Positions 1 through 64,000 of a stretch of 64,000 nt of DNA are shown here, piece by piece. Made by a program: the position numbers and the translations under genes. This DNA is from Betaproteobacteria bacterium SCN2 (GTDB lineage Bacteria > Pseudomonadota > Gammaproteobacteria > Burkholderiales > Thiobacillaceae), in NCBI GenBank assembly GCA_008923285.1, contig WBSG01000003.1, forward strand, positions 62,001 through 126,000. Reading direction: 5' to 3'. The notes under the pieces were generated by a model that was given only the letters and a program-made list of their open reading frames with translations, did not search any database and was not told the origin of the DNA. Each line of letters begins with the position of its first letter. The first letter of the stretch is position 1.

Positions 1-91
1 CGAGTGCTCAGGGAATGCGCTACGCGCATGGTTTTTGACGCAGCGCACGCCCGCACGAGCCCCTGAGCCACTGCCCCACCCGGGGCTTCAC

Positions 92-1882
92 TCACTTGAC
101 CGCCTGCCGGTAGGCGAGCACCTGACTGGGGTAGCTGAACGGATCCCGGCCCATCGCCGGCGAATACCACTGCAGCGCTTCGCGTGCACGCGCCGCCAGG
201 CCGGCATCGCCCAGCCTCAGGCTGGCGTGGATCAAAACCGCCGACGGCGACGCCACCGGGCCGTCTTCCAGCACCGCTTCGGGCCGCACGGTCGCCAGCA
301 GCGCCTGCTTTTCCCGGCGCCATCCCTGCGCATCGGCGAACTGTTTCCATGCCGCCTGCGCCAGTCTCAGGGCATCCCTGCGCGCCTCCTCGACACCGGC
401 AGCCTCGGCATAATCCAGCAATCCTCGCGCCACGTAGGCATAGTCTTCCAGCTCGGCGCCGGCGAGCTTCCTGCCTTTTGCCATGGACTTGTAGAGGCCG
501 TCCGCAGTCATCATCTGCGTGCGGACGAAGCGATATGTATCGGCAGCGGCTTTGCGGTAGCGCGGTTCCGCCCGCATGGCAGCGGCCAGCGCTGACAGCG
601 CCAGTCCGTTCAGGCCGGCATTGCGCTTGTCGTCCTTTGCCAGGGGCTGGTTCCTGCGCGCCCGTTCGAGCTTGCCCAGGGCAGACCGCAGCAAGGGTTT
701 CTCGGTCTTGTTCGGCGTCGCCCATTCCGCCGGCAAGTAGCCGAGTTCGAACGGCGCAGCCATGTCCAGTTTCCACACCCGGCGCGCCGCCGCATATTCA
801 GCGGCGTTCAGCAGGCGCCTGATTGCGCCGCTGTCCCACAGGTAATGCGCCCCTTCCCTGCCGGCGTCGTCCACCGCCGAAGTGCTGGCATAGAAGCCGC
901 CTTCCGGCGCCGCCAGCACACCCAGCATGAAGTCCACTGCAGCGAGCCCCTCCGCGCGATAGCGCGGCTCCTTCAACACCTGCGCGGCGCGCAGGTACAG
1001 CACCGCCAGCTGGGCATTGTCGTAAAGCATTTTCTCGAAGTGCGGCGTTTCCCAGCCGGGATCGGTGGTGTAACGGAAGAAACCGCCGTTGACATGGTCC
1101 CGCAGGCCGCGCTCGGCCATCTGATCGAAACTCAGGCGCAGAAAGCCTTCCAGCTTCGCATCCGGCCTGGCGGCTTGCAGTTCGAGCGCCAGCGAGAGCT
1201 GCGGCGCCATGGGAAACTTGCTGACTTCGCCGAAACCGCCGCGCAGGTCGTCCTGCTCCCCGCGCATTTGCTGGAGGAAAGCGTTTTCCCAGCGCGCGAG
1301 CTGTGCCGCATTCAGGGCCTGGCGCTGGATTTCCTGCGTGGGCGGCGGATTGGCTTCCTGCGCCAGCTTCTTCACGCCGGTGCTGTCGGCCTTCCAGCGC
1401 TCGGCCAGGCGCGCCGACAGCTTGCGAAAATCTTCCGGCGGGGCGTACAACACGACGTAGGCCGGGTAGCCCTCGGGAGTGACGAAGGCATTGAGCGGCC
1501 AGCCGGAGATCTTCAGCAGCCGCGAGGAAAATTCCTGCAGCGCGTCGTCCAGGCCGGTGTGGAGTTCGCGGTCGACCTTGACCGGGATGAACTCGCGATT
1601 GAGCAGTTCCGCGATCTCCGCGTTCTTGTAGGATTCGCGCTGCATGACGTGGCACCAGTGGCAGGCGTAGTAGCCGACCGACACGAACAGCAGCTTGTTC
1701 TCGCGCTTCGCCCGCGCCACGGTATCCGCGTTCCATGCCTGCCAGGCCACCGGGTCCGCGCCATGCAGGGCAAGATAAGGCGACGGGTGGCTGGCAAGCC
1801 GGTTCTCCAGCTTTGTCGGCTCGGCCTGCGCCGCCCCCACCGACAGCAGCAGGAAAATCCAGGCTACAAGCTGTTGCGCCAC
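92..1882 (-). CDS. Exported thioredoxin-domain protein (DUF255 / YyaL-SSP411 family)
   Basis: Predicted 596-residue protein of the DUF255 family: an N-terminal thioredoxin fold followed by a six-hairpin glycosidase-like region. The C-H-W-C-H motif is at residues 74-78, and the conserved N-R-L-x-x-x-x-S-P-Y-L block starts at residue 27. I chose a GTG start at 1882: it has a GGAGG 7 nt upstream and begins a clean signal peptide (hydrophobic core at residues 5-18, cleavage near A-Q-A at 18-20). A longer frame to 2011 only runs into zwf. The gene overlaps the 3' end of zwf by 19 nt, so it is probably co-transcribed. Most family members are cytoplasmic and about 680 residues long, so export and a shorter length are unusual. 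The catalytic role of the family is not settled. Confidence 0.85.
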   Translation of the reverse strand: MAQQLVAWIFLLLSVGAAQAEPTKLENRLASHPSPYLALHGADPVAWQAWNADTVARAKRENKLLFVSVGYYACHWCHVMQRESYKNAEIAELLNREFIPVKVDRELHTGLDDALQEFSSRLLKISGWPLNAFVTPEGYPAYVVLYAPPEDFRKLSARLAERWKADSTGVKKLAQEANPPPTQEIQRQALNAAQLARWENAFLQQMRGEQDDLRGGFGEVSKFPMAPQLSLALELQAARPDAKLEGFLRLSFDQMAERGLRDHVNGGFFRYTTDPGWETPHFEKMLYDNAQLAVLYLRAAQVLKEPRYRAEGLAAVDFMLGVLAAPEGGFYASTSAVDDAGREGAHYLWDSGAIRRLLNAAEYAAARRVWKLDMAAPFELGYLPAEWATPNKTEKPLLRSALGKLERARRNQPLAKDDKRNAGLNGLALSALAAAMRAEPRYRKAAADTYRFVRTQMMTADGLYKSMAKGRKLAGAELEDYAYVARGLLDYAEAAGVEEARRDALRLAQAAWKQFADAQGWRREKQALLATVRPEAVLEDGPVASPSAVLIHASLRLGDAGLAARAREALQWYSPAMGRDPFSYPSQVLAYRQAVK

Positions 1883-3345
1883 TCCTGATCCTCCGCATCG
1901 AACAAACGGTTCGCCTCCTGCGGTCCCCAGCTTCCCGCCGGATAGGTGTGGATGAACTCGCGCTCCTGCGCCCAGTACTTGAGAATGGGATCGACCACGC
2001 GCCAGGCCCATTCGACTTCATCGAAGCGGATGAACAGGGTGCGGTCGCCCTCGATCACGTCAAGCAGCAGCGCCTCGTAGGCGTCGAGCACGCGCTCGTG
2101 CATGGAGCGGAAGCCCGCATGCAACTGCAGCAGGCGCGTACTCATGTCGAGCCCGGGCTGCTTGACATGGATTTCCATGTGCATGGATTCCTGCGGCTGG
2201 ATCGACAGCAGGATCCAGTTGGGATCAAGCGTCTCCAGCGGCGTTTCGCGGAACAGCTGCTGCGGCGGGTGCCGCAGCCGGAGCGCGATCATCGACTGCT
2301 GCGTCTTCAGACGCTTGCCGGTACGCAGGTAGAACGGCACGCCGCGCCAGCGCCAGTTGTCGATGTAGAACTTGGCGGCGACGAAGCTTTCCGTGGTCGA
2401 GCCCTTTTCCACCCCGGCCTCCTGGGCGTAGCCCGCGACCGGCTGGCCGCCCACGTTGCCCGGCGCATACTGGGCGCGAAACGCATGGGCATGCACCGCC
2501 TTGCGCGTGATGGGGCGGATGGAGCGCAGCACCTTGACCTTCTCGTCGCGCAGCGCATCGGGCTCGAGCGCCGGTGGCGGCTCCATCGCCACCAGGGTCA
2601 AGAGCTGCATCATGTGGTTCTGCAGCATGTCCCTCAGCGCGCCGGCACGGTCGTAGTAGTCGGCGCGTCCGCTGATGCCGATGGACTCGGCGACGGTGAT
2701 CTGCACGTGGTCGATGAAGTTGCGGTTCCACAACGGCTCGATCAGGGTGTTGGCGAAGCGGAACACCAGTAAATTCTGTACCGTTTCCTTGCCCTGGTAA
2801 TGGTCGATGCGGAAGATCTGGTCCTCGTTGAAACTCCTGTGCAGCATCTGGTTCAGCATCTGCGCCGATTCGAGGTCCTCGCCAAAGGGCTTTTCCACGA
2901 CGATGCGGTGCAGGCCGCGCGGCTTGTTGAGTCCGGCCTCGTCGAGGTTCTTGATCACGGCGGGAAACTCCGCCGGCTTGATCGCGAGATAGAACACCAC
3001 GTTGGAACAGGCGCCCATGCGCGGCTGCGCCAGCGCCTCCAGCAGGCGCGCGTAGGCGGCCGGGTCCTGGAATTCGCCCTTCACGTAACTGAAGCGCGAC
3101 AGGAAATGTTCGCAGGTGGCCTCGGGGCACTCCTCGCTGATGCGGTCGCGCAGCACTTCGCGCAGATGCGCGCGCCACTCGGAATCGCTCCAGTCGCGGC
3201 GCGAGAAGGCGATGATGGAAAGGTGGTCGGGCAGCCGGCCGGCCTGTTCCAGGTGGAACAGCGCGGGGATCAGTTTCAGGCTGGCGAGGTTGCCGGTCGC
3301 GCCGAAAATGACCAGCGCGCAGGGCGTATCGAAGGCGTCGCTCAT
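1864..3345 (-). CDS. zwf: Glucose-6-phosphate 1-dehydrogenase
   Basis: Oxidises glucose 6-phosphate to 6-phosphogluconolactone with NAD(P)+, the entry to the oxidative pentose phosphate and Entner-Doudoroff routes. At 493 residues it has full family length. The Rossmann motif is G-A-T-G-N-L-A at residues 15-21, a variant of the usual G-A-S-G-D-L-A. The active-site signature R-I-D-H-Y-Q-G-K is at 179-186. The start codon overlaps the gnd stop in an ATGA junction, which indicates translational coupling: gnd, zwf and the thioredoxin-domain gene form one minus-strand operon. No 6-phosphogluconolactonase gene is present between them. Confidence 0.97.
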   Translation of the reverse strand: MSDAFDTPCALVIFGATGNLASLKLIPALFHLEQAGRLPDHLSIIAFSRRDWSDSEWRAHLREVLRDRISEECPEATCEHFLSRFSYVKGEFQDPAAYARLLEALAQPRMGACSNVVFYLAIKPAEFPAVIKNLDEAGLNKPRGLHRIVVEKPFGEDLESAQMLNQMLHRSFNEDQIFRIDHYQGKETVQNLLVFRFANTLIEPLWNRNFIDHVQITVAESIGISGRADYYDRAGALRDMLQNHMMQLLTLVAMEPPPALEPDALRDEKVKVLRSIRPITRKAVHAHAFRAQYAPGNVGGQPVAGYAQEAGVEKGSTTESFVAAKFYIDNWRWRGVPFYLRTGKRLKTQQSMIALRLRHPPQQLFRETPLETLDPNWILLSIQPQESMHMEIHVKQPGLDMSTRLLQLHAGFRSMHERVLDAYEALLLDVIEGDRTLFIRFDEVEWAWRVVDPILKYWAQEREFIHTYPAGSWGPQEANRLFDAEDQEWRNSL

Positions 3346-4259
3346 TTGGCAGGCTCAACCTTGTGGCCGCCGAAGGCATTGCGCATCATGGCCAGCAGCT
3401 TCGCCGGGTAGTCGTTGTTGCCCTGGCTGGCATAGCGCATCATCAGCGCGAGCGACATCACCGGCGCCGGCACTTTCTGGTTGATGGCTTCGAGTGCAGT
3501 CCAGCGGCCCTCGCCGGAATCGGCCACGTGCGGCTGGATGGCCTCCAGGTCCTGGTCCTGCTTCAGCACTTCCGCGGTCAGATCCAGCAGCCAGGAGCGC
3601 ACCACGCTGCCGTGGCGCCAGGCTTCCGAGACCTCGGCCAGATCGAAATCGAATTCCTGCTTGGATTTCATCAGCGCGAGCCCCTCGGCCAGCGCCTGCA
3701 TCATGCCGTACTCGATGCCGTTGTGGACCATCTTGGCGAAATGCCCGGAACCCGCCGGGCCGCAATGCACCCAGCCCTTGTCGGGCGCCGGCGCCAGCGC
3801 CTCGATCAGGGGGCGCAGGCGCGCCACGGATTGGGGCGCGCCGCCCAGCATCAGCGCATAACCGTTGTCCAGCCCCCACACGCCGCCGGACACGCCGGCA
3901 TCGACGAACTCGACCCCCTTGGCCGCCAGGTCCTCTGCATGGCGCATGCTGTCCTGGTAATAGGCGTTGGCGCCGTCGACCAGCAGGTCGCCGGGAGCGA
4001 GCTGGCCGAAAAGCTCCTGCAGCGCGGTTTCCGTGGCTCCGCCGGCGGGCAGCATGAGCCACACGATGCGCGGTGACGGCAGGCTGGAAAGCAGCTCCGC
4101 GTAGCTGTCGACCGCGCGTAGATTGGTCTCTTCCGCGGCCAGCGCATGCGCTACCGAGGCCGTGCGGTTGCACACCGCGAGCTTGAGACCGGCGCGCGAA
4201 AGCCGCCGCGCCATGTTGGCGCCCATGCGCCCGAGTCCGATCAGTCCGATTTCCTGCAT
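3342..4259 (-). CDS. gnd: 6-phosphogluconate dehydrogenase, decarboxylating (short form)
   Basis: Converts 6-phosphogluconate to ribulose 5-phosphate and CO2. The 305-residue length identifies the short (YqeC/GntZ-like, often NAD-preferring) class rather than the 470-residue E. coli type. The N-terminal dinucleotide motif G-L-G-R-M-G is at 8-13. The S-G-G substrate loop (G-V-S-G-G-V-W-G) and the catalytic K-M-V-H-N-G-I-E helix are visible. The start at 4259 is preceded by AGGAG; the longer frame to 4352 has no such site. It is the first gene of the gnd-zwf operon and is transcribed divergently from glgA across a 135-nt gap. Coenzyme preference is inferred from class only. Confidence 0.93.
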   Translation of the reverse strand: MQEIGLIGLGRMGANMARRLSRAGLKLAVCNRTASVAHALAAEETNLRAVDSYAELLSSLPSPRIVWLMLPAGGATETALQELFGQLAPGDLLVDGANAYYQDSMRHAEDLAAKGVEFVDAGVSGGVWGLDNGYALMLGGAPQSVARLRPLIEALAPAPDKGWVHCGPAGSGHFAKMVHNGIEYGMMQALAEGLALMKSKQEFDFDLAEVSEAWRHGSVVRSWLLDLTAEVLKQDQDLEAIQPHVADSGEGRWTALEAINQKVPAPVMSLALMMRYASQGNNDYPAKLLAMMRNAFGGHKVEPAK

Positions 4260-4394
4260 GACGTTCTCCTGTTTTTCGTTCAGCATACCCCAGGCTTGCT
4301 GCGTCCCGATCGTTTCAAGCAAAAAACGGGCTCGCATACGACGGCGGCACATTCTTCAGGCCGCTATACTGCGCTTTTGCACGAAGAAGATTCG

Positions 4395-5861
4395 ATGAAA
4401 GTCCTGTTCGCCACCTCCGAAGCACACCCGCTTGCCAAAACCGGCGGGCTCGCCGACGTCAGCGGCGCGCTGCCCGCCGCGCTGCAGGAAATCGGCGTCG
4501 ACGCACGCGTGCTGATGCCGGCCTACCCGTCCGTGCTGGAGAAGGCCGAGAACATCTTGCAGGCATTCCGCATCAAGCTGCCGGGACATGGCGAAACCGC
4601 CTTGCTGCAGGGAATGTTTCCCGGCACCGGCACGCCGGTCTATCTCATCGAACACGATGCCTATTTCCGGCGCAAGGGCCTGTACCAGGACGAAAACGGG
4701 CACGACTGGCCGGACAATGCGATGCGTTTCGGCCTGCTGTCGCAATTCGCGGCCTGGCTCGCCGGCCCCAAAACCCCGCTCGACTTCAGGCCTGACGTCC
4801 TGCACTGCAACGACTGGCAGACCGGGCTCGCTCCCGCCTACCTGCATTTCGAGGGCGCGGAGCCGACGCCGACGGTGTTTACCGTGCACAACCTTGCCTA
4901 CCAGGGCATTTTCCCGCCGGCGGACCTGAACCGGCTCGGGCTGCCGCCGGAAAGCTTCTCCATCGACGGCATGGAGTATTACGGCAAGCTTTCCTTTCTC
5001 AAGGCCGGCCTCTACTACGCCAGCCACATCACCACCGTCAGCCCCACCTATGCCGGCGAAATCCAGACGGAAGCTTTCGGCATGGGCATGCAGGGCCTGC
5101 TCGCCACGCGCAGCGCGGACCTCACCGGCATCCTCAACGGCATCGACATGCGCGAGTGGAACCCCGCTGCCGACCCGCATCTGGCCGCCGCCTATTCCGC
5201 CGACAAGCTTTCCGGCAAGGCGGTCAACAAGCGGGCGCTGCAGGATGAGATGGGGCTGCAGCCGGATGCCAAGGCGCCGCTGCTGGGCATGGTGTCGCGC
5301 CTGACCCAGCAGAAAGGCTCGGATGTGGTCATCGAAGCGGTGCCGCAGCTATTGAAGCTGGGCGCGCAGTTCGCCGTGCTGGGCAGCGGCGAAGCGAAAC
5401 TCGAAAGCGCATGGCGCGACCTGGCCGCCGCCCACCCCGGCAGGATCGCCCTGAAAATCGGCTACAACGAAGGGCTCGGCCACCGCATCGAGGCCGGCGC
5501 CGACATGTTCCTGATGCCCTCGCGCTTCGAGCCTTGCGGCCTCAACCAGATGTACAGCCAGCGCTACGGCACGCCGCCGGTCGTGCACAAGGTCGGCGGT
5601 CTCGCCGATACCGTCACCCACGCCAGCCTGGCCGACCTCGCCAGCGGCAAGGCAACCGGCTTCGTGCTCGACCAACTCGATGTCGCATCGCTGGTCGACG
5701 CGGTCAGCCGGGCGATGGTGCTGTATCGCCACAAGCATGCCTGGCAAAAACTCATGCGCAACGGCATGACCCGGGATTTCGGCTGGCCAAGGAGCGCGCA
5801 CCAGTATCTCGGCGTGTACAAAAAAATCTGCACACAAGATTCAGCAAAGCACAAAGCGTGA
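4395..5861 (+). CDS. glgA: Glycogen synthase (ADP-glucose type)
   Basis: GT5-family glycogen synthase of 488 residues, which transfers glucose from ADP-glucose to the growing alpha-1,4-glucan. The ADP-glucose-binding K-T-G-G-L motif is at residues 15-19. The C-terminal half has the typical G-L-G-H-R-I-E-A-G-A-D and P-S-R-F-E-P-C-G-L-N-Q-M-Y blocks (E/G-rich GT-B signature). The ATG at 4395 follows a GAAGAAG ribosome site; the in-frame extension upstream overlaps gnd on the opposite strand and is not coding. No other glg gene is near, so it appears to be an orphan glgA beside sugar-phosphate dehydrogenases. A palindromic repeat follows its 3' end. Confidence 0.96.
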   Translation: MKVLFATSEAHPLAKTGGLADVSGALPAALQEIGVDARVLMPAYPSVLEKAENILQAFRIKLPGHGETALLQGMFPGTGTPVYLIEHDAYFRRKGLYQDENGHDWPDNAMRFGLLSQFAAWLAGPKTPLDFRPDVLHCNDWQTGLAPAYLHFEGAEPTPTVFTVHNLAYQGIFPPADLNRLGLPPESFSIDGMEYYGKLSFLKAGLYYASHITTVSPTYAGEIQTEAFGMGMQGLLATRSADLTGILNGIDMREWNPAADPHLAAAYSADKLSGKAVNKRALQDEMGLQPDAKAPLLGMVSRLTQQKGSDVVIEAVPQLLKLGAQFAVLGSGEAKLESAWRDLAAAHPGRIALKIGYNEGLGHRIEAGADMFLMPSRFEPCGLNQMYSQRYGTPPVVHKVGGLADTVTHASLADLASGKATGFVLDQLDVASLVDAVSRAMVLYRHKHAWQKLMRNGMTRDFGWPRSAHQYLGVYKKICTQDSAKHKA

Positions 5862-5874
5862 ACGCATGACTCAG

Positions 5875-5965
5875 AAAAATTCGATAACAGAGAGGTTAAG
5901 GGAGGCAAGGGAGTAACTTATCCTCCCTTAACCCCCCCTCCCTCCCTCCCTGTAAACGCTTTCTG
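5875..5965 (+). repeat. Dispersed palindromic intergenic repeat, copy 1
   Basis: This copy contains a perfect 12-bp inverted repeat, GGTTAAGGGAGG at 5894-5905 and its complement at 5922-5933, separated by 16 nt. The surrounding AG/CT-rich sequence and the flanking ATTCGATAACAGAGAG block also occur, inverted, in copy 3 (13613-13733) and partly in copy 2 (11634-11721). It lies 13 nt after the glgA stop and 41 nt before recJ. It could act as a transcription terminator or mRNA 3'-end stabiliser, but no U-run follows. It contains no coding frame of note. Confidence 0.8.
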
Positions 5966-6006
5966 TTGATCCACGCGCCTCTACGTTCCTTTCTCCGTAA
6001 TCTGCC

Positions 6007-7701
6007 ATGCCCAGAATACTCAACCGCGAAATCGACCCCGACGCCTACAAAAGCCTGACCGGCGCGGGCGTTTCCCCGCTGCTGTCCCGCCTGTATGCCG
6101 CGCGCAGGGTGGCCGATGCGGCCGAGCTGCAGCCCAGGCTGACCGGCCTGCTGCCGTTCGAGTCCATGAAGGGCATCCGCGACATGGCCACCGAGCTGGC
6201 GGACGGCATCGAGGCCGGCGCGCGCTTTCTCATCGTCGCCGACTACGATGCCGACGGCGCCACCGCCTGCGCGGTCGGCGTGCTGGGTCTGCGCATGCTC
6301 GGCGCCGACGTCGATTACCTGGTGCCCAACCGCGCCGTGCACGGCTACGGGCTGTCGCCGGCCATCGTCGAGGAAGCCGCGCGCATGGAACCGGATGCGC
6401 TCATCACCGTGGACAACGGCATCGCCGCCATCGACGGCGTGGCTGCCGCCAACGAACTCGGCATCCCGGTCTATGTCACCGACCACCACCTGCCGGGCGA
6501 CACCCTTCCGCAAGCCGCCGGCATCGTCAACCCCAACCAGCGCGGTTGCGACTTCCCGAGCAAGAACCTGGCGGGCGTGGGCGTGATGTTCTACCTCCTG
6601 CTCGCCCTGCGCGCCGAATTGCGCGGGCGCGGGGCCTTCGACGGCAAACCCGAGCCCGACCTGCGCGTGCTGCTCGACCGCGTCGCGCTGGGCACGGTGG
6701 CCGACGTGGTCAAGCTCGACGCCAACAACCGCATCCTGGTCAACCAGGGCCTGCAAAGAATCCGCGCCGGCTTCGCCTCGCCCGGCATCCAGGCATTGAT
6801 GCAGGTGGCCGGACGACGCACGGAAAAGGCCAGCGTCTTCGACCTCGGCTTCATGCTGGGCCCGCGCCTCAATGCCGCCGGACGGCTGGAGGACATGCGC
6901 CTCGGCATCGAATGCCTGCTCGCGCCGAATTTCGAAACCGCACTGCCGCTGGCACAGCGCCTGCACGAGATCAACCAGTCGCGCAAGGACATCGAATCCG
7001 ACATGAAGGAGCAGGCGCTGGCGCTGCTGGAAGAGGTGGATTGCGCCGGCAAGCACGGCCTCGCCATCCATCACCCCGAATGGCACGCCGGCGTGATCGG
7101 CATCCTCGCTTCGCGGCTCAAGGAAAAATACCATCGACCGGTATTCGCCTTCGCGCCCGGCGGCAACGGCGAGCTGAAGGGCTCCGGCCGCTCCATCCCC
7201 GCCCTGCACCTGCGCGACGCGCTCGACTGGATCGACCGCCAGCATCCCGGCCTCATCCTCAAGTTCGGCGGCCATGCCATGGCGGCCGGGCTGACGATCC
7301 GCGAAGAAGGCTTCGCCGAATTCCAGCAGGCCTTCGAAGCACTGGCGCAAGCCTGGCTCACGCCCGCCGACCTCGACGAGGTCATCGAAACCGACGGCAA
7401 GCTGGCGCCTGGCGAGCTCGATTTCGACGTGGTGAAAACCCTGGAAAACGCGGTGTGGGGCCAGGGTTTCCCCGCCCCGCTGTTCCAGGGCGAATTTGCC
7501 GTGCTCAACCAGCGCGTGGTCGGCGAGAAGCATCTCAAGCTCGATGTAAGCCTGCAGGATGCCCGCTATGAAGCCATGGCCTTCTTCCACAACGAGCCGC
7601 TGCCGGATCGCTTCGTCGGCGTCTATGCGCCCATGCTCAACGAATTCAATGGCAGGCTGTCCATACAACTGAAGCTGCAGTACTGGGAATCCCTGCAATG
7701 A
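6007..7701 (+). CDS. recJ: Single-stranded-DNA-specific 5'-3' exonuclease RecJ
   Basis: DHH-superfamily nuclease of 564 residues that resects 5' ends in recombination and mismatch/base repair. The phosphoesterase motif D-Y-D-A-D-G is at residues 79-84 and the D-H-H motif at 159-161. The DHHA1 region with G-x-G-R-S-I (G-S-G-R-S-I-P-A-L) and the G-G-H-A-M-A-A-G-L motif are present in the second half, followed by the OB fold. The start is the first ATG after repeat copy 1. The last codons overlap the next gene in an ATGA junction, so translation of the MgtC-like protein is probably coupled. Confidence 0.97.
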   Translation: MPRILNREIDPDAYKSLTGAGVSPLLSRLYAARRVADAAELQPRLTGLLPFESMKGIRDMATELADGIEAGARFLIVADYDADGATACAVGVLGLRMLGADVDYLVPNRAVHGYGLSPAIVEEAARMEPDALITVDNGIAAIDGVAAANELGIPVYVTDHHLPGDTLPQAAGIVNPNQRGCDFPSKNLAGVGVMFYLLLALRAELRGRGAFDGKPEPDLRVLLDRVALGTVADVVKLDANNRILVNQGLQRIRAGFASPGIQALMQVAGRRTEKASVFDLGFMLGPRLNAAGRLEDMRLGIECLLAPNFETALPLAQRLHEINQSRKDIESDMKEQALALLEEVDCAGKHGLAIHHPEWHAGVIGILASRLKEKYHRPVFAFAPGGNGELKGSGRSIPALHLRDALDWIDRQHPGLILKFGGHAMAAGLTIREEGFAEFQQAFEALAQAWLTPADLDEVIETDGKLAPGELDFDVVKTLENAVWGQGFPAPLFQGEFAVLNQRVVGEKHLKLDVSLQDARYEAMAFFHNEPLPDRFVGVYAPMLNEFNGRLSIQLKLQYWESLQ

Positions 7702-8963
7702 TCGACGACTTCCTGCCTGACGGACTGGAATTCCTGCCGCGCTACGCGGCCGCGCTCGCCATCGGCTTGCTGATGGGGCTGGAGCGCGAACGCAATCCTG
7801 CAGCCAAGGCGGGCCTGCGCACCTTCGCCCTGACCGCGCTGTTCGGCGTGCTGGCCTCGCACCTCGCCGACAAGACCGGCACGCCCTGGCTCATCGTCGC
7901 CGGACTCTTGCTCGCCGGCGGCATGATCATCGCCGCCTATCTGCGCCAGCCGGTGGAAAGCGGCGATCCGGGCACCACCACGGTCAGCGCCGTGCTCATC
8001 TGCTACGGCCTGGGCGTTTTGTGCTGGCTGGACGAACTGCAGCTTGCCGCCATGCTCGGCATCGGCGCCACCGTATTGCTGTATTTCAAGGCCGAGTTGC
8101 GCGGCATCAGCCAGACGCTCACGCGCCGCGACCTCATTTCCATCCTGCAGTTCGGCGTGCTCTCGCTGATCGTGCTACCGATCCTGCCCAACCAGGGCTT
8201 CGGCCCCTATGGCGCGCTCAACCCGCACCAGGTCTGGTGGATGGTGGTGCTGATTTCCGGCATCAGCCTGGCCGGCTACGCGGCGCTGCGCATCGTCGGC
8301 CAGAACCGCGGCACCATCCTCATCGGCCTGCTTGGCGGGCTGGTATCTTCCACCGCCACCACCCTGACCTTCTCGCGTCACGCCCGCGACAACGAAGCCC
8401 TGGGGCATCTGGCCATCGTCGTCATCGTGCTGGCCAACCTGATGGTGCTGGCGCGCCTGGCCGTGGTCGTGGGCGTGCTGTCCGGCGCGATGTTTGTCAA
8501 GCTCGCCCCCATCCTCGCCGTCGGCCTGAGTTGCGGACTTCTCGCCGCCTGGTATGGCCTGCACAAGCTGAAGCCGTCGGGCGAAGCGCCGGAACTCAAT
8601 GTGACCAACCCCACCGAAATCCGCACCGCGCTCACCTTCGGCCTGTTGTATGCCGTGGTGCTGGTGGCGTCGGCCTGGCTTTCCGACCTGGCCGGCCCCG
8701 GCGGGCTGTATGCGGTGGCCGCCGCCTCCGGCCTCACCGACGTCGACGCCATCACCCTTTCCACCCTGCGCCTGTTCAATATCGACAACATCACCTCGGA
8801 CCAGGCGATCATCAGCATCCTGCTCGCCTTCGTCGCCAACCTGGTATTCAAGTCCGGGCTGGTCTGGGTGATTGGCGGCTGGGGCCTGGCGCGCCACGTC
8901 ATCGCCGGCATGGCCGCCATTGCCGGCGGCCTGGCGGTCGGCTGGCTGCTGATGGCCGTATGA
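7698..8963 (+). CDS. MgtC/SapB N-terminal domain plus DUF4010 membrane protein
   Basis: Integral membrane protein of 421 residues with many hydrophobic segments. The N-terminal third carries the MgtC/SapB signature (A-L-A-I-G-L-L-M-G-L-E-R-E-R followed by G-L-R-T-F-A-L near residues 17-45). The remainder is the DUF4010 region, with a G-G-L-V-S-S-T-A-T-T-L-T-F motif around residue 215. The architecture is known from uncharacterised proteins found in many Proteobacteria. MgtC itself is linked to magnesium and intramacrophage survival, but that function should not be carried over. The gene is coupled to recJ by a 4-nt overlap and followed closely by prfB. Confidence 0.85.
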   Translation: MIDDFLPDGLEFLPRYAAALAIGLLMGLERERNPAAKAGLRTFALTALFGVLASHLADKTGTPWLIVAGLLLAGGMIIAAYLRQPVESGDPGTTTVSAVLICYGLGVLCWLDELQLAAMLGIGATVLLYFKAELRGISQTLTRRDLISILQFGVLSLIVLPILPNQGFGPYGALNPHQVWWMVVLISGISLAGYAALRIVGQNRGTILIGLLGGLVSSTATTLTFSRHARDNEALGHLAIVVIVLANLMVLARLAVVVGVLSGAMFVKLAPILAVGLSCGLLAAWYGLHKLKPSGEAPELNVTNPTEIRTALTFGLLYAVVLVASAWLSDLAGPGGLYAVAAASGLTDVDAITLSTLRLFNIDNITSDQAIISILLAFVANLVFKSGLVWVIGGWGLARHVIAGMAAIAGGLAVGWLLMAV

Positions 8964-8966
8964 ACG

Positions 8967-8972
8967 TATAAT
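8967..8972 (+). promoter_or_regulatory. Candidate -10 element for prfB
   Basis: A perfect TATAAT hexamer lies 26 nt before the prfB ATG in the short gap after the MgtC-like gene. No good -35 hexamer is visible 16-18 nt upstream, so an independent promoter is possible but weakly supported. Confidence 0.35.
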
Positions 8973-8998
8973 TCCCGGTTTTGCGGACTCATTGCACC

Positions 8999-10103
8999 AT
9001 GGAAGCAGAAGTTCTCAACCAGATCGAAGGGAAGCTCGCGGACCTCGCCGACCGCGCGCGCTCCCTGAGGGGGTATCTTTGACTACGACGCCAGGAAAGC
9101 GCGTCTCGAAGAAGTCGTAAAGCTCGCCGAAGATCCCGGCCTGTGGGATGACCCCAAGAAGGCCCAGGACATCGGACGCGAGCGCAAGAGCCTGGAGGAC
9201 GTGGTCCTCAACCTCGACCAGATCGCACAGGGACTCGCCGATGCGGGCGAACTGTTCGAGATGGCCAGGGCCGAGGATGACGAGGACACCCTCAACGCGG
9301 TGATCGCCGACGTGGATACGATCGAGGAGAAGGTATCCGCCCTGGAGTTCCGCCGCATGTTCTCCAACCCGGCCGACCCCAACAACTGCTTCATCGACAT
9401 CCAGGCCGGCGCCGGCGGCACCGAGGCCTGCGACTGGGCGTCCATGCTGCTGCGCCAGTACCTGCGCTATGCCGAACGCAAGGGCTTCAAGACCGAGGTG
9501 CTGGAAGAATCCGAGGGTGACGTCGCCGGCATCCGCTCGGCCAGCATCAAGATCGAGGGCGAGTACGCCTACGGCTACCTGCGCACCGAAACCGGCGTGC
9601 ACCGCCTGGTGCGCAAATCGCCGTTCGACTCCTCCGGCGGCCGCCACACCAGCTTCGCCAGCGTGTTCGTCTACCCCGAAGTGGACGAGTCGATCGAGGT
9701 CGACATCAACCCCGCCGACCTGCGCGTGGACACCTACCGCGCTTCCGGCGCCGGCGGCCAGCACATCAACAAGACCGACTCGGCGGTGCGCATCACCCAC
9801 CTGCCTTCCGGCATCGTGGTGCAGTGCCAGAACGACCGCTCGCAGCACAAGAACCGCGCCGAGGCGATGTCGATGCTGAAGTCGAAGCTCTACGAAGCGG
9901 AACTGCGCAAGCGCCAGGCCGAGCAGGACAAGCTGGAAGCGGGCAAGTCGGACGTGGGCTGGGGCCACCAGATCCGCTCCTACGTGCTGGACAATTCCCG
10001 CATCAAGGACTTGCGCACCAACGTCGAAATTTCCAATACACAAAAAGTGCTGGACGGCGACCTCGACGCCTTCATCGAAGCCAGCCTCAAGCAGGGAGTC
10101 TAA
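8999..10103 (+). CDS. prfB: Peptide chain release factor 2 (programmed +1 frameshift)
   Basis: Release factor RF2, which recognises UGA and UAA and triggers peptidyl-tRNA hydrolysis. Translation starts at ATG 8999, reaches an in-frame UGA after 27 codons (9080-9082), and resumes in the +1 frame at GAC 9081, giving about 367 residues. The SPF anticodon-like tripeptide lies at about residues 207-209 and the catalytic G-G-Q at 252-254 of the shifted product. An ORF caller sees only the downstream part from 9201, so the 5' exon-like segment is easily missed. It is followed 2 nt later by lysS, the classical prfB-lysS pair. Confidence 0.97.
9068..9083 (+). promoter_or_regulatory. RF2 autoregulatory +1 frameshift site
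   Basis: AGGGGGT (internal Shine-Dalgarno) is followed by ATCTTTGAC: the ribosome pauses at CUU UGA and slips one base forward when RF2 is scarce. The spacing and slippery CUUUGAC match the known bacterial prfB site. Confidence 0.97.
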
Positions 10104-10105
10104 GA

Positions 10106-11620
10106 ATGAGCGAGGATATCCAGGCCATCGTTGCCGCTGACGACAACCAGATCATCAGCGAGCGCCGCGAGAAGCTGGCCCGCCTGCGCGAGGCCGGCCC
10201 CGCCTTCCCCAACGATTTCGAGCGCGTGCACTATGCCGGCGACTTGCAGGCGCAGTACGGACATCTCGACAAGGCCGAACTCGAAACACGGAACATCGAG
10301 GTGCAACTCGGCGGCCGCATGATGCTCAAGCGCGTCATGGGCAAGGCGAGCTTCGCCACCCTGCAGGACATGAGCGGCCGCATCCAGGTCTACGTCTCCA
10401 ACGACGTCACCGGCGAGGCCGCGCACGACGCCTTCAAGCACTGGGACCTCGGCGACATCCTGGGCGTCTCCGGCAGCCTGTTCAAGACCAACAAGGGCGA
10501 GCTGACCGTCAACGCCAGGTCGATCCGCCTGCTCAGCAAGTCGCTGCGCCCGCTGCCGGAAAAATTCCACGGCCTCACCGACCAGGAGCAAAAGTACCGC
10601 CAGCGCTACGTCGACATGATCATGGCCGAGGAAACCCGCAAGACCTTCCTCACGCGTTCGAAGATCATCCAGGCCATCCGCAGCTTCATGACCGGCCACG
10701 GCTTCCTGGAAGTGGAAACGCCGATGATGCACCCCATCCCCGGCGGCGCCGCGGCCAAACCCTTCATGACCCACCACAACGCGCTCGACATGCAGCTGTT
10801 CCTGCGCATCGCGCCCGAGTTGTACCTGAAACGGCTGGTAGTCGGCGGCTTCGAGAAGGTGTTCGAGATCAACCGCAACTTCAGGAATGAAGGCCTGTCC
10901 ACGCGGCACAATCCCGAGTTCACCATGATGGAGTTCTACGAGGCCTACCGCGACTACCGCTACCTCATGGACTTCACCGAAAGCATCATCCGCGATGCCG
11001 CCATCGCCGCCACCGGCAGCGCCATCGTTGAATATCAGGGCCAGAGCATCGACCTGTCCAGACCCTTCGACCGCCTCACGATTACCGGGGCCATCAAGAA
11101 ATACCATCCCGAAACCACGGACGAGCAACTGAACAGCCGCGACTGGCTGATCGAGCAGTTCCACCTGCGCAAGGCCGCGTACAAGAAGCACGACGGTCTC
11201 GGCGGCCTGCAACTCACCTACTTCGAGGAAACCACCGAAGCCCTGCTGGTGCAGCCGACCTTCATCATCGACTACCCGGCCGAAGTCTCGCCGCTGGCGC
11301 GCCGCTCCGACAAGCAGCCCGACATCACCGAGCGCTTCGAACTGTTCATCACCGGGCGCGAAATGGCCAACGGCTTCTCGGAACTGAACGACCCCGAAGA
11401 CCAGGCCAACCGTTTCCTGGAACAGGTCAAGGCCAAGGAAGCCGGCGACGAAGAAGCCATGTACTACGACGCCGACTTCATCCGCGCCCTGGAATACGGC
11501 CTCCCGCCCACCGGCGGCTGCGGCATCGGCATCGACCGCCTGGTCATGCTGCTGACCGATTCTCCTTCCATTCGCGATGTGATCCTGTTCCCGCACATGC
11601 GGCCTGAACAAACGTCCTGA
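10106..11620 (+). CDS. lysS: Lysyl-tRNA synthetase (class II)
   Basis: 504-residue class II LysRS that charges tRNA-Lys. An N-terminal OB-fold anticodon-binding domain (about residues 60-160) precedes the class II catalytic core. Motif 2 is visible as [11 protein letters not shown], with the [11 protein letters not shown] block, and motif 3 as [12 protein letters not shown]. The ATG at 10106 follows a GGGAG ribosome site inside the prfB end, and the two genes are surely co-transcribed. The length and all signatures are standard. A palindromic repeat lies immediately downstream. Confidence 0.98.
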
Positions 11621-11633
11621 CAGACAGGTCACA

Positions 11634-11721
11634 GCAAGCATTTACAGGTAGGTATGGGAGGTTAAGGGAGGAATCAAAGGAAAATCCTCCCTTGCCTCTC
11701 CTGCCTCACTGTTAATCTTTT
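11634..11721 (+). repeat. Dispersed palindromic intergenic repeat, copy 2
   Basis: Same orientation as copy 3: both share GCAAGCATTTACAGG, then AAGGGAGG (11664-11671) paired with CCTCCCTT (11686-11693), then a TGCCT...CTGTTA-like right side. It occupies almost all of the 107-nt gap between the lysS stop and the mnmC start, so it could supply a hairpin in the readthrough transcript. The arms are more diverged than in copies 1 and 3. Confidence 0.75.
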
Positions 11722-11727
11722 ACTGCC

Positions 11728-13614
11728 ATGCCTATCACGCCCGGTGAAATCGCCTTTGCAGAGAACGGCATCCCCGCCAGCCCGGCATACGGCGACATCT
11801 ACCACAGCGCAGACGGCGGTCTGCAGCAGGCACGCAGCGTGTTCCTGCAAGGCTGCAAGCTGCCTCAGGCCTGGCAGGACGTGAATCGCTTCGTCATCCT
11901 GGAAACCGGCTTCGGTCTGGGGCTGAATTTCCTCGCCACCTGGCAGGCATTCCGCGAACACCCTGGGCATTGCAGCCGCCTGCATTTCATCTCTGTCGAA
12001 AAACACCCGCTGTCAAAAGACACGCTGGCACGCTGCCATGCAGCCTGGCCCGAGCTATCGGAGCTCGCGCAACAACTGCGTGAACAATGGCCGCTGCTGG
12101 TGGCGGGCTACCACCATCTGCAATTCGATGACGGACGCGTACAGCTGACGCTGATCTTCGACGACGCCGAAACCGCGCTGAAACAACTGGAAGCCAAGGC
12201 CGACGCGATCTACCTCGACGGCTTTTCCCCGGCGAAGAACCCGGACATCTGGTCGCCGGCATTGCTCGCGCAGTTCAGGCACCTCGCCAGCCCCGGCGCG
12301 CGGCTGTCCACCTGGTGCGTGGCCGGCAAGGTGCGCCAGGCCCTGCAGGCAGCCGGCTTCGAAGTCGAACGCAGGCCCGGCTTCGGCCACAAGAAGGAAA
12401 GGCTGGAAGCGCGCTTTGCCCAAGCCTCCGCCCACCGTCCGCAGCCGCCGCCGGCCAAAACCGCCGCCATCATCGGCGCCGGCATCGCCGGCAGCGCCCT
12501 CGCCCATGCCCTGTGCAAGCGCGGCTTCCAGGTCATCCTGATCGAGCGTCATCCGCATCCCGCCATGGGTGCCTCCGGCAACCCTGCGGGTGTAGTGCGC
12601 CCGCAACTGGCGCTGGACGACAGTTTCAACGGCCGGCTTTCGCGCCAGTGTTTTCTGCACACCGTAAGGCTGGTCTCCGCTTCCTCCCATTCGTCTCAGG
12701 CCTCACATGCCTTCGATGGCGTGCTGCAACTCGCACGCGACGAAGCAAACGCCGCGCACATGCAGGCCATGCTGGCCGCGCATGCTTATCCCGGTGAATT
12801 CGCGCGCTGGGTTACGCAGGACGAAGCCAGCGACCTCGCCGGCGTGCCGGTCGCCGCGGCCGGCATTCATTTCCCGCACGGCGGCTGGATGGCTGGGCCG
12901 CGTGTGTGCCCGGCCTCGCTGGATGCCTGCGGTGCATCGCTCACCCGGCGCTTCATGCACGCCGCAACGAGGCTGGAACGGACGCCAGACGGCTGGCGCG
13001 TGTGGGATGAAGGCAGGCTGCTCGCTGAAACGTCGACTGTGATCCTGGCCGGCGCGCACGAAGCAATAAAATTCGCGAACTTGCCGCTCACCCCCGTGCG
13101 CGGCCAGGTCACGACCCTGTCCGACGGCAGCCTGCCCGGCCTGAATCTCCCAGTCACGCGCGAGGGTTATGTGCTGCCGACGGTGCACGGCATCGGCAAC
13201 ATCGGCGCGAGCTTCGGCTTCGACGACGACCCGGTCCCGCGCGAAAGCGACCAGGCGTCCAACATCGAGCGGCTGTCGCGCCTGCTGCAACACCCGCCGA
13301 CGCTGGCGGTCAGTCCGCTCGGAGCCCGCGTGAGTTTCCGCGCCGCCACGCCGGACCGCCTGCCCTTTGCCGGCGCGATCGCGGACGACAGCATCGACAT
13401 CCGGGCGGAAACGCCGCTTGCCGGCATCAGGCGCCAGCCGGGACTCTTTGCCCTGACCGGCCTCGGTGCGCGCGGCCTGGTGTGGGGCCCCTTCCTGGCC
13501 GAGGCCCTGGCAGCTAGACTGGACCATGAACCCTGGCAATTGCCGCGCGACCTGTGGCAGGCCATCGATCCGGCCCGCTTCCTGTTGCGCGAAGCCAGAC
13601 GAAAAAGAGCCTGA
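11728..13614 (+). CDS. mnmC: Bifunctional tRNA mnm5s2U34 methyltransferase / FAD-dependent oxidoreductase
   Basis: 628-residue fusion enzyme finishing 5-methylaminomethyl-2-thiouridine at the tRNA wobble position. The N-terminal half (about residues 1-235) is the SAM methyltransferase, with E-T-G-F-G-L-G-L-N-F at about 52-61 and the Y-L-D-G-F-S-P-A-K-N-P motif. The C-terminal half is the DAO-type FAD oxidoreductase, with G-A-G-I-A-G at 250-255. Length matches E. coli MnmC. It lies between repeat copies 2 and 3; its neighbours prfB, lysS and mnmC are all translation functions. Some residues between the two domains are Ala/Gln/Pro-rich, as expected of a linker. Confidence 0.95.
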   Translation: MPITPGEIAFAENGIPASPAYGDIYHSADGGLQQARSVFLQGCKLPQAWQDVNRFVILETGFGLGLNFLATWQAFREHPGHCSRLHFISVEKHPLSKDTLARCHAAWPELSELAQQLREQWPLLVAGYHHLQFDDGRVQLTLIFDDAETALKQLEAKADAIYLDGFSPAKNPDIWSPALLAQFRHLASPGARLSTWCVAGKVRQALQAAGFEVERRPGFGHKKERLEARFAQASAHRPQPPPAKTAAIIGAGIAGSALAHALCKRGFQVILIERHPHPAMGASGNPAGVVRPQLALDDSFNGRLSRQCFLHTVRLVSASSHSSQASHAFDGVLQLARDEANAAHMQAMLAAHAYPGEFARWVTQDEASDLAGVPVAAAGIHFPHGGWMAGPRVCPASLDACGASLTRRFMHAATRLERTPDGWRVWDEGRLLAETSTVILAGAHEAIKFANLPLTPVRGQVTTLSDGSLPGLNLPVTREGYVLPTVHGIGNIGASFGFDDDPVPRESDQASNIERLSRLLQHPPTLAVSPLGARVSFRAATPDRLPFAGAIADDSIDIRAETPLAGIRRQPGLFALTGLGARGLVWGPFLAEALAARLDHEPWQLPRDLWQAIDPARFLLREARRKRA

Positions 13615-13733
13615 CGCAGAGAAAACCTGCAAGCATTTACAGGGAGGTGCAGGAAGATAAGGGAGGGAAACTGGTATTACTCCCTTGCCTCCCTTAATCT
13701 CTCTGTTATCGAATTTCTCTACGCCTTTGCGTC
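13613..13733 (-). repeat. Dispersed palindromic intergenic repeat, copy 3 (most complete)
   Basis: This 121-bp element has imperfect terminal inverted repeats: GACGCAGAGAAAA at 13613-13625, and at the right end the reverse complement of GACGCAAAGGCGTAGAGAAA ending at 13733. Read on the minus strand, its ATTCGATAACAGAGAG-(A/G)TTAAGGGAGGCAAGGGAGTAA portion (about 40 bp) is nearly identical to copy 1. The inner stem is AAGGGAGG with its complement near 13688-13695. It starts inside the mnmC stop codon and ends 5 nt before the copA start, so it also forms the leader of copA. Confidence 0.8.
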
Positions 13734-13738
13734 AAAAG

Positions 13739-16105
13739 ATGGTTGAAATGGAAACAAAGCAATCACTTTCCCTTCCCGTTTCCGGCATGACCTGCGCGTC
13801 CTGCTCGACGCGCCTGGAAAAGCAGTTGAACAAGCTGCCCGGCGTGGAGGCGGCGGTGAACCTGGCGAACGAGACCGCCACCATCCGTTTCCGCACTGCC
13901 GAGACCACCTCGGCGCAGATACTCGACACCATCCGCAAGACCGGCTTCGACGTGCCGCCGCGCCATGTAATGCTGAAGATTTCCGGCATGACCTGCGCCT
14001 CCTGCGCGGCGCGCATCGAGAACGTGGTCAACAGGCAGCCGGGCATGGACATCGCGGTCAACCTCGCCTCGGAAACCGCGCGCGCCGTGCTGCAGCCGGG
14101 CACTGAAGTCGGCGACCTCATCGATGCCATCAGCAAAACCGGCTACGGCGCCGAAGTCTGGGACGAGAAGAACCGCGAGGAAGCGCGCGCACGCGATGCA
14201 AAAACAGCATGGAAGGAATGGCTGGTGTTCTGGGGCGCGGTCGTCCTCACCCTGCCGCTCGTGGCCGGCATGTTCGCGCCCAGCCACGAATGGCTGCCGC
14301 GCTGGCTGCAGTTCCTGCTCGCCACGCCCGTGCAGTTCATCGCCGGCTGGCGCTTCTATCGCGGCGGCTTCAACGCCCTGCGCGGCGGCGGCGCCAACAT
14401 GGACGTGCTGGTGGCACTCGGCACCAGCATGGCCTGGGGGCTCAGCGCTGTCGTCACCTTCATGGGCCTGCACGCGCAGCCGGTGTATTTCGAGGCGGGC
14501 GCCGCGGTCATCACCCTGGTTCGCCTGGGCAAGCTGCTGGAGGCGAGCGCCAAGCGCAAGACCCTCGACGCCATCGAAAAACTGCTGGCGCTGACGCCGC
14601 AAACCGCGTGGGTGCAAAGGAACGGTGAATTCGTCGAAACCTCCATCGCCGACATCAAGGCCGGCGACCGCGTGCGGGTACGTCCCGGCGAGCGCGTGCC
14701 GGTCGACGGCACAGTGGAGTCCGGCGAATCCGAGATCGAGGAAGCCGCGCTCTCCGGCGAATCGCTGCCGGTGCTGAAGCGCAGCGGCGACAAGGTCTTT
14801 GCCGCCACCCAGAACACCCTGGGCACGCTGGTCATCCACGCCACCGGCGTCGGCGAGCACACCCGCATCGCCGAGATCATCCGCCTGACCGAAGCGGCGC
14901 AGGGTTCCAAGGCGCCGATCCAGAAACTGGCCGACCAGGTCTCCGGCGTTTTCGTGCCGGTGGTCATCGTCATCGCGCTCATTACCCTCGTCGCCAGCGG
15001 CCTGTGGCTGGGCGACTGGAGCGAAGCCCTGATCCGCGCCGTCACTGTGCTGGTGATCGCCTGCCCCTGTGCGCTGGGGCTCGCCACCCCGGCCGCGATC
15101 ATGGCCGGCACCGGCTGGGGCGCGCAGTACGGCATACTGTTCCGCAACGCCGAGGCGCTGGAAACCGCGGGCCGGCTCGATACCCTGGCGGTGGACAAGA
15201 CCGGTACCCTGACCACCGGCGAATTCGGCCTCTCGCTCATGAGTCCTGCGCCGGGCGTGAGCGAGGACAGCCTGCTCGCCACCGCTGCCTGCCTCGAACA
15301 AGGCTCGGAGCACCCGCTCGCCCGGGCCATCGTCAAGGCCGCGCAGCAACGCGGGCTCGCCCTCGAACCGGTCGAGCAGTTCGTCGCCCTGCCCGGCCAG
15401 GGGGTGTGCGGCAATATCGCAGGCGAGGCAGCGCTCGCCGGCACCGCCGATTTTCTGCAGGCAAGAAACCTGCGCCTCGCCGCGCACACCCACGTCGAAG
15501 CCGCCACCCCCATCCTGGTTGCGCGCAGCGGCCAGTATCTCGGCACGCTGTGGCTCACCGACACCCTGCGCAGCAACACGCCGCAATCCCTGCAAACCCT
15601 GCGCGACATGGGCGTGGAAGTGGTGATGCTGACCGGCGATCACGAATCCGCCGCACGCGCGGTGGCGGAAAAACTCGGCATCCAGGATTTTCATGCGCGC
15701 CAGGCGCCGCAGGACAAGGCCGCCGCCGTCAGGCGCCTGCAGGACATGGGCAAGAAAGTGGGCATGGCTGGCGACGGCATCAACGACGCCCCCGCGCTGG
15801 CGCAGGCCGACGCCAGCTTCGCCATGGGCATGGGCACCGACATCGCCAAGGAAACCGCCGACATCACGCTGGCGCGCCATGACCTCGCGGGCCTGGCCGA
15901 GGCCGTCGCGCTGTCCCGCGCGACCCTGAAGAAGATCAGGCAGAACCTGTTCTTCGCCTTCGTCTACAACGTGCTGGGCATCCCGCTCGCCGCGCTGGGG
16001 CTGCTAAGCCCGGTGTTTGCCGGCGCGGCGATGGCGATGAGTTCGGTGTCGGTAGTGACGAACGCCTTGCTGCTCAGGAAGCGCAGGCCGCTTGAAAAAC
16101 AGTGA
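13739..16105 (+). CDS. copA: Copper-translocating P-type ATPase (two HMA domains)
   Basis: P1B-type ATPase of 788 residues that exports Cu(I) at the cytoplasmic membrane. Two N-terminal HMA domains carry G-M-T-C-A-S-C (cysteines at 19/22 and 86/89). The membrane metal site is C442-P-C444, the phosphorylation site D486-K-T-G, and the hinge G-D-G-I-N-D-A-P is near the end. The start at 13739 is the first ATG after repeat copy 3; an alternative ATG lies at 13748, and neither has a strong ribosome site. The frame also runs upstream into the repeat, which I do not consider coding. It converges end to end with the small gene at 16106. Copper supply or resistance fits a denitrifier. Confidence 0.95.
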   Translation: MVEMETKQSLSLPVSGMTCASCSTRLEKQLNKLPGVEAAVNLANETATIRFRTAETTSAQILDTIRKTGFDVPPRHVMLKISGMTCASCAARIENVVNRQPGMDIAVNLASETARAVLQPGTEVGDLIDAISKTGYGAEVWDEKNREEARARDAKTAWKEWLVFWGAVVLTLPLVAGMFAPSHEWLPRWLQFLLATPVQFIAGWRFYRGGFNALRGGGANMDVLVALGTSMAWGLSAVVTFMGLHAQPVYFEAGAAVITLVRLGKLLEASAKRKTLDAIEKLLALTPQTAWVQRNGEFVETSIADIKAGDRVRVRPGERVPVDGTVESGESEIEEAALSGESLPVLKRSGDKVFAATQNTLGTLVIHATGVGEHTRIAEIIRLTEAAQGSKAPIQKLADQVSGVFVPVVIVIALITLVASGLWLGDWSEALIRAVTVLVIACPCALGLATPAAIMAGTGWGAQYGILFRNAEALETAGRLDTLAVDKTGTLTTGEFGLSLMSPAPGVSEDSLLATAACLEQGSEHPLARAIVKAAQQRGLALEPVEQFVALPGQGVCGNIAGEAALAGTADFLQARNLRLAAHTHVEAATPILVARSGQYLGTLWLTDTLRSNTPQSLQTLRDMGVEVVMLTGDHESAARAVAEKLGIQDFHARQAPQDKAAAVRRLQDMGKKVGMAGDGINDAPALAQADASFAMGMGTDIAKETADITLARHDLAGLAEAVALSRATLKKIRQNLFFAFVYNVLGIPLAALGLLSPVFAGAAMAMSSVSVVTNALLLRKRRPLEKQ

Positions 16106-16351
16106 TCAGATGCGCTGGTCCGACTGCGTCCACACATCCCCCACCGTCTGAACCTCGAGCAGGCCGTGGAGCATGAGCAGTTCCGCGCCGACATCGGCCG
16201 GGAATCCCTGGCGTCCGCCGCGCTGGTCGTAAATCAGACTTTCCAGGTAGGCGGTGCAGCCGGCTTTGCCCCAGCATTCGCAAAGCGCCTGTGCGATGCG
16301 CGGGAATTTTTCCTCGAGGGCCGATCGGCCGGACTCGTCGCTGGCGTCCAT
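16106..16351 (-). CDS. Small conserved-looking protein of the flagellar operon, function unknown
   Basis: 81-residue acidic-to-neutral protein without signal peptide or membrane segment. It has F-P-R-I-A-Q-A-L-C near residue 16, a C-W-G-K-A-G-C pair of cysteines near 25-31, and an R-Q-G-F-P-A-D-V segment near 47. It begins 19 nt after the fliA stop on the same strand and ends base-to-base against the copA stop, so it is likely the last gene of the flhB-fliA operon. I recognise the general look of short uncharacterised betaproteobacterial proteins with an R-x-G-F-P motif but cannot assign a function. No strong Shine-Dalgarno precedes the ATG. Confidence 0.65.
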   Translation of the reverse strand: MDASDESGRSALEEKFPRIAQALCECWGKAGCTAYLESLIYDQRGGRQGFPADVGAELLMLHGLLEVQTVGDVWTQSDQRI

Positions 16352-16370
16352 GGGGCCGTGAAAACGCCGT

Positions 16371-17096
16371 TCAGGACTTCCAGGGCTTCATCTTGGCGCG
16401 AAGCCGCGCCACTGCCTGGGAATGCAACTGGCAGATGCGCGATTCGGAAACGCCCATCACCGCGCCGATTTCCTTGAGGTTCATGTCCTGCTCGTAGTAC
16501 ATGCCCATCAGGTTCTTCTCGCGCTCGGGCAAGTCTTCGATGGCCTGGATCAGCCCCTTGCGGAAGCCGTCGTCTTCCAGCAGCGAAAGCGGATCGGACA
16601 CATCGTCGACCAGGTAGCGCTCGAGAAAATCGCTGCTTTCCTCGTCGGAAAAATCCTCGTAATACAGCAACTGGTTGCCTTTGACGTCGCCCAGCATGCT
16701 CTGGTAGTCGGCGAGGGAGATGCCCATTTCCGCCGAAATTTCCAGTTCGGTCGGCGGCCGCCCGTGGCGCTGGGCCAGCTTGTTGATGGCGCTCTCGATC
16801 TGGCGCGACTTCTGGCGGATATGACGCGGCAGCCAGTCGGCATCGCGCAGGTCGTCAAGCATGGCGCCGCGGATTCTCTGCGTGGCATAGGATTCGAATT
16901 GAGCCCCCTGACTGCCGTCGAAGCGGCTCACCGCATCCATCAGGCCGATCAGGCCGACCTGAATGAGATCGTCTACTTCGACACTGGCCGGCAGCCGCGC
17001 CATCATGTGATAGGCAATGCGTTTCACCAGCGGCAGGTACTGCCGGATTACATCATCGTTGGTAGACTTCTTCTGCACTGTTGCTACAGCCCCCAT
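16371..17096 (-). CDS. fliA: RNA polymerase sigma-28 factor for flagellar class III genes
   Basis: 241-residue sigma factor that directs transcription of late flagellar and chemotaxis genes. Region 2 (V-K-R-I-A-Y-H-M-M-A-R-L-P and D-L-I-Q-V-G-L-I-G-L-M-D-A), region 3 (A-T-Q-R-I-R-G-A-M-L-D-D-L-R) and a region 4 helix-turn-helix (L-K-E-I-G-A-V-M-G-V-S-E-S-R-I-C-Q) are all present. I chose the start at 17096: GAAGGTGG precedes it and the length matches E. coli FliA (239). This start overlaps the end of the FlhG-like gene by 44 nt. An in-frame ATG at 17138 would add 14 residues. Confidence 0.96.
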   Translation of the reverse strand: MGAVATVQKKSTNDDVIRQYLPLVKRIAYHMMARLPASVEVDDLIQVGLIGLMDAVSRFDGSQGAQFESYATQRIRGAMLDDLRDADWLPRHIRQKSRQIESAINKLAQRHGRPPTELEISAEMGISLADYQSMLGDVKGNQLLYYEDFSDEESSDFLERYLVDDVSDPLSLLEDDGFRKGLIQAIEDLPEREKNLMGMYYEQDMNLKEIGAVMGVSESRICQLHSQAVARLRAKMKPWKS

Positions 17097-17799
17097 GCGC
17101 CACCTTCGGTTGGTCGTTTTGCATGATTCTAGACACAACCCATGTCAAATTGGGCCCGATAGTTAATGTGTTACTTGAAGTTTCTGGTCTTCTGTTGTCA
17201 ATTTGACACACTTCTGCCCTGGCCTGGCAGACCTCTGCAGTCTGGTTCAGGAAATGTCTGGTTGCCCGCGCTGCCCGATCCGCCGTTTCTCCCAGGAACA
17301 ACAGGCGGGACGGCGATGGCGTGGCGGCCAGGGCCTTGGCCAGCGCATAGCCAGCCTCGGCATCCCGCTTTCCAAGCAGGACGACGAGGGTTTGCGGTGT
17401 GAAGCGGTCGAGCGGCGCCCTGGTCGTGGTGAAGCGTCCGCCGTCGAACAGCAGAAAGCCGCAAGCACGACTGTCTCCGGCCGCCCGCACCAGCGCTGCA
17501 TCGCCCGCCAGCACGCCGGGCGCGTGAATCAGCCCGCAGGCGCCTGCGCGGATGACCTGCCGCGACAGGGCCAAATCCGCACGCCAGGGCAGCAACGGAC
17601 GACAGCCGAGCCTGTCGGCAATCCTGCCTGCCACCGCATCCACCAGCCAGACCGGCCGGCCATCTTCGCGCGACAGGCGGTTTGCCAGCGCCTGGGCGAA
17701 CTCACCTTCATCCGCGGCCGTGGGACCGGCCAACACGCTGACGACGCGCGTGCCCTGACTCGAAAACAGCCGCCGCAAGCCCTGCGCCTGGTGCGGCAT
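17053..17799 (-). CDS. flhG: FlhG/FleN-like MinD-family protein without a P-loop
   Basis: 248-residue protein in the flhG position between flhF and fliA. The N-terminal H-Q-A-Q-G-L-R-R-L-F (residues 3-12) matches the Q-A-x-x-L-R helix by which FlhG stimulates the FlhF GTPase. Where MinD/FlhG proteins have K-G-G-V-G-K-T, this one has A-G-P-T-A-A-D-E-G (24-32): the Walker A lysines and the GKT are gone. The later V-W-L-V-D-A segment still resembles the switch strand. It overlaps flhF by 1 nt and fliA by 44 nt. FlhG normally limits flagellar number; this copy probably cannot hydrolyse ATP. Identity rests on position and the N-terminal motif. Confidence 0.8.
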   Translation of the reverse strand: MPHQAQGLRRLFSSQGTRVVSVLAGPTAADEGEFAQALANRLSREDGRPVWLVDAVAGRIADRLGCRPLLPWRADLALSRQVIRAGACGLIHAPGVLAGDAALVRAAGDSRACGFLLFDGGRFTTTRAPLDRFTPQTLVVLLGKRDAEAGYALAKALAATPSPSRLLFLGETADRAARATRHFLNQTAEVCQARAEVCQIDNRRPETSSNTLTIGPNLTWVVSRIMQNDQPKVAHGGCSNSAEEVYQR

Positions 17800-18941
17800 C
17801 AGGCGCTCCGCTTCAAGGCGTCCTGCTCCGCTTCAAGGCCGGCGTACGCCGCCCAGTCTTCTTCGCGCATGACAAAACTGCCGCTGTCGCGGGCACGCAA
17901 TGCCCGGTCGATGACATAGCCCGCATTGGCGGCATGCATATCCTCCGGCACTCGCTGGCCGGTCGACAGGCAGCTCAATTCCAGGCGATAGCGCATCAGG
18001 CAATCCAGCACCGCGCCGCACAAGCCGCCTTCGTCGAGCTTGGTGATGATCGCGCCGGCGAAAGATGGGGTTCCCTGCATGAAACGCTCGGCCAGACTGC
18101 CCTGGGCGCTGGCTGCCAGCGTCAGCAGGCAGGTGGCGCCAGCCTGCCCGAGTGCCGCCATCTGCATGGAAAAGCGTTCGTCGCCGGGGGCGAAGCCGGC
18201 ACTGTCCACCATGACGCAGGTCTTGGCTTTCAGCCCGGCCAGCGCTTCGCCCAAGCGACCCGCATCATCGAGGCCAAGGAAATCCACCCCCATCATGCGC
18301 GCATAGGCTTCCAGCTGAGCCTGCGCACCTATGCGATAGGCATCGACCGAAACCAGAGCGACCTTTTCCGGGCCGTGGCGCAGGGCAGCCCTGGCGGCAA
18401 GCTTGGCCAGGGTGGTGGTCTTGCCGTGCCCGGTCGGGCCGACCAGCGCCCACACGCCGGGGCGCATGCCGGGCATGTCTTCGGCCGTGGCCGTGCGCAG
18501 GTTGCGGATCAGCACCTGGCGCATCCAGGCATCGGCCTGCTCGGCGCTATAGCGCCTGGGCAGCCCGGCTGCGAGATGGCGCGCCAACCGCGGGCTGAAA
18601 CCGGCGGCCAGCATTTTCTGCAGCACGTGCACGCGCACCGGATGGCGGCGCTTTTCCGCCGACCAGGCAAAGCCGGCCAGCTGGTTGGCGAGCAGGGCCC
18701 GCAGGCGCGCCAGTTCGCGCCAGACCAGGCCGCCGTCTTCCGTCTGGCGCTCGCTGACCGAAGTCTCCTGGGCGGCAGTCTCCTGCCTGCCGCCTTCCAG
18801 TTCGTCGTAGCGGCCGGCCATGAATTCCACGCCGCCTGGCGCCTTGCGCGAAGTCACCACGACTGCGTCGGGGCCGAGCTCCCGGCGGATCTGCTCCAGG
18901 GCGGAACGCGCGTCAGGCGCCAGAAATCTGCGCAGCTTCAT
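17799..18941 (-). CDS. flhF: Flagellar biosynthesis SRP-type GTPase FlhF
   Basis: About 380 residues. The B domain starts M-K-L-R-R-F-L-A-P-D-A-R and has the R-R-E-L-G-P-D-A-V-V-V block. It is followed by the N-G GTPase domain with Walker A G-P-T-G-H-G-K-T-T-T at 168-177 (His where Val is usual), the D-A-Y-R-I-G-A-x-x-Q-L motif, and T-K-L-D-E-G. FlhF positions the polar flagellum by recruiting FliF. I chose ATG 18941 because family members start at M-x-x-x-R-F; an ATG at 18953 lies directly against the GGAGG. The gene overlaps the flhA 3' end by 29 nt, and its stop overlaps the next start by 1 nt. Confidence 0.93.
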   Translation of the reverse strand: MKLRRFLAPDARSALEQIRRELGPDAVVVTSRKAPGGVEFMAGRYDELEGGRQETAAQETSVSERQTEDGGLVWRELARLRALLANQLAGFAWSAEKRRHPVRVHVLQKMLAAGFSPRLARHLAAGLPRRYSAEQADAWMRQVLIRNLRTATAEDMPGMRPGVWALVGPTGHGKTTTLAKLAARAALRHGPEKVALVSVDAYRIGAQAQLEAYARMMGVDFLGLDDAGRLGEALAGLKAKTCVMVDSAGFAPGDERFSMQMAALGQAGATCLLTLAASAQGSLAERFMQGTPSFAGAIITKLDEGGLCGAVLDCLMRYRLELSCLSTGQRVPEDMHAANAGYVIDRALRARDSGSFVMREEDWAAYAGLEAEQDALKRSA

Positions 18942-21012
18942 GTTCCTGCTCATCCTCCATGTCCATCAGGCTAGTGATCTGCAAGGACTTGTCCGCCGGG
19001 ATTTCGGCATACGACAGCACCGGCAGCCCGGTACGCCGCAGCATCCTTGCCAGCGGCGCGCGCAGCGCCGGTGCGACCAGCAGCACCAGCGCCCCGCCCC
19101 GCTCCAGCTGGCGCGCCATGGCGCGCTCGGCCACGAGCGGCAGGGCCTCGACCAGTTCGGGCGACAACATGGCCTCGCCCTCCTCCCCCATTTCGGCAAT
19201 CAGCTGGCTCTCCAACTTGGGCGACAACCCGATCACATACAGGGTTTCGGCGCCCTCGAACAGGCGGTCGACGATGTTCCGGCCGAGCGAGGCGCGCACC
19301 GTCTCCGTCAGCTCATCGATGTCCTGGGCGCGGCTCGCGCGCGCAGCCAGGGTTTCCAGAATGCTGCGCGTGTCGCGGATGGAAACCCCCTCGGTCACCA
19401 GGTTCTGCAGGATCGCCTGCACCGAGGTAAGCGGCAGCAGGCGCGGCGTCACCTCCTCCACCAGGCCAGGCGTGGCGGTGTTGACGCTGTCGAGCAGCTG
19501 CTGCACCTCGGTGCGGCCCAGCAGTTCACCGGCATGCGCGCGGTAGACCGCCTCGACATGGCGCGCGATCACGTGGCTGGCGTCGATCACCCGATAGCCG
19601 CGCATGAGCGCCCGTTCGCGCTCCTCCGGCTCGATCCAGATGCCGGGCGCGCCAGTGAGCGGATCGATGCCGGGGTCGCCCTTCAGCCGGCCCAGCATGT
19701 CGGCAGCCTCGATGGCCAGCAGCAATTCCGGATAAGCCTCGCCGCTGGCTGCCTCGACGCCCTTGAGGCTGATGCGGTAACTCGTCGGCCGCAGCTCCAT
19801 GTTGTCGCGCACCCTGACCGGCGGCACCACCAGGCCCATTTCCAGGGCAAAACGCAGGCGGCCTTCGGTGATGAGCTTGAGCGCCTGGCCGCCCTGCTTG
19901 CGGTCGAGCAGCGGAATCATGCGGTAGCCGACTTCCAGCCCCAGCACATCGACCGGCGGCAGGTCGGACCAGGTCAGTTCGGTAAGTGGCTCGATCTCTT
20001 CTTCCTCCGGTTCCGCCGTGAAGGCTTCGCGATTGCGCAGGCGCTGTTCGACGAACCAGGCCGTGGCGGCAAGGATCGCCGCCAGCAGCAGAAAGGCCGT
20101 ATGCGGCATGCCGGGAATGATACCCAGCACCGCCAGCACCGAGGCCGCCACGTAGAGGATCTGCGGGCGCCCGAACAGCTGGAGCATGAATTCACGGTTG
20201 AGATCCTGCTCGTTCGAGGTGCGCGACACCACGATGCCCGCGGCGGTGGAGATTACCAGCGCGGGAATCTGCGCCACCAGGCCGTCGCCCACGGTCAGCA
20301 GCGCGTAGCGGTCGAGCGCCTCGGCGAGCCCCATGCCGTGCTGGAACATGCCCACCGCGATGCCGCCGACCAGGTTGATGACGAGGATGATGAGCGCCGC
20401 CACGGCATCGCCGCGCACGAACTTGGACGCGCCGTCCATGGCGCCGTAGAAATCCGCTTCGCGCGCGACATCGGCACGCTGCCTGCGCGCCTCCTGCTCG
20501 CCAATGGCGCCGCTGGCGAGGTCTGCATCGATGGCAAGCTGCTTGCCCGGCATGGCGTCGAGGGTGAAGCGCGCCGCCACTTCGGCAATGCGGCCCGCGC
20601 CGCGCGTGATGACCACGAAATTGATGATGACCAAGATCACGAACACCACCAAGCCCACAGTGTAGTTGCCGGCGACAAGGAAATTGCCGAAGGATTCGAT
20701 CACCTTGCCGGCAGAGTCGGTGCCGGTATGACCCTCGACGAGGATGATGCGGGTGGAGGCGACATTGAGCGCGAGCCGCATCAGCGTGGTCACCAGCAGC
20801 ACGGTGGGAAACACGGAAAAATCCAGCGGGCGGCCCGCGTTGAGGGCAACCAGCAGCACGATCACCGCCAGTGCGATGTTGAGGGTAAACAGCATGTCCA
20901 GCATGAATGCCGGCAGCGGCAGCACCATCATCGCCAGGATCAGCAGCACCAGCAGGGCGCCGGCCAGATGCACCAGGCTGCGGCCGCGCGCCATGGCCAG
21001 CTGCGTGCTCAT
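18913..21012 (-). CDS. flhA: Flagellar export gate protein FlhA
   Basis: 699-residue core of the flagellar type III export gate. About eight transmembrane segments occupy the first 330 residues, followed by a large cytoplasmic domain that forms the nonameric ring. The FHIPEP region is present (R-G-A-G-R-I-A-E-V-A-A-R-F-T-L-D-A-M-P-G-K-Q at about 145-166), as is the cytoplasmic R-x-x-L-x-V-L-S-Y-x-E-I-P block near the C terminus (L-P-V-L-S-Y-A-E-I-P). The start overlaps the flhB stop (ATGA). Length and motifs are normal, in contrast to the shortened partner FlhB. Confidence 0.97.
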   Translation of the reverse strand: MSTQLAMARGRSLVHLAGALLVLLILAMMVLPLPAFMLDMLFTLNIALAVIVLLVALNAGRPLDFSVFPTVLLVTTLMRLALNVASTRIILVEGHTGTDSAGKVIESFGNFLVAGNYTVGLVVFVILVIINFVVITRGAGRIAEVAARFTLDAMPGKQLAIDADLASGAIGEQEARRQRADVAREADFYGAMDGASKFVRGDAVAALIILVINLVGGIAVGMFQHGMGLAEALDRYALLTVGDGLVAQIPALVISTAAGIVVSRTSNEQDLNREFMLQLFGRPQILYVAASVLAVLGIIPGMPHTAFLLLAAILAATAWFVEQRLRNREAFTAEPEEEEIEPLTELTWSDLPPVDVLGLEVGYRMIPLLDRKQGGQALKLITEGRLRFALEMGLVVPPVRVRDNMELRPTSYRISLKGVEAASGEAYPELLLAIEAADMLGRLKGDPGIDPLTGAPGIWIEPEERERALMRGYRVIDASHVIARHVEAVYRAHAGELLGRTEVQQLLDSVNTATPGLVEEVTPRLLPLTSVQAILQNLVTEGVSIRDTRSILETLAARASRAQDIDELTETVRASLGRNIVDRLFEGAETLYVIGLSPKLESQLIAEMGEEGEAMLSPELVEALPLVAERAMARQLERGGALVLLVAPALRAPLARMLRRTGLPVLSYAEIPADKSLQITSLMDMEDEQEHEAAQISGA

Positions 21013-21764
21013 TCAGCCCGCTCCAGGCGCATGGCTTGCCGGCGCGCACGGATGCGCGCCTTGAGCTCCGGGCTGCCCTCGGCCTCGCGCGCCTCGGCCA
21101 GCACTTCGGCACGGGTCATGGCGAGATTCCTCAGATGGCGCCACCATTGCCACGGCACATCGAGCAGCGCCGCCAGCAGCATGGCGGCGAGCAGCAGCAA
21201 GAAGCCTTGCGCCAGCACGCCCGCGGCGGTGGCCACCGCCTGCGGCAGCGGCTGGGCCGGCAGGCCGGCCAGGGCGTCGAGATTCATGCGGTAGAAAACA
21301 AACAGCAGCAGCGCCAGCAAGGCGATTTTCGCCACGGCCTTGAAAGCCTCGAACAGGCCGCCTGCGGAAAACAGGCGGGAAACCGTGTGCAACGGATTCA
21401 GACGCTCGCCGCGAAACCGCACAACCGCGGGCGCGAATACCCAGCCGGAAAGCAGCAGGGGCGCGGCCAGGGCGGCGACAAAGACGGCAGCCAGGAACGG
21501 AAGGATTTCGACGGCGCTCTGCTGCACCAATAGCAAGGCGGACTGCGGAGGCAGTTGCGCGGCCTGGCTGAAGTGTTCGGCGAACAGCTGTTGCAGGCGG
21601 CCGAAGAGCTGCGCGCCCCAGATCAACAGGGCCGCCGTCATCGCCCCCACAACCAGCAGCGCCGACAGCTCGGCCGAACGGGGAACCCGCCCCTCCGCCC
21701 TGGCCTGGTCCCGGCGCTTCTCGCTGGCAGGTTCGGTACGGGAATAATCGCTTTCCTCGGCCAT
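21009..21764 (-). CDS. flhB: FlhB lacking the C-terminal autocleavage domain
   Basis: 251 residues against about 350-385 for normal FlhB. The N-terminal membrane domain is intact: E-K-R-R-D-Q-A-R-A-E-G-R-V-P-R-S near residues 15-30, four hydrophobic segments near 34-53, 83-106, 141-158 and 181-203, and the linker M-T-R-A-E-V-L-A-E-A-R-E-A-E-G-S. It then ends at R-L-E-R-A-E. The N-P-T-H self-cleaving substrate-specificity domain that should follow is absent, and flhA begins at once in an ATGA overlap, so there is no shifted remnant. The missing domain may be encoded elsewhere (an FlhX-like gene) or lost. A rarer alternative, an error deletion in assembly, is unlikely given the clean junction. 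Confidence 0.9.
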   Translation of the reverse strand: MAEESDYSRTEPASEKRRDQARAEGRVPRSAELSALLVVGAMTAALLIWGAQLFGRLQQLFAEHFSQAAQLPPQSALLLVQQSAVEILPFLAAVFVAALAAPLLLSGWVFAPAVVRFRGERLNPLHTVSRLFSAGGLFEAFKAVAKIALLALLLFVFYRMNLDALAGLPAQPLPQAVATAAGVLAQGFLLLLAAMLLAALLDVPWQWWRHLRNLAMTRAEVLAEAREAEGSPELKARIRARRQAMRLERAE

Positions 21765-21889
21765 CCTCTCCCCTCTTTATGCCGGCGAGTTTAGCACGCC
21801 ATGCCGGCCAGCAAGGGGATACAGAGGCGCCGGACGCCTCTCCACGCAGCATCTGCTGCGGACGAATCCGGCCGTTCGGCGTGCCGAGC

Positions 21890-21930
21890 TTGATCTAGGT
21901 CAATGAATGTCCTAAACAAAACTCTAATAC
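21890..21930 (+). promoter_or_regulatory. FNR/DNR-type box and -10 of the nor operon
   Basis: TTGATCTAGGTCAA at 21890-21903 is a near-perfect FNR/DNR palindrome (consensus TTGAT-N4-ATCAA, one mismatch). A TAATAC hexamer at 21925-21930 places the implied transcription start near 21938, which puts the box centre at about -41.5, the class II activator position. The first gene starts at 21955 after AGGAGG. The 190-nt gap from flhB holds this promoter and nothing else I can recognise. Confidence 0.82.
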
Positions 21931-21954
21931 TCACAACAACAATCAGGAGGACAC

Positions 21955-22299
21955 ATGATCGAACCCGTCGATCTGGCGGATTTCTTCGTCACATTCTTTT
22001 CCGCGGCCATGGTCATCATCTGCGGCGGGCTTTATGCCCTGCTGTTCGCGTTCGCGCGCGTGAAAAACGCCCCGCGCCTGATGCCGCTGGCCTACACCGC
22101 CTACCTCGGCCTGGCGATTTCTGCGGTCATGCTCGCCAACGCCGCCAACCTGTTCAACAGTACGTTCTGGACCGTCGTCGTCCTGCTCATGCTCTTCGGT
22201 TATCTGCTGGCGCCGCATGGCATCTGGCATCTTTGCGTTCGCACGCACGAACACGAAGACGAAGAAGCACCCGAAACCCCAAAGATTTTTCAACCCTGA
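21955..22299 (+). CDS. Small membrane protein leading the nor operon
   Basis: 114 residues with three hydrophobic segments (about 10-33, 45-65 and 72-90) and a charged, His/Glu-rich tail (H-L-C-V-R-T-H-E-H-E-D-E-E). It has a strong AGGAGG ribosome site and starts the operon 12 nt before norC, directly behind the FNR/DNR-type promoter. Its three-helix shape recalls small accessory subunits of heme-copper oxidase-like complexes, but I do not recognise a named family. A role in assembly or stability of the nitric oxide reductase is an inference from position only. Confidence 0.8.
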   Translation: MIEPVDLADFFVTFFSAAMVIICGGLYALLFAFARVKNAPRLMPLAYTAYLGLAISAVMLANAANLFNSTFWTVVVLLMLFGYLLAPHGIWHLCVRTHEHEDEEAPETPKIFQP

Positions 22300-22311
22300 G
22301 GAGCAAGCACC

Positions 22312-22920
22312 ATGACAACCGAAGCCTGGTGGGCATCCCCGTCACTCTGGCGCAAAACCGCAGTATGGATCACAGGCGGTTCGTTCGTGATCCTCGTCTT
22401 CCTCACTTTCGACACGATGGCCTACATCTCGGCCGGCGGCAAGCAGGTGCCGGGCTATTCCATCATCAACCAGCGCGTCGATTACCAGTATGACGACGAG
22501 AAGAAGCGCTACCTGCCGGTGATCGGCCCGGAAGAGCCGCTCTTCGGCAAGATGCTCACCGAGGAGGAAGCCAAGGCCCTGGTCAGCAAGGGCAAGCTCA
22601 CCACCCAGGCCAAGAACTGCATGCAATGCCATACCCTGCTCGGCAACGGCGCCTACTACGCCCCCGATCTCACCAAGGCCTGGCTCGACCCGTGGTGGGG
22701 CAACAAGGAAATCCGCGAGCAGCAGATGGTGGATTTCCTGATGAACCCGCAGGACCGCCTGCACAATGCGCTCGGCCGCAGAATGCCCAACCTCAACATT
22801 ACCGAGGAAGAGGCGCGGGCGACGGTGGCCTTCCTCAAGTGGATGAGCGCCATCAACACGCTGGGCTTCCCCCACAACTTCAAGGCGATAGATCAGTCCG
22901 CCGCCTCTGCCCAACAATAA
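22312..22920 (+). CDS. norC: Nitric oxide reductase cytochrome c subunit
   Basis: 202-residue membrane-anchored monoheme cytochrome c that passes electrons to NorB. One N-terminal membrane anchor spans about residues 16-33, and the heme-binding C-M-Q-C-H is at 103-107, followed by T-L-L-G-N-G-A-Y-Y-A-P-D-L-T, a signature shared with NorC and the cytochrome-like region of quinol NORs. An M-P-N-L-N-I segment supplies a likely axial Met. It is somewhat longer than the usual 150-residue NorC because of an insert before the heme site. It has a GAGGAGCAA ribosome site and is followed 10 nt later by norB. Confidence 0.95.
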   Translation: MTTEAWWASPSLWRKTAVWITGGSFVILVFLTFDTMAYISAGGKQVPGYSIINQRVDYQYDDEKKRYLPVIGPEEPLFGKMLTEEEAKALVSKGKLTTQAKNCMQCHTLLGNGAYYAPDLTKAWLDPWWGNKEIREQQMVDFLMNPQDRLHNALGRRMPNLNITEEEARATVAFLKWMSAINTLGFPHNFKAIDQSAASAQQ

Positions 22921-22930
22921 GGAGATTGAC

Positions 22931-24385
22931 ATGGCTGCTCTGGGTGTTTTCGACACTGCCAATCTGAACAGCGGACAGAAGCTGGCGATGAAATATTTCG
23001 CCGTTGCGCTGCCGCTGTTCGGCGCGCAAATACTGTTCGGCCTGCTGGCCGGATTGCAGTACCTGATTCCCGATTTCCTGTTCCAGGTCCTCGACTTCTC
23101 GGTCAACCGCACCGTCCACCTCAACGCCATGATCGTCTGGATGCTGTACGGCTTCATCGGCGGCGTGTACTGGATGCTGGAAGACGAAGCCCAGCATCCG
23201 GTGGTCGGCCTGTGGCTCGGCAAGCTGATCTTCTGGATCCTGACCATCGCCGTGGCCATCGTCGTACTGGTCTACCTGCTGATCCAGATCGGCCCAGCCG
23301 AGATGTCGACAATCTGGTTCATCATGGAAGGCCGCGAGTACATCGAGGCGCCGCGCTGGGCCGACATCGGCATCGTGGTGTCGGTGCTGGTGTTCTTCTT
23401 CAACGTCGCCGCCACCTTCTCCAAGGGTCGTTACACCGGCATCGGCGGCGTGCTGGTCCTGGACCTGCTGGCCCTGTTCGGCATCTACCTCGCCGGCATG
23501 TTCTACACGCCCAACATCTCCGTCGACCAGTTCTGGTGGTGGTGGGTGATCCACCTGTGGGTGGAAGCCACCTGGGAAGTGCTGGTGGGCTGCATCATGG
23601 CCTACATGCTCATACAGACCCTCGGCGTGCGCCGCAAGATCGTCGAGACCTGGCTCTACATCGAAGTCGCGCTGATGTTCGGCTCCGGCATTCTCGGCCT
23701 CGGCCACCACTACTTCTGGATCGGCACCCCGCAATACTGGCTGACCATCGGCGGCTTCTTCTCCGCCCTCGAGCCCATCCCGCTGGTGGCCATGGTGGTG
23801 CATGCGGTGTTCGACTCCGGCGTGCACAAGCTCAGGAACAGCAACCATCCAGCCCTGGCGTGGACCATCGGCCAGGCCGCCGGCAACTTCTTCGGCGCCG
23901 GCGTGTGGGGCTTCATGCACACCCTGCCGCAGATCAACCTCTACACCCACGGCACCCAGTGGACCGCTTCGCACGGCCACCTCGCCTTCTTCGGCGCCTA
24001 CTCCACCGCGGTGATCGCCTTCTTCTACCTGGCGGCGCAGAAATCGCGCGGCAATGTGTGGATGAGCGGCAACATCGTCGGCGGCTGGAAATGGAAATGG
24101 TCAATGGCCTTCCTGTGGATCGGCATGATCGGCATGACCATGGCGCTGCTGATCGCGGGCTACGAGCAGTCGCAGATCGAACGCGCGGTCGGCGGCTCGA
24201 CCTGGATGGCCTACTTCGAGGCGCAGTCGCATCCCTGGTTCATGCAGGCGATGACCTGGCGGCAGATATCCGGCTACATCTTCGGCCTCGGCTATATCCT
24301 GCTGGTATGGGACCTGCTGACCATCGGCAAGCGCGAAACCCGCTCCGTGAGCGAGTTGCATGCCGAACAGCCACAGCCGGCCTGA
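22931..24385 (+). CDS. norB: Nitric oxide reductase catalytic subunit
   Basis: 484-residue heme-copper oxidase-family subunit with about twelve membrane segments, which reduces 2 NO to N2O and water. Ligand and glutamate motifs of cNOR are conserved: H-L-W-V-E-A-T-W-E, G-L-G-H-H-Y-F-W-I-G, S-A-L-E-P-I-P and H-G-T-Q-W-T-A-S-H-G-H. It lacks the N-terminal cytochrome-like fusion of quinol-dependent NOR, consistent with the separate norC upstream. norQ and norD, the usual activation genes, are not in the window. A very strong hairpin (24395-24423) lies 9 nt after the stop. Confidence 0.97.
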   Translation: MAALGVFDTANLNSGQKLAMKYFAVALPLFGAQILFGLLAGLQYLIPDFLFQVLDFSVNRTVHLNAMIVWMLYGFIGGVYWMLEDEAQHPVVGLWLGKLIFWILTIAVAIVVLVYLLIQIGPAEMSTIWFIMEGREYIEAPRWADIGIVVSVLVFFFNVAATFSKGRYTGIGGVLVLDLLALFGIYLAGMFYTPNISVDQFWWWWVIHLWVEATWEVLVGCIMAYMLIQTLGVRRKIVETWLYIEVALMFGSGILGLGHHYFWIGTPQYWLTIGGFFSALEPIPLVAMVVHAVFDSGVHKLRNSNHPALAWTIGQAAGNFFGAGVWGFMHTLPQINLYTHGTQWTASHGHLAFFGAYSTAVIAFFYLAAQKSRGNVWMSGNIVGGWKWKWSMAFLWIGMIGMTMALLIAGYEQSQIERAVGGSTWMAYFEAQSHPWFMQAMTWRQISGYIFGLGYILLVWDLLTIGKRETRSVSELHAEQPQPA

Positions 24386-24394
24386 CGCAGCATC

Positions 24395-24423
24395 CCGTGC
24401 GACAGGCTGCGCCTGTCGCACGG
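24395..24423. other. Perfect 13-bp hairpin after norB
   Basis: CCGTGCGACAGGC (24395-24407), a TGC loop, then the exact complement to 24423. There is no T-run on either side, so it is not a canonical intrinsic terminator. It may stabilise the norCB mRNA 3' end or separate it from the small downstream gene. Confidence 0.75.
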
Positions 24424-24495
24424 CAGCCTCCCCGCATCAAGGAAAGCGCCGTCGGAATTGAGCACAATGCCTACCGCCCAAGCTGGAGTAAACCA

Positions 24496-24606
24496 ATGAG
24501 CCTTCAAAAAATTTTCGAAAAAAGCGAAAACCGCGCCGTCGCCGTGATCGTCATACTTTTCATCGTTCTGCACTTCGGCCTGCTTTATCTTTTCAGCCTG
24601 GTCTGA
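24496..24606 (+). CDS. 36-residue single-helix membrane peptide after norB
   Basis: This small frame starts M-S-L-Q-K-I-F-E-K and has a charged cytoplasmic-like stretch (E-K-S-E-N-R), then a continuous hydrophobic helix at about 15-36 rich in Val, Ile, Leu and Phe. A GGAG site sits 7 nt before the ATG. It lies 110 nt after norB, beyond the hairpin and before the terminator at 24714. It resembles tiny helper subunits of respiratory enzymes in shape, but I recognise no family. Coding status rests on the ribosome site, charge pattern and context. The remainder of the 395-nt norB-nnrS gap (24607-24780) holds only the terminator. Confidence 0.6.
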   Translation: MSLQKIFEKSENRAVAVIVILFIVLHFGLLYLFSLV

Positions 24607-24713
24607 GGAGCTATCGCAGCGCGCATGCTGGCAAGATTCAGCTTCTCACGTGGGCGATCCGACCGTCATTGCATCCCCCATCCCCTGGAAGCCCTTGCGG
24701 GCCTCCGCCATCG

Positions 24714-24738
24714 CCGGGACTGCGTCCCGGTTTTTTTT
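24714..24738 (+). terminator. Rho-independent terminator of the nor operon
   Basis: CCGGGAC (24714-24720), loop TGC, GTCCCGG (24724-24730), then eight T residues. A 7-bp GC-rich stem and U-run give a textbook intrinsic terminator, so nnrS at 24781 needs its own promoter. Confidence 0.93.
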
Positions 24739-24780
24739 GATAGGCTAGGAGCCTGCTCAAATCATGAATAGGCCCTTCAC

Positions 24781-25983
24781 ATGGCGCTGATCCAGTTGGA
24801 AGAAACCCGGAATGGCAAGTCGCCCGGCGGCTTTGCCCTGTTCGCTCTCGGCTTCAGGCCATTTTTCCTTGCTTCGGGCCTGTTCGCAGTGATCTACATG
24901 GCCACCTGGCTTGCCGCCCTGCAAGGCGCCATGCCGACGCCCGCCGGGATAGCGCCGACCACCTGGCACGGCCACGAAATGCTGTTCGGCTACGCGGCGG
25001 GCGTCATCGGCGGCTTCCTGCTGACCGCGGCGCAGAACTGGACCAGCATTCCCATGCCCAAGGGCCGTACGCTCGCCATGCTGCTCGTGCTGTGGCTGGC
25101 CGGGCGCGTGCTGCCCTGGTTCACGGTGCCCTACGCTGCCATCGCCATCGTCGACCTGCTGTTCCTGCCGGCGCTGCTGGTGGCCGTACTGCGCCCGGTA
25201 CTGCGGGTGCAGCAGACGCGCAATTACCCCTTTCCTTTCATGCTGCTCGGCCTGACCGCGGCCAACGCCCTGTTCCACGCCGGCGCCCTCGGTTTCGACC
25301 CTGCCTATACCATGCTCGGACTCGACCTGGCGCTGTACCTCATCGTGCTGATGATGGTGGTGATGGGCGGCCGCGTCATCCCGTATTTCACCGAGCGGCG
25401 CCTCAACTCGACCGCGAAAAAGTGGGTGCCGATCGAATGGCTGGCCTCCGCCACGACCCTGGCCGTGCTGGCCGCAGTGCTTGCCGCGCCGGCGCTGTTC
25501 TCCGGCATGCTGCTTGCATTCCTGGCCGCGGCGGCAGCCATCGTGCATGCCATCCGTCTTGCCGGCTGGCATGACAAACGCCTCTGGCGCGTGCCGCTGC
25601 TGTGGGTCCTGCACCTGGGCTACGGCTGGATCGTCATCGGCTTCCTCCTCGATGCCCTCTACGCCGCGGGCATGGTGCCACCCTTCCTCGCCCTGCACGC
25701 CTATGCCGCAGGCGGCATCGGCGTGCTGACCCTGGGCATGATGGCGCGGGTTTCGCTCGGCCACACCGGCCGCATCCTGGAAGCCCCCGCCATCATGACC
25801 TGGGCTTTCGTGCTCGTGAACTTGTCTGCCGCCCTGCGGGTGTTCGGCCCGCTGCTCCTGCCTGCGCAGACGACCATGCTGCCGCATGCAAGCGGTGCGC
25901 TGTGGATGGCGGCATTCGCCTTGTTCGCCGTTGTCTATGCCCCCATGCTCTGGCGTCCGAGGGTGGACGGCAAACCGGGCTGA
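24781..25983 (+). CDS. nnrS: NnrS family heme/copper membrane protein
   Basis: 400 residues with about twelve hydrophobic segments. The N-terminal F-R-P-F-F-L and W-H-G-H-E-M-L-F-G-Y-A motifs, the A-Q-N-W-T block and the G-G-R-V-I-P-Y-F-T-E-R motif are NnrS hallmarks. NnrS proteins bind heme and relieve NO stress, including protection against iron-NO complexes; their exact reaction is unknown. The gene lies just after the nor terminator. The ATG at 24781 lacks an obvious Shine-Dalgarno, and I see no FNR box in the 42 nt between terminator and start. Confidence 0.93.
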   Translation: MALIQLEETRNGKSPGGFALFALGFRPFFLASGLFAVIYMATWLAALQGAMPTPAGIAPTTWHGHEMLFGYAAGVIGGFLLTAAQNWTSIPMPKGRTLAMLLVLWLAGRVLPWFTVPYAAIAIVDLLFLPALLVAVLRPVLRVQQTRNYPFPFMLLGLTAANALFHAGALGFDPAYTMLGLDLALYLIVLMMVVMGGRVIPYFTERRLNSTAKKWVPIEWLASATTLAVLAAVLAAPALFSGMLLAFLAAAAAIVHAIRLAGWHDKRLWRVPLLWVLHLGYGWIVIGFLLDALYAAGMVPPFLALHAYAAGGIGVLTLGMMARVSLGHTGRILEAPAIMTWAFVLVNLSAALRVFGPLLLPAQTTMLPHASGALWMAAFALFAVVYAPMLWRPRVDGKPG

Positions 25984-26073
25984 TGCAGCCTCCGGGAGCC
26001 TGCGTGATCCGGCTTGCAGCCAAGGCCACGCACGCCGATAATCAAAAGAAACAATCCAGAGCGGCGCGGAGCA

Positions 26074-27150
26074 ATGGTTCTCGAAGTCACCTCTATCCTG
26101 CTGGCCATCAGTACGGTCGCGCTTGCGATTTGCGCCCGGCGGTCAAAACGCCAGGCTGAGCGGGCAAGGGCAGACCAGTCGTCGCTGTCGCAGAACCAGC
26201 GCCTGTTCGCCATGCTCACCGAAAGCATGAAGGACGTAATCTGGGTGCTGGACCTGGACACTTTGCGCTTCACCTATGTCAGCCCGTCAGTGAAATATCT
26301 GCGCGGCTTCAGCGCGGAAGAAGTCATGGCCGCTTCGGCGGAAGAATCAATCGTGCCCGAACACCGCGAATACGCCTTCAGCACCATCGCCCGCGAGCTG
26401 GCCGACTTTCGTGCCGGCAGGATCACTTCCGACAATCAGTTTTTCGATGAAGTGATGCAGCCCTGCAAGGACGGCCCCGGCGTCTGGACCGAAGTCAGCA
26501 GCTATTACTGGCTGAACCGCGAAACCGGGCATGCAGAACTGCACGGCGTCAGCCGCAACATCACCCAGCGGCGCAAGGCGGAAGAGCGTATCCGCCACAT
26601 GGCCCATTACGACACGCTTACCGACCTGCCCAATCGCGCGCTGTTCTTCGAACTCGTCGCCAGCGGCCTCTCCCAGGCCAGGCGCCAAAACCGGCGCGCC
26701 GCCCTGCTGTATATCGATCTGGACAATTTCAAGCATGTCAACGACAGCCATGGCCACGACATGGGCGATCTGGTGCTGCAGAAAACCGCGCGCCGCCTGG
26801 TTGCCGTGCTGCGGGAATCGGACGCTGTCGGCCGCATTGGCGGGGACGAATTCGTGGTCCTGCTGAACAATCTCGAAAGCGCGCATGATGCCAGGCAAAC
26901 CGCCGGCAAGATCCTCGACCGGCTCGGCGAGCCGCTGGCCGTGGCCGACCGCGAATTCCACATCGAGGCGAGCATCGGTATCGCGCTCTTTCCCGAGCAT
27001 GGGCAGGACAGCGACGAACTGGCCAGGCATGCCGACATGGCCATGTACCAGGCCAAGCAGGTCGGCCGCAATCAGGTCGCCATGTTCGGCGACGCCGTTT
27101 CCAGAGGCAAATTGTCCGCTGCTTCCTTGCCGCAGCCGACCGCTCGCTGA
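26074..27150 (+). CDS. PAS-GGDEF diguanylate cyclase
   Basis: 358 residues: an N-terminal hydrophobic anchor (2-22), a PAS domain (about 45-165, with D-V-I-W-V-L-D-L-D and a C-terminal G-V-S-R-N-I-T-Q-R-R-K-A-E-E), then a GGDEF domain with active-site G-G-D-E-F at 256-260 and an intact R-x-x-D inhibitory site (R-E-S-D, 247-250). It should make cyclic di-GMP with product inhibition. I chose ATG 26074 (GCGGAG upstream) over 26014, because the extra 20 residues are Arg/Pro-rich and precede the anchor. It is 90 nt after nnrS and 17 nt before a second diguanylate cyclase. Confidence 0.92.
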   Translation: MVLEVTSILLAISTVALAICARRSKRQAERARADQSSLSQNQRLFAMLTESMKDVIWVLDLDTLRFTYVSPSVKYLRGFSAEEVMAASAEESIVPEHREYAFSTIARELADFRAGRITSDNQFFDEVMQPCKDGPGVWTEVSSYYWLNRETGHAELHGVSRNITQRRKAEERIRHMAHYDTLTDLPNRALFFELVASGLSQARRQNRRAALLYIDLDNFKHVNDSHGHDMGDLVLQKTARRLVAVLRESDAVGRIGGDEFVVLLNNLESAHDARQTAGKILDRLGEPLAVADREFHIEASIGIALFPEHGQDSDELARHADMAMYQAKQVGRNQVAMFGDAVSRGKLSAASLPQPTAR

Positions 27151-27167
27151 GCGAGGCTGACGATCGC

Positions 27168-29045
27168 ATGCTGCCGCGCCGCCCGCAACCTGGCTTGTCC
27201 GGTCTGGCGAAATGGCTGGCGCTCGGCATCGCCCTGCTCATTCTGGGCGGGCTGATTTTCGTCAACCTGCAGATCGAGCGCGAACGCACGGGCATGCGCG
27301 AGCAGGAAAGGCTCCTCGCCCAGGCCAAGGTCATCGCCGACAACATGGAATTCCAGTTGACAGCGGCCAGCCACGCACTGACGAGCATACGCAACACACT
27401 CGCCCGGCGCGGAGCCGCCGCCGGCAGGGGCGACATTTCCGGCGATCTCACCTCGCTCAGCAATGCCATGCCCGGCATCCGCACCTTGCTTGTCATTGAC
27501 GCCAGCGGCAAGGCGCTCGCCTCCAACCGCGCCGAACTGGTGGGCACCGACTTGAGCGCCCGCGGCTATTTCCAGACGGTGCGCAAGCAGCCGAACGCGA
27601 ACACGCTCTATGTCAGCCAGCCATTCAGGACCGTGCTCGACGTTTATTCCCTGAATCTCACGCGCATGCTTGCCGGTCCGAACGGCGAGTTCGCCGGCAT
27701 CGTCACCGCCACCGTCGATCCGGAATTCTTCAAAACCGCACTGGATTCGGTGCTGTATGCGCCGGACATGTGGGATGCCATCGTCCATGGCGACGGCCAG
27801 CTGTTGCTGACAGCCCCGGAAAACAAGCCTCTTTACGGCATGGACCAGGCCAGACCAGGCTCGTTCTTCAGCCGCCACCTTGAAAGCGGCCAGACCAGGA
27901 ACGTCTTCACGGGCACCACCTATGCCACGAAGGATGAGCGCATGATGGCCCTGCACACCGTGCGTCCGGCCGCGCTCAACATGGACAAGGCACTCGTGGT
28001 GTCAGCAAGCCGCGAACTGGATGCGATATATGCCACCTGGCGCCACAATGCATTCGCCCAGGGCATGCTCTTTGCCGTGATCTCCCTGATCTCGCTCATG
28101 GGGCTTTACGGCTATCAGGCCAGCAGGCGAGTCCATGAACGTGAAGCACGCGAGGCGCGCATGATGGCCGAGCGCTTCAGCCTGGCACTGGACAAGATCC
28201 CGACCTACATCTACATGAAGGACCGCCAGCGCCGCTACGTTTACGCCAATCGGCCCACCCTGGACTTGTTCAGGGTCTCCGAAGCCGAACTGCGCGGCAG
28301 CGACGACGACCGCTTCTTCCCTCCGGAAACGGCGGCGCATCTGCATGATATCGACACCCGCGTGCTCGAGCATGGCGAGGACACTGCCGAGGAGGTCATT
28401 GCAGAGCAGGCGGACGGCAGCCGCCGGGTCTACTGGGAAATCAAGACGCCGATCTACGAGGACGCCGAGAAGACCCGCATCTGGGGCATCTGCGGCATAT
28501 CGACGGACATCACCGAACACATGGAATTGCTCGAACAGTTGAAAGCGCAGGCAAGCAAGGACTATCTGACCGGCCTTTCCAACCGGCGCCACTTCATGGA
28601 GCGTGGAGAGAACGAACTCGCCCTGGCGAGACGCTACGACCATGCCCTGTCACTCCTCATGATCGACATCGACCATTTCAAGAACATCAATGACAGCCAC
28701 GGCCACAAGGTCGGCGACAGCGTTCTTCAGCAATTGGCGGATATTCTCCGCAGCAGCTTCCGTTCCGTCGACATCATCGGACGCATCGGTGGCGAGGAGT
28801 TTGCGGTTCTGCTGCCCGAAACAGACATTCAACAGGCACAGGAAGTGGCTGAGAGGCTGCGGCTAAGCGTCGAAGGAACGGACCTGAGCCAGGCAACAGG
28901 GCTGCCCTTGCACTTCACCATATCGATCGGCGCAGTGGAACTCGGCAACCGGGAAGTCGGCCTCGGCGGCCTGCTCGACCTGGCCGACGTGGCTCTATAC
29001 CAGGCCAAGCAGACAGGTCGAAACCGGGTGTGCTTCTCGGCCTAG
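27168..29045 (+). CDS. Cache-PAS-GGDEF diguanylate cyclase
   Basis: 625-residue membrane sensor: first helix at about 15-33, a periplasmic double-Cache-like region up to about residue 295, second helix at about 298-318, PAS at about 335-455, GGDEF domain to the end. The active site is G-G-E-E-F at 541-545, with inhibitory R-S-V-D at 532-535. The periplasmic region (T-L-Y-V-S-Q-P-F followed by G-P-N-G-E-F-A-G-I-V) is of the kind that binds small ligands. The start follows the previous cyclase by 17 nt, so the two are likely co-transcribed. The protein at 29243 is a same-length paralogue. The ligand is unknown. Confidence 0.93.
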   Translation: MLPRRPQPGLSGLAKWLALGIALLILGGLIFVNLQIERERTGMREQERLLAQAKVIADNMEFQLTAASHALTSIRNTLARRGAAAGRGDISGDLTSLSNAMPGIRTLLVIDASGKALASNRAELVGTDLSARGYFQTVRKQPNANTLYVSQPFRTVLDVYSLNLTRMLAGPNGEFAGIVTATVDPEFFKTALDSVLYAPDMWDAIVHGDGQLLLTAPENKPLYGMDQARPGSFFSRHLESGQTRNVFTGTTYATKDERMMALHTVRPAALNMDKALVVSASRELDAIYATWRHNAFAQGMLFAVISLISLMGLYGYQASRRVHEREAREARMMAERFSLALDKIPTYIYMKDRQRRYVYANRPTLDLFRVSEAELRGSDDDRFFPPETAAHLHDIDTRVLEHGEDTAEEVIAEQADGSRRVYWEIKTPIYEDAEKTRIWGICGISTDITEHMELLEQLKAQASKDYLTGLSNRRHFMERGENELALARRYDHALSLLMIDIDHFKNINDSHGHKVGDSVLQQLADILRSSFRSVDIIGRIGGEEFAVLLPETDIQQAQEVAERLRLSVEGTDLSQATGLPLHFTISIGAVELGNREVGLGGLLDLADVALYQAKQTGRNRVCFSA

Positions 29046-29189
29046 CGCGTTCTGGCACGGCCAGCCCGCCCTTCATTTCCGCCATGACTGGCGGGGCCGG
29101 CCCAGGGTGGCCGAAAAACCACGCTGAACCGTCGCAGCCATATAAACTGTGCTGAACGGCCATAGACTGCCACCGGTAGATACGTGGAC

Positions 29190-29219
29190 GTCGCAACCCA
29201 GTCACTGGCCAGTTGCGAC
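29190..29219. other. Hairpin in the leader of the third diguanylate cyclase gene
   Basis: GTCGCAAC (29190-29197) pairs perfectly with GTTGCGAC (29212-29219), and an inner CCAGT-C-ACTGG nests inside the loop. It ends 23 nt before the ATG at 29243, so it could affect translation or stop the upstream transcript. No T-run follows. The rest of the 197-nt gap shows no other clear feature. Confidence 0.6.
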
Positions 29220-29242
29220 TAACCCTGACAGCGTGGCTCAAC

Positions 29243-31120
29243 ATGACCGAACCGCACCCATTCAGCAAGAAATCCGCCCTGCCCTGGCTGGCACTCGTCG
29301 CAACGCTGTTCGTCCTGTGCGGCGTGATCGTCCTCAATCTGTATTTTGAGCGCGAGCGCACGAAGTCTTGGGAAGAGGACAGGCTGTCGGCAAAGGCGAA
29401 GGTCGTTGCCGACAATCTGGAAGAGCGGATCGCCAGCATCAATCAAGCGCTATTGAGCATACGCAGCGAAATTTCCGGCGAGAGGACCACGCTGGCCATT
29501 CTGCAGGCCAGCCTGCACATCAACTCCCTGAGCCGCGCGCTGCCTGGGGTAAACGGCCTCAGCGTGGTAGATGCTGAAGGCATGGTAGTCGCCACCAGCC
29601 GCTCTGATCTGGCCGGCGCAGACCTGAGGCATCGCCATCATTTCAAGGTCATCAAACAGCAGGCAGCCCCCGACATCCTGTATGTCAGTCCGCCATTTCT
29701 GTCCATGACCGACCAGAACGGATTGAGCATATCGCGCATGATTCCGGGGCCACGCGGAGAGTTCGCAGGCATCGTTTCCGCAACCATCGATCCGAGCTAT
29801 TTCAAGACCCTCATGTCATCAGTACTGTATGCAGACGATGTGTGGAGCGCCATCGTCCATGGCAACGGCCAGTTGTTTCTGATGGAGCCAAGGCAGAAAG
29901 TCGATCCGGGGGTGAATCTGGCCCAGCCCGGCTCCCTCTTCATGCGGCACCGCGACAACGGCCAGACGGCAACGGTATTGACGGGGTTCTTCCAGGCGAC
30001 GGGAGAGGAACGCATGCTGGCACAGCGGACCATCAATCCTTCAGCCCTCGGAATGAGCGAGCCTCTGGTAGTGGCGGTGAGCCGCGACCTTGATGCCATA
30101 TTCCAACCCTGGCAGCGCAATGCCTTGATGCAAGCCATGCTGTTCTGCATCCTCGTGCTGGTTTCCAGCATCGGCCTTCATAGCTATCAGCGCCGTCAAA
30201 AAAGACTTGAGCTGGCCGCTGCCGAAGCCCGCGCCATTGTCGGTCGCCTGAACATGGCGCTGGACCGAATTCCCACTTTCATCTACATGAAGGACCGCCA
30301 GCACCGCTATGTATATGCAAACAGGCCGACGCTGGAATTGTTCAATGTTGCATATGAAGACCTGCACGGCATCGACGACAGCGGGCTCTTTCCTGCCGAC
30401 GCGGCAGCCCGCCTGCGCGAAATCGACACGCGCGTCCTGGAATATGGCGAAGACACCGCCGGGGAAGTCGTTATCCCGCTGCCTGATGGCAGCGAGCGCG
30501 TTTTCTGGGAAATCAAGACGCCGATCTATGAGGATGCGGACAAGACCCGCATCTGGGGGCTCTGCGGCATTTCCACCGACATAACGGGACACAAGGAACT
30601 GCTTGAGAAGTTCAAGCTCGAGGCCCACATGGATTACCTGACCGGCCTTGCCAACCGGCGCCGCTTCGTGAATCGCGGAGAGTCCGCCCTTGCCCAGGCA
30701 AAGCGGTTCTTGCGTCCGCTGTCCCTGCTCATGATCGACATCGATCATTTCAAGAAGGTCAACGATACCCACGGCCACAAAATCGGCGACCTCGTTCTGC
30801 AGCAGATGGCCGGCATGCTGCGCAGCAGCTTTCGCACCGTGGACATCATTGGCCGCATCGGCGGCGAGGAATTTGCGGTACTGATGCCCGAAACCGGTTC
30901 TGCCCGGGCGGCCGAAGCGGCGGAGCGCCTGAGGCAAACCGTCGCCGACGCCGACCTCAGCGCAGCGACCGGCCTGCCCCTGCGCATCACGGTCTCGGTC
31001 GGGGTCTCTGCCCTTAACGGCGAGGACATCAGCCTGGACAGGCTGATGGAGATCGCCGACAGGGCGCTCTACGACGCCAAGCAGGGCGGCAGGAACAAGG
31101 TCTGCGTCGCGGACAGCTAG
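29243..31120 (+). CDS. Cache-PAS-GGDEF diguanylate cyclase (paralogue)
   Basis: 625 residues, the same length and layout as the protein at 27168: membrane helix at about 16-36, periplasmic Cache-like region, second helix near 295-315, PAS, GGDEF. The active site is G-G-E-E-F at 540-544 and the inhibitory R-T-V-D at 531-534. Long stretches of PAS and GGDEF are alike (F-I-Y-M-K-D-R-Q, V-Y-A-N-R-P-T-L, W-E-I-K-T-P-I-Y-E-D), while the periplasmic part is more diverged. I chose ATG 29243 because it gives the matching length; a 29213 start adds ten residues. It is probably a tandem gene duplication with altered sensing. Confidence 0.93.
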   Translation: MTEPHPFSKKSALPWLALVATLFVLCGVIVLNLYFERERTKSWEEDRLSAKAKVVADNLEERIASINQALLSIRSEISGERTTLAILQASLHINSLSRALPGVNGLSVVDAEGMVVATSRSDLAGADLRHRHHFKVIKQQAAPDILYVSPPFLSMTDQNGLSISRMIPGPRGEFAGIVSATIDPSYFKTLMSSVLYADDVWSAIVHGNGQLFLMEPRQKVDPGVNLAQPGSLFMRHRDNGQTATVLTGFFQATGEERMLAQRTINPSALGMSEPLVVAVSRDLDAIFQPWQRNALMQAMLFCILVLVSSIGLHSYQRRQKRLELAAAEARAIVGRLNMALDRIPTFIYMKDRQHRYVYANRPTLELFNVAYEDLHGIDDSGLFPADAAARLREIDTRVLEYGEDTAGEVVIPLPDGSERVFWEIKTPIYEDADKTRIWGLCGISTDITGHKELLEKFKLEAHMDYLTGLANRRRFVNRGESALAQAKRFLRPLSLLMIDIDHFKKVNDTHGHKIGDLVLQQMAGMLRSSFRTVDIIGRIGGEEFAVLMPETGSARAAEAAERLRQTVADADLSAATGLPLRITVSVGVSALNGEDISLDRLMEIADRALYDAKQGGRNKVCVADS

Positions 31121-31163
31121 CTCTACGCGACAGGCGCCCTCAAGCGGCAGGCAGTTCGATCAG

Positions 31164-32033
31164 CTATTGCGCCGAGGCCCTGGCAAGCTTCGTCTTCAGT
31201 TCCGTCATGACTGCCGCAGCCGCCCTTTCCCCCTCCAGAATGGCAAGGTGCCTGTCCTCGAAACTGGTACTGCTCACCGCCGCCGTCTTCGGCCTGATGA
31301 CGATGTCGGCACTTTTCAGTTCGTGCTGGCTGAGCGTGTGGCCCATGATGGCGAAGGTCTGCAGCAGCACGTCCAGCGTGCCTGTCGGCGTCTCGCGACG
31401 GCTCACGTTGGAGATGTCCACGGCAATGATGAAATCCGCGCCCATCGCGCGCGCCGGCTGCACCGGCACCGGCGAGGCGAGCCCGCCGTCGACGTACTCG
31501 CGGCCGCTGATCTCGACGGGCCGGAACACGCCCGGCACGGCGCTGGACGCCCGCACCGCCATGCCCGTGTTGCCCTGGCGGAACACCACCATCTCGCCGC
31601 TTTTAAGATCGGTGGCGACGATGCCCAGCGCCCTGGGCATTTTCTGGATGGGCAGGCCCCTCGCCTTCTGATTGATGAATTCCTGCAGCGCTTCACCCTT
31701 CAGCACGCCGCGGTTTGGCAGAGTCCAGTCCGCGACCATGTCCTCCTGCATCTCCAGCGCCAGCCTCTGCAGATCGAAACCCTTCATGCCCGAGGCATAC
31801 AGCGCCCCCACCACCGAGCCGGCGCTGGTGCCCACCACCATGTCCGGCACGATGCCCTGCGCCTCCAGCGCCTTGATCACGCCAATGTGGGCGAATCCCC
31901 GTGCCGCGCCGCCGCCCAGCACCAGGGCGATCTTGAGCGCGGGCTTCGGCGCCACGGCTGGCGGCGGCGCGGGCGGCGGGGTTGCACAGGACGAGAGGAG
32001 CGTGGCGAGGAAAAGGACGGAGAGAAAGCGCAT
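31164..32033 (-). CDS. Patatin-like phospholipase, predicted lipoprotein
   Basis: 289-residue serine hydrolase of the patatin/RssA type. The oxyanion-hole loop G-G-G-A-A-R-G is at 40-46, the nucleophile in G-T-S-A-G (Ser70), and the catalytic Asp in D-G-G (Asp182), forming the Ser-Asp dyad. The start at 32033 gives a lipoprotein signal peptide ending in L-S-S-C with Cys16 as lipidation site, then a Pro/Ala spacer. Longer starts (32048, 32144) spoil this. It is convergent with the diguanylate cyclase gene and divergent from the OmpA-family gene across a 168-nt gap. The substrate is unknown. Confidence 0.92.
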   Translation of the reverse strand: MRFLSVLFLATLLSSCATPPPAPPPAVAPKPALKIALVLGGGAARGFAHIGVIKALEAQGIVPDMVVGTSAGSVVGALYASGMKGFDLQRLALEMQEDMVADWTLPNRGVLKGEALQEFINQKARGLPIQKMPRALGIVATDLKSGEMVVFRQGNTGMAVRASSAVPGVFRPVEISGREYVDGGLASPVPVQPARAMGADFIIAVDISNVSRRETPTGTLDVLLQTFAIMGHTLSQHELKSADIVIRPKTAAVSSTSFEDRHLAILEGERAAAAVMTELKTKLARASAQ

Positions 32034-32201
32034 GGCAAAGACAGGCATCCAGACAGGGAGCGAATTATCCCCCGTAGCGAAACAATCGGATAGCCTGCCG
32101 CCCTGCAGTAACAAGACTCGGTGCCAAGTTCGAGTGCACACCAATCCGATCGGTCTTTTTGGCTATACTGAAAAGGTCTTCAACAGCACTGGAGTTGTCT
32201 C

Positions 32202-32855
32202 ATGAAAAAGATCATCGGTTCACTTGCCGCCATTGCATTCGGCCTTGCCGGCTGCGCCAACATGAGCGAAACGCAAAAAACCACCGGCACCGGCGCGGCA
32301 ATCGGCGCGGTTGCGGGCGGGGTCATCGGCGCCGCGACCGGCGATGGCGGCGGCAAGCGCGCCGCGACCGGTGCGGCAATCGGCGCCGCCGTCGGCGCCG
32401 GCGGCGGCTATTTGTGGTCTAAGCACATGGAGCAACAGAAGAAGGAGATGGAACAGGCCACCCAGGGAACCGGCGTGAGCGTCACTCAGACCGCCGACAA
32501 CCAGCTCAAGCTCGACATTCCGAGCGATGTCTCCTTCGATACCGGCCGCTACGACATCAAGCCGAACCTGCAGCCGATCCTCGACCGCTTCGCCACCACT
32601 CTCAATCAGAATCCGGTCACGAGGGTGACCATCATCGGCCACACGGACAGCACCGGCACGGATGCCATCAATAATCCGCTCTCGGTCAACCGTGCCGCGG
32701 CGACCCGCGATTACCTCGTTGCCCGCGGGGTGGCCTCGAATCGCATCTCCATCGACGGCCGCGGCGCGCGTGAACCGATCGCCGACAACTCCACGGCAGA
32801 TGGCCGCAGCAAGAACCGTCGTGTCGAGATTTTCGTTGCCGAACCTGCTCGCTGA
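32202..32855 (+). CDS. OmpA-family lipoprotein with glycine zipper
   Basis: 217 residues: lipoprotein signal peptide with lipidation Cys18 (F-G-L-A-G-C), a glycine-zipper segment at about 28-66 (repeats of G-A-A-I-G-A), a short coiled-coil-like charged stretch (K-H-M-E-Q-Q-K-K-E-M-E-Q), and a C-terminal OmpA peptidoglycan-binding domain at about 95-213 with the T-I-I-G-H-T-D-S-T-G and N-R-R-V-E-I motifs. It probably links the outer membrane to peptidoglycan (YiaD-like). A TATACT hexamer at 32164-32169 is a possible -10. No partner genes adjoin it. Confidence 0.92.
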   Translation: MKKIIGSLAAIAFGLAGCANMSETQKTTGTGAAIGAVAGGVIGAATGDGGGKRAATGAAIGAAVGAGGGYLWSKHMEQQKKEMEQATQGTGVSVTQTADNQLKLDIPSDVSFDTGRYDIKPNLQPILDRFATTLNQNPVTRVTIIGHTDSTGTDAINNPLSVNRAAATRDYLVARGVASNRISIDGRGAREPIADNSTADGRSKNRRVEIFVAEPAR

Positions 32856-32903
32856 CGACGATCATCAGGCAATCCGGCAGAACCATGCCGGGCTGCCCTC
32901 CTT

Positions 32904-32960
32904 CGTGCGCGACGGACCTGCCGCGACGGACCTGCCGCGACGGACCTGCCGTGGCGCACG
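32904..32960. repeat. Three 14-bp tandem repeats inside a short inverted repeat
   Basis: GACGGACCTGCCGC is repeated exactly at 32911-32924 and 32925-32938 and with a final-base change at 32939-32952. The array is bracketed by CGTGCGC (32904-32910) and GCGCACG (32954-32960). It lies in the 166-nt gap between the OmpA-family gene and the nirN 3' end (convergent genes). Replication slippage is the simplest origin. Confidence 0.8.
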
Positions 32961-33021
32961 AGGATTCAGCAGTGCCAGTCCCACCCGACTACAAGTAGCG
33001 CTGGCAGGCAGCGTTCTCCGG

Positions 33022-34563
33022 CTAATGGCTCGTCCCTGAAGACAGCCGCGTCTTGTTCCACACGTTGTACTTGCCCACCGGCTTCTTCATGGGCAGGCGC
33101 TTCACTTCCTTCAGCGTGGCGGCGTCGTAGATCACCAGCGCGCCGTCCATTTCCCAGATGCTGACCAGGGCGTATTTGCCATAACGATCGAACTCGACGT
33201 GGGTGGAAGCCTTGCCAGGGATCGGGCGTAGCGTGGCGGCGATTTCCAGGCTGCGCTTGTCGATGACGTGCATGGCGTCGCGGTTGGGGCCGGAGAACAC
33301 GTCGACCCAGGCATAAGGGGTGTTCTCGTGGCTGCGCAGGAAAAAGCCGGGGCCCTGGGTAGGAATTTCCCTGATCGTCTGCCAGGTCTTCATGTCGATG
33401 ACGGTGACCATGGGGTCCTTGAGGTTGGGCGTGGCCATGACTTCGCGACCCTGATAGTCCCAGATGATGCCGGAGCCCAGATGCGGCATGCCGTGCAGGT
33501 CGGTCTCGCCGATCTTGCGGCGCACGTCGAGGTTGACGACCTGGCCCCTGGCGGCATCGCGCGAGGCGCCGATGATGAGCTTGTAGTCGGCATCGAAGAA
33601 GAAATCGTCGAGGATGTTGTCGAGCGGGATGGTGCGCACCGGCAAGATGTCCTTTTCCGGGTGCCCCTCGCCGTATTGCCAGTCGTGCACCAGGCCGCGG
33701 TAGACCTTGCCGCCCTTGGCCTCGTCGTAGACGATTTCCCAGGCCTCGGGAATGTCCTTCAGTGCGGCGATGAAGCTGCCGCGCGGGCGCGCGTCGTACA
33801 CCGCCGACACGCGCGAGCTCTTGCCGTTCGCGCCGACCACGGGAATGACCTTGACCAGGCTGAGATCCTCCGCGTTCAAGGCGACCAGCGTATGCGGCAG
33901 GTAGTTTGCCACCATCACCGTGCGCCCATCGGAAGACACCGCGAGGTTGCGGGTGTTGAGGCCGGCGCGAATCTCGGCCACCGGCTTCAGGTTCCACAAG
34001 TCGTACTTGGTGACCCAGCCGTCGCGCGAGGCCCAATAAACATAGCGCCCCTCGAAGGTGAACTTGGGGCCGCCGTGCAGGGCATAGCGGGTGGGGAATC
34101 GGTGGATGACTTCGAGCTTGTCGCCGTCCAGCACGGAGATGTGGTTGTCGCCCGCCTCCACCACCAGAAAGACATTGAGGTGGTCGGCCTTGAATACGGG
34201 TTTTTCCTGGAAGCCGGCTGTATCGAACCTGATCTGCGAGGCCTTGATGTCGGCTTCGCGCCAGCTTGGCGGCGTGGCCAGCGGCTGGTAGATCCAGTCC
34301 GCGAGCTGTCTGATCTCCTCGGTCGAAAGCTTGTCCGCATAGCCCGGCATCTGGGTGGCGACGCGGCCCTGAGCGATGACTTCCATGGCCTCGGCCTTTT
34401 TCAGGCGCGCGAGCGACTCGGGCAGGAGCGCCGGCGCCATCGCCCCCATGCGGTTTTCGCCGTGGCAGGCGAGGCAATGGGTCTGGTAGTTTTCCTGCGC
34501 CGTGGGCGCAGCCAGGGTGATTGCGGGGGCCAGGAAAAGCCCCAGCAGCAGGGTGCGCAGCAT
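33022..34563 (-). CDS. nirN: NirN, dihydro-heme d1 dehydrogenase (cytochrome cd1 paralogue)
   Basis: 513-residue periplasmic protein: signal peptide at residues 1-18, cytochrome c domain with C-L-A-C-H at 30-34, then an eight-bladed d1-type beta-propeller. It is a paralogue of NirS and catalyses the last step of heme d1 synthesis, oxidation of dihydro-d1 to d1, before transfer to NirS. It differs from NirS in the shorter N-terminal region and lack of the G-G-G-G stretch. It starts 1 nt downstream of the nirJ stop and is the last gene of the nir operon. Confidence 0.93.
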   Translation of the reverse strand: MLRTLLLGLFLAPAITLAAPTAQENYQTHCLACHGENRMGAMAPALLPESLARLKKAEAMEVIAQGRVATQMPGYADKLSTEEIRQLADWIYQPLATPPSWREADIKASQIRFDTAGFQEKPVFKADHLNVFLVVEAGDNHISVLDGDKLEVIHRFPTRYALHGGPKFTFEGRYVYWASRDGWVTKYDLWNLKPVAEIRAGLNTRNLAVSSDGRTVMVANYLPHTLVALNAEDLSLVKVIPVVGANGKSSRVSAVYDARPRGSFIAALKDIPEAWEIVYDEAKGGKVYRGLVHDWQYGEGHPEKDILPVRTIPLDNILDDFFFDADYKLIIGASRDAARGQVVNLDVRRKIGETDLHGMPHLGSGIIWDYQGREVMATPNLKDPMVTVIDMKTWQTIREIPTQGPGFFLRSHENTPYAWVDVFSGPNRDAMHVIDKRSLEIAATLRPIPGKASTHVEFDRYGKYALVSIWEMDGALVIYDAATLKEVKRLPMKKPVGKYNVWNKTRLSSGTSH

Positions 34564-34564
34564 G

Positions 34565-35740
34565 TCAGACCTCTATGGTTTCCGAAGGATTGGCGACCGG
34601 CCTGAGGCCGATTTCGTCGTCGTCAAGATAACAGCCCGGGTCCTCGGCCCAGGGATCGCCGCTCATCTGGTACGAGCGCACGCGGGTGTTGCCGCCGCAG
34701 ATGTCCTGATAAGCGCAGGCGGCACAGCGGCCTTTCAACGGTCGCGGGTGCTGCTTGAGACCGGCCATGATGGGGTCGGAGGTGTCCTGCCAGATTTCGG
34801 AAAACGGCCGCTCGCGCACATTGCCCAGGGTGTAGTGCCACCAGAAGGTGTCCGGATGCACGTTGCCAAGGTTGTCGATGTTGGCGATGTTGACGCCCGA
34901 GGAATTGCCGCCCCACTGCGAGAGTTTTTGCCGCAGGTGTTCCGTCTTGTCGGGAAAACGCTCGCGCGCCCAGTTGAGCAGGTAGACGCCGTCGGCGTCG
35001 TTGTTGCCGGTGACGAATTCGCGCGGCTCGCCCGACTGCAGGCGTTCGAGACAGGTGTCGAACAGGAGGTCCATGGCCTGGCGCGTGGTGGCGAAATGCG
35101 CGTCGGCCTTGCGGTTGCGGTTGCCGCGCCCGCCGTAGTTGAGGTGCGAGAGATAGAACTTCTCCACCTTTTCTTCTTCCATCAGCTTCAGTAACCCCGG
35201 CAGGTCGTGGGCGTTGTCCTGGGTGAGGGTGAAGCGCAGGCCGACCTTGATGCCGGCATCAATGCACAGGCGGATGCCGGCCAATGACGCATCGAACGCC
35301 CCTTCCTTGCGGCGGAAGCGGTCGTGGGTTTCGTTGAGGCCGTCGAGGCTGACGCCCACGTAGTCGAAGCCGACCTCGGCGATGGCGTCGATGTTGTTCT
35401 TGTCGATCAGCGTACCGTTGGAGGACAGCCCGACATAGAAGCCCATCTCCCTGGCGCGTCTGGCGATGTCGAAAATGTCCGGGCGCAAAAGCGGCTCGCC
35501 GCCGGAGAGTATCAGCACCGGCACGCGGAACGCTCTGAGATCGTCCATCACCGTGCAGACCTCGACGGTGGACAGTTCGCCGGGAAAGTCCTTGTCGGCG
35601 GAAATCGAATAGCAGTGTTTGCAGGTCAGGTTGCAGCGCCGGATCAGGTTCCAGATCACCACCGGGCCGGGCGGATTTCTTTTCGGCCCGAGGGGCGTCG
35701 GGTTCAGCAGCTCCTGCATGTATTGGGTAATACGAAACAA
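34565..35740 (-). CDS. nirJ: Heme d1 biosynthesis radical SAM protein NirJ
   Basis: 391 residues. The radical SAM cluster motif C-N-L-T-C-K-H-C is at 36-43 and binds the 4Fe-4S/SAM center; L-S-G-G-E-P-L-L follows. A SPASM-like C-terminal cysteine region (C-A-A-C-A-Y-Q-D-I-C-G-G-N-T-R and a later G-C) should bind a second cluster. NirJ removes the propionate chains of didecarboxysiroheme and installs oxo groups. It starts 3 nt after nirH and ends beside nirN, in the usual heme d1 gene order. Confidence 0.96.
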   Translation of the reverse strand: MFRITQYMQELLNPTPLGPKRNPPGPVVIWNLIRRCNLTCKHCYSISADKDFPGELSTVEVCTVMDDLRAFRVPVLILSGGEPLLRPDIFDIARRAREMGFYVGLSSNGTLIDKNNIDAIAEVGFDYVGVSLDGLNETHDRFRRKEGAFDASLAGIRLCIDAGIKVGLRFTLTQDNAHDLPGLLKLMEEEKVEKFYLSHLNYGGRGNRNRKADAHFATTRQAMDLLFDTCLERLQSGEPREFVTGNNDADGVYLLNWARERFPDKTEHLRQKLSQWGGNSSGVNIANIDNLGNVHPDTFWWHYTLGNVRERPFSEIWQDTSDPIMAGLKQHPRPLKGRCAACAYQDICGGNTRVRSYQMSGDPWAEDPGCYLDDDEIGLRPVANPSETIEV

Positions 35741-35743
35741 GTC

Positions 35744-36244
35744 CTACCCCCCTATTCTCAGGCCGGTCTTTTTCAGAATGCGGCTGCTGTAAAGAATATC
35801 CCGGCCCTTGCAGGCGTAGCCCAACAGCGCGGCTATCTCTGCAGCCATGGCTTCGACTTCCTCGCGGCTTTTGGCATGCACCATGGCGAACAAATTGTAC
35901 GGCCACAGCGGCAGCCGGCGCGGGCGGCGATAGCAGTGGCTGACGAAGGGCAGCTGGCCAACGATTTCGCCCAGCCGGTCGACCTCGGAATCGGCAACGT
36001 CCCACACCGTCATGCCGTTGGCCTTGTAGCCCAGCGCATAGTGATTGGGCACCGCGCCGATGCGGCGGATGATGCCCGCCTGCTGCATCCTCGCCAGCCG
36101 CGCCATCACCTCATCCGCCGTGGCGCCGACCACTTCCGCCAGCGCATGGTAGGGCTGCGGCACCAACGGCAGACCGCCCTGGGTCGCACGGATCAGCGCA
36201 AGGTCGAGCGCATCCGGCGAGAACAGCGGTTCGGGCGCGTTCAT
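35744..36244 (-). CDS. nirH: Siroheme decarboxylase subunit NirH (Lrp/AsnC fold)
   Basis: 166 residues with an Lrp-type helix-turn-helix region followed by an AsnC/RAM-like domain, the architecture of the NirDLGH siroheme decarboxylase. The C-Y-R-R-P-R-R-L-P-x-W-P-Y-N-L-F-A-M-V-H block (about residues 107-127) is shared with the NirL half of the neighbouring fusion. I chose ATG 36244 (AGGATG upstream); the longer frame to 36346 overlaps the hemoglobin gene. It begins 8 nt after the hemoglobin stop. It decarboxylates siroheme to 12,18-didecarboxysiroheme; it is not a DNA-binding regulator in this role. Confidence 0.92.
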   Translation of the reverse strand: MNAPEPLFSPDALDLALIRATQGGLPLVPQPYHALAEVVGATADEVMARLARMQQAGIIRRIGAVPNHYALGYKANGMTVWDVADSEVDRLGEIVGQLPFVSHCYRRPRRLPLWPYNLFAMVHAKSREEVEAMAAEIAALLGYACKGRDILYSSRILKKTGLRIGG

Positions 36245-36251
36245 TTGCGTT

Positions 36252-36623
36252 TCATCCTTCGACGATGTCGGCCCGGGTGCTGTCGATGAAGGCCAGCACC
36301 TCGCCGCGCTCGCGCGCCGGCAGCTCAAACTTGTCCAGCGTGGCATTGAGGTGGCCGACGAAGATGTCCCAGTCGGACTGGCTGATGCGCATGCCCTTGT
36401 GCGAGAGTTTCATGTCGCGGCCGGTGTAGTACATGTTGCCGCCGGCGGCATTGCAGATGAAATCCACCAGCAGCTGGTATTCGCGCTGGATGCCGTCTTC
36501 GCCGCGGTGCTGCCAGAAGCGGCCGAGCTGGCCATCGGCGCGCAGGCGCGGCAGCAGGTCGGCGCAGACGGCAGCGACGGCGTCGTAGCCGCCAAGTCGG
36601 GTGTACAGGTTCGGTTCGGACAT
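36252..36623 (-). CDS. Group I truncated hemoglobin within the nir operon
   Basis: 123 residues with the trHb1 pattern: N-terminal L-Y-T-R-L-G-G, F36-W37 helix region, then Y-Y-T-G-R-D-M-K-L-S-H with proximal heme His75. A 2-on-2 globin of this kind can bind O2 and NO and may act as NO dioxygenase or scavenger. It is embedded between nirG and nirH, 24 nt after nirG and 8 nt before nirH, so it should be expressed with heme d1 synthesis. Whether it detoxifies NO, stores heme or has a biosynthetic role is not shown by the sequence. Confidence 0.93.
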   Translation of the reverse strand: MSEPNLYTRLGGYDAVAAVCADLLPRLRADGQLGRFWQHRGEDGIQREYQLLVDFICNAAGGNMYYTGRDMKLSHKGMRISQSDWDIFVGHLNATLDKFELPARERGEVLAFIDSTRADIVEG

Positions 36624-36647
36624 GCTCGATCCTCCTCGTCAGGCATT

Positions 36648-37097
36648 TCAGACGGTCAGTTTCAGTTCCACGAAGAATTCCCGTTGCTTCGGGAAGCGGT
36701 ACACGGGGTGGCCGGTCAGTTTTTCGATGCGCGCGAATGCTGCTTCCACGTTCTCTACCTGCTCGGCCGAGCCGACGAACCACATGTTGAGTTCGTGCTC
36801 GCGCCGGTAGTTGTGCGCGATCTCGCGCTGGGCGTTGACGATTTCCGTGATCGCTTCGTACTGCTCTTCCGGCACCGCCATCGCCGCCAGCACTGCGCTG
36901 CCGCCCAGGCGATCGGCGTTGAACAGCGGGCCGAAGCGCGAGAGCACGCCGCCTTCCACCAGCTTGCCGATGCGCGCGATCAGCGCCTGCTCGCTCATGC
37001 CGAGCGATTGTGCAGCCTGGGCGTAAGGCCGCTCGCACACAGGGAAGCCGCCCTGCAAGCGATTGATGATGGCGCGGTCGATGGCGTCGAGTTCCAT
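36648..37097 (-). CDS. nirG: Siroheme decarboxylase subunit NirG (Lrp/AsnC fold)
   Basis: 149 residues beginning M-E-L-D-A-I-D-R-A-I-I-N-R-L-Q-G-G-F-P-V-C-E-R-P-Y, the N-terminal pattern of NirG/NirD. The A-H-N-Y-R-R-E-H-E-L-N-M-W-F-V block holds the histidine pattern shared with NirD. I chose ATG 37097, one base from the upstream nirDL stop; a start at 37124 would add nine residues and overlap nirDL. It is one subunit of the siroheme decarboxylase. It has the NirD-like half motifs and not the C-Y-R-R-P-R motif of NirL/NirH. Confidence 0.9.
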   Translation of the reverse strand: MELDAIDRAIINRLQGGFPVCERPYAQAAQSLGMSEQALIARIGKLVEGGVLSRFGPLFNADRLGGSAVLAAMAVPEEQYEAITEIVNAQREIAHNYRREHELNMWFVGSAEQVENVEAAFARIEKLTGHPVYRFPKQREFFVELKLTV

Positions 37098-37098
37098 G

Positions 37099-38115
37099 TC
37101 ACGCTGCTCTGGCGAAGCCGGCATATCTTGCGCCGCACTGCTTGAAACGGCGCAGCGAGAAAAGCGGGTGGCAGGCAATGTCCTGCAGCCCAAGCTCGGC
37201 GCGCAGACGCTCGATTTCAGCCAGCACGGCCTGGCGGCTTCGACCGTGCACCATGGAGAAGAGGTTGTAGGGCCACTCGGGCAGCACGCGCGGCCGGCGA
37301 TAGCACAGCGTCACGCTCGGCTGCGCGCCGAGCTGGCGGCCCAGTTCCTCCACCCTTTCGTCCGCCACGTCCCATACCACCATGGCGTTGGCGGTATAGC
37401 CCAGCTCACGGTGGCGCACCACCACGCCGAGGCGGCGGATGATGCCCAGCGCGACCAGCCGTTCGAGCCTCTGGCGTGCTTCAACTTCGCTCATGTCCGC
37501 CTTCGCCGCCAGCTCGGCATAAGGCCGATGCACCAGCGCCAGGCCGCCCTCGAGCGCCGCCGCCAGCGCGTAGTCGGAAGGTTCGAGCTGGCGGCGCAGG
37601 CTGTCTGCGGTCTGCGGCCTGCCGGCCGGGCTGAGATGCGGGCGTGATGTTTGCGTGCCACGGGCGAGGTCGAAGCCAAGGTCAATGTGGTAATCCGCCA
37701 GCATGGGCAGATTCAGGGGCTTGCAGCCGGTCTGTCGATGAATGCCGGCCAGCACCTCGGCCACGCGCGCCTCGGTGGGCGCAGTCACCACGAACCACAG
37801 GTTGTAGGCGTGCTCGCGCTCGTAGTTGTGGTTGACCTCGGGATAGGCGTCGATGCTCTGCGCCACGGACTCGATGCGCGACTCCGGCACCGACACCGCG
37901 GCGAGCGTGCTCCAGCCCAGGACGTGTGGCCTGAAGACGGCGCCGACGCGAGAAATGTGGCCCCGCGCCATGAGGTCGCCGAGGCCGGCGATGACCTCGG
38001 CCTCGGTGCAGCCCAGCTTCTCGGCCATGGCCGCATAAGGCCGCTCGCTGAGCGGCAGGTCGCGCTGCCAGTCGTTGAGGAGATGAAATTCGAGGTCGCT
38101 CAGTGCAGTATCCAT
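37099..38115 (-). CDS. nirDL: Fused siroheme decarboxylase NirDL
   Basis: 338 residues with two Lrp/AsnC-like halves. The NirD half (about 1-165) has N-H-N-Y-E-R-E-H-A-Y-N-L-W-F-V. After an Arg/Pro-rich linker, the NirL half (about 185-338) has C-Y-R-R-P-R-V-L-P-E-W-P-Y-N-L-F-S-M-V-H. The fusion is known from other denitrifiers such as Paracoccus. Start ATG 38115 has GGAGA upstream; the frame to 38391 only overlaps nirF. Together with NirG and NirH it gives a complete set of four decarboxylase modules. It starts 11 nt after the nirF stop. Confidence 0.93.
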   Translation of the reverse strand: MDTALSDLEFHLLNDWQRDLPLSERPYAAMAEKLGCTEAEVIAGLGDLMARGHISRVGAVFRPHVLGWSTLAAVSVPESRIESVAQSIDAYPEVNHNYEREHAYNLWFVVTAPTEARVAEVLAGIHRQTGCKPLNLPMLADYHIDLGFDLARGTQTSRPHLSPAGRPQTADSLRRQLEPSDYALAAALEGGLALVHRPYAELAAKADMSEVEARQRLERLVALGIIRRLGVVVRHRELGYTANAMVVWDVADERVEELGRQLGAQPSVTLCYRRPRVLPEWPYNLFSMVHGRSRQAVLAEIERLRAELGLQDIACHPLFSLRRFKQCGARYAGFARAA

Positions 38116-38126
38116 GGTCTCCACTT

Positions 38127-39329
38127 TCACAATCCCAGCCGATGCGCACGCGCGGTGAAGAAAATGCCGCTCGGCTCCTGCGCGGCAATCTCGCCGACCT
38201 TGGCGAAACTCTGCGTATCGTAGATGTCGATCCGGTTGGCATCGCGCACGGACACCCACACCTGCTCGCCGCGCGGGGTGAATTCCATGTGCAGCACCGC
38301 CTTGCCCGGCTTCAGGGTCTGCACGATCTGGCGGCTGGGCACGTCGATCACCTGGACGGTATCGTAATCCGGAAAGGCGAAGTTGACCCACAGCCTGCGC
38401 CCGGTCGGCTCGGCCATGACGAACACGGGCTGACCGGCCACGGCAATCGTGCCGACCTGCTGCCAGCTGGAAATGTCGACGACCACCACCTCGTGCCGCC
38501 CCACGCCGGGAATGAAGGCGAGGTTGCCCGCCACCGCCCAGGTCTCCAGGTGCGGCATCTTGTACACCGGCAGTTTCTCCTCGCCCCGGCCGTAGTCGCC
38601 GAGAACACGCTTCACGCCGGCTTCAGGATTCCACAGGTCGAGCACCGCGAGGCCGTTCTCGCCGAAGAGTCCCGCCACATACCAGCGCCCGTCCTGCGTG
38701 ACCAGCGCGTCGTAGGGTTCGCGGCCGATGTTGGCATAGCGGGTGATTCTTGGCTGGGCCGGATTTTCGGAAAGATCGGCCAGCCAGATCTCGCCGGCGT
38801 CGAACAGGCTGAAGACGAAACGGTTGCCCGGCGCATCCTCGATGCCGACGACCTTTGAGGGCTTGCCGCCGGTGGTCTGCGAAACGGCCGGTATATCGGC
38901 CACCAGTTCCAGGGTTTCGGTGGAAAAGATTTTCACGCCGCCCGGCGTGTAGTTGGCGGCGGCAATGAAGCGGCCGTCCTGCGAAATGGCGCCGCCGATG
39001 GCATTGCCGGACTGGATCACGCGCTTGACGATCTTGCCGGTGAGCACGTCGATCTTGCTGAGGCCGCCGTCACGCCCGAACACGAAGGCATAGCGCGCAT
39101 CGCGCGAGAACACCGCCGAGGCGTGGGAAAGGTCACCCAGGCCCTCGATGCGGCCCAGGCTGGTTTTTTTCGAAGTATCCAGCCATTGCAGGCTGCCGCT
39201 GGCACGTTCCACTGCGATACCGAGATCGCCGGTGCCGCGCAAGGGGCCGAAGCCGGACGGTTCGGCCGCATGGGCCGCAAGCGCAAACAGCAGGCAGGCT
39301 GCAGACAGGAACTTGCTACCTGGACCCAT
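38127..39329 (-). CDS. nirF: Heme d1 biosynthesis protein NirF
   Basis: 400-residue cd1-like beta-propeller without the cytochrome c domain. It is exported (hydrophobic segment at about 7-21, A-H-A-A cleavage site). NirF binds heme d1 or its precursor and is required for its synthesis; interaction with NirN and NirS is known from Pseudomonas. I chose ATG 39329 because AGGAGGG sits 8 nt upstream, with a 14-nt overlap with nirC; a frame to 39371 adds a Cys/Arg-rich stretch unlike a leader. The propeller repeats (G-R-D-G-G-L-S-K-I-D, G-R-F-I-A-A-A-N-Y) are typical. Confidence 0.93.
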   Translation of the reverse strand: MGPGSKFLSAACLLFALAAHAAEPSGFGPLRGTGDLGIAVERASGSLQWLDTSKKTSLGRIEGLGDLSHASAVFSRDARYAFVFGRDGGLSKIDVLTGKIVKRVIQSGNAIGGAISQDGRFIAAANYTPGGVKIFSTETLELVADIPAVSQTTGGKPSKVVGIEDAPGNRFVFSLFDAGEIWLADLSENPAQPRITRYANIGREPYDALVTQDGRWYVAGLFGENGLAVLDLWNPEAGVKRVLGDYGRGEEKLPVYKMPHLETWAVAGNLAFIPGVGRHEVVVVDISSWQQVGTIAVAGQPVFVMAEPTGRRLWVNFAFPDYDTVQVIDVPSRQIVQTLKPGKAVLHMEFTPRGEQVWVSVRDANRIDIYDTQSFAKVGEIAAQEPSGIFFTARAHRLGL

Positions 39330-39657
39330 CGAGCAAACCCTCCTGCAGCGCCCGCACGATCCACTGTGCATCCTGCTCGTTGAGATGCGGCTTCCAGCCA
39401 GGCATGGCAGTGCCGGGAATGCCGTCCAGAATGATCTCCACCATCAACTCCACCGGTCTGTCTCTCATGCTTGCTGCAGTCAGAGGCGAGCCCAGTCCGC
39501 CGGTCAGGCGCAGACCATGACAAAAGCCGCATTCCTGATGCACGAAACGCGCCAGCTCCCGCTGCCTGTCCGGACTGGGAGTCACATCCGCAGCAAACGC
39601 ACTTCCCTGCGCTAGCCACGCCATCGTCAATACCGAAAGCGCCAGGTTCTTGTACAT
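39316..39657 (-). CDS. nirC: Monoheme c-type cytochrome NirC
   Basis: 113 residues: signal peptide at about 1-22 (A-F-A-A), heme motif C-G-F-C-H at 43-47, and the axial Met in G-T-A-M-P-G-W. Small nir-operon cytochrome that can donate electrons to NirS and may serve heme d1 maturation. It is located between nirS (66 nt upstream) and nirF (14-nt overlap), the normal order. The size and single heme agree with NirC rather than NirM (c551). Confidence 0.88.
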   Translation of the reverse strand: MYKNLALSVLTMAWLAQGSAFAADVTPSPDRQRELARFVHQECGFCHGLRLTGGLGSPLTAASMRDRPVELMVEIILDGIPGTAMPGWKPHLNEQDAQWIVRALQEGLLDGSR

Positions 39658-39723
39658 GTCATGCCTGTGTTTCGGGCCTTGCCGGCCCGCGCCCGGCCAT
39701 CCGCAGATGGTCGGGAATTTCGC

Positions 39724-41522
<1,799 letters not shown>

Positions 41523-41578
41523 TGCCGGGCACTAACCTTCTGTCAGACTGCCCCACATTTCGAGACCAAGGCAAGCAC

Positions 41579-42292
41579 ATGGAACGACTCAAGCCGGCCC
41601 CCGATGTCATCGACAGGATACGCGCCAACTACATTTTTTCCGAGATGACCGACGCGGAGCTGCAGCAGAGCCTCACGCATCTGGACGTGACCTGCTACGC
41701 CCCGGGAGAAATCATTTTCCAGCAAGGGGACCATGCCACGCGCTTTTTCATCGTCTGCGAAGGCGTGGTGCAACTGTTTCGCACTTCGCCCATGGGCGAC
41801 AAGAAGGTGATCGAGATTCTGAAAGCCGGCGACAGCTTCGCCGAAGCGGTGTTTTTCATGGGTGGCAACTATCCGGTGCATGCGATGGCGGTCGACCACG
41901 TCAAGCTGGCCGGCATCGCTTTCCAGGACTTCAATGGCTGCCTGGTCAACAACGTCAGCCTGGCATTTCGCATGATGGGCGGCATGAGCCGCCGCATTCA
42001 CGGCCTGGTCAACGAGATCGACCGCCTGACCCTGGGCACCGCCTGCCAGCGCCTGGCCTTTTTCCTGCTGGAGCAGGTGCAGGCCGAAGGCGGCAGCAAT
42101 GCATCTACCGTACAGCTCAACGCGCCCAAGCATGTGATCGCCTCGCGCATCGGCATCAAGCCGGAAACGCTGTCACGCATCCTGAGCCGCTTCAAGGAAG
42201 ATGGGATCGTAGAGGAGTCAGGACACATGCTGACCGTGCTGGATGTGCAGAAACTGCACGCCTTCCAGGCGGAAGGGCTCAAGAACTACTGA
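41579..42292 (+). CDS. Crp/Fnr-family regulator, DNR/NnrR type
   Basis: 237 residues: an N-terminal cyclic-nucleotide-binding-like beta-roll (about 20-140), a dimerisation helix, and a C-terminal winged helix. The recognition helix reads K-P-E-T-L-S-R-I-L; the E-x-x-S-R residues are those that read TTGAT half-sites in FNR/DNR. The N-terminal four-cysteine cluster of oxygen-sensing FNR is absent (only isolated cysteines), so it is more like the NO-responsive DNR/NnrR class. Start ATG 41579 has AAGG upstream; the frame from 41522 begins in the operator. It is the natural candidate activator of nir and nor here. Confidence 0.9.
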   Translation: MERLKPAPDVIDRIRANYIFSEMTDAELQQSLTHLDVTCYAPGEIIFQQGDHATRFFIVCEGVVQLFRTSPMGDKKVIEILKAGDSFAEAVFFMGGNYPVHAMAVDHVKLAGIAFQDFNGCLVNNVSLAFRMMGGMSRRIHGLVNEIDRLTLGTACQRLAFFLLEQVQAEGGSNASTVQLNAPKHVIASRIGIKPETLSRILSRFKEDGIVEESGHMLTVLDVQKLHAFQAEGLKNY

Positions 42293-42294
42293 CA

Positions 42295-42331
42295 CCGGCA
42301 ACGCGCCGTTAACGGGCGGCGCCGGCCTTTT
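42295..42331 (+). terminator. Terminator of the Crp/Fnr regulator gene
   Basis: CCGGC (42295-42299) pairs with GCCGG (42321-42325), and an inner CGCC-GTTAAC-GGGCG stem is nested. Four T residues follow at 42328-42331. It sits between convergent genes; the iscX stop overlaps the last base. Confidence 0.65.
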
Positions 42332-42525
42332 CAACTGGCTTCGTCGATCCAGGCCATCTGGATGGCTTCAAGGATTTTTTCGTTGGAGTTGTTCGGGTCG
42401 TCATTGAAGCCGGGCAGTGCCATCACCCAGCCATGCAGGTCGGTGAAACGCACGTACTGCGGGTCTACGTCCGGATGGGCCTCATACAGTTCGATGGCGA
42501 TGTCGTTCACGTCGGTCCATTTCAT
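42331..42525 (-). CDS. iscX: Fe-S assembly adaptor IscX
   Basis: 64-residue acidic protein. It starts M-K-W-T-D-V-N-D-I-A-I-E-L-Y-E and ends with A-I-Q-M-A-W-I-D-E-A, the IscX (YfhJ) pattern. It binds IscS and iron and modulates cysteine desulfurase activity, possibly linking to frataxin function. It is the last gene of the isc operon, 1 nt after fdx, and matches the family length of about 65 residues. Confidence 0.95.
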   Translation of the reverse strand: MKWTDVNDIAIELYEAHPDVDPQYVRFTDLHGWVMALPGFNDDPNNSNEKILEAIQMAWIDEAS

Positions 42526-42526
42526 C

Positions 42527-42868
42527 TCAATGCCCTCCTTCCTTCACCATGTTAATGGTGTACTTGGGAATTTCAACGACGAGATCGGCACCGGCCACCT
42601 TCGCCTGACAGGACAGGCGCGATTGCGGCTCCAGCCCCCAGGCCTTGTCGAGCAGGTCATCCTCCTTCTCCTCCGAAGGTTCGAGCGAATCGAAGCCTTC
42701 GCGCACGATGACGTGGCAGGTGGTGCAGGCGCAGGATTTCTCGCAGGCGTGCTCGATCTCGATGCCGTTGGCGAGCAGGGTGTCACAGATGGTTTCGCCG
42801 GGCTTGGCTTCGATAACCGTGCCTTCGGGGCACAGCTCCACATGGGGCAATACGATGAGTTGGGGCAT
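42527..42868 (-). CDS. fdx: ISC-type 2Fe-2S ferredoxin
   Basis: 113-residue adrenodoxin-type ferredoxin of the isc operon, supplying electrons for cluster assembly on IscU. Cluster ligands are Cys42, Cys48, Cys51 (in C-E-K-S-C-A-C-T-T-C) and Cys87 (L-S-C-Q), the same positions as in E. coli Fdx. ATG 42868 is the conserved start (M-P-Q-L-I-V-L-P-H); the frame to 42958 overlaps the neighbour and is unlikely. It is separated by 25 nt from the DUF3050 gene, which interrupts the usual hscA-fdx linkage. Confidence 0.96.
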   Translation of the reverse strand: MPQLIVLPHVELCPEGTVIEAKPGETICDTLLANGIEIEHACEKSCACTTCHVIVREGFDSLEPSEEKEDDLLDKAWGLEPQSRLSCQAKVAGADLVVEIPKYTINMVKEGGH

Positions 42869-42893
42869 GATGTCAGTTGTCGGATGAATTCGT

Positions 42894-43673
42894 TCAGGCG
42901 GCCTTGCGGCAAGAGGGCAAGGCTTCCAGCACCCCGTCCCACAGGGCGAGGCGCGCATCTACGGCCCGCACGGCGGCCTCCTCCGCTTCGCGCCACCTGG
43001 CTGTGTCGGTGCCGCACAGCGCATGCAGCAGGCGCAGCGACAGGGGCGCATGGAAGTCCTCATCCAGATGGACGTGGCGATTGAGGTAGTAATGGAAAGT
43101 CGGCGCCTGTGCTTCGCTGATGTGCATGCGCGAGAGGAAGGCACGGAACATGGCCGGGATCACATGCTCGCGGCCGAGCGCCAGGGCTGCGGCAACGGCA
43201 TGCGGCTTGCCGCTGTCGATGAAGCCGAAGGTGGTATGGGTGAAGGCGAGCGAAGGCGCCGGCAACAGCCCCGAATCAAGCGCAGCCTCGAGGCCGGACT
43301 CCTCGATTGTGCGGATGAACTGCAGCGGCTTGTCGGCATCCGCGCCGATTTCACGCATGGCGCCGATATACAGCATGAAATGGCTGGAAAACTCGCCGGC
43401 CTGCCCTGGCGCCGTCTGGTCGGTTTCCTCTTCCAGCACCAGTTCGTTGATGAAGCGCTGCACGCTGGCGTCGCGCCCCGGCGTCCACGGCCAGCGCGCC
43501 GGTGCAACCTGGTGCTGCAGGTACTTGATGAGCGACATGAAATCCCACACCGAGTAGACGTGATGCGCCATGAACACGCGCAGGTCTTCGACGCCTTGCA
43601 GCGACGCATAGATCGGGTGGCTGTCGAGGCGTTTCTGCAGCGACTCGGCCAGGCCGACACTCAGATCGCTCAT
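42894..43673 (-). CDS. DUF3050 (heme-oxygenase-like) protein inside the isc operon
   Basis: 259-residue, mainly helical soluble protein. Features that fit the DUF3050 group of heme-oxygenase-like folds are H-H at 37-38 followed by V-Y-S-V-W-D-F-M, a Glu-rich N-E-L-V-L-E-E-E-T at 76-84, H-T-T-F-G-F near residue 144, and [16 protein letters not shown] at 193-208. The His/Glu/Asp pattern could bind a metal pair. Its ATG overlaps the hscA stop (ATGA), so it is translated with the Fe-S machinery. Such a gene is not part of the standard isc operon. A role in iron delivery, oxidation or repair is only inference. Confidence 0.82.
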
Positions 43674-45541
43674 AGGGAAATCTCGTCCAGCTTGTGGCCG
43701 CGCAGGGCCTTCTTGACGCTGGCGTCCATGCGACGCGCGGCAAATTCGGAAGTGGCATGGTTCAGCGCTTCCACCGCACGCTTGATGGCAAGATGCTCCT
43801 CGCCTGCCATGCTGGCCTGGAGCTCAGTCATTCGTGCCTCGATCTCGGCGCGCTCGTTCGCATCGAGCAGTTCGTCGCCATCCTGCTGCAGCGCGGCAAG
43901 CGTCGCCTCGATCAGGCTGTTGCCTTCGACGCGCTGCTCGTTGAGGGCGCGCGCCCTCATGTCATCCTCGGCATGTGCGTTGGCATCCTGCAGCATGCCG
44001 GCGATCTCGTCGTCGGACAGGCCGTAGGACGGCTTCACCGCGATTGCCGCCTCGACGCCGCTGGTCTGTTCGCGCGCCGACACCGACAGGAGGCCGTCGG
44101 CGTCGACCTGGAAAGTAACGCGGATGCGCGCCGCCCCCGCCACCATGGGCGGGATGCCGCGCAGTTCGAATCTGGCCAGCGAACGGCAGTCCGACACCAG
44201 TTCGCGCTCGCCCTGCACCACGTGGAAGCTCATGGCGGTCTGGCCGTCCTTGAAGGTGGTGAACTCCTGCGCGCGCGCGACAGGAATGGTGGTGTTGCGC
44301 GGAATGACCTTCTCCACCAGCCCGCCCATGGTCTCAAGGCCCAACGAGAGCGGAATCACGTCGAGCAGCAGCCAGTCGTCCTCCTGCGCGCGGTTGCCGG
44401 CCAGCACGTCGGCCTGGATGGCGGCGCCCAGCGCCACGACCTTGTCGGGGTCGAGATTGGTGAGCGGCGTCTGATTGAAGAACTCGCCTACAGCGTGGCG
44501 GATGCAGGGCATGCGCGTGGCGCCACCCACCATCACCACGCCCTTGACGTCTTCCGGCGAAAGGCCTGCGTCGCGCAATGCCTTGCGTGTGGGCACCAGG
44601 GTCTTGTTGACCAGGGTGGCAGTGATCTCATGGAAAATCGCCGTGGTGAGATTGAGGTCGACCAGCTCTCCGGTCGACAGCAGCGCGGTAATGCGCGCCT
44701 CGTCATGCTCGGTGAGCTGCTCCTTGGCTTCGCGCGCGCGCGTCAGCAGGAGGCGCGTGTCCTTGGCGTTGAGCGGGGTGAGATGCGACTGCTCGACAAT
44801 CCAGCAGAACACGCGCTGATCGAAATCGTCACCGCCGAGAGCGGAATCGCCGTTGGTCGCAAGCACCTCGAACACGCCGCGCGTGAGCCTGAGGATGGAA
44901 ACGTCGAACGTGCCGCCGCCGAGATCGTACACGGCGTAGACGCCCTCCGCCGCATTGTCGAGGCCGTAGGCGATGGCTGCCGCCGTGGGTTCGTTCAGCA
45001 GGCGCAGCACATTGAGGCCGGCGAGTTTAGCGGCATCCTTGGTCGCCTGGCGCTGCGCGTCATCGAAATAGGCCGGCACGGTGATGACGGCACCGACCAG
45101 TTCGCCGCCGAGGGCGCGCTCGGCACGGTCGCGCAGCGCCTTGAGGATGTCGGCCGACACTTCGACCGGGCTCTTGCTGCCGGCCACCGTAACCAGTTGC
45201 ACCATACCCGGCGCATCGACGAACTTGTAGGGATAGCGCCCGGGATCGCCGAGATCGGCCAGCCCGCGGCCCATGAAACGCTTTGCAGAAACGATGGTGT
45301 TGTGCGGATCCTCGCTCTGCCTTGCCTGGGCATCGTAGCCGGCTTCGGCCCTGCCATCGGCATGGTAGCGAACCACCGAAGGCAGCAGCGAGCGGCCGCG
45401 CTCGTCATCCAGCACCCGCGCGAGGCCGGACTGCACCGAGGCCACCAGCGAATTGGTGGTACCAAGATCGATGCCGACAGCCAGCCTGTGCTGGTGTGGC
45501 GCGGTGGACATGCCGGGTTCGGAAATTTGCAGCAGGGCCAT
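43670..45541 (-). CDS. hscA: Hsp70-type chaperone HscA
   Basis: 623 residues, specialised Hsp70 that drives cluster transfer from IscU. The start [10 protein letters not shown] matches E. coli HscA, and the actin-like ATPase motifs are present: [10 protein letters not shown] near 23-32 and D-L-G-G-G-T-F-D-V near 200. The substrate domain follows residue 390 with a helical lid. It pairs with HscB, whose gene ends 1 nt upstream, and binds the L-P-P-V-K motif of IscU. The length is normal. Confidence 0.97.
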
Positions 45542-45542
45542 A

Positions 45543-46073
45543 TCAGGCGTTTTCTATCTCATCTTGTGCATCGCCGATCTCCTCGATCAGCTTGTGCATG
45601 AATTTCAGCTTGCGCGCCGTCGCGGCACCAGCCTCGTAATCGCTCCTGTCGTCCAGTTCGACCGCGAGCTGTTCTTCCATGCGCTTCGCTTCCGCGCGCA
45701 GTTCACGCACGAGTTTGTCCAGCGCATCGATGTTGCGCGACTGGCGCGCATCACCGATGGCCTCGCGCCATTCCATCTGCTGCATCAGGAAATCCGGCGG
45801 GAAACTGGTGTGCTTCTCGGAAAAGGCTTCGATGCCGTTCAGGTGCAGCAGGTAGGTGCCGCGGTTAAGCGGTTTCTTCAGGGTCTGGAAGGCTTCGTTG
45901 ACCTTGGTCGCCCACTGCATGGACAGGCGCTTCTCGGTTTCGCCTGCCGCCGCGAAGCGGTCTGGATGCACTTCGTTCTGCAACCTGCGGTAGGCGGCCT
46001 CGAGCTTGTCCGTATCGAGCCGGAAATGGGCAGGCAGGTCGAACAACTGAAAGTGGTTGGCGTGAAAATCCAT
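45543..46073 (-). CDS. hscB: Co-chaperone HscB (J-domain)
   Basis: 176 residues: N-terminal J-domain with H-P-D-R-F at about 36-40 (the HPD that stimulates HscA ATPase) and a C-terminal three-helix IscU-binding bundle. [14 protein letters not shown] is a typical start. The 124-nt gap from iscA is filled by an inverted repeat that abuts the ATG, leaving no Shine-Dalgarno: the leader reads CCCCTAAAAC just before the start. Translation may therefore rely on a structure or be reduced; it is otherwise intact. Confidence 0.95.
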
Positions 46074-46074
46074 G

Positions 46075-46196
46075 TTTTAGGGGCCAGGGGCTAGGATATA
46101 GGGACTAGTGACAGGGCAGTTTGTATTGCATTCACCAAACTCTGCGCGGCAAAGGCGGCCGCTCAACCCCCAGTTCCTAGTTTCCAGCCCCTAAAA
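46075..46196. repeat. Inverted-repeat element between iscA and hscB
   Basis: The left arm TTTTAGGGGCCAGGGGCTAGGA (46075-46096, one base group longer than shown by motif) and the right arm (46175-46196) match as inverted repeats at 17 of 22 positions. About 78 bp lie between them without a frame of interest. It starts 1 nt upstream of the hscB ATG and ends at the iscA stop, so it has been placed exactly in the intercistronic gap. It is unrelated in sequence to the AAGGGAGG repeat family. Confidence 0.78.
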
Positions 46197-46197
46197 A

Positions 46198-46521
46198 TCA
46201 GACGTTAAACGACTCGCCGCAGCCGCAGGTATTCTTCACGTTCGGGTTGTTGAACTTGAAGCCCTCGTTCAATCCCTCGCGCGCGAAATCCAGTTCGGTG
46301 CCGTCCAGGTAGGACAGGCTCTTGGGGTCGACGAACACGGTGACGCCGTTGCTGTCGAAGCGAACGTCGTCCGCCTGCACCTCGTCGACGAACTCCAGCT
46401 TGTAGGCCATGCCCGAGCAGCCGGTGGTGCGCACGCCGAGCCGCAATCCTATTCCCCTGCCGCGCTTGGCGAGGAAGTTGCTGACGTGCTTGGCCGCGCT
46501 TTCAGTAACGGTAATCGCCAT
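46198..46521 (-). CDS. iscA: A-type Fe-S carrier IscA
   Basis: 107 residues with the three A-type ligands: Cys35 in T-T-G-C-S-G-M and Cys99/Cys101 in N-T-C-G-C-G-E. It accepts or delivers 2Fe-2S/4Fe-4S clusters and iron during maturation. The start [10 protein letters not shown] is standard and lies 8 nt after iscU. The downstream side meets the inverted repeat at 46075-46196. Confidence 0.97.
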
Positions 46522-46529
46522 GGTTCACC

Positions 46530-46943
46530 TCAGGCGTTGGCCGCTTTGGCTTCTGCTTCGGCAGTTTCGCCATGCTTGGCCTTGTAGTCGGCCACCGCCG
46601 CCTTGATGGCGTCTTCGGCCAGGATCGAGCAATGGATCTTCACCGGCGGCAACGCGAGTTCTTCGGCGATCGCGGTGTTCTTGATTTCCATGGCCTGATC
46701 GAGGGTCTTGCCCTTCACCCACTCGGTGACCAGGGAGGACGAGGCGATGGCGGAGCCGCAGCCGTAGGTCTTGAACTTGGCGTCTTCGATCACGCCCTGC
46801 TCGTTCACCTTGATCTGCAGCTTCATCACGTCGCCGCAGGCGGGCGCGCCGACCATGCCGGTGCCGACATCGTCACCGCTGTCGAAGGAACCCACATTGC
46901 GGGGATTTTCGTAGTGGTCGAGAACCTTGTCGCTGTATGCCAT
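46530..46943 (-). CDS. iscU: Fe-S scaffold protein IscU
   Basis: 137-residue scaffold on which clusters are built. Ligands Cys36 (with Asp38), Cys62, His104 and Cys105 are present, as is the HscA-recognition motif L-P-P-V-K at 98-102. The C terminus carries an Ala/Glu-rich tail slightly longer than in E. coli IscU. It sits between iscS (26 nt) and iscA (8 nt). Confidence 0.98.
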   Translation of the reverse strand: MAYSDKVLDHYENPRNVGSFDSGDDVGTGMVGAPACGDVMKLQIKVNEQGVIEDAKFKTYGCGSAIASSSLVTEWVKGKTLDQAMEIKNTAIAEELALPPVKIHCSILAEDAIKAAVADYKAKHGETAEAEAKAANA

Positions 46944-46969
46944 GATGTTTGCTCCTTACAAATTGATGA

Positions 46970-48181
46970 TCAGTGGGCAGCCCACTGCACGGTGTTCAAA
47001 TCGATGCCGGACTTCACCATCTCCCACAGCGGCGACATTTCGCGCAGCTTGCCGACCTGCTTCTTCACCAGGTCGATGGTGTAGTCGATTTCCTCTTCGG
47101 TGGTGAAGCGGCCGATGGTGAAGCGGATGGAGGAATGCGCCAGCTCGTCGTTGCGGCCCAGCGCCTTCAGTACATAGGACGGCTCCAGGCTGGCCGAGGT
47201 GCAGGCGGAGCCGGAGGACACCGCCACATCCTTGATCGCCATCATCATCGACTCGCCTTCGACATAGGCGAAACTGATGTTGAGATTACCGGGAATGCGA
47301 TGATCCATGTCGCCGTTGACCACGGTTTCCTCGATTTCCGAGAGCCCCTTGTACAGACGGTCGCGCAGCATGCGGATGCGCTCGTTCTCGGCGGCCATTT
47401 CCTCGCGCGCGATACGGAAGGCCTCGCCCATGCCGACGATCTGGTGCGTGGCCAGGGTGCCGGAGCGCATGCCGCGCTCATGGCCGCCGCCGTGCATCTG
47501 CGCTTCCAAACGGATACGGGGTTTCCTGCGCACGTACAGAGCACCGACGCCCTTGGGGCCATAGGTCTTGTGTGCGGAGAAGGACATCAGGTCGACCTTC
47601 AATTTCTGCAGGTCGATCTCGACCTTGCCGGTGGCCTGGGCCGCGTCAACGTGGAAGATCACGCCCTTGGAACGGCAGATTTCGCCGATGGCGGCGATGT
47701 CCTGGATCACGCCGATTTCGTTGTTGACGAACATGACCGAGGCCAGCACCGTATCGGGGCGGATGGCGGCCTTGAACTTCTCCAGGTCAACGAGACCGTC
47801 GGTTTCGGGCACGAGGTAGGTGACCTCGAAGCCCTCGCGCTCGAGTTCGCGCATGGTGTCGAGCACGGCCTTGTGCTCGGTCATCACGGTGATGAGGTGC
47901 TTGCCCTTGGTGCCGGCATAGAAATGCGCCGCACCCTTGATGGCGAGGTTGTTGGATTCGGTGGCACCGGAAGTCCAGACGATTTCCTTGGGGTCGGCGT
48001 TGACCAGCCTGGCCACGTTTTCACGCGCTTCTTCCACGGCCTTGTCGGCATCCCAGCCGTAGGCGTGCGAGCGCGAGGCCGGATTGCCGAAATGCTCGGT
48101 CAGCCAGGGAATCATTTTTTCCGCCACACGCGGATCGACCGGAGTGGTGGCGGAGTAGTCGAGATAGATGGGGAATTTCAT
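46970..48181 (-). CDS. iscS: Cysteine desulfurase IscS
   Basis: 403-residue PLP enzyme that takes sulfur from cysteine for clusters and for tRNA thiolation. The PLP-binding Lys205 lies in [10 protein letters not shown], and the persulfide Cys327 in S-S-G-S-A-C-T-S-A. The C-terminal M-S-P-L-W-E-M-V motif is the IscS tail. It follows iscR by 19 nt and precedes iscU. The nearby cysE would provide the precursor of its substrate cysteine. Confidence 0.98.
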
Positions 48182-48200
48182 ATTGCTGTTAACACCCTAA

Positions 48201-48668
48201 TCAAAACGTGGCAGCGATCTTGGTTCCGCGACGGCCGTCCGGCATGACCGCCAGGTTCTGCCTGGCCTGCTGCTTGGCAACCAGCTCGGCGAGCGTGACG
48301 GAGTCGAGGTATTCGTAAATCTTGTGGTTCAGGCTGACCCAGAGGTCGTGCGTCATGCAGCGCTGGTCTTCATGGCAGTTTTCCTTGCCGCCGCACTGGG
48401 TGGCGTCGACCGGCTCGTCCACCGCGCGGATGATGTCCGCGACGGAAACCGTGTCCAGCGGCTTGGCCAGGGTATAGCCGCCGCCGGGACCGCGCACGCT
48501 GTCGACCAGATGATGACGGCGCAGCTTGCCGAACAGCTGTTCCAGATAGGAAAGGGAAATGTCCTGACGCTCGCTGATACCCGCAAGCGTCACGGGGCCT
48601 TTGCCGTGACGCAGGGCCAGGTCCAGCATCGCGGTAACCGCAAAACGTCCTTTAGTAGTCAGTCTCAT
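48201..48668 (-). CDS. iscR: Fe-S cluster regulator IscR
   Basis: 155-residue Rrf2-family repressor/activator. The winged helix occupies the first 80 residues; the 2Fe-2S ligands Cys92, Cys98, Cys104 and His107 are at exactly the E. coli positions, so cluster sensing should be intact. It heads the isc operon behind a sigma-70-like promoter overlapped by an IscR type-1-like site. Holo-IscR would repress isc when clusters are plentiful. The protein ends with a basic tail. Confidence 0.97.
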
Positions 48669-48695
48669 GATGGTTCACCCGAGGTAAGTGGCTGA

Positions 48696-48728
48696 AATAT
48701 AAAATATCCGACCATTTCAGTCAACTAT
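48696..48728 (-). promoter_or_regulatory. iscR promoter with IscR type-1 site
   Basis: On the minus strand the -35 is TTGACT (48719-48724), a 17-nt spacer follows, and the -10 is TATATT (48696-48701). The 25-nt stretch 48704-48728 fits the type-1 consensus ATASYYGACTRWWWYAGTCRRSTAT with two deviations (GGTC for AGTC, ATAT for STAT). It covers the -35 and spacer, where holo-IscR would block polymerase. Confidence 0.88.
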
Positions 48729-48746
48729 TGTAGTTACCCGAGCAAA

Positions 48747-49496
48747 TTAGTCAACAATTTTGTTCAATTGTTCCGGATCGAAATCGTCCTTGGCCTTCTG
48801 CGCGGCCGAAAGCTTCACGCCCAACTGCTCCAGCTGGGCCATGACCTCGGTCAGTTTCCGGTCCATGTGCGAAGCATGGTCGATCAGGCCATGGACGGCC
48901 TTGACCATGGGGTCGTTCATGTCGGCGGAAATGGCATAGGCGGAAAACCCCATTTTCTTCGCCTGGTCGTCGAGCGCCTTGCTTTGTTCGTCGAGGATGC
49001 GCGCCGGGATGCCGACGGCCGTGGCACCGTCCGGCACGTCCTTCACCACCACCGCGTTCGAGCCCACGCGCGCGTCGCGGCCGATGGTGATCGGACCCAG
49101 TATCTTGGCGCCCGCCCCCACCACCACCCCCGGCATCAGCGTGGGATGGCGCTTGCCCTTGTTCCAGGAAGTGCCGCCCAGGGTGACGCCGTGGTAAAGC
49201 GTGCAATCGTCGCCGATCTCGGCGGTCTCGCCGACGACGACGCCCATGCCGTGGTCGATGAACACCCGGCGGCCGATGGTGGCGCCGGGATGGATTTCGA
49301 TGCCGGTCAGCCAGCGCGCGAAATGGGACAGAAAGCGCGCCAGCCATTTAAGTCCCATGCCCCACAAGTGGTGCGACAGGCGATGGAACATCAGGGCATG
49401 GAAACCCGGATAGGTCGTGACGACCTCGAAGATCGAGCGCGCGGCCGGATCGCGGTCAAATACGACAGAGATTTCCTCTTTAAGCCTGGCAAACAT
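48747..49496 (-). CDS. cysE: Serine O-acetyltransferase
   Basis: 249-residue enzyme making O-acetylserine, the precursor of cysteine. An N-terminal helical domain is followed by the left-handed parallel beta-helix of hexapeptide repeats, with H-P-G-A-T-I-G-R-R and [12 protein letters not shown]. It lies between trmJ and iscR on the same strand, with an IscR type-1-like site in front, so cysteine supply may be tied to Fe-S status. The C-terminal tail ends [10 protein letters not shown], and a terminal Ile (the usual CysK-binding residue) is not the last residue. Confidence 0.95.
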
Positions 49497-49508
49497 AAGT
49501 AGGGACTG

Positions 49509-49537
49509 TTTTCCGACTAATTCAGTCGATTATTTTA
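49509..49537 (-). promoter_or_regulatory. IscR type-1-like site and -10 before cysE
   Basis: The 25-nt stretch 49509-49533 contains a perfect GACT-A-ATT-C-AGTC core and matches the IscR type-1 consensus except for one end. TAAAAT on the minus strand (49532-49537) is a possible -10, with the site covering the start region. It sits in the 43-nt gap between the trmJ stop and the cysE start, 13 nt before the cysE ATG. The -35 is not clear. Confidence 0.75.
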
Positions 49538-49539
49538 CA

Positions 49540-50280
49540 CTAATGTTTGCCGTTGTTTTTGCTGTCCATGGCGGACAACATGCCGCGCAGGATGTTGATC
49601 TCTTCCCTTTGCAGGCGGGTGCGCGAAAACAGCCGGCGCAGCTTGGGCATCAGCCGCTTGGGCGAGGCGGGGTTGAGGAAACCGATCCGGATCAGCGTCT
49701 CCTCCAGGTGGGCGTAGAAGCGTTCGACTTCCGCGAGGTCGGCGGCATCGAGTTCTGGCTGGGCGAAGGTTTCTGCCTGCGCGGTGCGCCGCAGCTCATA
49801 CGCCATCACCTGCACCGCGGCGCCCAGATTGAGCGAGCTGTATTCCGGGTTGGCCGGGATGGTCATCAGAGCCTGGCAGCGGGCCAGCTCCTCTTTCGAC
49901 AAGCCAAAGGTCTCGTTGCCGAACACGAACGCCACCTTGCCCGCCTGCGCTTCCGACAGGGCCTGGCATGCCGCCTCATGCGGCGTCAGCAGCGCCGTTT
50001 GCAGATCGCGCTGGCGCGTGGACGTGCCGATGGCCAGCACGCAGCCAGCCAGGGCTTCTTCAAGGGTGTCGCAGACTTGCGCGCTGCCGAGGACATCGAA
50101 CGCACCTGAAGCCATGGCTTCGGCATCCTCGTGAGGAAACTTCTTCGGGCTGACCAGACAGAGTTGGGCAAGGCCCATGGTTTTCATGGCGCGTGCGGCT
50201 GCCCCGATGTTGCCAGGATGGCTCGGGCGGCACAGCACGATGCGAATTCGGGAAAGAAGACTCGGGGTTTGGGGCAGCAT
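49540..50280 (-). CDS. trmJ: tRNA (Cm32/Um32) 2'-O-methyltransferase TrmJ
   Basis: 246-residue SPOUT methyltransferase acting on nucleotide 32 of tRNA anticodon loops. Motifs include V-L-C-R-P-S-H-P-G-N-I-G-A-A-A-R-A-M-K at about 15-33, V-F-G-N-E-T-F-G-L at about 116-124, and Y-S-S-L-N-L-G-A-A-V-Q near 145-155, which form the knotted SAM site. It is linked to the isc genes and lies divergent to suhB, a conserved arrangement also seen in E. coli. Confidence 0.95.
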   Translation of the reverse strand: MLPQTPSLLSRIRIVLCRPSHPGNIGAAARAMKTMGLAQLCLVSPKKFPHEDAEAMASGAFDVLGSAQVCDTLEEALAGCVLAIGTSTRQRDLQTALLTPHEAACQALSEAQAGKVAFVFGNETFGLSKEELARCQALMTIPANPEYSSLNLGAAVQVMAYELRRTAQAETFAQPELDAADLAEVERFYAHLEETLIRIGFLNPASPKRLMPKLRRLFSRTRLQREEINILRGMLSAMDSKNNGKH

Positions 50281-50323
50281 GAATTAAAATGTCGGCCTGC
50301 TCTTTAATCGAAAGTTGTATGCC

Positions 50324-51127
50324 ATGCACCCCATGCTCAACACGGCGGTCAAAGCCGCCCGCAAGGCCGGGGCGATCATCAATCGCGCCGCCAATGACAT
50401 CGACCGTCTGACCGTACAGTCCAAGCGTCCGCGCGACTATGTCAGCGAAGTCGACCGCGTCGCCGAACAGGCGATCATCGAAACCCTGCTCGACGCCTAC
50501 CCGGGCCACGGGATTCTAGCAGAGGAGTCCGGCCGCTCCGGCGGCGAAGAGCATGTCTGGGTCATCGACCCGCTCGACGGCACCACCAACTTCCTGCACG
50601 GCCTGCCGCAGTATGCCGTGTCCATCGCGCTCCTGCACAAGGGCGTATTGCAGCATGCGGTGGTCTACGATCCCGCGCGCAACGAACTCTTCACCGCCAG
50701 CCGCGGCGCCGGCGCCTTCCTCAACGAGCGCCGCATCCGCGTGTCCAAGCAGGCTAAGATGGACGATGCCCTCATCGGCACCGGCTTCCCCTTCCGCGAA
50801 TTCCAGCACGCCGACGCCTACCTCGGCATGTTCAAGGACATGATGCTGAAGACTGCCGGCTTGCGCCGCCCGGGCTCGGCCGCACTCGACCTCGCCTGGG
50901 TCGCCTGCGGCCGCTACGACGGTTTCTTCGAACTCGGTCTCAACACCTGGGACCTCGCCGCCGGCGCGCTGCTGGTGCTGGAAGCCGGCGGCCTGGTCGG
51001 TGATTTCCAGGGCAACGACAGCTTCCTCAAGTCCGGCCACATCGTCGCCGGCAATCCGAAAATTTTCGGCCAGATGCTGCCGGTGTTCACGCCGCACCTG
51101 ACCGAGGCCATCCGCGCTGTCGAATAA
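50324..51127 (+). CDS. suhB: Inositol-1-monophosphatase family protein SuhB
   Basis: 267 residues. The metal-binding motif [12 protein letters not shown] (Asp82, Asp85) and the downstream W-D-x-A-A-G-A-L-L motif (W-D-L-A-A-G) place it in the inositol monophosphatase fold. In E. coli SuhB also acts in rRNA antitermination with Nus factors, so its main role may be regulatory. The start [16 protein letters not shown] matches E. coli; a start at 50315 is less likely. It is divergent from trmJ and 4 nt ahead of mutS. Confidence 0.95.
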
Positions 51128-51131
51128 AAGC

Positions 51132-53678
51132 ATGGCTGCGGCTGGCCACACGCCGATGATGCAGCAGTACCTGGGCATCAAGGGCCAGTACCCCGACATG
51201 CTGGTGTTCTATCGCATGGGGGATTTCTACGAGCTGTTCTTCGACGACGCCGTCAAGGCTGCGCGGCTGCTGGGCATCACGCTTACCACGCGCGGCCAGT
51301 CGGCGGGCGAGCCGATCCGGATGGCAGGCGTGCCCTACCACGCTGCCGAGCAGTATCTGGCCAAGCTGCTGAAGCTGGGCGAGTCGGTGGTGGTATGCGA
51401 GCAGGTGGGCGACCCCGCGACTTCCAAGGGTCCGGTCGAGCGCCAGGTCACCCGCATCATCACGCCGGGCACGCTCACCGACGCCTCGCTCATGGACGAG
51501 CACCGCGACACGATTCTGCTCGCCCTGGCGCATGACAAGCGCACGGTGGGTGCGGCCTGGCTCAACCTCGCCGCCGGGCGCATGACGGTGGCGCAACTCA
51601 GCCAGAACGAACTCCCCGCCCTGCTCGCGCGCCTCAAGCCGGCCGAATGCCTGCTGCCTGAAGGCCTGACGCTCGACTTTTCCGGCCCGCAGAAGAAGCT
51701 CGCGGCCTGGCAGTTCGACGCCACCCGCGCCGCGCAGGATCTGGCCAGGCAGTTCGGCAGCCGCGACCTCGCCGCTTTCGGCGTGGATGATCAGCCGCTG
51801 GCCGTGGCCGCCGCCGGTGCGCTGCTCGACTACGTGAAGCAGACCCAGAAGAGCGCCCTGCCCCACTTGCAAGGGCTATCCGTCGAGCGCCCCGACGAGT
51901 TCGTGCGCCTCGATGCAGCCACGCGCCGCAACCTGGAACTGACCGAAACCCTGCGCGGCGAGGCTGCGCCCACCCTGCTCTCCGCCATCGACGCCACGGT
52001 CACCGCCATGGGCGCGCGCCTGCTGCGCCACTGGCTGCATCACCCGCTGCGCGACCGTTCGATGCTCGGCTTGCGCGTGGAGGCCATCCGCGCGCTGGCC
52101 GAGGACGCGCCGTTGCGTTCCGCACTCACCTCGCTGCTGAAAGCCTGCGCCGACCTCGAGCGCATCGCCGGCCGCTGTGCGCTGCGCACTGCACGGCCGC
52201 GCGACCTCTCGGCCATGCGCGACACGCTCACCCTGCTGCCGGAGATTCAGGCACAGCTCGCACTGGACTCGCCCGCACTGCATTCAATCCGGGAGGCCTG
52301 CACCCCGCTGCCGGAACTGCACGGCCTGCTCGCCTGCGCCGTCCGACCCGAGCCTGCTGCCGTGCTGCGCGAAGGCGGCGTCATCGCCGACAACTTCGAT
52401 GCCGAACTCGACGAACTGCGCGCGCTCACCGAGAACGCCGGCGCCTTCCTGCTCGACCTGGAATCGCGCGAACGCGAGCGCACCGGCATTCCCAGCCTGA
52501 AAGTGGAATACAACAAGGTGCACGGCTTCTACATCGAAGTCACCCATGCCCACGTCGAGAAAATCCCCGACGACTACCGCCGCCGGCAGACGCTGAAGAA
52601 CGCCGAGCGCTACATCACCCCGGAACTGAAGGCCTTCGAGGACAAGGCGCTATCGGCGCGCGAGCGTGCGCTGGCACGCGAGAAGCTGCTGTTCGAGCAG
52701 TTGCTCGACGCCATCGCGCCACAGGTGCCGCAGCTCTTGAAGACCGCCTCCGCACTGGCCGAGCTGGATGTGCTGACGAGCCAGGCCGAACGCCTTGCCA
52801 CGCTGGACTGGGTGCTGCCCGAATACGCCGAGGCGGTTGGCATCGGCATCGAGGCTGGCCGCCATCCCGTGGTGGAAACGCAGGCGGGCAATTTCATCCC
52901 CAATGACACCCTGCTCTCGCCCACCCGGCAGATGCTGCTCATCACCGGCCCCAACATGGGCGGCAAGTCGACTTACATGCGGCAGACCGCGCTCATCACC
53001 CTGCTCGGCTGTTGTGGATTACCGGTGCCGGCGAAGTCGGCGGCCATCGGCCCCATCGACCAGATCTTCACCCGCATTGGCGCCTCCGACGACCTGGCCG
53101 GCGGGCGTTCGACCTTCATGGTGGAAATGACCGAGACCGCAGCCATCCTGCGCCATGCCAGCGAGCAGAGCCTGGTGCTGCTGGATGAAATCGGACGCGG
53201 CACTTCGACCTTCGACGGCCTCGCCCTGGCCTGGGCCACGGCGCGCCATCTGCTCACCGATTCGCGCGCGCTGACCTTGTTCGCCACGCACTATTTCGAG
53301 CTGACCCAGTTGGCCCAGCAGCATCGTCAGCTCGCCAACGTGCATCTGGATGCCGTCGAGCACGGCGACGACCTGGTGTTCCTGCACGCCGTGGAAGACG
53401 GCCCGGCCTCGCAAAGCTACGGCATCCAGGTCGCGCGCCTGGCCGGCGTGCCGGCCAGGGTCATCGCCGCCGCGAAAAAACGTCTGAAGGAACTGGAAGA
53501 CGCCCAGGTACAGCAAGGCCCGCAGGGCGACCTGTTCGTCCAGCCGGAAGAAAGCAAGGCCGCGGATCCGAGTGCCGCGTTGCTGGAGGCCTTGCGTGCG
53601 CTCAAACCCGACGAGTTGAGCCCGAGGGAAGCGCTGGAAACCCTGTACGCCCTTGTCGAACTGAGCCGCCCGGTCTGA
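51132..53678 (+). CDS. mutS: DNA mismatch repair protein MutS
   Basis: 848-residue mismatch sensor. The mismatch-wedging F-Y-E is at 32-34, and Walker A G-P-N-M-G-G-K-S is at 606-613, followed by the [12 protein letters not shown] Walker B/signature and T-H-Y-F-E-L. The length and domain order (mismatch, connector, lever, clamp, ATPase) are normal. It starts 4 nt after suhB and no mutL is nearby. Confidence 0.98.
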
Positions 53679-53736
53679 TTCCTGCTGGCGGCCCCAATAA
53701 CGACCGCCATACGACCGTCCCATATTGCACACCCAC

Positions 53737-54456
53737 ATGCCCATCCCCAAGCGCATCATCCAGACCCACAAGAACGCGGACACCCATGTCGAGCACCGGA
53801 GGACCTGGATCGCCCACAACCCGGAATTCGAATACCTGTTCTTCGATGATGCTGGCTGCGAGCGATTCATCGGACAGCATTTCCCGGAATTTCTCCCGAC
53901 TTATGACAAGCTGCCGCTCAAGGCGCAGAAGGCAGACTTTTTCCGCTATCTGGCCATCTACCAGCTTGGCGGCATTTATGCCGACGTCGATACGATCTGC
54001 ATGGCGCCTCTGGCGGGCTATCTCGACCAAGAGACAGACCTGGCAGTCGGCATCGAAATGACGTCCGATCTCTACAAGCAAAGCATGGCGAAGTACCTCC
54101 AGGAATACTTCGCCCCCCGCCAGTTCTCGCAATGGACCTTTGCTGCTGCGGCGGGGCACCCGATGCTGGCGACACTGCTTCAAACCATCCACCAATCCGT
54201 CGCTCAAGTGAGTCGGCAGCAACTTGCCGAGCTAAGCGGATTGTCCAGATTCGTCCTGGAATTGACTGGCCCTATCGCCTTCACCCAGGCCGTGCAGTTC
54301 TTCACGGTCTCCCATCCTGGCCAGAGGGTCCAGGTGCTGCCCCAACTCTATTGGGGCTACAGCCCCTGGCACAACACCGGCGTCAACCCGCGTCAGAATG
54401 GCGATGTGAAGCTCATCCATCTCTTCCATGGGTCGTGGCGGAAACCAAAGCGCTAA
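53737..54456 (+). CDS. GT32-like glycosyltransferase
   Basis: 239 residues with the capsular-polysaccharide/OCH1-type GT32 pattern: I-P-K-R-I-I-Q-T-H-K at the start, W-I-A-H-N-P-E-F-E-Y, K-A-D-F-F-R-Y, and the metal-binding D-x-D in G-G-I-Y-A-D-V-D-T near residue 85. It probably transfers a hexose from a nucleotide sugar onto a surface glycan or protein. I chose ATG 53737; a TTG start at 53725 adds four residues. No strong ribosome site is visible in the 58-nt gap from mutS. Its 3' end overlaps that of the next, convergent gene by 4 nt. Confidence 0.83.
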   Translation: MPIPKRIIQTHKNADTHVEHRRTWIAHNPEFEYLFFDDAGCERFIGQHFPEFLPTYDKLPLKAQKADFFRYLAIYQLGGIYADVDTICMAPLAGYLDQETDLAVGIEMTSDLYKQSMAKYLQEYFAPRQFSQWTFAAAAGHPMLATLLQTIHQSVAQVSRQQLAELSGLSRFVLELTGPIAFTQAVQFFTVSHPGQRVQVLPQLYWGYSPWHNTGVNPRQNGDVKLIHLFHGSWRKPKR

Positions 54457-55232
54457 CCCGCGGACGAGCCCCCGGGGAGCAAGGCTTCCAGCCCGTCCGG
54501 CAGCGCCAGACAGTTACAGCCGAATGGGTATATACGGTAGCCACCGATTTCCGAAATGATCGATTCGCTCGCGGGAATGTCCGACAGGCGGAACATCTCG
54601 GCCATGTCCGGCGTGATCTGCTTGGAAGGGATATTCTCGAAAACCACCACAGGGCGGAATTTTCTCAGCAGTTCGCTTGCCCCCAGCAGAACGAGCGGCT
54701 CGAAGCCCTCCACGTCGATCTTGAGGAAATCGCAGCCCTGGAAGCCGAACGAGTCCAGAGTGCGCATCTGCACGGCCTCTCCGCCCTTGCCGAGCGCAAG
54801 GCCGCCTAAATTGAAAGCCTTGCTGCTGCCGTATTCGATCGGCCGGTTGGCATTCGGGCCGTCGCTCACCGCCGCGGCAAGGCGGGTCTCGGTGTTTGCA
54901 TGGCCCACGGCAAACGGCAGCACCGTGACCCTGTCCTGATAACCGTTGTCGGCCAGATTCCTTGCGAGCAGCTCGCGCATTGCGGACTGCGGCTCGAACG
55001 CATGAATCCGCGCCTGAGCGGAGTCCCTGAGCAGGTGCGCATAGGCAAGCGTGTGCATGCCGACATGGGCGCCGACATCGATCACGTGGCGCGAGCGCCG
55101 CACGAAGGGCGCCAGCACCTCGCGCACGAAAGCGCCCTCGAAAGTATCGCCCCTGGCCAGCTCGACGGCGATGAACCAGTCGTTGGCGTAGCAGGAGACC
55201 CTTCCCACCCAGGTTTTCGCTGTAATCAGCAT
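54453..55232 (-). CDS. FkbM-family SAM methyltransferase
   Basis: 259 residues. The SAM-binding motif V-I-D-V-G-A-H-V-G-M-H-T-L sits near 50-62, H-A-F-E-P-Q follows, and the FkbM signature F-L-K-I-D-V-E-G-F-E is near 172-181. Proteins of this family methylate sugars or small molecules and are often next to glycosyltransferases. A start at 55286 would add 18 residues and overlap the GT4 gene by 32 nt; 55232 leaves a 22-nt gap. It is in the same direction as the GT4 gene, with which it likely acts. Confidence 0.83.
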   Translation of the reverse strand: MLITAKTWVGRVSCYANDWFIAVELARGDTFEGAFVREVLAPFVRRSRHVIDVGAHVGMHTLAYAHLLRDSAQARIHAFEPQSAMRELLARNLADNGYQDRVTVLPFAVGHANTETRLAAAVSDGPNANRPIEYGSSKAFNLGGLALGKGGEAVQMRTLDSFGFQGCDFLKIDVEGFEPLVLLGASELLRKFRPVVVFENIPSKQITPDMAEMFRLSDIPASESIISEIGGYRIYPFGCNCLALPDGLEALLPGGSSAG

Positions 55233-55254
55233 CGCCGGCTCGCCGCGAGAAATG

Positions 55255-56322
55255 TCAAAACAGTCCCATGAAGCGATCCGCCGCATGCTCCCAGGTATGC
55301 CGCGCCCTCACGTCGGCGGCGGCCTGTGCGCCGATGCGCTTTGCCTCGGGATAGTGCTCGACCACCCAGCGCATCTTCTCCGCCAGCTCGTCCACATCGG
55401 GGCTGTCCCACGTGCCCATCTCGCCGGCAACGGGAAAGAATAGCGGACAGTAAACAGGTTCCATTTCCAGCTGCTTCAGCAGGATCGCGTTGCCGTCGTC
55501 TGCGTACTCGGTAATGCCGGAGTTGTGGCTGGCAATGACCGGCAGGCCGCAGGCCATCGCTTCGAGGATCGGCAGCCCGATGCCTTCCGCGCGCGAAGGA
55601 AACACCCCGCAGTGATGCGCCTGGAAGAGCACTCGGATGTCCTCGACGAAATGCACGATGTCGATGTTGTCGGCGTAATACGGCAAGCCGGCTGTCAGTT
55701 CTGCGACATAACGCTCGGGCACAAGGTCCCGGACGAACATGTTGTCGATGGAAAGGGTGAGGCGAATGCCGGGGTCGCCCTCAAAGGCCTGGTTGAACGC
55801 GCGCACCAGCAAGTCGATGCCCTTGCGCCGCTCGGCCTTGCCCACCAGCAGGAAACGAAAGGGGCGCGGCCTGTCCGGCAGTTCGGCCCGGGGAAAGCGC
55901 AGCGGATCGACGCCGCCAGGCACCACGTGGCATGGCACCGACACGCCGTTGCTGCGCAGCACCCTGACCCCCCAGGCCGAGGCGGTGCAGACGTCGTCCA
56001 GCTTGTTGAGGCGCTTGACGTACCCTGCGGGAATCCGGCTGCCCTCGAAAATGTAGTAGCCGATGCGGCGCGGATATCGGCCTGCAAGCACCTTGTAGAA
56101 ATCCGGCGTCCAGAAGGCCAGTGCCGGCGCGTCGGGTCTTGGCTTGCGGAATAGTCGCGGCATGTCCGCGCCCAGTTCCTGTCCGGTGGTGAATTCGTTC
56201 GGCTGAAACAGCTGGACAAGGTGCAGGTCCAGCCTGGAAGACAGGGCGCGGGCGAAATTGCGCGATTGCAGCGCCACGCCGGAATGCGTGAGGAAATGTC
56301 CGAAGAAATTGAGAGGCTGCAT
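55255..56322 (-). CDS. GT4-family glycosyltransferase
   Basis: 355 residues with GT-B fold. F-L-L-V-G-K-A-E-R-R-K-G-I-D-L-L begins the nucleotide-sugar domain (near 150), and F-P-S-R-A-E-G-I-G-L-P-I-L-E-A-M-A-C-G is the E-x-7-E signature. The acceptor is unknown. It lies 46 nt after the DUF2818 gene on the same strand, in a place where betaproteobacterial nuo operons often have a NUDIX hydrolase gene instead. It looks like part of a small glycan cassette inserted between mutS and nuo. Confidence 0.87.
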   Translation of the reverse strand: MQPLNFFGHFLTHSGVALQSRNFARALSSRLDLHLVQLFQPNEFTTGQELGADMPRLFRKPRPDAPALAFWTPDFYKVLAGRYPRRIGYYIFEGSRIPAGYVKRLNKLDDVCTASAWGVRVLRSNGVSVPCHVVPGGVDPLRFPRAELPDRPRPFRFLLVGKAERRKGIDLLVRAFNQAFEGDPGIRLTLSIDNMFVRDLVPERYVAELTAGLPYYADNIDIVHFVEDIRVLFQAHHCGVFPSRAEGIGLPILEAMACGLPVIASHNSGITEYADDGNAILLKQLEMEPVYCPLFFPVAGEMGTWDSPDVDELAEKMRWVVEHYPEAKRIGAQAAADVRARHTWEHAADRFMGLF

Positions 56323-56368
56323 GCCGGCGCACGCTCAATTCATGAGGGTTTCTCGCGCCGTCGCCGGA

Positions 56369-56662
56369 TTACGTGCCCTTCTTGCGCCAGAGATAGCGGT
56401 AAATGAAGCCGGGAAAGGCGAAAACCGCAAACAGTGAGGCCGTGACGGCGTAGAACTCCCAGTTCTGCGAGTGGATATCCCCGCCCCTCTTCTCCAGCAG
56501 GAGCCCGATGCCGCCCACAACGAAATAGAACACGGTCAGCTCCAGCAGGCGCCAGCCCAGATGCTTGCCGGCGGCGAGGCGCTTGAGGAAGAACAGGCGC
56601 TCCACGAGGAACGGCAGGTTGGCGGCAATCAGCGCGATTGCCAGCAGCAGGGTGACTTCCAT
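56369..56662 (-). CDS. DUF2818 inner membrane protein
   Basis: 97 residues with three hydrophobic segments (about 2-24, 40-60 and 71-90) and an R-Y-L-W-R-K-K-G-T tail. DUF2818 genes directly follow nuoN in many Betaproteobacteria, as here (28 nt gap), suggesting a link to complex I assembly or function. No motif for catalysis is visible. The family assignment rests on the E-R-L-F-F-L-K region, length and position. Confidence 0.85.
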   Translation of the reverse strand: MEVTLLLAIALIAANLPFLVERLFFLKRLAAGKHLGWRLLELTVFYFVVGGIGLLLEKRGGDIHSQNWEFYAVTASLFAVFAFPGFIYRYLWRKKGT

Positions 56663-56690
56663 ACAGATTCAGGCCCGATGAAAACAGCGA

Positions 56691-58139
56691 TCAAAGCGAG
56701 GATTGTACGGCAATCAGGCACACGCTCATCAAAGGCCCCGGCAGAATGCCCAGCAGCAGGACTGCAAGGCCGTTGATGGACAAGGCGAGACGCATGTCGC
56801 CCGGGGCCTCGATCGGCGCGGTTTGCAGGGGCTCGTCGAAATACATGAGCTTGACCACACGCAGGTAATAGAACGCGCCGATCAGCGAGAACAGCACGGC
56901 GACCACGGCCAGCCACACCAGATTGGCCTCGACCACGGCCTGCAGCACCGAAAGCTTGGCGTAGAAGCCCACGGTCGGCGGGATGCCGGCCATGGAGAAC
57001 ATCAAGAGCAGCATCAGGAAGGCGGCCCACGGGCTGCGCTGGTTGAGGCCCTTGAGGTCGTCGAGTTCCTCGGACTCGAAGCCCTGGCGCGAGAGCAGCA
57101 GAATGATGCCGAAGCCGCCGAGGCTCATGATGGCATAGACCACGCTGTAGAACATCGAGGCGCTGTAGCCGTTCTGGCTGCCGGCAAGGATGCCCAGCAG
57201 CAGGAAACCCATGTGCGAGATGGTCGAATACGCCAGCATGCGCTTGATGTTGCTCTGCGCGATGGCGGCGATGTTGCCGATGCCCATGGACAGCACGGCC
57301 AGCAATACGAGCATGTCGCGCCAGTCGGCATGCAGCACTTCCAGCCCCTGCACCAGCAGGCGGATGGAAAAGGCGAAGGCAGCGAGCTTGGGCGCGCTGC
57401 TGATGAACAGCGTCACCGCGGTAGGCGCACCGTGATACACGTCGGGTACCCACATGTGGAAAGGCACCGCTCCCAGCTTGAAGGCCAGTCCGGCAACGAT
57501 GAACACCACGCCGAACACCAGCGGCACTTTCTGGCCGACGCCTTCCTGCAGGGCCACCGACACGTCGGTCAGCATCAGCGAGCCGGTACTGCCGTAGACC
57601 ATCGACATGCCGTAGAGCAGCATGCCCGAGGCGATGGCGCCGAGCACGAAGTATTTCATTGCCGCCTCGGTGGCGAGTGCGGAATCGCGCTGCAAGGCGA
57701 CCATGGCATACAAGGATAGCGACAGCAGTTCCAGGCCCAGGTACAGAGTGAGGAAATGGCTGGCCGAAATCATCACCATCATGCCCAGCGTGGCGAACAG
57801 GGTCAGCACGTAGAACTCGCCCTTGAACAGGCCGCGCACCTGCAGATAGCTGCGCGAATAGACCAGCATGAAGGCCACGGCAAGATACAGCACGAGCTTC
57901 AGCACGTCCGACAGGGTATCGTCGATGAACATGCCGGAGAAGGCATGCACCGGATCAGGCTGGTGGCCGCTGAAGGTAAGCCAGGCGCAACCGGCGAGGG
58001 TAAGCAGGGTCAGTACGTAGGTGCCTGCGCGCTGGCCGTCCTTGAGCATCGTGTCGACGATGAGGATGATGGAAAGCATCACCAGCAGGAAGATTTCCGG
58101 CAGCAATGGAACGAGTTCAGCCAGGGTGAAATTCATCAT
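56691..58139 (-). CDS. nuoN: NADH-quinone oxidoreductase subunit N
   Basis: 482-residue antiporter-like membrane subunit of complex I, with about 14 helices. The discontinuous-helix and lysine-bearing segments are seen as [16 protein letters not shown] and [16 protein letters not shown]. Two ATG codons (58139 and 58136) follow GAGGA. It is the last nuo gene, 6 nt after nuoM. Confidence 0.97.
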
Positions 58140-58145
58140 GATTCC

Positions 58146-59630
58146 TCAGGGCAGCTTGCTCTGCCCCACATGGGCAATCAGGTTGTCGACCGATGCGTGC
58201 ATGACATCGGTGAAGGGTTTCGGATACAGGCCCATGCCCAGCACGCACACGGCCAGCACGCCAAGGATGAGGAACTCGCGCTTGTTGAGATCCCGCATCT
58301 CCTCCACGTGCGGATTGGTCACCTTGCCGAATACCACGCGCTTGTACATCCACAGCGTGTAGGCGGCGCCGAAGATCAGAGTGGTGGCAGCGATGAAGGC
58401 GAACCAGAAATTGACCTTGGTGGCTGCCATGATGACCATGAACTCGCCGACGAAGCCGGAGGTCGCCGGCAGGCCGGAGTTGGCCATGGCGAACAGCATG
58501 AAGAAAGCCGCGAACACCGGCATTTTATTGGCCAGCCCGCCGTAGTCCTTGATCTGGCGCGAATGCAGGCGGTCGTACATGACGCCGATGCACAGGAACA
58601 GCGCGCCGGAAATGAAGCCGTGCGAAATCATCTGCACCAAGCCGCCCTCGATGCCGAGCGGGTTGAACAGGAAGAAGCCCAGGGTGACGAAGCCCATGTG
58701 CGCAATCGACGAATAGGCGATGAGCTTCTTCATGTCGGCCTGCACCAGGGCAACCAGGCCGATGTAGGCCACGGCGATCAGCGACAGCGTGATCACCAGC
58801 CAGGCGAGTTCATGGCTGGCATCCGGCACGATGGGCATGGAAAAGCGCAGGAAGCCGTAGGCGCCGACCTTGAGCGTGATCGCCGCCAGCACCACCGAGC
58901 CGCCGGTGGGCGCCTCCACGTGCGCGTCCGGCAACCAGGTATGCACCGGCCACATCGGCACTTTCACCGCGAAGGCCAGGAAGAAGGCGACGAACAGCAG
59001 GATCTGCGCGTTCATGCCGATGGCAAGCTTGTGGTAGTCGAGGATCTCGAAGCTGTTGCCGGCCTGGAAGTACAGGTAGATGAAGGCCACCAGCATCAAC
59101 AGCGAGCCCAGCAGGGTGTAGAGGAAGAATTTGATCGCCGCATACACCCGGTTCGGCCCGCCCCACACGCCGATGATCAGGTACATCGGAATCAGCATGG
59201 CTTCGAAGAACACGTAGAACAGCACCGCATCGAGCGCGGCGAACACGCCGTTGATGAGGCCTGACATGATGAGGAAGGCGGCCATGTACTGCGCGACCTT
59301 CTTCTGGATCACCTCCCAGCCGGCGATCACCACCAGCAGCGTGGTGAAGCTGTTGAGCAGGATGAAGGGCATGGAAATGCCGTCCACGCCCAGGTGGTAG
59401 TTGATGTTGAAGCGGTAGATCCAGGGCACCAGTTCCTCGAACTGCATGGCGCTGGTGGCGAGATCGAAACCGGTATAGAGCGGAATGGCGACGATAAAGC
59501 CCAATGCTGCGGCAATCAGCGCGAGCCAGCGCGCAAGCGGAGCGTTCCTGTCGCTGCCGGTAGCAAGCACGGCCAGGCCACCGAGAATCGGTATCCAGAT
59601 GACGAGGCTGAGAGGCGGCAATCCGAACAT
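58146..59630 (-). CDS. nuoM: NADH-quinone oxidoreductase subunit M
   Basis: 494-residue proton-pumping subunit. Y-H-L-G-V-D-G-I-S at about 78-86, P-M-W-P-V-H-T-W-L-P-D-A-H-V-E-A-P-T near 225-242 and D-M-K-K-L-I-A-Y-S-S-I-A-H-M-G near 300 are canonical. It is 12 nt after nuoL and 6 nt before nuoN. Length and helices are normal. Confidence 0.97.
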   Translation of the reverse strand: MFGLPPLSLVIWIPILGGLAVLATGSDRNAPLARWLALIAAALGFIVAIPLYTGFDLATSAMQFEELVPWIYRFNINYHLGVDGISMPFILLNSFTTLLVVIAGWEVIQKKVAQYMAAFLIMSGLINGVFAALDAVLFYVFFEAMLIPMYLIIGVWGGPNRVYAAIKFFLYTLLGSLLMLVAFIYLYFQAGNSFEILDYHKLAIGMNAQILLFVAFFLAFAVKVPMWPVHTWLPDAHVEAPTGGSVVLAAITLKVGAYGFLRFSMPIVPDASHELAWLVITLSLIAVAYIGLVALVQADMKKLIAYSSIAHMGFVTLGFFLFNPLGIEGGLVQMISHGFISGALFLCIGVMYDRLHSRQIKDYGGLANKMPVFAAFFMLFAMANSGLPATSGFVGEFMVIMAATKVNFWFAFIAATTLIFGAAYTLWMYKRVVFGKVTNPHVEEMRDLNKREFLILGVLAVCVLGMGLYPKPFTDVMHASVDNLIAHVGQSKLP

Positions 59631-59642
59631 TGTTTTCTTTCT

Positions 59643-61649
59643 TTAGGCCGTCGCGCGCACAAACCAGGTCACCAGCACGAACACGCCGATGAGCATGGCA
59701 AACGCATAGTGGTAGATGTAGCCGGACTGCAGGTGACGAACCATGCGCGAAGCGTAGCCGACCAGCCTCGCCGAGCCGTTGACCAGCCAGCCGTCGATCA
59801 CGGTCTGGTCGCCGCGCCGCCACAGCCCGCCGCCGAGCTTGCGGGCGCCGCCGGCGAAGAACCAGTCGTTGAAGTCGTCGAAGCCGTATTTGCGTTCGAG
59901 GATGGCATAAATGAAACTGAATTTCTTCTGCAGCATGGCCGGGATGTCCTGGCGCTTCATGTAGAAGAACCATGACAGTCCCACCCCCGCCAGCGCCAGC
60001 CAGAACGGCACGGTGGCTACGGCATGCAGGCCCATGGCCGCCGCACCGTGGAAGTGGTGAGCGAGTTCGCGCATGGCGGAATGGCCGTCGGCGACATAGA
60101 TTGCATTGCCGAAGTAGTCGCCGAACAGCATGGGGCCGACGGTCATGTAGCCGATGGCGAGCGACGGCACCGCCAGCGCCAGCAGCGGAACCGTCACCAC
60201 CCAGGGCGATTCGTGCGGAGTGTGGTCGTGATGGTCCTCGGCATGCTCCTGGGCATCGTGATGATGGTGATGGGCGTTGCGGAAACGCTCCTTGCCGTGA
60301 AACACCAGGAAATACATGCGGAAGGAGTAGAACGCGGTCACGAACACGCCGATCAGCACCGCCCAGTAGGCAATGCCGGAAACAGGCAGGTTGGAGAACT
60401 TCACCGCTTCGATGATGTTTTCCTTGGAGTAGAAGCCGGACAGGAAAGGCGTGCCGATCAATGCCAGGGAACCGATCAGCGAGGTGATCCAGGTGATGGG
60501 CATGTATTTGCGCAGGCCGCCCATGTAGCGGATGTCCTGGTTGTGGTGCATGCCGATGATGACCGAGCCGGCGGCGAGGAACAGCAGAGCCTTGAAGAAG
60601 GCGTGGGTCATCAGGTGGAACACCGCCACCGAGTAGGCCGAAGCCCCCAGCGCGACCGTCATGTAGCCCAGCTGCGACAGCGTCGAATACGCGACCACGC
60701 GCTTGATATCGTTCTGGATAATGCCGAGAAAGCCCATGAACAGCGCGGTGATGGCGCCGATGATCATGACGAAGGACAGCGCGGTATCAGACAGTTCGAA
60801 CAGTGGCGACATGCGCGCGACCATGAAGATGCCGGCCGTCACCATGGTGGCGGCATGAATCAAGGCGGAAATCGGGGTCGGGCCTTCCATGGAATCCGGC
60901 AGCCACACGTGCAGCGGGAACTGCGCCGACTTGCCCATGGCGCCGATGAACAGGAGGATGCAGACCACCGTCATCAGCGACCATTCCTGGCCCGGGATGA
61001 GGCTGATGGTGGCAGTCGCCAGTTCCGGCGCACGGGCGAACACGGTGGCGTAGTCGAGCGAGCCGAAGTGCGCCAGCACTAGGCCGATGCCGAGGATGAA
61101 GCCGAAGTCGCCCACGCGGTTGACGAGGAAGGCCTTGAGGTTGGCGTAGATGGCGGTGTCGCGCGTGTACCAGAAACCGATCAGCAGATAGGACACCAGG
61201 CCCACCGCCTCCCAGCCGAAGAACAGCTGCAGGAAATTGTTCGACATCACCAGCATCAGCATGGAGAAGGTGAACAGACTGATGTAGCTGAAGAAGCGCT
61301 GATAGCCGGGGTCGTCGTGCATGTAGCCGATGGTGTAGATGTGCACCATGAGCGAGACGAAGGTCACCACCAGCATCATCATGGTGGTGAGCGGGTCGAT
61401 CAGGAAGCCGATTTCGAAGCGCACGTCGCCGCTGGTCATCCAGGTGTAGACGCTGCCGTTGAAGACATTGCCGGCCTGCACGTCCTGGAAGATCACCACC
61501 GAGGCGATGAAGGCTACCGCCACGCCGGCAATGGTCACCATGTGCGACAGCGTGCGGCCGATGAACTTGCCGAACAGGCCGGCGAGGATGGCGCCGAACA
61601 GCGGCGCCAGGGGAACAGTGAGATACCAGGCGTGCATTCCCATGCTCAT
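59643..61649 (-). CDS. nuoL: NADH-quinone oxidoreductase subunit L
   Basis: 668-residue distal proton-pumping subunit, with an antiporter core and a long C-terminal lateral helix. [16 protein letters not shown] at about 148-163, [18 protein letters not shown] and [10 protein letters not shown] are typical. A loop with [15 protein letters not shown] near 445 is His-rich and unusual. Its start overlaps nuoK by 4 nt. Confidence 0.97.
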
Positions 61650-61951
61650 CCCTTCAGCTTGTCGAGATCATCAACGTTGATGGTGCGCAAGCTGCGGAAC
61701 AGCACCACCAGGATGGCAAGGCCTATGGCGGATTCGGCAGCGGCCACGGTGAGGATGAAGAACACGAACACCTGGCCGTGGATGTCGCCGAGGTAATGCG
61801 AGAAGGCGATGAAGTTGGTGTTGACCGCGAGCAGCATGAGCTCGATCGCCATCAGCAGGATGATCACGTTCTTGCGGTTGAGAAAAATGCCCAGCACGCT
61901 GATGGCGAACAGCAAGCCACCGAGAATCAGGTAATGCGACAGCGAAATCAT
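61646..61951 (-). CDS. nuoK: NADH-quinone oxidoreductase subunit K
   Basis: 101-residue membrane subunit with three helices. The conserved glutamates are visible in [10 protein letters not shown] and in [11 protein letters not shown]. It overlaps both nuoJ and nuoL by 4 nt (ATGA junctions), which couples their translation. Length is standard. Confidence 0.97.
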
Positions 61952-62577
61952 TCCTTCCCCTCCCCGGTCCCTGCCGCGGGCTTCTCCGCAGGCATTTTAA
62001 CCAGGCGCACGCGGTCGGCGCGCTTGACGGCAACCTGTTTGGCCGGGTCGATGTATTTGGTGTCCTTGCGCTTGCGCATGGTCAGCGCGATCGCCGCCAC
62101 GATCGCCACCAGCAGGATGACGGCAGCAAGTTCGAAAGCATAGACGTATTCGGTGTAGAGCAGCCTGCCCAGTTCTTTGGTGTTGCTGTAGTCCGCCGGC
62201 TTGGGCACCGGTGCCGGCACCTTATCGAGGCCGAAAAAGCGGCCGCCCAGCACCACGGCCATTTCCAGCATGAGCAGGATCGCCACCGGCAGCGCCAGCG
62301 GCAGGTAGTCCCAGAAGCCTTCCTTGAGCTTGTCGAGGTTGATGTCGAGCATCATCACCACGAACAGGAACAGCACCATGACCGCGCCGACGTAGACCAG
62401 CACCAGCGTGATGGCGAGGAACTCGGCCTCCAGCGTCATCCACAGCCCGGCGGCGGTGAAGAAGGCCAGCACCAGGTAGAGCGCGGCATGCACCGGGTTG
62501 CGCGCAGTGATAACGCGCAGCCCCGCGAACAGCAGGATGGCGGAGAAGAAGTAGAAAATGAACTGGTCGAAGGTCAT
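61948..62577 (-). CDS. nuoJ: NADH-quinone oxidoreductase subunit J
   Basis: 209-residue membrane subunit with five helices, starting [12 protein letters not shown]. The conserved [19 protein letters not shown] block (about 58-76) holds the key helix. The start at 62577 follows the nuoI stop by 4 nt; the frame to 62721 lies inside nuoI. The C-terminal K/R/E-rich tail is typical of betaproteobacterial NuoJ. Confidence 0.96.
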
Positions 62578-62581
62578 CGCA

Positions 62582-63070
62582 TCACCGGTATTGGGCGTCC
62601 TGTTCGCGGCGCGCGGCGATTTCTGCCTCGTACTTGTCGCCCACCGCCAGCAGCATGGGCTTGGTGTAGTAGAGGTCACCGCGCTTCTCGCCGTGGTATT
62701 CGAGGATGTGGGTTTCCACAATGGAATCCACCGGACAGGACTCCTCGCAGAAGCCGCAGAAAATGCACTTGGTCAGATCGATGTCGTAGCGCGTGGTGCG
62801 GCGGCTGCCGTCGGCGCGCTGCTCGGATTCGATGGTGATGGCCAGCGCCGGACATACCGCCTCGCACAGCTTGCAGGCAATGCAGCGCTCCTCGCCGTTG
62901 GGGTAGCGACGCAACGCGTGCAGACCGCGGAAACGGGGCGATTGCGGGGTCTTTTCTTCCGGGAACTGCACCGTGATCTTGCGCGCGAACAGATAGCGGC
63001 CGGTCAGGCGCATGCCCTTGAGCAGTTCCCACAGGATCAGGCTATTGAGGAAATTGAAGAAGCGTTTCAT
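62582..63070 (-). CDS. nuoI: NADH-quinone oxidoreductase subunit I
   Basis: 162-residue peripheral-arm protein with two 4Fe-4S clusters that pass electrons toward quinone. The ligands are Cys63/66/69/73 and Cys102/105/108/112, in a ferredoxin-type double motif. It sits 10 nt after nuoH and 4 nt before nuoJ. All eight ligands are intact. Confidence 0.98.
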
Positions 63071-63080
63071 CCCGTTCTCC

Positions 63081-64000
63081 TCAGTGGAACCAGTGCTTGA
63101 ACGGGGTCTGCATCATGCCGCCGACGAAGACGATCCAGACGATGGTGATGGGGATGAACACCTTCCAGCCCAGGCGCATGATCTGGTCATATCTGTATCT
63201 GGGGAAAGTCGCGCGGAACCACAGGAACAGGAACAGCACGAAAGCCACCTTCGCCGCCCACCACAGGAAACCGTCCGGCAGGAAGGGGAACGGCGACAGC
63301 CAGCCACCTAGGAACATGAGCGTGGTCAGCGCCGCGATCAGGATCATGTTGGCGTATTCGGCCAGGAAGAACACGGCGAAGGCCATGCCTGAATATTCCA
63401 CGTGGAAGCCGGCGACAATCTCGGATTCGCCCTCGGCCACGTCGAAGGGCGCGCGGTTGGTCTCGGCCACGCCGGAAATCAGATAAACGAGGAAGAGCGG
63501 GAACAGCGGCAGGAAGTACCAGTGCCAGAAACCGCCCGCCTGCCCGTTCACGATGTCGGTGAGATTGAGGCTTTGCGAGGCCATGAGCACACCGACCAGG
63601 GCGAAGCCCATGGCAATCTCGTAGGACACGATCTGCGCCGCCGAGCGCATGGCGCCGAGAAAAGCGTATTTCGAGTTGGAGGCCCAGCCCGCCACGATCA
63701 CGCCGTACACGCCCATGGAGGTGATGGCCATGACGTACAAAAGTCCGGCGTTGATGTCGGCCAGCACCCAGTTCTCGGCGAATGGAATCACCGCCCACGC
63801 CGCCAGCGCCGGCGCGATGGCCAGCACCGGACCGAGGATGAACAGGCCCTTGTTGGCGCCAGAAGGAATGATGACTTCCTTCATCAAGAGCTTTATGCCG
63901 TCGGCGATGGGCTGCAGCAGGCCCTGCCAGCCCACGCGATTGGGGCCGATGCGCACCTGCATCCAGCCGATGACCTTTCTTTCTGCATAGGTCAGGTAGG
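63081..64000 (-). CDS. nuoH: NADH-quinone oxidoreductase subunit H (5' end outside window)
   Basis: About 306 residues of a roughly 350-residue membrane subunit at the quinone site. The reading frame continues through the window end: [12 protein letters not shown] precedes [11 protein letters not shown], so an internal ATG at 63962 is not the start. The conserved [18 protein letters not shown] and F-H-V-E-Y-S-G-M loops of the quinone chamber are intact. It is upstream of nuoI in the same operon. Confidence 0.96.

Follow-up and report, generated by a model that had tools for sequence, protein, structure and literature searches.

What is a flagellar export gate for if its FlhB lacks the domain that switches substrates? 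This question is raised by the flhB gene of Betaproteobacteria bacterium SCN2, a member of the Thiobacillaceae, which lies within the 64,000-nucleotide stretch of DNA analysed here (hereafter, the window). The gene (21009..21764, minus strand) encodes 251 amino acids that comprise the four-helix membrane domain of the FlhB family (PF01312/TIGR00328) and the linker helix, without the C-terminal N-P-T-H domain responsible for autocleavage and switching. The PF01312 match covers positions 2-243 of 335 (E 4.6e-59), and the TIGR00328 score, 162.8 bits, is under the cut-off of 349.25. In the alignment with full-length relatives, the final residue comes 12 positions ahead of their cleavage Asn, by ungapped count from the shared A-R-I-R motif (the aligner had placed the last three residues elsewhere); by ungapped count, too, the stop falls at position 258 in Salmonella numbering (N269; cited passages of PMC13344023). 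The flhA reading frame starts at 21012, so that the two genes overlap in ATGA. Thus, the open reading frame, the PF01312 range, and the alignment bear out the preliminary description of a 251-residue FlhB that stops before the N-P-T-H domain at a precise junction with flhA. In the structural model (mean pLDDT 68.4, pTM 0.43, 24 sequences), long helices at 30-67, 74-105, 134-160, and 173-214 are followed by a final helix at 232-250, and the top-ranking PDB entry is 6s3l, the FliPQR-FlhB complex, through its FlhB chain (E 1.4e-3, prob 1.00). In Thiobacillus, the end of the short FlhB is conserved as (D/N)EV(I/V)G; we considered and dropped this as a new motif, given that its codons resemble, by eye, the flhA ribosome-binding site (GAGGTGAT), and treat it as translational coupling.

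The missing domain could, in principle, be encoded elsewhere, either in a separate FlhX-like protein that completes a split FlhB, as the preliminary description had suggested, or in a second, intact flhB. A PF01312 search of the genome (99.86% complete, 27 contigs) at E<=10 detected neither: the window gene is the sole real match, and the other one (6.6 bits) covers positions 66-109, outside the C-terminal domain. This negative result is informative because the same model detects C-terminal-only, FlhX-type matches, with E values of 8e-20 to 9e-14, in 26 of 41 genomes. The very existence of such matches in relatives speaks for a split FlhB, as does one assembly (G008) that has a short FlhB and an FlhX without a full FlhB; however, a full-length FlhB accompanies FlhX in 25 of the 26 FlhX genomes, and G008 retains rod-type proteins, FliK, and FliM/N, which makes an assembly gap the likelier explanation there. 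Within the SCN2 genome, only the missing 0.14% could encode a second part. A split FlhB, or an overlooked second copy, is therefore scarcely conceivable.

As to whether close relatives share the short FlhB, they do: it is present in at least 56 of 117 Thiobacillaceae genomes, which, among the matches listed, all belong to genera g1, g6, and g12, that is, to Thiobacillus (g6, the genus holding T. thioparus) and two other genera. A scan of 62 named loci, mostly from Thiobacillus and related MAGs and including T. thioparus DSM 505 (L091) and T. denitrificans RG (L080), yielded an uninterrupted FlhB of 248-304 amino acids without NPT in 59 cases, so the truncation is not an accident of assembly. 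The three others are a 5'-cut gene that also stops short (L124), one that runs off its contig (L119), and a full-length FlhB of 379 amino acids with NPT (L115). Likewise, we reject the possibility that the domain was missed through assembly, since many relatives and several absent families, discussed below, agree.

The dN/dS values, for four pairs each from g1 and g6, are 0.14-0.30 for FlhB, 0.07-0.17 for FlhA, and 0.02-0.10 for FliA, compared with 0.08-0.18 and 0.15-0.26 for the neighbouring genes dapA and bamC, respectively; values for FliJ, FliO, and FliQ in g1 and for single pairs of FliI, FliG, FliP, and c23 were left out because stop-to-stop frames take in sequence beyond the gene and distort them. 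These ratios indicate that the short FlhB and the genes retained with it are under purifying selection. Many flagellar genes are missing and the FliF of one genome (L136) looks frameshifted, as could be expected if the remnants of a lost flagellum were in decay; yet, with the short FlhB uninterrupted in those 59 loci, dN/dS low at synonymous distances of about 0.4-1.0, and the gene set identical throughout three genera, decay appears very unlikely. The idea that the flagellum is losing function thus finds no footing: no flagellum was found that could be lost, and the remaining genes are under purifying selection. The suggestion that this lineage regulates export differently holds in spirit, given that relatives share a conserved short FlhB, so that, of the interpretations initially offered, this one stands and those of a split FlhB and of functional loss do not.

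The short FlhB often occurs beside a second system with a full-length FlhB. Among the matches listed, most g6 genomes have three PF01312 matches, which in G023 are a full FlhB, a short FlhB, and an FlhX. Because FliM/FliN matches number exactly two in each of the 89 positive genomes, the short system has no FliM/FliN pair of its own where both systems occur. Among the matches listed, at least 12 genomes (G000, 2, 3, 5, 6, 7, 13, 82, 101, 116, 117, and 126) have the short form only and no FliM/FliN match.

What accompanies the short FlhB is recognizably flagellar. The window gene order, all on the minus strand, is flhB-flhA-flhF-(flhG-like)-fliA plus a gene for 81 amino acids. FlhA (18913..21012, 699 amino acids) is full length (PF00771 positions 1-655 of 657) and scores 803.7 bits against the flagellar model TIGR01398 (cut-off 772.1) versus 583.5 against SctV (cut-off 692.25). 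FlhF (17799..18953) is an SRP-type GTPase (TIGR03499, 219.1 bits, cut-off 174.15) with an intact P-loop, GPTGHGKT. The gene in the flhG position (17053..17799) encodes a degenerate ParA-like protein without the P-loop pattern and with zero Pfam matches at E<=0.001; it groups with FlhG of full systems, its name resting on position and cross-locus homology. The sigma-28 gene fliA (16371..17138) passes the cut-offs of PRK06986 and FliA_WhiG, and its product is 92-95% identical in four within-genus pairs, with dN/dS of 0.06-0.10; the annotated TTG start, which overlaps the preceding gene, is probably too early. The 81-amino-acid gene 3' of fliA (16106..16351) adjoins it only in the genus of SCN2, among the loci examined; the model of its product is helical (mean pLDDT 76.6), and no family was found for it.

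Another contig (C3) carries fliF-G-H-I-J, an unknown gene of 157 codons, fliO-P-Q, three unrelated genes, fliR, dapA, and bamC. The unknown gene, whose product is about 155 amino acids long across short systems, occupies the place of fliK-L-M-N; in hhalign comparisons, nothing significant identified it as a remnant of FliM, FliN, FliK, or FliL (ten other sets likewise), a 21-column FliM-like stretch at E 0.65 being only a hint. Thus, the flagellar type III export set is present, namely FliPQR, FlhA, the FlhB membrane domain, FliHIJ, and FliO. FlhA, FlhF, FliP, FliF, and FliA all pass flagellar cut-offs, as in the case of FliP, with 232.4 bits against a flagellar cut-off of 217.45 compared to 162.9 for SctR (cut-off 208.6); against the EscR subfamily model, FliP reaches 177.3, just under the cut-off of 179. 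FliG scores 180.6 with the flagellar model, under the cut-off of 226.7. The injectisome models matched by FlhA, FliP, and FliF all remain under their own cut-offs, and with FlhA and FliP scoring higher against flagellar models, this is not an Sct-type injectisome core.

By contrast with the standard flagellum that the preliminary description had assumed, the SCN2 genome gave no match at E<=0.001 to PF00460, which we take to be the family common to rod and hook proteins, to flagellin (PF00669), to FliK (PF02120), or to FliM/FliN (PF01052). Each of these models matches flagellated relatives in the same searches, with 17 of 25, 16 of 25, 32 of 41, and 89 of 117 genomes positive, respectively. In the examined stretches, FliE homologues were found only in the two full-flagellum query stretches and in none of the short-system ones. 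All four families are absent also from G003, G005, G006, G007, and G013 (FliM/N is counted as absent from G013 because this genome is not among the 89 positive ones), whereas G002 lacks FliK, flagellin, and FliM/N and has two PF00460 matches, both on one contig together with a different FlgM, in an assembly with an estimated contamination of 4%. Thus, Thiobacillaceae possess a conserved, rodless, flagellar-type export apparatus that consists of FliFGHIJ, the unknown protein of about 155 amino acids, FliOPQR, the clipped FlhB, FlhA, FlhF, the degenerate FlhG, and FliA, has no FliK, FliM, FliN, PF00460-type rod/hook protein, or flagellin of its own, and is kept alongside FlgM.

The retained components themselves show signs of remodelling. 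In flagella, the tail of FliF binds FliG; this tail is recognisable in 17 of 19 short systems, being absent in L136 and divergent in L145. The EHPQ motif of FliG is absent from all 6 g6 genomes and kept in 2 of 3 g1 genomes, and in all nine the torque helix has lost its charged pair. The FlhG-like protein has no P-loop in any of 16 short systems, in contrast to both full systems, whereas the FlhF P-loop is present in all 18 (16/16 short, 2/2 full). The beta-collar of FliF is missing from all 19 short systems, with 2-12 residues in place of the 72 and 75 of two full FliF proteins; in Salmonella, according to the cited passages, the collar contacts FlgB and FliE (PMC11481574).

Retention of the FlhF P-loop and the FliF tail would also suit a membrane platform that does not secrete, or secretes differently, with FlhF-FliF-FliG and the export gate serving as a landmark or controlling another surface structure, e.g., type IV pili. 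As the cited passages have it, Lysobacter enzymogenes OH11, which has no flagella, requires flhA, flhB, fliI, and fliR for twitching, keeps its FT3SS genes, and exports introduced flagellin (PMC7277350). However, FliHIJ, FlgM, and FliA, all kept in Thiobacillaceae, would be superfluous for a pure scaffold, the dN/dS of FliA and FliI is low, and, in contrast to the operon arrangement in Thiobacillaceae, the FT3SS genes of Lysobacter are not grouped into an operon in that account. We therefore consider a platform rather unlikely.

FlgM inhibits sigma-28 and is exported by flagella; here, it would have FliA as its partner. In SCN2, FlgM is encoded on contig C11 (103 amino acids; PF04316, E 1.2e-10), with a sigma-28-like site, TAAAGTTT-N11-GCCGAAAA, 46 nt upstream. 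Among the 26 genomes searched, FlgM was detected in 11 of the 12 short-only genomes (the exception, G005, is 81% complete), G002 having two, one of the other type; two copies occur in all 8 genomes with at least two FliP (G001, 4, 8, 19, 23, 42, 80, and 85) and also in G041, one in G009, G010, and G020, and none in the 2 FlhB-less genomes. The FlgM of the short system is a distinct paralogue, with a basic end in g1 and g6 and a tail of RKRPRK in T. thioparus DSM 505. In 16 of 19 loci, the flgM of the short system is preceded, at a distance of 40-57 nt, by a sigma-28-like site, versus 0.37 expected from shuffles, by a pattern loosened after inspection of the sites; allowing at most two mismatches to the plain consensus leaves 8 of 19 loci with a site. 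A genome-wide sigma-28 pattern showed no excess (9 hits versus 9 in the control), and a stricter pattern found 2 sites, before flgM and flaF, versus 5 in the control, in 401 kb of SCN2 sequence, part of which was chosen because it bears flgM. Hence, we reject a sigma-28 regulon defined by genome-wide pattern.

Two of the nine genome-wide sites stand 46 nt before genes of the flagellar late class, namely flgM and a flaF-family gene (PF07309, E 3.2e-13; one genome), the distance for the latter being counted to a GTG taken as the start. A gene for a protein of 72 amino acids follows flaF, and a search of viral contigs for FlaF relatives returned none. Given that, according to the cited passages, Caulobacter FlaF acts as a secretion chaperone for flagellin (PMC7591256), the sigma-28-like putative promoter of this gene could point to export of an unrecognised structural protein chaperoned by FlaF, for example the 72-amino-acid protein or something filament-like and too diverged for PF00669, a model that gives weak scores (E 1e-12 to 2e-16) to the flagellins of several related genera. 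However, the SCN2 genome gave neither a flagellin nor a PF00460 rod/hook-type match at E<=0.001, and FlaF is known here from one genome only, so that this explanation seems unlikely.

The reading that we favour, with a probability falling just short of even, is that an ancestral flagellum was reduced to an export gate permanently in the late mode, acting on FlgM and perhaps on a FlaF client. The precedent comes from Salmonella, as described in the cited passages (PMC13344023): when the cleaved domain of FlhB and Fluke are both lost, export is locked in the late mode. With Fluke lost, a stop at FlhB position 258, which is one selected mutation, or deletion of 270-383 allows FlgM-Bla to be exported in the absence of rod-hook and of FliK, and the hook protein fusion FlgE-Bla is no longer exported once the domain is lost. 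Here, too, the cleaved domain and FliK are gone and an flgM gene is present. We infer a late-mode gate from the joint absence of the domain, FliK, rod-type proteins, and the collar, together with the presence of FlhA, FliA, and FlgM. With FlhB ending where the late-locked mutant does, the gate would offer no docking site to rod and hook substrates and would be open to late substrates docking on FlhA; since there is no rod, exported proteins should arrive in the periplasm. As substrates, we predict mainly FlgM and perhaps also a FlaF client. The export machine would then set the amount of free sigma-28 and so couple a sigma switch to secretion in a system that has no flagellum. A weak point of this reading is that Fluke by itself keeps late export blocked in Salmonella even after loss of the domain; in addition, export in that strain needed raised expression of the basal body, and the strain kept FliE, which is said to activate the FliP pore (PMC13344023, cited passages).

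Where did the apparatus come from? The dapA-bamC pair lies 3' of the short fli operon in 22 of 23 stretches (in the remaining one, L143, the contig runs out) and also 3' of the complete fli operon in all five relatives that lack the short system (L129, L131-L134), whereas in all five stretches with a full fli operon from genomes that also have short-system genes (L125-L128, L130), the pair is not found there. In a tree of 40 FlhA+FlhB sequences (G012_full and G027_ord were dropped for short FlhA), the short clade and the family's own flagella each receive support of 100; the full flagella of G001, G004, and G023, likewise with support of 100, are placed among other families of the order, and the grouping of the short systems with the family's own, vertically inherited flagella reaches only 46. 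The shared fliR-dapA-bamC locus, rather than the weakly supported grouping in the tree, leads us to infer descent of the short system from the family's old flagellum and the gain of another flagellum by many species. A more tentative extension, which we regard as a possibility rather than an expectation, is that FlgM export frees sigma-28 for non-motility genes, the ancestral flagellum having been recast for this role while a second one was acquired in many species.

A literature search of partial coverage found no description of a short-FlhB system in Thiobacillaceae. Export genes kept without a flagellum are, as such, of an already known kind: in Lysobacter enzymogenes OH11, flagellar export genes are likewise retained and their function has been shown (PMC7277350, PMC9927559), although there they form no operon and, in the cited passages, neither truncation of FlhB nor loss of the FliF collar nor FlgM is mentioned. 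A hat-like structure of the inner membrane is similarly linked to the fT3SS, separate from the flagellum, and unchanged in C. jejuni delta-flhBc (PMC9380563); however, according to the cited passages, its periplasmic component is not FliF and no genes are assigned to it, so that any link is speculative. The non-flagellar, secretin-less T3SS of Myxococcales are described in the same source as exporting, in all likelihood, across the inner membrane only (PMC9380563), but the FlhA, FliP, and FliF of Thiobacillaceae pass flagellar rather than injectisome cut-offs. What is new here is the truncation of both FlhB and FliF, the link with FlgM, and the coexistence with a second flagellar system.

The closest parallel is with the Salmonella flhB-deltaCCD flk mutants, in which the cleaved domain of FlhB is also gone, with an equivalent selected stop by our count, rod-hook and FliK are dispensable, and FlgM is the substrate read out. 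These mutants were made in the laboratory within a full flagellar system that kept FliE, and Fluke was also removed (PMC13344023, cited passages), whereas the Thiobacillaceae system is natural, conserved, and without FliM/FliN. It thus represents a natural, long-conserved counterpart of the mutants on which those passages base the argument that export is switched by removing the cleaved domain of FlhB, with a flagellar type III gate retained in three genera without a known structure to build, and it bears on the reduction of flagella to simpler export machines. Furthermore, in T. thioparus DSM 505, the short system stands beside one with a full-length FlhB, FliK, and FliM/FliN, so that the presence of both in at least one cultured species makes a separate function directly testable.

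Most short FlhB proteins of Thiobacillus, i.e., those without the C-terminal autocleavage and switch domain (loci L070-L123), terminate in (D/N)EV(I/V)G, preceded by a tail of variable length, such that the whole protein spans about 251-302 aa. This ending is probably explained by the fact that its codons carry the ribosome-binding site of flhA. In the window, flhB is adjoined by plus-strand genes identified by eye as NorC/NorB-like, i.e., nitric oxide reductase (21955-24385), with an NnrS-like membrane protein gene, also recognized by eye, in the same neighborhood and on the same strand (24781-25983). A Pfam scan of positions 21955-22299, part of the NorC/NorB-like stretch, produced no match.

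In the short fli operon of the SCN2 genome (L052), the fliK-L-M-N position is occupied by a gene for an unknown protein of approximately 155 aa (17371-17844). This rapidly evolving protein, most versions of which contain a WLxxRxGG-like stretch, is found at the same position in 22 of the 23 short fli stretches; the L061 stretch is cut, and two matches in the genus g12 are weak. Three genes lie between fliQ and fliR (L052:13298-15706), and at least two of these have relatives at the same place in G001 and G003. Judging by eye alone, the three SCN2 genes encode a small protein that looks periplasmic, another that resembles cytochromes, and an oxidoreductase resembling flavocytochromes.

On the minus strand of another SCN2 contig, C22 (L161:862-1511), a FlaF-family gene preceded by a sigma-28-like promoter is followed by a gene for a basic protein of 72 aa that has no family assignment and may be an exported client.

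The short-system FliF of G080 (L136) is matched in two frames, of 394 and 262 aa, possibly reflecting a frameshift that splits off the C-terminal tail. G008 (L037, L043, L125) encodes a short FlhB, FlhX, FliK, rod-type proteins, and FliM/N; full-length FlhB was not found in this assembly, probably owing to an assembly gap. In the related genome G020, the flhB-flhA region (L042) seems to be in pieces and no match to FliP was detected, so that this genome might represent real flagellar decay and serve as a comparison case. Finally, in alignments of full-length FlhB from related genera (G009, G010, G011, and G016; loci L018, L009, L021, and L011), the cleavage site is N-P-L-H rather than N-P-T-H.
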